Below, one piece after another: positions 1 through 23,092 of a stretch of DNA of 23,092 nucleotides. Both the position numbers and the translations under genes were made by a program. Within the stretch, counting starts at the first letter, position 1, and each line of letters opens with the position of its first letter. The stretch comes from a virus. The stretch is from positions 1-23,092 of the IMG/VR virus record IMGVR_UViG_3300027963_003677. The stretch is one strand, 5' to 3'. Under the pieces are notes generated by a model that was not told where the DNA came from, searched no databases, and saw only the letters and a list, made by a program, of their open reading frames with translations.

Positions 1-2
1 GA

Positions 3-278
3 ACTCCAGTAGGCTGGGGTCGTGCAACTGATATTGTAAATGGATCAGTAATGTCTCTTAGTACTGTTAAAAGAATGTATTCTTTTTTCTCACGTCACGA
101 AGTAGATAAAAAAGGTAAAGGTTTTTACGATGGTTTAGAGTTTCCCTCTAATGGAAGAATTATGTGGGATGCTTGGGGTGGAGATGCAGGGTTTTCATGG
201 AGCCGTGCAATTGTAGAAAGAGAAAAGAAAAAACTAGAAAAGGTTTGGCAGGGAACTGCCTTTGATTTAAGAAAGTAG
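3..278 (+). CDS. Phage protein, C-terminal fragment (5' end outside window)
   Basis: The reading frame is open from the window edge to a TAG at 276-278, so this is the last ~91 residues of a longer protein. A first internal ATG lies at 51, but the residues before it (GWGRATDIVNGS) continue the same domain, so a true upstream start is expected. The fragment contains GWGRA, then LSTVKRMYSFFSRHEVDKK, then GRIMWDAWGGDAG. I associate this pattern with a domain found at the C-termini of phage head-maturation protease or other structural proteins. The exact protein cannot be named from the fragment. It is followed after 6 nt by a small gene with its own Shine-Dalgarno sequence. Confidence 0.7.
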   Translation, partial: TPVGWGRATDIVNGSVMSLSTVKRMYSFFSRHEVDKKGKGFYDGLEFPSNGRIMWDAWGGDAGFSWSRAIVEREKKKLEKVWQGTAFDLRK

Positions 279-284
279 GGGGCA

Positions 285-446
285 ATGCAAAATTTAGAAA
301 AAAATGAATTGATTCAACTAGTAGGATTTTATAAACAAAAACTATCTGACGTAGAATTAGAGTCATTAAAACTACAACTTGAGGTTAATAAACTTAACTC
401 TATGGTTTTAAGTTTAAGCCAAGGACCAGTTAAAAAAACTAAATAA
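285..446 (+). CDS. Small coiled-coil-like phage protein (53 aa)
   Basis: The ATG at 285 follows a strong Shine-Dalgarno sequence (GGGGGC at 278-283), and the next gene starts one base after the stop. The product is a 53-residue, Leu/Lys/Glu-rich protein with leucines spaced as in an amphipathic helix (VELESLKLQLEVNKL) and a basic tail (KKTK). It has no cysteines or catalytic motif. No family is recognised. The length and heptad pattern suggest a short helical scaffold or binding protein, but that is inference. Confidence 0.7.
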   Translation: MQNLEKNELIQLVGFYKQKLSDVELESLKLQLEVNKLNSMVLSLSQGPVKKTK

Positions 447-447
447 T

Positions 448-876
448 ATGGAATATTTATTAGTTATAGGCTTGACATTGCTGTCTTATTGGTCTATAAT
501 TAAAATATCAAACAAAAGAAGGATGATATTTTTAAACAAGAATAAATATAGACAAAGTTCTATTTATGAAATGGTTAAAGATGTTGTTCCAAAGCAAAGG
601 TTTGATAAGCCTAAAGTTATAACGCAATCTCAAAAACATATTCAAAAAAATATGCTAAGAGTCGTAATAGCAGAAGGAAGTGCATACTGGATATTAAATA
701 ATGTTTTCTATACTGCAAACGCTATAAATGGCAGGGTAGATGAAGAAACAATAAAGCCATTAGATATTGAAAATATGCCAACAAAAGAATTAGAAAAGAT
801 GTTATCAATACTTGATGACTTAAAACAAGGGGTAGGACCAAATGATAGTAGCAGTACAGGGAACAAAGGAATTTAA
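448..876 (+). CDS. Membrane-anchored hypothetical protein (142 aa)
   Basis: The ATG at 448 lies one base after the previous stop. The N-terminus is one hydrophobic segment (residues ~3-19, LLVIGLTLLSYWSIIKI) followed by positive charges (NKRRM), so a single-pass protein with the bulk in the cytoplasm is likely. The remaining ~115 residues are mixed alpha/beta and end in a short, low-complexity Asp/Ser/Gly tail. The last 35 nt overlap the start of the next gene, which is typical translational coupling. I do not recognise the family, and no catalytic motif is visible. Confidence 0.75.
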   Translation: MEYLLVIGLTLLSYWSIIKISNKRRMIFLNKNKYRQSSIYEMVKDVVPKQRFDKPKVITQSQKHIQKNMLRVVIAEGSAYWILNNVFYTANAINGRVDEETIKPLDIENMPTKELEKMLSILDDLKQGVGPNDSSSTGNKGI

Positions 877-1192
877 CGACTATAACGTATTCCTTCGTGC
901 TATGAGCGTTGCTTTATCTGGCATGAAAGATGGAGATAATGATTTTATTATTTACTCCGCTGGTCCATCAAGAATAAATCATTTTGTTTCAGAGTTTTCT
1001 AATTTATCAGAACGAGGAATGAAAGCAAGAGGCAAAAAAATTAAGTTTTATAATGCTGCGCCAGTGTGGTTAAGTGAAAATATAAATCAAATTAATTATT
1101 TTGCTTTTTTAAGTCGTCCAAAAGAATCAAAATCAAAATTAGTTTTAGTTGCAGAAGCCAACAACATTGATGTTGGTCTTTTTAGGTATTAG
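842..1192 (+). CDS. SLOG/DUF2493-like nucleotide-binding protein (116 aa)
   Basis: The start ATG at 842 lies inside the end of the previous gene, with GGGG/TAGGA sequences just upstream. The protein opens with a beta strand and loop (MIVAVQGTKEFNDY), the pattern of SLOG/DUF2493 Rossmann-like proteins that bind nucleotides. A second strand (DFIIYSAGPSRIN) and a third region (KIKFYNAAPVWL) follow, as expected for alternating beta-alpha units. It is shorter than many stand-alone SLOG proteins. The assignment rests on fold pattern only, and the substrate is unknown. It sits in a co-directional operon just ahead of a WhiB-like gene. Confidence 0.6.
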   Translation: MIVAVQGTKEFNDYNVFLRAMSVALSGMKDGDNDFIIYSAGPSRINHFVSEFSNLSERGMKARGKKIKFYNAAPVWLSENINQINYFAFLSRPKESKSKLVLVAEANNIDVGLFRY

Positions 1193-1201
1193 GAGAATAG
1201 A

Positions 1202-1411
1202 ATGATTATTAGAAGTTTAAATACAATGGAAAAAATTATAAATAAAAATAAAAACCTGTTGTGGCGTGGTTGGGATGTAATTGATTTAAAAGAATCAGAC
1301 GTTGCTAAAACATCTCCTATGGGCATTAGAGTAAAAGATAAGTGGTATTTGCATAGAATATATAAACCTGGTCGTAATGGTTGGGACATACCAAATAAGT
1401 ATAAGGATTAA
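1202..1411 (+). CDS. Small hypothetical protein (69 aa)
   Basis: The ATG at 1202 follows an AGGAG at 1191-1195, giving good spacing, and the WhiB-like gene begins two bases after the stop. The 69-residue product is basic and tryptophan-rich (LLWRGWDVIDL, KDKWYLHRIYKPGRNGWDIP). There is no membrane segment and there are no cysteines. It resembles a compact all-beta phage protein, but I do not recognise it. Its placement directly before WhiB suggests co-transcription and perhaps co-translation. Confidence 0.7.
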   Translation: MIIRSLNTMEKIINKNKNLLWRGWDVIDLKESDVAKTSPMGIRVKDKWYLHRIYKPGRNGWDIPNKYKD

Positions 1412-1413
1412 TC

Positions 1414-1695
1414 TTGAAGCAGCATTTGTGGAAAGACGAAGCCTTGTGTTTAGGAATGGACAACAACGCATTTTTTGATAAGTATGAAGATCACGAAGGA
1501 TCTAGGAAAGATATTGACGCACTTTGTAAACAATGCCCAGTAAAGAAAATATGCTTTGCAAACGGTATATCTGGAAAAGAGTGGGGCGTTTGGGGTGGAG
1601 TATACTTAGAAGGTGGAGAAGTTTCAAGAGAATTTAATAAACACAAAACTAAAAAAGACTGGTCAATTACTTGGCAAGCACTAACAATGGAGTAA
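1414..1695 (+). CDS. WhiB-like [4Fe-4S] transcription factor
   Basis: A TTG start at 1414 is preceded by AAGGA at 1404-1408; no ATG fits better. The 93-residue protein carries four cysteines in WhiB order: C12, then C38-x2-C41-x5-C47. These are followed by the family's turn motif GVWGG (residues 58-62) and a basic C-terminal segment. WhiB proteins occur only in Actinobacteria and their phages. They bind an iron-sulfur cluster and usually regulate transcription with the primary sigma factor. Phage versions such as WhiB of TM4 can down-regulate host whiB2 and contribute to superinfection exclusion. This gene is the best single marker that the host is an actinobacterium. The stop overlaps the next possible ATG (TAATG). 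Confidence 0.92.
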   Translation: MKQHLWKDEALCLGMDNNAFFDKYEDHEGSRKDIDALCKQCPVKKICFANGISGKEWGVWGGVYLEGGEVSREFNKHKTKKDWSITWQALTME

Positions 1696-1697
1696 TG

Positions 1698-2459
1698 ATG
1701 ATTATACAAATAATTGGATTACCTGGTTCTGGTAAGACGGAACTGGCAAAAGCATTAAAAGAACGCATTAACGCTATCCATCTTAATGCAGATGAAGTAC
1801 GTGCTACAGTTAATTCTGATCTTGGATTTACCCCAGAAGATCGCATAGAGCAGGCACGACGCATGGGGGAAATGGCAAGACTTATTGCCAACCAAGGAGT
1901 TGCCCCAGTAATTGTAGATTTTGTTTGTCCAACAGATGCGACAAGAGAAGCATTTGGTAAACCAGATATTTTAATTTTTATGGATACAATTAAAAAAGGC
2001 AGATTTAAAGATACAAATAAGATGTTTGTAGCACCAAAAGAATTTGACTTTATGTTTTCTGATCATGAAAAAAATTCATACGAAAAAGCAAGTTTAATTA
2101 TTTCTTTGTTTGAATTACATGATTGGTCTGCACCAACAACACTTATGCTTGGTCGCTATCAACCATGGCATGAAGGGCATCATGCTTTGTATTTACAGGC
2201 TGGAATGAGAACAAACCAAGTACTACTTGGAGTACGCAATACATATAATACTAGCGAAAAGGATCCACTTACATTTGATGAAGTAAAGGGTTATATTGCT
2301 AAGGATGAGTTTATGAAAGGTGCAATGGTATTGCGTTTGCCAAACATTACTAACATTGTCTATGGCCGTGACGTTGGATACAAAATTGAACAAGTAGATT
2401 TGGGGGCAGACATTCATGCTATTTCGGCTACTGAAAAACGTCGTGAACTGGGCATCTAA
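1698..2459 (+). CDS. Fused APS-kinase-like P-loop kinase and HxGH nucleotidyltransferase
   Basis: Tandem ATGs lie at 1695 and 1698; GGAG at 1689-1692 is better spaced for 1698 (5 nt). The N-terminal half (1-~140) has a Walker A GLPGSGKT at residues 7-14. It is followed by LNADEVR and DLGFTPEDR, closely matching the adenylylsulfate-kinase pattern. The C-terminal half (~146-253) has GRYQPWHEGHH with an HxGH motif (158-161) and a late ISATEKRR resembling the ISGT-x-R motif of NMN/cytidylyl-type adenylyltransferases. The kinase could phosphorylate a small nucleotide and the second domain adenylylate one. NAD salvage (NadR-like logic) is possible, and so is APS/PAPS chemistry. Substrates cannot be settled from the sequence. 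The domain order is opposite to NadR, in which the transferase precedes the kinase. Confidence 0.85.
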   Translation: MIIQIIGLPGSGKTELAKALKERINAIHLNADEVRATVNSDLGFTPEDRIEQARRMGEMARLIANQGVAPVIVDFVCPTDATREAFGKPDILIFMDTIKKGRFKDTNKMFVAPKEFDFMFSDHEKNSYEKASLIISLFELHDWSAPTTLMLGRYQPWHEGHHALYLQAGMRTNQVLLGVRNTYNTSEKDPLTFDEVKGYIAKDEFMKGAMVLRLPNITNIVYGRDVGYKIEQVDLGADIHAISATEKRRELGI

Positions 2460-2547
2460 TGTTGGACATGGAATTGCAGATGCAGAAGATAGATTTGTTA
2501 AAAGCATGTTTGAAGAGGATATAGATCATGAAAGTAACGAAGACTAG
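2416..2547 (+). CDS. Probable small overlapping gene (43 aa)
   Basis: This frame is +1 to its neighbours and bridges the 68-nt space between the kinase/transferase and the DUF2061 gene, overlapping both (44 nt and 20 nt). The ATG at 2416 follows a GGGGG run at 2402-2406. A GTG at 2443 is an alternative. The product has a hydrophobic/basic start (MLFRLLKNVVNWASNVGHG) and an acidic end (FEEDIDHESNED). The stretch between the flanking genes is read best in this frame. No family is recognised. Confidence 0.5.
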   Translation: MLFRLLKNVVNWASNVGHGIADAEDRFVKSMFEEDIDHESNED

Positions 2548-2731
2548 ATCATTTGTTAAAGCACTAAGTTATCGCATTTGGGGAACGCTTTCTTCTGTTG
2601 CTGTTGCTTATGTTATAACAAAGAATGCTTCACTATCCATAACAATTGCATTTTGGGAAACAATAGTTAAAGTCTTTATTTACTACGCACATGAGCGTGG
2701 TTGGAATAAGATTCAATGGGGTAGAAAGTGA
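2528..2731 (+). CDS. DUF2061-family membrane protein (67 aa)
   Basis: The protein begins with the basic RSFVKALSYRIWGT segment and then has two hydrophobic helices (residues ~18-32 and ~36-52). It ends YYAHERGWNKIQWG. This matches the DUF2061 signature: R-S-x-x-K-A-x-S-[WY]-R-x-x-G-T at the start and Y-Y-x-H-E-R-x-W at the end. Family members are small inner-membrane proteins of unknown function; in bacteria some sit beside sulfate-assimilation genes. That association is interesting here because the preceding gene has an APS-kinase-like domain. Translation is coupled to the next gene through TGATG. Confidence 0.82.
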   Translation: MKVTKTRSFVKALSYRIWGTLSSVAVAYVITKNASLSITIAFWETIVKVFIYYAHERGWNKIQWGRK

Positions 2732-2961
2732 TGTATACGAATGAAATGCGTAGGGCTGTACACTCAATTACACCGCCTAAAGGATTTGGTATAGAAATTA
2801 TTGACAATGAGCACTTCCTTACAGTAAAATTAGATGAGTATAAATTTCTAAAAATGTTGCATGATGAAAAAATAGAAGCACTAAAGTATGTTGTTCAAAT
2901 AAAAAAGGCTTTAGAAATAAATGGAGCAATTGTGTTAGTAACCAGAGAGGCAGTAAAATGA
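2731..2961 (+). CDS. Small hypothetical protein (76 aa)
   Basis: The ATG at 2731 overlaps the previous TGA by one base, with GGGG about 9 nt upstream. A GTG at 2728 in the same frame is less likely. The 76-residue product is mixed alpha/beta: FGIEIIDNEHFLTVKLDE, then a lysine-rich helix, then a final strand (GAIVLVTREA). There are no cysteines and no membrane span. I do not recognise the family. The next gene starts inside its stop (ATGA). Confidence 0.7.
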   Translation: MYTNEMRRAVHSITPPKGFGIEIIDNEHFLTVKLDEYKFLKMLHDEKIEALKYVVQIKKALEINGAIVLVTREAVK

Positions 2962-3089
2962 TAAAACAGATTGGATTGTTTTTTATTTGTAAAATTAAAT
3001 CACATAACCTTGTTGACGCTGGCTCTTGTCCATTTACTGGTAAAAGTTATTCAGCCTGTCTAAGATGTGGAGTAACAGTAACAAAATGA
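2958..3089 (+). CDS. DUF1660-like zinc-ribbon miniprotein (43 aa)
   Basis: This 43-residue gene is joined to both neighbours by ATGA overlaps. Cysteines occur at residues 11, 24, 34 and 37, the last pair as CLRCG. The order 'C, K-x-H, then a C-x-x-C-G knuckle' resembles DUF1660-type phage miniproteins and other one-zinc ribbons. The function is unknown. Such proteins may bind nucleic acid or host proteins. The tight coupling supports it as a real gene despite its size. Confidence 0.65.
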   Translation: MIKQIGLFFICKIKSHNLVDAGSCPFTGKSYSACLRCGVTVTK

Positions 3090-3214
3090 AAAAGAAAATA
3101 ATTATATTAATACTGTCAGCAATATCTATTTTTATTGCAATTAATTTATTCTTTGCTTCAAGGCTTAGTCAATTATCAGACTTAGATTTATTTGACATTG
3201 AGGAAGATGATTAA
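3086..3214 (+). CDS. Small single-pass membrane protein (42 aa)
   Basis: The ATG overlaps the previous stop (ATGA), and the stop overlaps the next start (TAATG). The product has a basic start (MKKK), one hydrophobic helix (IIILILSAISIFIAINLFF) and a strongly acidic tail (DLDLFDIEEDD). That predicts an inserted peptide with an acidic extracellular or cytoplasmic tail. It could also be an uncleaved signal anchor. It is too small to assign. Confidence 0.65.
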   Translation: MKKKIIILILSAISIFIAINLFFASRLSQLSDLDLFDIEEDD

Positions 3215-3702
3215 TGCAAACCTTTTTACCATACAAAGACTTTGATCAATGTGCTGAGACTCTTGACAATAAACGTTTAAATAAACAGATATTAGAGTCT
3301 TATCAGATACTCAAGGTTTTATCTGGTCAATCCGCTTCAGGCGCATGGCGCAATCACCCAGCGGTATTGATGTGGAAAAACGCTGAAAAATCATTACTCA
3401 CGTATACAAGAGCCATGATTAAAGAGGCTAGCCTTAGAGGTATTAAGACAGACAAGAATGAGGCCAACATAGAGGCTCTGAAGGCCGTTTCTGGGCATCT
3501 GTGGGGTACTGATAAGCCAGTCTGGAGTAAAGCATCTCATGTAAATCGTGTCAATATTACCCATAGAGCCAACCTTTATCGTAAAGATTATATTTATTAT
3601 GCAGAGTTTTATAAAGATACTCAGAGTGAATATAACAAACCTTGTTGCGAGAAGTGTTTATACTATTGGACAACTCACGCCATTAGGGATAGAGTACAAT
3701 AG
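3214..3702 (+). CDS. Pyrimidine-dimer-DNA-glycosylase-like protein (MSMEG_6728 type)
   Basis: The start is the ATG overlapping the previous TAA, with AGGAAG at 3201-3206. The N-terminus (MQTFLPYKDFDQCAETLDNK, RLNKQ) and the following GAWRNHPAVLMW are the hallmarks of the Pyr_excise/MSMEG_6728-like family. That family is named after T4 endonuclease V (DenV) and is common in actinobacteria and their phages. Members are predicted to excise UV photoproducts from DNA; biochemical proof is sparse for this branch. The ~160-residue length is normal. The C-terminus adds a small cysteine cluster (CCEKC) that might bind metal. In a phage it would repair genomes exposed to sunlight, which suits a surface-water habitat (inference). 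Confidence 0.85.
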   Translation: MQTFLPYKDFDQCAETLDNKRLNKQILESYQILKVLSGQSASGAWRNHPAVLMWKNAEKSLLTYTRAMIKEASLRGIKTDKNEANIEALKAVSGHLWGTDKPVWSKASHVNRVNITHRANLYRKDYIYYAEFYKDTQSEYNKPCCEKCLYYWTTHAIRDRVQ

Positions 3703-3707
3703 ATATT

Positions 3708-4070
3708 ATGGAAATGATGTTTTTGATATTTTTTGCTACCCTGTCTTTTTCCTTTGGGCTATCCTATTGGGCTACCTTTGATAAACTAAAAAAGTCTAAC
3801 CTATTGTTGGCTGAACTTTTTATAAAAACCAGGGCACTTGAAGAGTTAAACTCTCAAATAGATAACGGCATCAGTATGTCTGACGACACAATACATAAAG
3901 AAAACTTTATAAAGTTTCTCTCTGATTCAAGAGATTGGGCTTTTGAGTACATTGAAAAGTCACAGCAAACCATTAAAGAGGTTTCAGATGAATTAAGGAT
4001 AAAAGGTTTGGATAACTATTCTGAAAAACTTTTAGCCCTTTTACCAGAAACAAATCAAGAAAAAAGATAA
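3708..4070 (+). CDS. Membrane-anchored coiled-coil protein (120 aa)
   Basis: The ATG at 3708 begins a hydrophobic N-terminal segment (FLIFFATLSFSFGLSYWATF). A long, charged helical region follows (KKSNLLLAELFIKTRALEELN, then KFLSDSRDWAFEYIEKSQQTIKEV). This is a single-pass membrane protein with a coiled-coil-like body. It lies just before the XapX-like and holin-like genes, so a role at the envelope during lysis is possible, but no spanin or endolysin motif is seen. The family is not recognised. Confidence 0.7.
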   Translation: MEMMFLIFFATLSFSFGLSYWATFDKLKKSNLLLAELFIKTRALEELNSQIDNGISMSDDTIHKENFIKFLSDSRDWAFEYIEKSQQTIKEVSDELRIKGLDNYSEKLLALLPETNQEKR

Positions 4071-4071
4071 T

Positions 4072-4230
4072 ATGAAAGAGATTCTATTATCAACTATTAC
4101 AGGTTTTGGATGTGGTGTTGTATTTGCTGCATTCAAATTACCAGTCCCAGCACCACCAGTTTTTGCGGGAGTCGCAGGAATTTTTGGTCTATGGATTGGT
4201 TTTACAACAATAACAAAAGTTATATCCTAG
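4072..4230 (+). CDS. XapX-like small membrane protein (52 aa)
   Basis: Two hydrophobic helices flank the motif KLPVPAPPVFAGVAGIFGLW. This matches the short XapX/DUF1427 family (a glycine-rich helix, a P-x-P-A-P-P turn, then a second glycine-rich helix). Bacterial members are ~50-residue membrane proteins of unknown function. The ATG at 4072 lies one base after the upstream stop. The stop TAG overlaps the AGGAGG Shine-Dalgarno sequence of the following holin-like gene, so the two are very likely co-expressed. Confidence 0.68.
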   Translation: MKEILLSTITGFGCGVVFAAFKLPVPAPPVFAGVAGIFGLWIGFTTITKVIS

Positions 4231-4238
4231 GAGGAATA

Positions 4239-4517
4239 ATGAATAACCTATTAAACGATAAGACAAAGGCAATGCTGGCATCATACGGACGATCTGTCCT
4301 TGGTTCAGTAATTGCACTTTACATGGCTGGAGTAACAGATCCAAAGGATCTATGGGCTGCACTAGTTGCTGCTCTAGCGCCCGTTGCATTGAGAGCGCTC
4401 AATCCTAATGACAAGGCATTTGGCGTACTGCCAAACACAGGAGCAATTTCAGATGCTCTTGGTAAGATTGTGCCTGTTAAAAGTGCACCAAAGAAGAAAA
4501 CTACTAAAAAGAAGTAG
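4239..4517 (+). CDS. Holin-like phage membrane protein (92 aa)
   Basis: The start is set at the ATG 4239 behind AGGAGG (4229-4234), not at earlier in-frame codons inside the XapX-like gene. The protein has a hydrophobic region (residues ~12-30, SYGRSVLGSVIALYMAGV) and a second alanine-rich one (DLWAALVAALAPVALRAL). It then has NPNDKAFG and ends in a lysine-rich tail (KKKTTKKK). This arrangement matches holin-like proteins of actinophages. Holins assemble in the inner membrane and trigger lysis. No endolysin is adjacent, so the role is inferred from family resemblance. An intrinsic terminator lies directly downstream. Confidence 0.68.
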   Translation: MNNLLNDKTKAMLASYGRSVLGSVIALYMAGVTDPKDLWAALVAALAPVALRALNPNDKAFGVLPNTGAISDALGKIVPVKSAPKKKTTKKK

Positions 4518-4528
4518 TTTAATTATAG

Positions 4529-4563
4529 AAAATGGGTCTGGTTTTATTCTAGGCCCATTTTTT
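4529..4563 (+). terminator. Rho-independent terminator after holin-like gene
   Basis: ATGGGTCT at 4532-4539 pairs with AGGCCCAT at 4551-4558, an 8-bp stem with one G-T pair, extended by flanking A/T pairs. It ends in a run of six T residues (4558-4563). It separates the left gene block from the glycosyltransferase block. Confidence 0.85.
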
Positions 4564-4578
4564 AATTAAGGAGTTATT

Positions 4579-5310
4579 ATGAAAAAACTGTTGGTCGTGA
4601 TGCCAGTGCATAATGATGGAATGTATATTGAAAGAGCAATAAATAGTATAATTAATCAAACATTTCAAAATTTTGTTTTATATATAGTTAATGACTTATC
4701 AACAGACGACTCTTTAAATAAAATAGAAAAATATTTACATAATCCAAAAATTAGATTAATAAATAATGAAAAAAATGGTGGATGTTTTTATAGTAAAAAT
4801 ATTGGAATTAGTTTATTAGAAACAGAAGATTTTGATGTTTACACTACACACGATGCAGATGATTTTTCTGACTCAACAAGGTTTGAAAAAGTAATGAATA
4901 TATTCAACAATGAAGATATAATTGCATTAGAAGATTATGAATTAAGAATAGGTGGAATGGTGCCAGATTGGTACAACAAGCCTGGAGAAACAATGCCAAA
5001 TCATGCTCATGCATTTTTTAGTAAAAAGGCTTTTAGTATATTTGGATATTATGATAATTTTTTTTGTGGGGCAGATACTGATTATTGGCATAGAGCAATA
5101 AAATATAGCAAAATAAATCCATCTTCCATAGTTTTTACATTGCCAGAATTACTATACTATGCACAAGTGACTGGGAATAACATGATATTGAGATATGGAA
5201 AAGAAATAAGAGATCCATATTTTAAAAAACATATGGCAGAGATTGATAAGATGAAAGAAGAGAAAGATTTTTATAGAGCATTTTTTAATATAGAGGAGGC
5301 AATAAAATGA
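4579..5310 (+). CDS. Family 2 (GT-A) glycosyltransferase
   Basis: The ATG is preceded by GGAG (4570-4573). The protein begins with the GT2 nucleotide-binding strand (LLVVMPVHNDGMYIERAINS), followed by LYIVNDLSTDD and the acidic DxD-type motif HDADD at residues 91-95, which would bind metal and the nucleotide-sugar. The 243-residue length fits a soluble single-domain GT2. It is the first gene after the terminator and overlaps the epimerase gene by 4 nt (ATGA). It probably transfers a sugar onto a growing glycan. Donor and acceptor cannot be read from the sequence. The codons are very AT-rich, more so than in the block to its left. Confidence 0.88.
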   Translation: MKKLLVVMPVHNDGMYIERAINSIINQTFQNFVLYIVNDLSTDDSLNKIEKYLHNPKIRLINNEKNGGCFYSKNIGISLLETEDFDVYTTHDADDFSDSTRFEKVMNIFNNEDIIALEDYELRIGGMVPDWYNKPGETMPNHAHAFFSKKAFSIFGYYDNFFCGADTDYWHRAIKYSKINPSSIVFTLPELLYYAQVTGNNMILRYGKEIRDPYFKKHMAEIDKMKEEKDFYRAFFNIEEAIK

Positions 5311-6206
5311 AATACTTAGTAACTGGCGGTGCTGGATTTATTGGATCAAACATAGTTGATTCTTTAGTTAAACTTGGTCACGAAGTTGTTGTTATTGATA
5401 ATGAGTCTTCTGAGTCTCACGATCATTTTTTTTGGAATGAAAATGCAAAAAATTATAAATTAGACATATGTGATTATGAAAATACAAGAAATCTTTACGA
5501 TGGAGTTGACTACGTATTTCATGTTGCAGCAGAAGCAAGAATACAGAGAACAATAAAAAATCCAATAAGATCTGTAAAAACAAATGTAGTTGGAACTACA
5601 ACAGTACTTCAATGTTCAAAAGAGGCAAACGTTAAAAGAGTTATATATTCTTCAACATCTTCCGCATATGGAAGAAATGAAATACCAAATGAAGAAACAC
5701 AGCCAGACGATTGTTTAAACCCATACTCAATTTCTAAAGTTGCTGGAGAAAAATTATGTTCAATGTATACAAATATTTTTGGGCTAGATACAATAATATT
5801 TAGATATTTTAATGTATATGGAGATAAGCATCCGACAAAAGGTGTGTATGCCCCAGTGATTGGACTATTTGATGTTCAAAAATTAAATGGTGAAAAATTA
5901 ACAATTGTTGGCGATGGAGAACAAAGAAGAGACTTTACAAATGTTAAAGATGTTGTAGATATAAACATAATTGCAACAACAAAGGATATTGATCGTAAAT
6001 ATTTTGGCAATGTTTTTAATGTTGGAACTGGAACAAATTATTCTGTGAATCAGATTGCATCTTTTATATCAGATAACACTATTAATATTCCAGAAAGACT
6101 TGGCGAGGCAAGAGAAACACTTGCAAGTATTAAAAAAGTAAAAGAAGTCTTTGGTTGGGAACCAACTATAACTTTAGATCAATGGTTTAAAGAGAGAAGT
6201 ATTTAG
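5307..6206 (+). CDS. NAD-dependent sugar-nucleotide epimerase/dehydratase (extended SDR)
   Basis: The protein begins MKYLVTGGAGFIGSN, with the GxxGxxG NAD-binding motif at residues 7-13, and has the catalytic Y-x-x-x-K as Y140-S-I-S-K144 preceded by SSTSSAYG. Family landmarks such as RYFNVYG and GDGEQRRDFTNVKDVV are present. Together these place it with UDP-glucose 4-epimerase-type enzymes. It most likely makes an activated sugar for the neighbouring glycosyltransferases. The 299-residue length is typical. The GTG start of the next gene overlaps its stop by one base. The exact substrate is not determinable from the sequence. Confidence 0.9.
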   Translation: MKYLVTGGAGFIGSNIVDSLVKLGHEVVVIDNESSESHDHFFWNENAKNYKLDICDYENTRNLYDGVDYVFHVAAEARIQRTIKNPIRSVKTNVVGTTTVLQCSKEANVKRVIYSSTSSAYGRNEIPNEETQPDDCLNPYSISKVAGEKLCSMYTNIFGLDTIIFRYFNVYGDKHPTKGVYAPVIGLFDVQKLNGEKLTIVGDGEQRRDFTNVKDVVDINIIATTKDIDRKYFGNVFNVGTGTNYSVNQIASFISDNTINIPERLGEARETLASIKKVKEVFGWEPTITLDQWFKERSI

Positions 6207-6916
6207 TGATAGAAGTCCTTAAAGAAGACTTTGTATATATATGTAAAGACGGAGTAAACGAAGAATTAAAGTATTCAATTAGGTCTGTTGTTGAAAGTTT
6301 TCCAGAAGCAACTATATGGCTTGTCGGTGGTAAGCCTGACTGGTATACAGGAAACTATATAAAAGTAGAACAAAAAGAATCAAAGTATAAGAATGCTGTA
6401 AAAAATTTAGAAACAATTTGTTTTTCACAAGAAATATCAGAATCTTTTATTTTAATGAATGATGATTTTTATATTATTAAAAAAATAGATAAAATAGAAA
6501 ATTTTCATAGTGGATTCTTGTTAGATAAAATAAACTTATATCAAAAATTAAATGGTAATTCTCAGTACACCAGAAAACTTTCAGGCACATATAAAAAACT
6601 CAAAGCCCTAGGATTTGAAAACCCCTTAGACTATGAACTCCACGTACCAATGATTATGGAAAAAGAAAAATTAAAAATAGTATTAGAACTTTTAGATCAA
6701 TTTTTATGGAGATCTATATACGGAAATAAGTTTAATGTAGGTGGCACACAAATGGAAGACGTTAAGGTTTACAATTCTGGACCGTTAGTTCTTAAGTCTT
6801 ATAATTTAAACATAGATGATCACACCTATTTGTCTAGTGCGGACAGTTCATTTAATAATATATTTAATAAAATACTTAAGACTAAGTTTAATAAAAAAAC
6901 TAGATTTGAGCAATAA
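6206..6916 (+). CDS. Putative glycosyltransferase or sugar-phosphate transferase (Stealth-like features)
   Basis: A GTG start at 6206 overlaps the preceding TAG. The sequence has a GT-A-like start (YSIRSVVESFPEATIWLVGG). It has a central acidic motif FILMNDDFYII, reminiscent of the NDDFF motif in Stealth-type capsule phosphotransferases, and later ELHVPMIMEK. The rest is unusually Asn/Lys-rich. The assignment is tentative: the context (after an epimerase and a GT2) supports a glycan enzyme. Its last 17 nt overlap the 3' end of the convergent minus-strand gene, with no terminator between them. Confidence 0.6.
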   Translation: MIEVLKEDFVYICKDGVNEELKYSIRSVVESFPEATIWLVGGKPDWYTGNYIKVEQKESKYKNAVKNLETICFSQEISESFILMNDDFYIIKKIDKIENFHSGFLLDKINLYQKLNGNSQYTRKLSGTYKKLKALGFENPLDYELHVPMIMEKEKLKIVLELLDQFLWRSIYGNKFNVGGTQMEDVKVYNSGPLVLKSYNLNIDDHTYLSSADSSFNNIFNKILKTKFNKKTRFEQ

Positions 6917-7937
6917 GTTCTAAGTATTTATCTTTCAATATTGTTGGTGCAAAGTTATTAAAGCCTAAATTATAAGCCTGCTGTTTGTAATTAGTTTTAT
7001 CATTAATAAACATATACTTGTCAATTGTTTGTGCTAATAAGACATTGTTTGCTTCAAATAAATTAATCCTAACCTTTGTTCTGATTGTTCCTATAGAATC
7101 TGACTCAACTAACCAGTTTTGTGGCAAGATCTGATTATTAGGTGAAACATTTGTCATAAAAACGGGAAGACCAGAAAGCAAAGCCTCATTCATTGGTAAA
7201 CATAATCCTGCATATCGTCTTGGCAATATCATAGCATCAAAGCCATCATACATATCTTCCCTGTTTTCTGGGTTGCCAATTTCAATCTTTAGTCTTGAGT
7301 CTGTTACATTAGTTACTATTTCACTTTGACTTCTAATAACTAATTCATAATCTGCTTTAGAGTGCTTTAGCATATTTATTACGGTTTCAGTACCGTTTCT
7401 ATCTTTGGCTGCCTTTTTTCCAGCAATGTGTAATAGCCTATTGTGTGATTTAGAGATGTTATTATTTTTTGCAGTTTCAAATAACTCAGGGGTAGTTGGA
7501 GGTGGAAGATGAATTACCTTTGTTCTATCTCCAAACATACTTTGAATTGTTTCAATTTGCCATAAACTGGGAGATAATAAGACGTTTGGCAAGGGCAGTT
7601 CTGGGTTTGCCAAGTGACCAAACAATTCATAGTTATACTGAAGAATGGTTTTTACTCCCCGTCTGTTTGCAAACCTTACAAAATTTTGATCATAAAAAGT
7701 TTCGCAACTTAATACAACGTCTACATCTCCTAAAAACATTTTAATTTGCTGAACAGACGGAAAACCTTGTGTCTTAATACAACTGTATTGGTCATACCAC
7801 TCTGGGTGCTGCTTGTTGTTATTAAACGGGGTAGAATCAATTAAAAAAATCTTATCAGGACTAAGCATATTAACTAACTCTTTAGTCTGATTACCAAGGC
7901 CAGTGTTATCTGATCTTGCTATGATTCCTAGTCTCAT
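6900..7937 (-). CDS. GT-B glycosyltransferase (family 4-like)
   Basis: The 345-residue protein starts MRLGIIARSDNTGLGNQT, a GT-B N-domain opening. A second-domain landmark, the region LPRRYAGLCLPMNEALLSG, matches the E-x7-E-type donor-binding motif of GT4 enzymes (here with Leu at the usual Gly-proximal acid position and Glu in NEAL). The IRSQSEIVTN and ENREDMYDGFDAMI segments lie where the Rossmann-like C-domain should be. It is the most distal gene of the long minus-strand operon, coupled to the one before it by ATGA. Donor and acceptor are unknown. Confidence 0.85.
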   Translation of the reverse strand: MRLGIIARSDNTGLGNQTKELVNMLSPDKIFLIDSTPFNNNKQHPEWYDQYSCIKTQGFPSVQQIKMFLGDVDVVLSCETFYDQNFVRFANRRGVKTILQYNYELFGHLANPELPLPNVLLSPSLWQIETIQSMFGDRTKVIHLPPPTTPELFETAKNNNISKSHNRLLHIAGKKAAKDRNGTETVINMLKHSKADYELVIRSQSEIVTNVTDSRLKIEIGNPENREDMYDGFDAMILPRRYAGLCLPMNEALLSGLPVFMTNVSPNNQILPQNWLVESDSIGTIRTKVRINLFEANNVLLAQTIDKYMFINDKTNYKQQAYNLGFNNFAPTILKDKYLELIAQI

Positions 7938-8695
7938 TCTTTATACCCCCAAGCATCATCATCCTTAGTATATTTTCTTGTACCCTGACGACCATCTAAG
8001 TGGTAAGAACGTTTAATATTTCCTTCTGGATGATAGATCCAAAGTTTATGCATGTCCCACCCTTCTTGACTAAAGGTATTATAAGGAAAGATATCATCCT
8101 GAACCTTGCCATGAAAATTATCTTCAATAAAAGTTTTTTCATCAGAAAATGGTAGGACTACATTTTTATAGTATTTTACAGTACTTAAATGTGGCCTCTG
8201 ACTCCACTGCGCTGTCTTCATAAAACCATTTTCTAACCCCATCATAAGATGTCTGTGTGGCTCTGGAATTTCTGATTCATAATGAAAACGAATGGTGTTG
8301 GCATTACCAAGTTCTATCATATTTAAACATTTTTGCCAGTCAATTTCTACGTCTGAAGTTAAAGGAGCGTCTCCTTCAACATAAAGCATTACAGAAGTAT
8401 CTATAAGTTTAATGGTTTTTTTCATCATCGTGGTTTGATGACTATGATAATCAAAAATTATTGGTAATATATTTTTGTATTTGTGTAAGCATTTCCACAA
8501 TATGCGGTTTTTATATTCATCGTAATCTTTTTTACGACCAAGTTGCTCATCCCTTAGTCCATCTATTTGCATAATTATTTCATTGTCTGGAAGGTGAACT
8601 CGTATATCATTAATAGTTTGTTCTATCATTGTAGTATTAGGATGATCTGGAATTATAGATGTTGCAAGAATTACGGTTATGTCTCTCTTATGCAT
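7934..8695 (-). CDS. Putative GT-A glycosyltransferase (253 aa)
   Basis: The protein opens with a nucleotide-sugar-binding-like strand (DITVILATSIIPDHPNT) and has VMLYVEGDAPLTSD near residue 120, in the position of a DxD-type motif (here EGD). The C-terminal third is rich in His, Trp and Tyr (EGWDMHKLWIYHPEG). This is the pattern of a small GT-A enzyme, as often found in phage glycan clusters, but the family is not firmly recognised. It overlaps its upstream neighbour by 8 nt (ATGCATAA) and its downstream neighbour by 4 nt. Confidence 0.65.
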   Translation of the reverse strand: MHKRDITVILATSIIPDHPNTTMIEQTINDIRVHLPDNEIIMQIDGLRDEQLGRKKDYDEYKNRILWKCLHKYKNILPIIFDYHSHQTTMMKKTIKLIDTSVMLYVEGDAPLTSDVEIDWQKCLNMIELGNANTIRFHYESEIPEPHRHLMMGLENGFMKTAQWSQRPHLSTVKYYKNVVLPFSDEKTFIEDNFHGKVQDDIFPYNTFSQEGWDMHKLWIYHPEGNIKRSYHLDGRQGTRKYTKDDDAWGYKE

Positions 8696-9536
8696 TTACT
8701 TGCCTCATTAACTTAATACTAAGATCTCTTTTATATTTTATCCACCAGCAAACTACTTGGTGCATATTTTGTGGATAGTTTTCAAGTAAGCCAGGCATTA
8801 TTTTTGTTAGATTATGCCAATTATCTGTAACCTGTATTGGAAAGTCTGTACCAAAAACAAGAGTAAAAAAGTTTGTCTCTTGCATTTTTGAGTTTAATCT
8901 ATCTCCTACTGGCAAACATAACATTTCTATAGCCTCATAAAATCTAAAAGAATCTATAACCTCAGCACCACTTGGACACGGAATAATTTTACTAATAAAC
9001 ATCTTGTCATAATATACTTTAGGAACTAAACCCTGTGCAAAACCAGTTGTTGGTTCATAAAAAGAGTTTGGTATTAATGGCATTACTTCTGCTAATTCTT
9101 TTCTTCTTACATGAGTTATTTGTCCCGCAAAAGATACATCATAGGATTTATCTTGATACTCTGGTAAGTTTTTACTCAAGTGTTGTGGAACACCAAGTGC
9201 TAATCTATTATATTTTTTATGTTTATCATGAGGACATGCAATCCATATCTCAATGTTGTTGTGTTTAATTTTATCTACATCAAAAGATCCACTTTCGTCA
9301 CCAGTAATAAATAAAACCACTCTATTTATTTTATTTAACTCATCAGATATTAATTCTTCATAACCTATGTTTTGTGGTCCAGGAACAACAACAAAAGCCC
9401 TGTCTTTATTAACTAAGTTTGTCACTCTTTCTGGAACAATTTTATTTTTATCAAAAAATTCTTTTAGTAAGCCGTAGTCCCACTTATCAGCAGCACAGTC
9501 TTCTTCTTTAACTGAATAAAGGTATGCGCTAATCAT
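8688..9536 (-). CDS. Exostosin-like (GT47-type) glycosyltransferase
   Basis: The 282-residue protein contains SYDVSFAGQITHVRRKEL, then a stretch that includes CPSGAEVIDSFRFYEAIEM followed by CLPV. The order 'F-x-G-x-x-x-x-x-R, then P-x-G-x-x-x-x-S-x-R-x-x-E-A' is typical of exostosin-like GT-B enzymes. It ends with a short basic helix. It is coupled by ATGA to the downstream gene and precedes the 253-aa GT-A-like gene. The role is glycan elongation by family analogy; the sugar is unknown. Confidence 0.75.
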   Translation of the reverse strand: MISAYLYSVKEEDCAADKWDYGLLKEFFDKNKIVPERVTNLVNKDRAFVVVPGPQNIGYEELISDELNKINRVVLFITGDESGSFDVDKIKHNNIEIWIACPHDKHKKYNRLALGVPQHLSKNLPEYQDKSYDVSFAGQITHVRRKELAEVMPLIPNSFYEPTTGFAQGLVPKVYYDKMFISKIIPCPSGAEVIDSFRFYEAIEMLCLPVGDRLNSKMQETNFFTLVFGTDFPIQVTDNWHNLTKIMPGLLENYPQNMHQVVCWWIKYKRDLSIKLMRQVNA

Positions 9537-10696
9537 TTTGTAGCCTTAACAAACATCCATTCAGGATGCATATGATCTGTAAAAATTAAGTTTTTAAATC
9601 CTACATCGTTTAATATTCTGTCAATTTCAAACCTTGATGTTTGATAAGAGTATGCAGAATTTTCTTCCCCAACAACAAATTGAAAGAATAAAATACCACC
9701 AACTTTTAATTTTTCATAAGCAAGTTTTATATATTTAATTTTTTCTTGGTGATCAATATGTTGAAAGACTAGCATTGAGTACACAAGATCAAGGTTGTCT
9801 GCAAGTTCTTGATACTTTATATTATCTTTCTTAGGTGCAAGTTTAATCATTTCATCAGATATGTCTATTCCGTAAAAGTTGCATTCATTATATTTCTCTG
9901 CAAGAGGAACGAGCAGCCTTCCTATTCCACATCCAATCTCTAAAACATTATTCCAAGAGTCATTATTATTTTCTATAAGATTTAAAAATGTTTCAGTAGG
10001 TGCCCACTCATCTGCAATATATTTATATCTTACATCTAAATCTTTTGCAGCATTGTCCCAAAAAACTTTAGCATGATCTGATATTAAAACTTCCCATAGT
10101 TCTTCTTTTACAATAAGTTGTGCAAATAATTCTTCATCTACAATATATGGATTGTTTGCGTATTTTATTTGTGAATCATATTTTTTTATTGCATTAGTTT
10201 TATTTTTTGTAAAGTTAGTGTTGATTTTTTTTAAACCACAAAGTGATGTAAAGATTTTTAATCTTGTTTCATACAAATCTTGATATGACAATTTGTATGG
10301 CAACTCAGCATATACAAAATATTTTTTATCAAAATGCTTCATTAAATTAAACAAGGTATCTGATAAAAATACGTGGTCTGGATGATGAATTCCTAGTGGA
10401 ATATATATATTATCAAAATCTACAATTATACTTTTTATCCAATTTATTAAATCATCTTCATTTTGTTTACCATAAACATCATCTAATAAATCTCCATTAA
10501 TAACTTTAGCATTTATCATAGAACAGGCTTCTTCATGTTCTTGTCTTAATATAGTGTGTTTTTTATATCCAGCATCATCTGTTGGTATGCCAGCGAATGC
10601 AGCAGCAATTGTGAAAATATTATCATTATCAATAATATAATCACCTAATGAAAAGATTGCATCATCTGTGTGTGCACAAAAGATTAGATTATTCAT
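9533..10696 (-). CDS. Fusion of PIG-L deacetylase and SAM-dependent methyltransferase
   Basis: Two domains are visible. Residues 1-~190 are PIG-L/LmbE-like: the zinc motif AHTDD (8-12) and the later HPDH (105-108), with KKYDSQIKY near the end of the domain. Residues ~200-387 are a class I methyltransferase with VLEIGCGIGRLL (251-262) and FYGIDISDEMI as the SAM loop. The chosen start MNNLIFCAH gives the normal PIG-L N-terminus and an 8-nt overlap with the upstream gene; an ATG at 10714 would add six residues without a better ribosome site. PIG-L enzymes remove N-acetyl groups from GlcNAc-type sugars, so the fusion could deacetylate and then methylate a sugar or lipid-linked glycan (inference). 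Confidence 0.85.
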   Translation of the reverse strand: MNNLIFCAHTDDAIFSLGDYIIDNDNIFTIAAAFAGIPTDDAGYKKHTILRQEHEEACSMINAKVINGDLLDDVYGKQNEDDLINWIKSIIVDFDNIYIPLGIHHPDHVFLSDTLFNLMKHFDKKYFVYAELPYKLSYQDLYETRLKIFTSLCGLKKINTNFTKNKTNAIKKYDSQIKYANNPYIVDEELFAQLIVKEELWEVLISDHAKVFWDNAAKDLDVRYKYIADEWAPTETFLNLIENNNDSWNNVLEIGCGIGRLLVPLAEKYNECNFYGIDISDEMIKLAPKKDNIKYQELADNLDLVYSMLVFQHIDHQEKIKYIKLAYEKLKVGGILFFQFVVGEENSAYSYQTSRFEIDRILNDVGFKNLIFTDHMHPEWMFVKATK

Positions 10697-11399
10697 AAAA
10701 TAAATGTACCTCATGTTGATAATCTAAAAGAGTTTCTTTATACCCAAACCCTTTTATCCATTGTCTAAGATTATATAAAGATTCACCCCATTGCTGTAAC
10801 ATGAATTCAGGGTGTCCAGATAACCAAATCTTAGGCTTATGCTGCTTAAGCACCTTCTCAGCCCCTCCTAGGACCCTCCATTCACTGCCCTCTACGTCCA
10901 AGGAAATGGCGGTAGGTGGCTTAATACCGTGATCATAAACACAAGAATCTATAGTTATCTGACCATAAGAATCACCTTCAAGGTATAATTCTTTAAAGCC
11001 ATGGGCAATATCAAGATATGGTTCTTCTGCTTCTGGAGGGAATGCGTTGTAATATATTCGTGAAAGATTGTTTATCTTGTCAGAAGCAAATCCAGGGATA
11101 CAGACCATTGGAAGTTTTAGATTATTAGCAGACCAAGTTAGTGGAAGATGGGACCATACTTTAGGATTAGGCTCAAACAATACAACTTCTGCTCCCCACA
11201 TTTGACAAAGCGCTGGAAACTCACCTTCTTCTGCACCAACATAATAAACAACATCGCCCTTACCAATGTTATTGTGCATTGATTTAAGCCTTAACTTTTC
11301 CCAACCTGCTTCACTATGCCATTCTGGTCTATCTGCACGGTGTTTTGGAAGCACAATTTCAAACTCTCCATTTAAAATTGTTTTAATCATCTCTATCAC
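10689..11399 (-). CDS. FkbM-family methyltransferase
   Basis: The start is a GTG at 11399 within a GTGA overlap with the upstream gene; an ATG three codons later is also possible. The protein has VVYYVGAEEGEFPAL as a diverged SAM-binding loop, VVLFEPNPKVW, and the FkbM hallmark AISLDVEGSEWRVLGGAEKVL split around the D-x-E-G-x-E motif. FkbM enzymes O-methylate sugars and secondary metabolites. The 236-residue length fits. Its place among glycosyltransferases argues for methylation of a glycan or of its sugar building block. Confidence 0.88.
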   Translation of the reverse strand: MIEMIKTILNGEFEIVLPKHRADRPEWHSEAGWEKLRLKSMHNNIGKGDVVYYVGAEEGEFPALCQMWGAEVVLFEPNPKVWSHLPLTWSANNLKLPMVCIPGFASDKINNLSRIYYNAFPPEAEEPYLDIAHGFKELYLEGDSYGQITIDSCVYDHGIKPPTAISLDVEGSEWRVLGGAEKVLKQHKPKIWLSGHPEFMLQQWGESLYNLRQWIKGFGYKETLLDYQHEVHLFYE

Positions 11400-11905
11400 T
11401 TCATTGCCTCCACAAAATAAAATTCATGCTCTCTTGTGTCAAGTTCATATATTTTTTCATTTGAATAATTTGTTTGTTTAAATTGTGTTTCAGCAAGATT
11501 ATTAAAACCAACAGCCTCCAGTTTATACTGCAATGCTTTACTTGTTAGCAATGATGACGACTGTGAATACCAAGTTAGCCATGCAGAAAATCTTTTATCT
11601 AAGTCATCTTCTGAATTAGGGAAAAAGTTGATGTTGTTATTTTTATATGCATCAAACCCAGACACGATATCTGGAAGACTAATTCTTACAACTCCAGTTG
11701 GCTTTAAGACTCTATAAAATTCTGACAACACCTTTTCAATATCATGATACTTAACACAACAAATTATTGCATGACAAACAAGAGTATCGCAAGAGTTGTC
11801 AGGGATTAAACTTAAATCTTTATATTCAGTTTTAAACTCTGGATCAAGATCTATGTTTGTCCAATCAGAAGGCTGAATGCTTCCACACCCAAAGTTTATA
11901 TTCAC
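11396..11905 (-). CDS. Small class I SAM-dependent methyltransferase (169 aa)
   Basis: A GTG start overlaps the upstream stop (GTGA). The protein opens almost at the SAM loop (MNINFGCGSIQ), then WTNIDLDPEF, and has the motif EFYRVLKPTGVVRISLPD typical of methyltransf_11/predicted SAM-dependent enzymes. It begins at motif I with no leading helix, so it is a minimal form of the fold. It lies between the dehydratase and the FkbM enzyme in a run of 4-nt overlaps. The substrate is unknown; a sugar or nucleotide sugar is likely from context. Confidence 0.85.
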   Translation of the reverse strand: MNINFGCGSIQPSDWTNIDLDPEFKTEYKDLSLIPDNSCDTLVCHAIICCVKYHDIEKVLSEFYRVLKPTGVVRISLPDIVSGFDAYKNNNINFFPNSEDDLDKRFSAWLTWYSQSSSLLTSKALQYKLEAVGFNNLAETQFKQTNYSNEKIYELDTREHEFYFVEAMK

Positions 11906-12831
11906 TTACTATCCATATAGAAATCAACAATTTCTCTCATGCTATCTTTCATATTATGATCTGGCTTCCAGTTAGTTTTTTCTTGCAGCAAGGAAGAATT
12001 CATAAACTGTTTTTTAATCTCAAATCCATCACTCTTAATTATCTCATGTTTGATTTCTTTACCAATGACACCTTTAACAATGTTAAATACTTCAAGGGTG
12101 GAATATCTTTCTCCAGATGATATGTTAAAAGATGGAATATTGTTTGTTTCTTCTCCGTATGCAAGAATGCTAGCGTATGCTGAAACAACATCTTTAACGT
12201 TAATATATTCTCTAATATCTCTTCCATCATTTCTTATTGTGAATAATGTATTTTCTTTGTATGCTTTTACAATTCCAGGAATTAATCTTTGTGTATTGTT
12301 ATCACCAGTTCCATAAATGTTGCAGGCGCGGGTAGTAACAATAGGCATACTATAAGTATTCCTATATGAGTTACACATAATGTCTGTAATAGACTTAGAT
12401 GCATCGTAAGGATATATTCCATTTAGAATGTGATCTTCAAAGTATTCATCATTAGTTAGTTCACCGTAGGCTTTATCGCTAGAGGCAACAATAATTGATT
12501 TGCACTCTTTGTATTCTCTTAATGACTCAAGAACATTTAAAGTGCCAACAGCGTTTGTATAAAATGTATTGTATGGATACTTAATTGAATCATAAGCCTG
12601 TGTCTGTGCTGCAAGATGAATGAAATAATCTGGTCTTGATTTTTCTATAAAGAAATCAACATCTACTTTATTATTAATACTTCCATACACCCTATTTACA
12701 TCTTTAGAAAGTTCTGTGCGACTATGCTCATCTTTTAGCAGTACAAATACGTTATAACCTAATGATAAATAGTGGTTTGATAGGTGAGATCCAAGCAGCC
12801 CTGTGGCACCAGTTATTGCTATATTTTTCAT
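11902..12831 (-). CDS. Sugar-nucleotide dehydratase/epimerase (extended SDR)
   Basis: The NAD(P) motif GATGLLG lies at residues 8-14, and the catalytic Y-x-x-x-K is Y142-D-A-S-K146. SSDKAYG before the active site resembles CDP-glucose and GDP-mannose 4,6-dehydratases, where the D-K pair lies in the same place. RACNIYG and DGRDIREYINVKDV follow in the usual order. It most likely builds a deoxy or otherwise modified nucleotide-sugar for this cluster. Length (309) and motif order are normal. It is coupled by ATGA to the upstream glycosyltransferase gene. Confidence 0.88.
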   Translation of the reverse strand: MKNIAITGATGLLGSHLSNHYLSLGYNVFVLLKDEHSRTELSKDVNRVYGSINNKVDVDFFIEKSRPDYFIHLAAQTQAYDSIKYPYNTFYTNAVGTLNVLESLREYKECKSIIVASSDKAYGELTNDEYFEDHILNGIYPYDASKSITDIMCNSYRNTYSMPIVTTRACNIYGTGDNNTQRLIPGIVKAYKENTLFTIRNDGRDIREYINVKDVVSAYASILAYGEETNNIPSFNISSGERYSTLEVFNIVKGVIGKEIKHEIIKSDGFEIKKQFMNSSLLQEKTNWKPDHNMKDSMREIVDFYMDSK

Positions 12832-13787
12832 TTTATCCCCAATTCACTTATAATTGTACCCCATCTGTGAACGTAGGTGTGCTCTTTTTTTGTTCTTTCG
12901 TGTCCTTTAAGTCTAATTGCTTCTCTTGATACCCCGTCTAATAAATACTTATCTATCTTATTTTTTAGATCTTCAAGGTTACCGTGTTCATAAAATACAA
13001 TTTCATCTTCATCTTTAAAGTATTCTTCAAGACCCTTAATGCGAGGGTAAATAGTAAACCCACCACGACCAGTACTCTCAAACAACCTATCGCTAGTGTA
13101 GTAAGGATAGTTAAAGTTAATGTTTAAACTATCACCTATCGCTACCTTGCTTTTAGCATAGATACGGTTTAATTCATGACCACGTACAGTTCCAGTATCC
13201 CCATCTCCACCAACGTGTAAGAATCTCTTACCGTAGGTCTTTCTTAAAAAGTCTATTAATTCTGGACGGTATTTATGTTCATGATGATAACCCTTACTAC
13301 CAACAAAGATAATATCATTTTCAAAGTTATATGGATCGTAATTTTCATGGATATAACATTCTTTGTCATACACTCCAGCAGGTAGGAAGTGTCCTTTAAC
13401 CTTTGTGTTTTCATTAAACCAATCACACATTAACTTATCTGTAGCAAAAAAGTGACCGATGTTTGTATAAAAGTCATCATTCTTTAAATCTTTTTCACGT
13501 TCAATTCCAAACCACAAATCTAAATGGTAAGTCATGGTCGGTATGCCAGCAGCCTTTAATTCTTTTAATACATCTGTCATTGTTTTAGATCCTGGGGTTT
13601 GCCATCTGTGTGTATGTACCCAGATGAATAGATCAGAGTTTGATGATGCGTTTAATATTTCTTCGCTTGTTGCTTTCTTTTCCTGCAATTTTTGCACGGT
13701 ATGGCCAAGGTACTCTAAAGACTTAGCGTGATGATTCTCACTACTATAAGATACCTCAAAGTTACCAAGAAAGACTATGTTAGCCAT
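12828..13787 (-). CDS. GT-B glycosyltransferase (CgeB/Glyco_trans_1_2 type)
   Basis: The 319-residue protein has MANIVFLGNFEVSYSSENHH at the start. Its C-terminal half has RLFESTGRGGFTIYPRIKGL, EEYFKDEDEIVFYEHGNLEDL and GHERTKKEHTYVHRW. This order matches the Glyco_trans_1_2 domain of CgeB-like spore or surface glycosyltransferases. It overlaps the upstream small gene by 8 nt (ATGGCTAA). The acceptor is unknown. The gene is somewhat less AT-rich than its neighbours, so it may have joined the cluster separately (impression only). Confidence 0.85.
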   Translation of the reverse strand: MANIVFLGNFEVSYSSENHHAKSLEYLGHTVQKLQEKKATSEEILNASSNSDLFIWVHTHRWQTPGSKTMTDVLKELKAAGIPTMTYHLDLWFGIEREKDLKNDDFYTNIGHFFATDKLMCDWFNENTKVKGHFLPAGVYDKECYIHENYDPYNFENDIIFVGSKGYHHEHKYRPELIDFLRKTYGKRFLHVGGDGDTGTVRGHELNRIYAKSKVAIGDSLNINFNYPYYTSDRLFESTGRGGFTIYPRIKGLEEYFKDEDEIVFYEHGNLEDLKNKIDKYLLDGVSREAIRLKGHERTKKEHTYVHRWGTIISELGIK

Positions 13788-14001
13788 CTATTTGTTCATT
13801 CTGTCCTCTAGCAATTGCAGCAGACGCTTCAAAGGCTTTTTGTGTTCTACGAGACTTTAAAAAGCCCCTTGACTTCCAAAGAGGAATAGTTGCTTCAATA
13901 TCTTTGGCTATTTGTTCTCTTATTTCTTTAACAGTAAAAACAACAAAGTTCCAAACATCTTCTTTTTGTTTGTCGTTAAGTTCTTCAGTCCAGTTAGACA
14001 T
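13780..14001 (-). CDS. Small hypothetical protein with IREQIAKDIEA motif (73 aa)
   Basis: The ATG lies one base after the upstream stop, with an AGGAT-like ribosome site. The protein is Lys/Glu/Ala-rich and mainly helical, with no membrane span. It contains IREQIAKDIEA and later ASAAIARGQN; both features recur in the 41-aa protein at 14802-14927. This protein has ~16 extra residues between them (WKSRGFLKSRR). The two are probably paralogues. Function is unknown. Confidence 0.7.
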   Translation of the reverse strand: MSNWTEELNDKQKEDVWNFVVFTVKEIREQIAKDIEATIPLWKSRGFLKSRRTQKAFEASAAIARGQNEQIDG

Positions 14002-14002
14002 T

Positions 14003-14686
14003 TTAAAATCCTAAAATTTTTGTTTTTTCATGACCAAGTTTTATTGTTGGATCTCCATAAATTTTATATCCGTGCAACTTTGCGTTTTCGCAAAAATATA
14101 CATCTTCTCCAATCCCATACATTTCTTTATTTTCTTGATTAAATATAGAAAGACTTTCAAACCATGGAAAGGGTAATTTTTTAAAAATTTCAAAATTAAT
14201 TGCAATAAACCCAAAACCAACTCCGTCCAATTCAATTAATTCTTTTTTATCTTTAATATCGGTCTCTGTAAGCCATTTATTTTTTACTTGTGCACAAAGT
14301 TCATGTCCATTATATGAGTTAAGATCATCTTTTTTATAAAATCCAGAAACTATATCTTTTTTAGATTTTAATATTTTTTCTAAATCTTCATAACTCCAGA
14401 CCATGTCATCATCTATAAAAATTATTTTTTTTGCTTCTATCTTATTTTCAAATGGTTCAAAGTTTGTAAAATCTCTTTCTTTAGATTTAAAATTAAACCT
14501 TATCATTTCGTTTCTTGTAAATGAAACGACTGGACTATAATGATTAAGAAAAGTCCAAGAAACTGGTTTTTTCATTAAACAAGTAATGGAACTTGTCCAG
14601 GACTTTAAAAAATTAGAAGAAAAATTTTTACCTGGAAGACAAAAAATGTAGTCTACTTTTGTTATATTGTTATCTACATTATTCAT
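14003..14686 (-). CDS. GT-A glycosyltransferase with DDD motif (227 aa)
   Basis: The ATG at 14686 (MNNVDNN) is preferred over a TTG three codons upstream because GAAGAA lies at good spacing. Motifs are IIFIDDDMVW (DxD metal site, mid-protein), GVGFGFIAINFEIF and YGIGEDVYFCENAKLHGYKI with a late acidic catalytic-like ED pair. The order follows GT-A enzymes that add sugars to surface glycans. It overlaps the zinc-ribbon miniprotein gene by 8 nt. Transcription probably continues into the following 73-aa and CgeB-like genes. Confidence 0.82.
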   Translation of the reverse strand: MNNVDNNITKVDYIFCLPGKNFSSNFLKSWTSSITCLMKKPVSWTFLNHYSPVVSFTRNEMIRFNFKSKERDFTNFEPFENKIEAKKIIFIDDDMVWSYEDLEKILKSKKDIVSGFYKKDDLNSYNGHELCAQVKNKWLTETDIKDKKELIELDGVGFGFIAINFEIFKKLPFPWFESLSIFNQENKEMYGIGEDVYFCENAKLHGYKIYGDPTIKLGHEKTKILGF

Positions 14687-14777
14687 TTTCTTCAAACTCT
14701 CTTAAACTATTAGAATTTTTGTAACAATGTATACAATCTCCATTAATTATTTTATTCCCACACTGATCACAAAACAT
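14679..14777 (-). CDS. Zinc-ribbon miniprotein (32 aa)
   Basis: A very small ORF beginning MFCDQCG and containing GDCIHC gives a C3/C6...C15/C18 zinc ribbon, followed by an acidic tail. A TACTAT hexamer preceded by TGG lies six bases before the ATG, the same spacing seen at the leaderless-type promoters here, although no clear -35 is present. The stop overlaps the glycosyltransferase start (ATGAATAA). The regular cysteine spacing makes chance unlikely. Confidence 0.6.
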   Translation of the reverse strand: MFCDQCGNKIINGDCIHCYKNSNSLREFEENE

Positions 14778-14801
14778 ATATATATAGTACCATACTCATC
14801 G

Positions 14802-14927
14802 TTATAATTTATTTCTAGCAATCTTTGCAGCAAGAATCTTCATTCCAACTGCGTTAGTCTGACTTTGATCAATATCAATAGCCTCAATATCTTTGGCTAT
14901 CTGTTCACGTATTTGTTTTTCGTTCAT
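14802..14927 (-). CDS. Small helical protein with IREQIAKDIEA motif (41 aa)
   Basis: The ATG lies one base after the secreted-protein stop. The 41 residues start MNEKQIREQIAKDIEA and end AAKIARNKL. Both halves match the 73-aa protein ~1 kb away, and a 17-nt stretch is identical in DNA, so this is a recent duplication or recombination product. It is highly charged and helical. No function can be assigned. Confidence 0.6.
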   Translation of the reverse strand: MNEKQIREQIAKDIEAIDIDQSQTNAVGMKILAAKIARNKL

Positions 14928-14928
14928 G

Positions 14929-15327
14929 TTATTTTTCTATAGACTTACACAATTTGTCAAAATTGGTAACTGAGGAAATCTTTAAATTCATTGCAGAAGT
15001 AATTGCTTCAACATTTTTACTATCTAGTGCAATTTTTGTATTTTTTTCTGCTGTAATCCAAGAGGCAATGGTTGTTTTAATTTTGCCAGTTGTAGGTTTT
15101 TGTTTTGCAGCAAGCATGTCTATGTTTAAATCTATTTCTTTTAACACATCTTGATCACTTGCTAGCCCATTGGACCACTTAGACATCACCTCTGATTCAT
15201 ACTTTGTCTTGATGCTTTTACAAGAAGCCTTGTTGCCTTTAGTGTTTAATGACTTTGTTGCAGCCTGAGCAGATGCAGTAGGAATTAACAGCGATATTAA
15301 TAAAGAAGTTATAATTATTTTTTTCAT
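14929..15327 (-). CDS. Secreted protein with Sec signal peptide (132 aa)
   Basis: The N-terminus is a clear signal peptide: MKK, a hydrophobic core (IIITSLLISLLIPTASA), then the cleavage-type AQAA near residues 20-23. The mature part is Lys/Ser/Thr-rich and alpha-helical, with two cysteines (36 and 127) that could form one disulfide. It has no lipobox. The gene has its own near-consensus promoter ending six bases before the ATG, inside the upstream gene. Secretion from the infected host is therefore likely. The family is not recognised. Confidence 0.75.
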   Translation of the reverse strand: MKKIIITSLLISLLIPTASAQAATKSLNTKGNKASCKSIKTKYESEVMSKWSNGLASDQDVLKEIDLNIDMLAAKQKPTTGKIKTTIASWITAEKNTKIALDSKNVEAITSAMNLKISSVTNFDKLCKSIEK

Positions 15328-15333
15328 ATTATA

Positions 15334-15362
15334 AGTATATCCTATTCAGTTTGTTTTGTAAA
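15334..15362 (-). promoter_or_regulatory. Leaderless-type promoter of the secreted-protein gene
   Basis: On the minus strand, TTTACA (15357-15362), a 17-bp spacer and TATACT (15334-15339). Six bases separate the -10 from ATG 15327, so transcription would begin at or within one base of the start codon. No Shine-Dalgarno sequence is present. It lies inside the 3' end of the neighbouring gene. Confidence 0.7.
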
Positions 15363-15536
15363 GTTATGGTTATCTTTAATAACTGGATCAAGTCTATTCC
15401 AGTGCCCCGCAGAACTTCCTTGATAGATTTCTCCAGTTTCTCTATCTATGAGCAACCATTTATCTGGACATTTGGTATGAACAACTAAATCAACATTGTT
15501 GTTAAACTCTTCAAACTCTTTTATTGATCTATTCAT
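15342..15536 (-). CDS. Small hypothetical protein (64 aa)
   Basis: The ATG at 15536 overlaps the previous stop by 8 nt (ATGAATAG). The 64-residue protein has a central CPDKWLLIDRETGEIYQG segment, a beta-hairpin-like stretch with conserved Trp/Asp/Gly, followed by SSAGHWNRLD. This pattern is common in small phage proteins of unknown role. It has one cysteine and no membrane span. Its 3' end contains the promoter of the secreted protein. Confidence 0.7.
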   Translation of the reverse strand: MNRSIKEFEEFNNNVDLVVHTKCPDKWLLIDRETGEIYQGSSAGHWNRLDPVIKDNHNFTKQTE

Positions 15537-15657
15537 TAATTTCTTCTATTCTTACCAGTATCCTTTGCCTCATTGCTTCACGTTCTTCTAAGGGTATTTG
15601 CATCCCTGTATCTATCTCTGCCATTGAAATAGCCAAATCAACAATATCTTCACTCAT
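15529..15657 (-). CDS. Small acidic hypothetical protein (42 aa)
   Basis: The ATG at 15657 is followed by MSEDIVDLAISMAEIDTGM and a C-terminal helix (EEREAMRQRILVRIEEINE). The charged, helical product has no cysteines. It overlaps the next gene by 8 nt in the ATGAATAG arrangement found repeatedly in this operon, which supports it as real. No family is recognised. Confidence 0.6.
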   Translation of the reverse strand: MSEDIVDLAISMAEIDTGMQIPLEEREAMRQRILVRIEEINE

Positions 15658-15671
15658 GGGCTTGACTTAGT

Positions 15672-15830
15672 TTAATATTCAAGTGATACCCAAAACCAAA
15701 GAAAATCAATATTAGTATTGAATCTATCTATGCTAAACCCTAACGCAATTCTGCGGGGATTAAAACCAACACCAAGCCAAACTCTATTACTAACTCTCCA
15801 CTCTTTACTTTTAATCATAAGTTTCACCAT
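15672..15830 (-). CDS. Small basic/aromatic hypothetical protein (52 aa)
   Basis: It starts MVKLMIKSKEWRVSNRVW and ends DFLWFWVSLEY, with GFNPRRIALGFSIDRF between, a likely small beta-rich fold. The ATG at 15828-15830 lies within the end of the upstream gene (20-nt overlap). A Met four residues in is an alternative start. There are no cysteines. The repeated aromatic and alternating hydrophobic pattern suggests a real structured protein, but the function is unknown. Confidence 0.6.
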   Translation of the reverse strand: MVKLMIKSKEWRVSNRVWLGVGFNPRRIALGFSIDRFNTNIDFLWFWVSLEY

Positions 15831-15990
15831 TCTGTGAATATGCCTGGTTTAAAAACTCATCTGCCCAAAAGGCTGCAAGTGATTCATTGCCTACATCATT
15901 AAAGTAATAGCGATTTTTTTCAGGGCTGTAAGTCCAACCCTTCCAAAGGTTAACATCCTCTTCCGCCCAAGTAAGGTTATCAGCCATCAT
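15811..15990 (-). CDS. Small acidic hypothetical protein (59 aa)
   Basis: Tandem ATGs occur at 15990 and 15987; the first gives an ATGA overlap with the upstream gene and better spacing from AAAGAG. The product contains LTWAEEDVNLWKGWTY and AAFWADEFLNQA, is acidic and Trp/Tyr-rich, and has no cysteines. It resembles the 54-aa protein at 20111-20275 in its closing pattern (L-x-x-F/L-W-A-D/E). Relatedness is possible but unproven. Confidence 0.6.
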   Translation of the reverse strand: MMADNLTWAEEDVNLWKGWTYSPEKNRYYFNDVGNESLAAFWADEFLNQAYSQNGETYD

Positions 15991-16166
15991 TTTGTCAACT
16001 CTTTTTCAATAGCCTGAATGGTTTGACAAGGCCAAGGTTTTTTATCTTCTTGGCATCTATGAAATAATGTGCCTTCTGGGATATGAAGTTCGGCGACAGC
16101 ACGAAGAGCCTCATCTAGGTTAAAAGATCCAGATGCGGAAATAAGGTTTGGTATATTATTTATAAT
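15987..16166 (-). CDS. Small protein with apparent ATT start codon (59 aa)
   Basis: No ATG, GTG or TTG lies in frame before the conserved-looking body, and the frame is closed by TAA upstream. An ATT at 16164-16166 sits six bases after a perfect AGGAG. It overlaps the upstream stop by one base (TAATT), just as other genes here use TAATG. The product would read M-INNIPNLISASGSFNLDE, then LRAVAELHIPEG and FHRCQEDKKPWPCQ with two cysteines 9 apart. Coding is supported by the overlaps at both ends. Non-AUG initiation at AUU is known in bacteria (infC), but its use here is inference. Confidence 0.6.
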   Translation of the reverse strand: MINNIPNLISASGSFNLDEALRAVAELHIPEGTLFHRCQEDKKPWPCQTIQAIEKELTK

Positions 16167-16315
16167 TAGATACTCCTGACGTCTGGGCTTTTAAGATAAA
16201 AAATTAATGTCATTTTGCTACCGCAAGGGCAGTGAAAGTTATAGTCTAATTCTTTATGGATTTCCATATGAATCGTTGTCTCGCATCTTTCGCAAACAAA
16301 CTCGTAGGTATGCAT
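16166..16315 (-). CDS. Zinc-ribbon miniprotein (49 aa)
   Basis: The 49-residue gene starts MHTYEFVCERCETTIHM and has HCPCGSKM, giving C8/C11 and C29/C31 for one zinc, as in FmdB-like or other small ribbons. It is the first gene of the leftward cluster and follows a strong promoter whose -10 ends six bases before the ATG, so it is probably translated from a leaderless mRNA. Its stop overlaps the ATT start of the next gene. Confidence 0.72.
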   Translation of the reverse strand: MHTYEFVCERCETTIHMEIHKELDYNFHCPCGSKMTLIFYLKSPDVRSI

Positions 16316-16321
16316 CTACCT

Positions 16322-16350
16322 AGTGTATCAAAGTTCGGCGGTAAAGTCAA
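16322..16350 (-). promoter_or_regulatory. Leaderless-type promoter of the small-gene cluster
   Basis: On the minus strand, TTGACT (16345-16350), 17 bp, TACACT (16322-16327). Six bases then lead to ATG 16315. It lies just left of the repeat-rich gap and drives the genes running leftward from 16315, possibly as far as the glycan operon. Confidence 0.78.
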
Positions 16351-16446
16351 GGCGCAAAATGGAACTATCAAACCTTCCAATGCCCTATACGGGCACTATC
16401 GGTTATTAGGTTTGATATGCCTTTAGGTGGTATGATGGAAGATTAA

Positions 16447-16517
16447 TTCAGGTTCCTATAATGGTCGTAGAGCGGTTTCCGAAACCGATAATGCAGGTCC
16501 GATTCCTGTACCTGAAG
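16447..16517 (+). tRNA. Diverged tRNA-Arg-like gene, anticodon CCG
   Basis: A 71-nt plus-strand stretch folds as a cloverleaf. It has a perfect 7-bp acceptor (TTCAGGT with ACCTGAA), a 4-bp D stem (CTAT/GTAG) with GG in the loop, and an anticodon stem CGGT/ACCG with loop TTCCGAA (anticodon CCG). The variable loop is 4 nt and the T stem is 5 bp (GCAGG/CCTGT). U33, A37, A14, G18-G19, C56 and A58 are kept. Deviations are a G-A pair at the base of the anticodon stem, C instead of T55 and C at position 21. It ends G-CC-T, so CCA is not fully encoded. It lies against all surrounding genes and inside the repeat array. Confidence 0.62.
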
Positions 16518-17285
16518 CCTAAAATTTCGGCGGGTATAGAAAGAATGTCGTAATCCCCCTAGTGTAATAACAAACCTTTCAAACCTTATAGCCTGATATC
16601 CCCATAGCCAGATAGTCCAGATAGCCAGAAAGTAAGGTTTGAACCTATGTGCAACTATCTGGTTTGATAATGAGAATATGCACAATATGGATCCAGGGCG
16701 ATGGTTTGATACCCGCTGATTTAAGGCTTTAAAGGCTAATCTGATACCCTATGGGAGGTTTGATAAGAGAAATAAATCTTACTGATATTTTTTAATTATA
16801 GTTAAAAGGGAGGAAAGTGGAGGATAGTGGGTGATTGGGCGATTTTATAGATGGCGTCGTAATCCTCTGGCGGCCAAACCTCCCTATCCCAAACCTCTCA
16901 AACCTTCCTATCCCCATATCTGGCATGCATTATACCCCCAAAACCATGGTTTGTCAACTCTAAAACCCCTATAAAAACATAACGAAAAAGTTATAAAATG
17001 TTTTAAAACACCAGGAAAAAATCTAGAAAGGTTTGATAACTATGGTAAAAGTTTTAAATAATTCGCAATTTAAATTCCCGCTTCGTAATGTCTATTTATA
17101 CTAGGACTCAGCGCCCCGCGGGGACGCAAAAACGGCGGGGATAAAAAGATATACCAATACTCCTAGTAGTATACAAACCATATCTTCTGGATATAAAGGT
17201 TTGGCAGATATGAGGTTTGAAGGTTTGATATAGAAAGGTTTGAAGGTTTGATATGAATCTGGAAAATTCTACAGATGTCGTAATC

Positions 17286-17306
17286 TCCCACGATCTGGGA
17301 TTTTTT
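17286..17306 (+). terminator. Weak terminator-like hairpin with T run
   Basis: TCCCA (17286-17290) pairs with TGGGA (17296-17300) around CGATC, followed by six T residues (17301-17306). The orientation would end a plus-strand transcript coming through the gene-free gap. No plus-strand protein gene is present, so it could end a non-coding RNA or be fortuitous. Confidence 0.3.
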
Positions 17307-17386
17307 GGAAAGGGTTCTTAATGTCTTTTAGAGAAATCTATGTCCGTTATGGGTGGTTTGATATGATTTTACCCGAGGGGGCAGGG

Positions 17387-17653
17387 CTACGCCTGATTTC
17401 CCAGCACTTCGTCAAGACTTTCCCACTCTCTATCAGCAACTTGTAGAGAAGCAATAAATAAATCATAGGTTTCGTTTATATATAACTCTGACTGACTTGT
17501 TGGCAAAACAATTTCGTTCATTAAGAAATAGGCAAGTGGCAAACCTAAATCGTTATACTCTACAAAATCTTGTAAGTCCTCATCATCACGATAGTTCATC
17601 CACAACTCAGCAAGGATAGTTATCTTGTTTTCAAAAGTATTACCGCCTGCCAT
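17387..17653 (-). CDS. Small acidic phage protein (88 aa)
   Basis: The 88-residue protein is acidic and helical: MAGGNTFENKITILAELW, then RDDEDLQDFVEYNDLGLPLA, YFLMNEIVL and WESLDEVLG. It overlaps the upstream gene by 14 nt. This pattern recurs in small early actinophage proteins of unknown function. There are no cysteines, membrane spans or catalytic motifs. Its stop borders the repeat-rich gap, so it is the last gene of its transcription unit. Confidence 0.75.
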   Translation of the reverse strand: MAGGNTFENKITILAELWMNYRDDEDLQDFVEYNDLGLPLAYFLMNEIVLPTSQSELYINETYDLFIASLQVADREWESLDEVLGNQA

Positions 17654-17873
17654 TGTAAACTCCTCTATCTAATTGGTCAACTTCTTTATTATACTGCATG
17701 GCTTCCAATACTTCATTAGCCCTAGTATAAATAATGTGAGGAGAAGCCTTTGCTAAATAAAATCCTATGGCTTCTAAGTCAAGAGTGAAGTCAGATAGCA
17801 AGGTCGTTATTCTACCTGCTACCTTTTCCTCTTTACTTATTCCAAGCCTAATAGACCTACGCATAAACCCCAT
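17640..17873 (-). CDS. Small basic phage protein (77 aa), leaderless-type start
   Basis: The ATG at 17873 follows a promoter -10 by six bases with no ribosome site, so a leaderless mRNA is predicted; an in-frame ATG three codons later is possible. The product begins MGFMRRSIRLGISKEEKVAG and is a mixed helical protein without cysteines. It overlaps the 88-aa gene. No family is recognised. Confidence 0.7.
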   Translation of the reverse strand: MGFMRRSIRLGISKEEKVAGRITTLLSDFTLDLEAIGFYLAKASPHIIYTRANEVLEAMQYNKEVDQLDRGVYNGRR

Positions 17874-17879
17874 ATCCCA

Positions 17880-17908
17880 ATTCTATCAAAAAGTGTGGAG
17901 AAGCGCAA
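17880..17908 (-). promoter_or_regulatory. Leaderless-type promoter before the 77-aa gene
   Basis: On the minus strand, TTGCGC (17903-17908), 17 bp, TAGAAT (17880-17885), then six bases to ATG 17873. The -35 lies inside an inverted repeat, GAAGCGC...GCGCTTC (17900-17930), which could act as an operator. Confidence 0.6.
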
Positions 17909-17942
17909 ACCCACCACAAGAATGCGCTTCCCCCTATCTATA

Positions 17943-17966
17943 GCGAGAGGTGACCCCTACCTCCGC
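17943..17966 (-). terminator. Hairpin immediately after the 123-aa gene
   Basis: Directly after the TAA at 17967, the minus-strand RNA would form GCGGAGGT paired with ACCTC(T)CGC, an 8-bp stem with one bulge and a 7-nt loop. No T run follows. Actinobacterial terminators often lack one, so this is a possible terminator or 3'-end stabiliser. Confidence 0.5.
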
Positions 17967-18338
17967 TTATGAAGCCCCCACAGTGGAAAGGACACTGCTG
18001 GGCAAATTGTATTCAATAAAACTACCAATGCTCTTATGGTCTACCCCATCATGACTGATAGTATTATCTGTAAGGTCAATTAATATTGGATGGTCCATAA
18101 AACCTAGGTCATTAGGATCGCAGGCATAGATGCCAAACCCTGTCTCATCCAGAACAGAGTCTTGCATCAAGTAACTAATGGCCATACGGACGTAGTATTC
18201 TTTATCCCCGCTGCGTGGCTTAGCATGCTGCAGGGCCTGAGCAAGATCTTGATACATACTGTCTTCGCCCCAATGGCTGTACAGCGCTACTGCTAGATCC
18301 TCTGACTGTTTAAAAACGAATGTGCAACGTGCTCCCAT
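17967..18338 (-). CDS. Hypothetical phage protein (123 aa)
   Basis: The ATG at 18338 follows AAAGGAG at good spacing. The protein begins MGARCTFVFKQSEDLAVALY and contains HWGED, YYVRMAISYLMQDS, and GIYACDPNDLGFMDHPILID. This looks like a small alpha/beta protein with no membrane segments. Similar short proteins are common in actinophage early regions, but I know no function. A strong hairpin follows the stop. Confidence 0.75.
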   Translation of the reverse strand: MGARCTFVFKQSEDLAVALYSHWGEDSMYQDLAQALQHAKPRSGDKEYYVRMAISYLMQDSVLDETGFGIYACDPNDLGFMDHPILIDLTDNTISHDGVDHKSIGSFIEYNLPSSVLSTVGAS

Positions 18339-18349
18339 TTTATTCTCCT

Positions 18350-18442
18350 TTACAGTTTAGGTTCGTTGGAATAGCCTGTTAGTCCGCCTGCTAGCGTACC
18401 AATTGCAATAAAAATAATAAAAAATGCAATTACAAATCCCAT
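18350..18442 (-). CDS. Tiny single-pass membrane protein (30 aa)
   Basis: ATG at 18440-18442 overlaps the previous gene by one base. The 30 residues are one hydrophobic helix (GFVIAFFIIFIAIGTLAGG) followed by a short polar tail ending in PKL. The 11-nt gap to the next gene contains that gene's GGAG. It is too small to assign; it could be a small membrane regulator. Confidence 0.55.
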   Translation of the reverse strand: MGFVIAFFIIFIAIGTLAGGLTGYSNEPKL

Positions 18443-18600
18443 TACTCTTCCTCATTCTTTTCTACTAGAAACGGTACGATTGATAATTGGTTAGTTATCT
18501 CATTAAAGATGCTGTCTTCATCTTCATTGTCAGTTTCATATTCAAAATTCATGTAATCGCCTGTTGGTTCAAATATTACTTCAATTTCCCATCTTGCCAT
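18442..18600 (-). CDS. Small acidic hypothetical protein (52 aa)
   Basis: The ATG overlaps the upstream stop by one base. It opens MARWEIEVIFEPTGDYMNF and then has a run of acidic residues (DNEDEDS), ending EKNEEE, so it is strongly acidic. One beta-rich N-terminal half followed by a helical half is likely. No family is recognised. A position in an unbroken series of overlapping genes supports it. Confidence 0.62.
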   Translation of the reverse strand: MARWEIEVIFEPTGDYMNFEYETDNEDEDSIFNEITNQLSIVPFLVEKNEEE

Positions 18601-18791
18601 TATAGTGTCTCCTCAGATTGTGTTGACTCAACTAGGTCCCATGCAATTCCTGAACCGTCTGAAATTGTTACAGCATATTCATCTAGGAATTCATTTTCTG
18701 CAATGTCTCGTGCATCAACATCACTCTCTGCATCTATAATACGGAAAGACTTGGTGATTTGTCCTGTAACCTTAACCTCGTAAGTTGGCAT
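18600..18791 (-). CDS. Small hypothetical phage protein (63 aa)
   Basis: The protein MPTYEVKVTGQITKSFRIID... has the beta-alpha-beta pattern of a compact phage protein: a first strand, SDVDARDIAENEFLDEY as a helix, then AVTISDG. A similar layout (V-x-V-x-G, then A-x-x-A-x-x-x-x-A) is common among phage and plasmid proteins of unknown function. The gene overlaps the upstream gene by 20 nt and the downstream one by one base. Confidence 0.7.
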   Translation of the reverse strand: MPTYEVKVTGQITKSFRIIDAESDVDARDIAENEFLDEYAVTISDGSGIAWDLVESTQSEETL

Positions 18792-19242
18792 CGTGGGTCT
18801 CCATTTCTTCTATCTCTTTGATTTCTTCTATTGTAGCGCAACCAGCACATTTTTCCAAATCCTCAAACTTGTCATAATGTAAGGCTGCTGCTTCATCTTC
18901 CCATATCTCATAACAGTTAGGACATTCGTAAACACCCTCGCTGCTAATCTGTATCTGATAGTCCTTGCTACCATCAAAGGGCACGGCAGTTACGAAGTAC
19001 CCAATCCTATTAACTATACGCATACCCTGAAATATATAGGTACCTCTGTCGTCCCCATCACAATAAGTCCATATCCTATTAGGCTCCTGAGATTGGACAA
19101 ACCTTAACTCGTCATCATATGTCTCAAACATATAACCTACGCCGTCTTCAGTTTGGAATGAGGCATTGTCATCTATATGGTTTGGGATTGGCTTGAAGGT
19201 ATCAAACCACTCTTCCTCTGTAAGTTCTATTAGGTCGTTCAT
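18772..19242 (-). CDS. Zinc-ribbon-containing hypothetical protein (156 aa)
   Basis: The ATG follows GGAG. The N-terminal half is mixed (ELTEEEWFDTFKPI, FQTEDGVGYMFETY). The C-terminal part has VYECPNCYEIW and then KCAGCATIEE, giving two Cys-x-x-Cys pairs 29 residues apart that could hold one zinc. The tail is highly acidic. The combination suggests a DNA- or protein-binding early protein. No named family is recognised. It overlaps the 63-aa gene and lies 8 nt after the upstream gene. Confidence 0.7.
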   Translation of the reverse strand: MNDLIELTEEEWFDTFKPIPNHIDDNASFQTEDGVGYMFETYDDELRFVQSQEPNRIWTYCDGDDRGTYIFQGMRIVNRIGYFVTAVPFDGSKDYQIQISSEGVYECPNCYEIWEDEAAALHYDKFEDLEKCAGCATIEEIKEIEEMETHDANLRG

Positions 19243-19250
19243 TGGTCTCC

Positions 19251-19787
19251 TTAGAAGTGGAAGTCTACAGGTACTAGATAGTGTAGCGCAGCCTCTTCAG
19301 GTTTGTCAAGGCGCTCTTCAAGATATTGAAAACTAGATGTGAATTCATTATGGTCAAAGAATGCACTGTCACAGGTCCATTTACCATTAATCATATTTAT
19401 GGCTTCCGTGATTTCCCAGCGAGAAAAATCAAACTGCCTTTTATCATCTAGTTTACAATCATTGCTAATATAATCAACGACATCTGACTTAAGGTTATCA
19501 AAGGCATTATCAAGTTTGATAAGTTTATCGTTCATGTAGTTAATACGATAGCGCTTGATGTCTTCTATTGTTTTCTTAAACTCATCAGGCTTCTCAGCAT
19601 ATGAAATAATCATGTCAGAAGAATTTTGATAGGCACTGTCTGACCAGCGGCCACCACCTACGACATGCCAGTCTGACCAGTCAGCCATACGGTTTCCGTC
19701 TTCGTTTGGCATAAGACTAACAGTGACAATGTAAAAGGCTTCTTGTCTATCTTTTGCTTTTGTTGCTATCCAATGTAGTGTATGCAA
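19251..19787 (-). CDS. Hypothetical phage protein with GGGRW motif (178 aa)
   Basis: A TTG start at 19787 follows GAAAGGA, and a near-consensus promoter lies 33 nt upstream. The protein begins MHTLHWIATKAKDRQEAFYI and has DWSDWHVVGGGRW. A helical middle (AFDNLKSDVVDYI) and FDFSRWEITEAINMI follow. I recall similar 'HVVGGGRW' proteins in actinophages, without a known role. It begins the transcription unit that probably includes the 156-, 63-, 52-, 30- and 123-aa genes. Confidence 0.75.
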   Translation of the reverse strand: MHTLHWIATKAKDRQEAFYIVTVSLMPNEDGNRMADWSDWHVVGGGRWSDSAYQNSSDMIISYAEKPDEFKKTIEDIKRYRINYMNDKLIKLDNAFDNLKSDVVDYISNDCKLDDKRQFDFSRWEITEAINMINGKWTCDSAFFDHNEFTSSFQYLEERLDKPEEAALHYLVPVDFHF

Positions 19788-19819
19788 TCTGGGTTCCTTT
19801 CTGTAGTATCTTAATACTA

Positions 19820-19848
19820 AGTTTAGATTAATGAAGTGGCAATGTCAA
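19820..19848 (-). promoter_or_regulatory. Strong sigma-70-type promoter for the 178-aa gene
   Basis: On the minus strand, TTGACA (19843-19848), 17 bp, TAAACT (19820-19825). The predicted start is near 19813, giving a ~26-nt leader with an AAGGA ribosome site. The -10 and following bases (TAAACTTAGT) are identical to the DUF932 promoter. A perfect Crp-like palindrome lies just upstream. Confidence 0.85.
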
Positions 19849-19849
19849 G

Positions 19850-20011
19850 TTATTGGTGTGTGACCTCTGTCACATTAAGTTTGTTTATCCTAATAATGTT
19901 AGCAGATCCACAAGAACACCAGCCCCTATGGTCATCTAAATTTTTCAGGGTAGTTATCTCAGTCAATGCATCACAATCAGTACATAGATAATCATACTTC
20001 ATCCAGTTCAT
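19850..20011 (-). CDS. Zinc-ribbon protein (53 aa)
   Basis: The chosen start gives MNWMKYDYLCTDCDAL and keeps 9 nt between AGAGGGG and ATG; an ATG nine bases upstream is too close to the ribosome site. C10/C13 and C32/C34 (in WCSCGS) form a one-zinc ribbon. Sixteen residues separate the first knuckle from the second. Its last codons contain a perfect Crp-like palindrome, so coding and operator overlap. Confidence 0.68.
   Translation of the reverse strand: MNWMKYDYLCTDCDALTEITTLKNLDDHRGWCSCGSANIIRINKLNVTEVTHQ
19859..19874. promoter_or_regulatory. Crp/GlxR-like palindrome (perfect consensus)
   Basis: TGTGACCTCTGTCACA matches the TGTGA-N6-TCACA consensus exactly at both half-sites. It lies in the 3' end of the zinc-ribbon gene and centres about 53 bases upstream of the predicted start of the 178-aa gene, a position typical for cAMP-receptor-type activation. 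Confidence 0.6.
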
Positions 20012-20012
20012 T

Positions 20013-20111
20013 TTACTCATCCCCTCTACCAAAAGAAAATAATAATCCAATAAAGACTATTACTGTTATATTTACAATCCATTCTTCTGTACTCCATTGT
20101 GTCCAAAACAT
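20013..20111 (-). CDS. Tiny single-pass membrane protein (32 aa)
   Basis: The ORF reads MFWTQWSTEEWIVNITVIVF then IGLLFSFGRGDE. It has an aromatic start, one membrane helix and a short charged end. It overlaps the upstream gene by one base and lies just before the zinc-ribbon gene. Tiny membrane proteins of this type occur in several phage early regions. The role is unknown. Confidence 0.55.
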   Translation of the reverse strand: MFWTQWSTEEWIVNITVIVFIGLLFSFGRGDE

Positions 20112-20275
20112 TAGTCAAAATACCCTTCTGCCCATAGGCCTTGTAGGAAGTCAGAGGCTTGTGTAAGGTTTCTGTGTAGCCAAGGATCATCGTCAGAATT
20201 CACGGTAGTTAGAGCAGATTCAACTGCAAGAACCATATTATCTAAATCATCTTTTTCATACCCTAGCATTGACAT
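20111..20275 (-). CDS. Small acidic hypothetical protein (54 aa)
   Basis: It starts MSMLGYEKDDLDNMVLAVES and ends FLQGLWAEGYFD, with HRNLTQA between. The chain is helical and acidic, without cysteines. The ending L-x-x-L-W-A-E-x-Y resembles the ending of the 59-aa protein at 15811-15990. One-base overlaps at both ends support it. No function known. Confidence 0.6.
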   Translation of the reverse strand: MSMLGYEKDDLDNMVLAVESALTTVNSDDDPWLHRNLTQASDFLQGLWAEGYFD

Positions 20276-20436
20276 TACTCACCCCAGTATTCTAAAATAG
20301 TATTAAGAGTCATATGCAGACGGCAGTCACAATCACCTGCATTCATCTCATCTATATATTCAAAGTGTTCTAGGTTATCCTCATAGATGGTTTGGACCAG
20401 TTCGTCAATACTGTAGGGTTTATACAGCGTATTCAT
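20275..20436 (-). CDS. Small hypothetical protein with CDC pair (53 aa)
   Basis: The ATG at 20436 lies within the upstream gene, behind GGAG. It reads MNTLYKPYSIDELVQTIYED and includes EYIDEMNAGDCDCRL and a final helix. The two cysteines are one residue apart and might bind metal or be simple thiols. It overlaps the next gene by one base. No family is recognised. Confidence 0.6.
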   Translation of the reverse strand: MNTLYKPYSIDELVQTIYEDNLEHFEYIDEMNAGDCDCRLHMTLNTILEYWGE

Positions 20437-20641
20437 CTTGAAACTCCTTAAAGTACCAGTTAAGAGATTTTACATTTAAGTCTAACTCTTGGTGAGGGTG
20501 TTTGTCAAGTACATAGTTTAGTGCATCCCCTGCGGTTTTAAAATCAGAGACACACCACTCGTCAATAGATACTTCCCAACAGTTAACTCCACCAGGGGAG
20601 CATGAGTAATCCATTTCATATATTTCTACTTTTAAGGTCAT
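20420..20641 (-). CDS. Small hypothetical protein (73 aa), leaderless-type start
   Basis: The ATG at 20641 follows a strong -10 by six bases without a ribosome site. The protein begins MTLKVEIYEMDYSCSPGGVN, has NCWEVSIDEWCVSDF, and ends NWYFKEFQDEYAV. It is rich in Trp/Tyr with three cysteines. The pattern suggests a compact beta-rich early phage protein. It starts a unit of five overlapping genes running to 19850. Confidence 0.72.
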   Translation of the reverse strand: MTLKVEIYEMDYSCSPGGVNCWEVSIDEWCVSDFKTAGDALNYVLDKHPHQELDLNVKSLNWYFKEFQDEYAV

Positions 20642-20647
20642 GTATTT

Positions 20648-20676
20648 ATTATCCTACAAACTGGGGAAAATGTCAA
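20648..20676 (-). promoter_or_regulatory. Consensus leaderless-type promoter before the 73-aa gene
   Basis: On the minus strand, TTGACA (20671-20676), 17 bp, GATAAT (20648-20653), then six bases to ATG 20641. CATTTTCCC follows the -35 closely, as in two other promoters of the window. Confidence 0.85.
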
Positions 20677-20725
20677 CTATCCGTAATGAGAAAATGGGAA
20701 AAATATCACCTCAACGTAATACAAT

Positions 20726-20743
20726 TATAACAAAAATGTTATA
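20726..20743 (-). promoter_or_regulatory. AT-rich hairpin between tRNA-Asp and the next promoter
   Basis: TATAACA (20726-20732) and TGTTATA (20737-20743) form a perfect 7-bp palindrome around four A/T bases. On the minus strand it lies just after the tRNA and contains TGTTATAAT, an extended -10-like sequence. It may help release the tRNA transcript or act as a second promoter. Confidence 0.45.
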
Positions 20744-20755
20744 CTCGGGCACCTG

Positions 20756-20829
20756 CGATCCCAACGGGACTTGAACCCGTAGCCTTTACCGTGACAGGGT
20801 AACGATCTAACCAATTGATCTATGGGACC
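20756..20829 (-). tRNA. tRNA-Asp(GTC)
   Basis: A complete 74-nt cloverleaf lies on the minus strand. It has a 7-bp acceptor (GGTCCCA with TGGGATC, one G-T), a GATC/GATC D stem, and a TTACC/GGTAA anticodon stem with loop CTGTCAC, so the anticodon is GTC. The T arm is ACGGG/CCCGT with TTCAAGT. The discriminator is G73. CCA is not encoded. It lies four bases after element A and downstream of the DUF932 gene, in the same direction, so it is likely processed from that transcript. Confidence 0.95.
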
Positions 20830-20833
20830 AGCG

Positions 20834-20860
20834 GAGCAGTTTTAAATCATGCTCAGGATT
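20834..20860. repeat. Conserved hairpin element, copy A
   Basis: GAGCA (20834-20838) and TGCTC (20850-20854) flank GTTTTAAATCA; AGGATT follows. The sequence matches copies at 22011 and 22697. It lies between the DUF932 stop and tRNA-Asp. The loop and flank are conserved, while the stem differs from copy B by paired changes. Confidence 0.7.
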
Positions 20861-20866
20861 TTTTTA

Positions 20867-21883
20867 CTAAACTAGTTGCAAAGTATTTTGCACAACATTT
20901 AGCAAACGATTTTTCTCTGCGTTAATTGCAGGGTCAAATCCAGAAGCAGCAGCAAACATGCTTTCGCTATTACCACCACGAGCAGAACGATACCAGTCTA
21001 AACGCTCAGTTAGTGCATTGAACGCACCCCAAGCATTTCCACTAATCATTCCGTTATATTCACCAGTATAGATATCGTTAATCATATCTACCTTGTTTTC
21101 CCATTTCTTTACAGCACCCTTAGTATCTAAATCAGGCTTAGGGTAAGCAGCAAGAATAATGTCATTGAAATCTTTTGCGGAGATTTCTTTTGCTATCATA
21201 GCGTGAGCCATCTTATCAAATTCGTCCATGTAAGAATTAGCCATGCCTAGTGCCTGACGAGCAACAGTTATTTTGCCCTCAGCAGTTTGTGTATGACGGA
21301 TTTTGAAAGATTGCTTTACGCCGTCTTTCTTGCGTGTACGATTGAGTGCAACATTAAGAGTATTAGCGCACACAACACGAACAGGTGTTATGCTTGCTTG
21401 AATAGCGATTGAGCCATCATGTGATGTGTTAATAAGTAGATAAGTTTTAACAACATCTGCCACGCCGTTAGGGTCTAATACAGTTTCACGCTCTAATGCA
21501 AGAGAGCCAAATACTACACGACCACCACGAATTGAGCCAGCAGTTTCCCAGCGACCCCCACCATCAAGAATGTTATCACCAAATGAAAACAAATCTTCAT
21601 TTTGTAGTGGAACATAACGCTCACCAACAATTCCCAAAACATCAGTTTGAGTTTTATCAGTAGGGTTAGTGCGAACTACATATTGGTATTGCTTATCAGA
21701 TACTAAACTAGATGGGATTTCTAAATCCTCTAATCTAACATTCCAATTATTTAAGTTAGCAGCAACTAACATTTCGTTAGTATTTTTCTCAGTATCAAAT
21801 ACAGTACCAAGATTGTGCCATGCAGGTTCACGGAATGATGCAAAACTTACCACACCGTTTTGAGTTTCTAACTCATGAGCCAT
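20867..21883 (-). CDS. DUF932 / phage-plasmid-like TIGR03299 protein (338 aa)
   Basis: The ATG at 21883 follows AAAGGAC. The protein begins MAHELETQNGVVSFASFREP and continues AWHNLGTVF. It has LGIVGERYVPLQNEDLFSF, GSIRGGRVVFGSLAL, TSHDGSIAIQASITPVRVVC and NTLNVAL. These are hallmarks of DUF932/TIGR03299 proteins, which are found widely on phages and plasmids and whose biochemical role is unknown. The length fits. It has a strong promoter of its own and is followed by hairpin element A and tRNA-Asp. Its GC content and codons seem closer to a typical actinobacterial gene than those of the glycan island. Confidence 0.9.
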   Translation of the reverse strand: MAHELETQNGVVSFASFREPAWHNLGTVFDTEKNTNEMLVAANLNNWNVRLEDLEIPSSLVSDKQYQYVVRTNPTDKTQTDVLGIVGERYVPLQNEDLFSFGDNILDGGGRWETAGSIRGGRVVFGSLALERETVLDPNGVADVVKTYLLINTSHDGSIAIQASITPVRVVCANTLNVALNRTRKKDGVKQSFKIRHTQTAEGKITVARQALGMANSYMDEFDKMAHAMIAKEISAKDFNDIILAAYPKPDLDTKGAVKKWENKVDMINDIYTGEYNGMISGNAWGAFNALTERLDWYRSARGGNSESMFAAASGFDPAINAEKNRLLNVVQNTLQLV

Positions 21884-21909
21884 TTTTGTCCTTTCGGTTG
21901 TTTTAACTA

Positions 21910-21938
21910 AGTTTAGCAGTCATGGCAGACAATGTCAA
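21910..21938 (-). promoter_or_regulatory. Strong promoter of the DUF932 gene
   Basis: On the minus strand, TTGACA (21933-21938), 17 bp, TAAACT (21910-21915). The predicted start is near 21903, with a short leader and AAAGGAC ribosome site. The -10 region TAAACTTAGT is shared with the 19820 promoter. Confidence 0.87.
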
Positions 21939-22010
21939 CTAGGATTAGGGAAAATGGTTTAATCTTCTTAATTGGGATAAAACGGACATTTCGGGCCCCT
22001 CGGGTTTTTA

Positions 22011-22040
22011 TGGCCAGTTTTAGATCGTGGCCAGGATCTT
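22011..22040. repeat. Conserved hairpin element, copy B
   Basis: TGGCCA (22011-22016) and TGGCCA (22028-22033) pair around GTTTTAGATCG; GGATCTT follows. Loop and flank match copies A and C. The stem is GGCCA/TGGCC where the others have GAGCA/TGCTC, so both partners have changed together. It lies 22 nt beyond the 165-aa gene's stop. Confidence 0.7.
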
Positions 22041-22059
22041 TTGATAGCCCCCTATCAAA
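22040..22059 (-). terminator. Perfect hairpin after the 165-aa gene
   Basis: TTTGATAG (22040-22047) pairs with CTATCAAA (22052-22059) around CCCC, an 8-bp stem two bases beyond the gene's stop on the minus strand. No T run follows. It also contains one GGTTTGATA copy (22053-22061, inverted) like those in the 16-17 kb gap. Confidence 0.5.
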
Positions 22060-22061
22060 CC

Positions 22062-22559
22062 TTAATTCTCTTCAATTGAAACATCATCTACAGTAAAGTC
22101 TCCGTCATAGTCATATGAACTTACTTCTGCGTCAATGGTTACATTGCTTAGGTCAAAGTCTTCAACCTCATCCAGTGGCACCTGTATTGTTCCGCTGAAT
22201 GTAACAGTTCCGTATACGCTAATCTCCTTCATAGGATTAATAGCAAAGTGTTCTGCTAGCGCTTTTAAAACTTCTTCTTTGGAATAGTTTGGATCATACC
22301 ATTCAACAATGTGCTCTTCAAGCCACTCAATGTCACCACGCCGCTCTGCAGCCAATGCAGATGATCTTGCTGCATACTCTCGTGACTTATGAAGTTGCCA
22401 TTCAATCTCAGTAACCTTATCAGTCATGAATGTTGCTGCTGGCTCTTCACCTAGTTGCACACCATGTGAAGGTGTAAGTTCAGGTATATACTTGTAGGTC
22501 ACAAGTAGGTTGGGATTATAAGAAACAGTTAACTGATCTTGTAACATTACTTCGCTCAT
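22062..22559 (-). CDS. Hypothetical phage protein (165 aa)
   Basis: The start is set at ATG 22559 because it has AAAGGA seven bases upstream. A longer in-frame reading to 22613 would run through the promoter. The protein begins MSEVMLQDQLTVSYNPNLLV, then has a helical stretch (VTEIEWQLHKSREYAARSSA) and an acidic C-terminal beta-rich part (DLSNVTIDAEVSSYDYDGD). A similar layout (helical coil, then an acidic beta domain) is common among actinophage early proteins, without a known function. Promoter and Crp-like palindromes lie upstream. Confidence 0.75.
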   Translation of the reverse strand: MSEVMLQDQLTVSYNPNLLVTYKYIPELTPSHGVQLGEEPAATFMTDKVTEIEWQLHKSREYAARSSALAAERRGDIEWLEEHIVEWYDPNYSKEEVLKALAEHFAINPMKEISVYGTVTFSGTIQVPLDEVEDFDLSNVTIDAEVSSYDYDGDFTVDDVSIEEN

Positions 22560-22584
22560 TAGGGGTTCCTTTTCTGTTAATACA

Positions 22585-22613
22585 ATAATATCAGGATGAT
22601 TGGGAAAATGCAA
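22585..22613 (-). promoter_or_regulatory. Promoter of the 165-aa gene
   Basis: On the minus strand, TTGCAT (22608-22613), 17 bp, TATTAT (22585-22590). The predicted start is near 22578, leaving an ~18-nt leader that holds AAGGA. CATTTTCCC overlaps and follows the -35 as at 20671. Confidence 0.75.
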
Positions 22614-22645
22614 GTCCAGTTCTTAATTAGTCTCACATAATGGTA

Positions 22646-22661
22646 TGTGATTTAGATCACG
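22646..22661. promoter_or_regulatory. Crp/GlxR-like palindrome, with overlapping half-site
   Basis: TGTGATTTAGATCACG matches TGTGA-N6-TCAC(A/G) with one mismatch. A third half-site, TCACA, lies at 22633-22637, making a TCACAT/ATGTGA inverted pair with the same TGTGA. The palindrome centres about 75 bases upstream of the predicted start at 22578. Confidence 0.55.
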
Positions 22662-22670
22662 TTGCCTCGG

Positions 22671-22686
22671 CCCCGCTTTTGCGGGG
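22671..22686 (-). terminator. GC-rich hairpin (CCCCGC/GCGGGG)
   Basis: A perfect 6-bp stem around four A/T bases lies downstream of the 56-aa gene, next to hairpin element C. No T run follows on either strand. A U-less actinobacterial terminator or an RNA stabiliser is likely. Confidence 0.5.
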
Positions 22687-22696
22687 AATTAAAAGA

Positions 22697-22726
22697 TGAG
22701 CAGTTTAGAACTCATGCTCAGGAGTC
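22697..22726. repeat. Conserved hairpin element, copy C
   Basis: TGAGCA (22697-22702) and TGCTCA (22715-22720) pair around GTTTAGAACTCA; GGAGTC follows. It matches copies A and B in stem position, loop and flank, with a one-base longer loop. It lies ~50 nt beyond the 56-aa gene's stop. Confidence 0.68.
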
Positions 22727-22776
22727 TTATCTCAGGAATAACCTAGCAATTAAGCCAAGTGCTTATCAGAGATAAA

Positions 22777-22947
22777 TTATTTAGTTGTGCTTACCATAGC
22801 AAGGCGTTGTGCGCCATTTGCTAACTTTAGAGATACTCTAGTAAGTTTAGAGTTAATTGGTGAGAACTTTACAATTCTACCAGTTACGCCTGTTTTACTA
22901 GTGGTGAATAAATCACCGATTTGATATGTGTATCCGCCTAGTGTCAT
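22777..22947 (-). CDS. Small hypothetical protein (56 aa)
   Basis: The ATG at 22947 follows AAGGA at good spacing. The protein begins MTLGGYTYQIGDLFTTSKTG and then VTGRIVKFSPINSKLTRVSL, with LKLANGAQRLAMV, an SH3/KOW-like small beta-barrel pattern. It lacks cysteines and a membrane span. The function is unknown; small beta-barrels of this type often bind RNA or DNA. It has its own promoter and a long 3' region with two hairpins. Confidence 0.7.
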   Translation of the reverse strand: MTLGGYTYQIGDLFTTSKTGVTGRIVKFSPINSKLTRVSLKLANGAQRLAMVSTTK

Positions 22948-22986
22948 GATTTTCCTTTTCTGTTATGGTGGTTTGCTTACTTACTT

Positions 22987-23015
22987 AGTCTAACATTTTT
23001 TAGGGGGGAAGTCAA
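22987..23015 (-). promoter_or_regulatory. Promoter of the 56-aa gene, within a GC hairpin
   Basis: On the minus strand, TTGACT (23010-23015), 17 bp, TAGACT (22987-22992). A 7-bp hairpin (GGGGAAG at 23005-23011 with CTTCCCC at 23021-23027) covers the -35 and could end the upstream transcript or serve as an operator. Confidence 0.78.
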
Positions 23016-23041
23016 ATACCCTTCCCCACCTAATTATCTAA

Positions 23042-23092
23042 TTAAAGATAACGAGCAATAGCGTTATAGGTGCTAGTGCTAACTGTTTCCTC
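23042..23092 (-). CDS. C-terminal end of a leftward gene (start outside window)
   Basis: The minus-strand frame is open to the window edge and ends at TAA (23042-23044). Only the last 16 residues are visible (ending STSTYNAIARYL), so no family can be given. The short A/T-rich tail and promoter hairpin that follow agree with a gene end here. Confidence 0.6.
   Translation of the reverse strand, partial: EETVSTSTYNAIARYL

Follow-up and report, generated by a model that had tools for sequence, protein, structure and literature searches.

A small phage gene that has lost its ATG start codon and may still be translated from a near-cognate isoleucine codon

A 59-codon gene in the window (the whole stretch of DNA analysed, 23,092 nucleotides of IMG/VR record IMGVR_UViG_3300027963_003677) has an intact body and no canonical start. 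Codon alignment with related phage contigs places its start by descent at 16163-16161, one codon downstream of the ATT from which an earlier note on this DNA had it begin, and that codon is now ATA. The best single reading, in which our confidence is about even, is that the gene is still translated weakly from a near-cognate AUA or AUU. Its product is a small phage protein to which no function is assigned. The features of the region are as follows.

16345 to 16350, minus strand: -35-like box TTGACT, taken from the sequence, 17 nt before the -10-like box
16322 to 16327, minus strand: -10-like box TACACT, compared with relatives; the upstream open reading frame (ORF) has its ATG 6 nt further on, a leaderless-like layout
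16166 to 16315, minus strand: upstream ORF for a Cys-rich (zinc-ribbon-like) protein of 49 amino acids, its stop overlapping the ATT
16173 to 16177, minus strand: Shine-Dalgarno (SD) sequence AGGAG, inside the upstream ORF at its 3' end; contigs L002, L004 and L005 share it with the window
16164 to 16166, minus strand: ATT, the start proposed by the earlier note, overlapping the upstream TAA as TAATT, 6 nt from AGGAG, not conserved as a start
16161 to 16163, minus strand: ATA, the favoured start position, 9 nt from AGGAG; in the alignment, 16 of 19 close relatives have their ATG start here
15987 to 16166, minus strand: 59-codon frame of a small phage protein family (ALRAVAELH...PWPCQTIQAIEKEL), with an intact body and without a usable ATG, GTG or TTG
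15811 to 15990, minus strand: next ORF (MMADNLTWAEED..., the NLTWAEED ORF), whose start overlaps the stop of the 59-amino-acid gene as ATGA

The ORF list and its translation give an intact frame of 59 codons plus a stop at 16166-15987, encoding IINNIPNLISASGSFNLDEALRAVAELHIPEGTLFHRCQEDKKPWPCQTIQAIEKELTK. This frame is open from 16190, after an in-frame stop, to 15987, and contains a single canonical start triplet, a TTG lying three codons short of the end; the earlier note was thus right that a stop bounds the frame upstream and that no ATG, GTG or TTG precedes the body. Its description of the junctions was accurate as well. Six bases (TATCTA) separate a perfect AGGAG (16177-16173) from the ATT (16166-16164), the upstream ORF (16315-16166) ends in a TAA at 16168-16166 that overlaps the ATT as TAATT, and the stop of the 59-codon frame overlaps the ATG of the next ORF, at 15990, as ATGA. 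Gene coordinates and start contexts place further TAATG junctions in the window at 3214 and 18600, and a TAGTG at 6206. The stop/start overlap of termination-reinitiation pairs is therefore present at the ATGA end and, with ATT as the start, at TAATT; the ATA lies 2 nt beyond the upstream stop. At the other AGGAG genes of the window, the spacing to the start is 4-8 nt, with 6 nt the most frequent. RNA folding around the start shows nothing unusual (z -0.9 to 0).

The frame is confirmed as a real gene, not a chance frame, by the 19 contigs that encode close relatives of its protein. Relatives are carried by 27 IMG/VR contigs, and an alignment search added one more (L052); the 19 are the close members. 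Pfam gave no match to the protein and PHROG only weak ones, to small phage proteins; DNA and protein searches of INPHARED phages with the gene gave no match, and a GTDB genome search gave a single distant match, to a MAG. An AlphaFold model (mean pLDDT 63) was too poor for a structure search.

To place the ancestral start, we counted codons from the window ATT as codon 1. The 16 relatives with ATG at codon 2, among them L005, encode proteins beginning MKNISNLI or MKNLSNLI (MKNIANLI in L014), with M at that codon. Codon 2 is ATA in the window, L002 and L004, all of which read ATT ATA AAT AAT ATA CCA, and independently in L015, which reads ATG ATA AAG, its codon-2 start lost and an ATG immediately in front. 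L005, which has the upstream gene, AGGAG and TAATT overlap in common with the window, reads ATT ATG AAA AAT CTA TCA. Codon 1 across the relatives is GTA, GTG, CTG, ATG, CAA, CGA, TAT or ATT. Because the ATG of the relatives aligns with codon 2 while codon 1 varies, the start by descent is, on this alignment, codon 2. An ATG, GTG or TTG at the ATT position of relatives had been suggested as confirmation of the ATT start; instead, that position holds no conserved start, and the homologues begin elsewhere, one codon downstream, an outcome the earlier note had named as counting against its proposal. What stands of that proposal is the lack of a canonical start and the 6-nt spacing, the latter keeping ATT a candidate; homology favours codon 2.

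In nine relatives (L003, L007-L011, L014, L016 and L052), TTGNNN-17-TATGAT ends exactly 6 nt short of the codon-2 ATG, which has no SD in front. The usual distance from a -10 box to the transcript start makes an ATG 6 nt downstream the first transcribed triplet. A leaderless arrangement is predicted for these nine, in which codon 1 would not be transcribed, and its position outside the predicted transcript supports codon 2 as the ancestral start. The layout of the window zinc-ribbon ORF, TTGACT-17-TACACT-6-ATG, mirrors that of the 59-amino-acid gene in the nine relatives. This promoter-like TTGNNN-17-TATGAT/TACACT pattern exactly 6 nt before an ATG without SD, seen both there (16313-16350, minus strand) and in the nine relatives, gives a number of small genes in these phages a leaderless look.

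The zinc-ribbon ORF is paired with the 59-amino-acid gene in four contigs only: the window, L002, L004 and L005. In L057-L060 the zinc-ribbon ORF runs directly into the NLTWAEED ORF via TAATGG, with no 59-amino-acid gene between. Since these contigs join both neighbours without it, the gene has the look of a cassette that entered between them in the window lineage, where it appears to have come to depend on AGGAG instead. Around 15830, the NLTWAEED ORF of the window has CAG where L002, L004 and L005 have TAG; it reads through and overlaps the next ORF. The intergenic stretch at 16320-17300 contains many repeats resembling AGGTTTGATA, and a tRNA-Arg(ccg) is predicted at 16447-16519.

Three assemblies confirm the change from ATG to ATA as genuine. 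The junction ATTATAAATAATATACC is identical in the window, L002 and L004, contigs from different metagenomes that differ in flanks and body alleles, and two changes are linked to it, K to N at codon 3 and S to P at codon 6. The three bodies have no stops or indels and keep all family-invariant residues. No second copy with ATG was found in the contig records examined. L032 and L033, considered as further junctions without ATG, proved to be chance pattern matches, their gene having an upstream in-frame ATG.

In a survey of related phage contigs (about 760 kb) that asked for an SD and a conserved body with no canonical codon close by, just two genes remained, the 59-amino-acid gene (in three contigs) and the zinc-ribbon gene of L066; a first version, before the SD and the lack of a close canonical codon were required, was swamped by antisense frames. 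At 2001 of L066 (G021:C1:3098, plus strand), the zinc-ribbon ORF has ATT at a TAATT, in contrast to the ATG of its closest relative, L067 (TAATG), and of the rest of the family. An SD-less TTG in the same frame, 21 nt further upstream, makes L066 the weaker case. A small MCPNC...CxxC gene in L114 (G012; about 15953, plus strand) reads ATA TAT CCA AAC TAT, its start and both cysteines of the first zinc knuckle lost through G-to-A changes, which looks like decay. L121 was rejected as an unrelated chance match.

What is observed, then, is the absence of a canonical start, the ancestral ATG position, ATA in three contigs, the SD, the overlap and the intact body; the translation, its coupling, the codon used and the host are inferred. 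The phage gene would have begun with ATG at 16163-16161, which became ATA in the lineage that the window shares with L002 and L004. Ribosomes finishing the 49-amino-acid upstream ORF at its TAA would be held by the AGGAG 6-9 nt away, and fMet-tRNA could then initiate on a near-cognate isoleucine codon, AUA or, slightly less likely, AUU one codon before, giving a low-level product via stop/start coupling. In favour of near-cognate initiation, the frame is open and AGGAG is kept in three contigs with different body alleles; against it, the 9-nt spacing from AGGAG to ATA exceeds the 4-8 nt of the other AGGAG genes in the window, and both group-specific changes (codons 3 and 6) alter amino acids near the N-terminus, which fits relaxed constraint. 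We count the two codons as one start site. ATA has a slight edge by homology, lying at the spacing of the L005 ATG, and ATT stays in play by its 6-nt spacing. Nothing was found for a tRNA-based explanation, the window encoding only tRNA-Arg(ccg) and tRNA-Asp(gtc). The host is probably a low-GC actinobacterium, since the L004 record carries a WhiB gene (Pfam Whib, E 3e-10), and the low G+C fits the freshwater Nanopelagicales group. The window also holds two runs of sugar-modification genes, at 4579-6203 and 6903-13787 (epimerases, glycosyltransferases, methyltransferases, PIG-L).

The main rival, a serious contender that we place somewhat below even, is recent silencing, in which the change from ATG to ATA abolished expression, or almost did, while the body is as yet undecayed, helped by recombination with intact alleles. 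The window and L002 differ at seven synonymous sites and one nonsynonymous site (dN/dS 0.035), but so low a ratio is no proof that the gene was still translated once its ATG had gone. Not one variant in the three no-ATG bodies is private, each recurring in another family member, so that selection after the loss is not measurable from them. Little independent history since the loss is visible, and the body differences may predate it, shuffled by recombination. Silencing would also suit the two group-specific changes, both nonsynonymous and adjoining the lost start, the optional nature of a gene that L057-L060 do without between the same neighbours, and the decay-like fate of the G012 gene, which lost its ATG to ATA together with its cysteines. 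It sits less well with the retention of the open frame and AGGAG in all three contigs, whose body alleles and flanks differ, nor is the junction brand new, the upstream genes of the contigs sharing it differing at 4-9 of 119 sites.

That the AUU at 16166 is an evolved, used start replacing the old one a codon later, as first proposed, we think unlikely; this estimate overlaps with that for near-cognate initiation, which admits either codon. The 6-nt spacing, commonest in the window, and the TAATT overlap speak for it, as do the L066 zinc-ribbon ORF, with TAATT where relatives have TAATG, and L015, whose only ATG is at the codon-1 position. However, codon 1 is unconserved (GTA, CAA, CGA or TAT in several relatives), L005 already has ATT beside its codon-2 ATG, so that ATT is no replacement start, and L066 offers its upstream TTG as an alternative.

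It is improbable that selection downgraded the start from ATG to ATA/ATT, keeping protein levels low and responsive to IF3 or to the state of ribosome recycling; were it so, the TAATT start of L066 would be a second case of such tuning at stop/start overlaps. A fusion protein, made by ribosomes that undergo a -1 frameshift late in the upstream ORF and so enter the 59-codon frame, is very improbable: the window frame is indeed open for 24 nt upstream of the ATT, overlapping the upstream ORF, but L002 has an in-frame TAG that leaves an overlap of 9 nt only, no X-XXY-YYZ slippery site is present in the sequence, and most relatives have no upstream gene in front of the 59-amino-acid gene. Metagenomic contigs can carry errors, but a sequencing or assembly error that made the ATG a non-start has a negligible chance with the same junction and linked codon-3 and codon-6 changes in three contigs from different metagenomes, and the misreading of ATG as ATT raised in the earlier note is likewise very unlikely.

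Weak near-cognate initiation has verified bacterial counterparts. In S. aureus, AUU (cvfC1) and AUA (ccpN, citZ) starts give about 10-30% of AUG expression, and infC uses AUA; these starts have extended SDs and conserved codons and were mapped by ribosome profiling (PMC13009471). They too are small or regulatory genes with a near-cognate AUN start behind an SD, and cvfC1, a 61-amino-acid possible zinc-finger protein, is of similarly small size (PMC13009471). Like dedicated AUU/AUA-start genes, the window gene has no canonical in-frame start, an intact conserved body and an SD in front. Unlike the S. aureus cases, the SD is AGGAG and not an extended one, the non-canonical start is not conserved across relatives, which use ATG, and translation is putative. 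AUU at infC serves autocontrol by IF3 in E. coli (ATC in Streptomyces), and the GTC start of Streptomyces sigR is repressed by IF3 (PMC5472188). The non-canonical start is a likeness, and Streptomyces, like the probable host here, belongs to the actinobacteria; however, the 59-amino-acid protein is not IF3 and is unrelated to these products, so that any link to IF3 would be by analogy. In the coat-lysis UAAUG coupling of RNA phage GA, a phage operon likewise has a 1-nt stop/start overlap, and in an E. coli reporter without SD, changing UAAUG to UAAUA abolished downstream reading (PMC9955659), a result that speaks against near-cognate initiation in the window gene. Here the overlap is UAAUU, or the start lies 3 nt on, and an SD is present that the GA model lacks.

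Gene callers that accept only ATG, GTG or TTG would miss this gene in three of the 20 close-family contigs but find it in the others. If the gene is translated, L005 (ATT ATG) and the window (ATT ATA) form a natural pair with almost identical junctions, which would gauge the cost of start-codon loss in an SD-led, stop-overlapping context, and its near-cognate start would be a further instance of the verified bacterial AUU/AUA starts.
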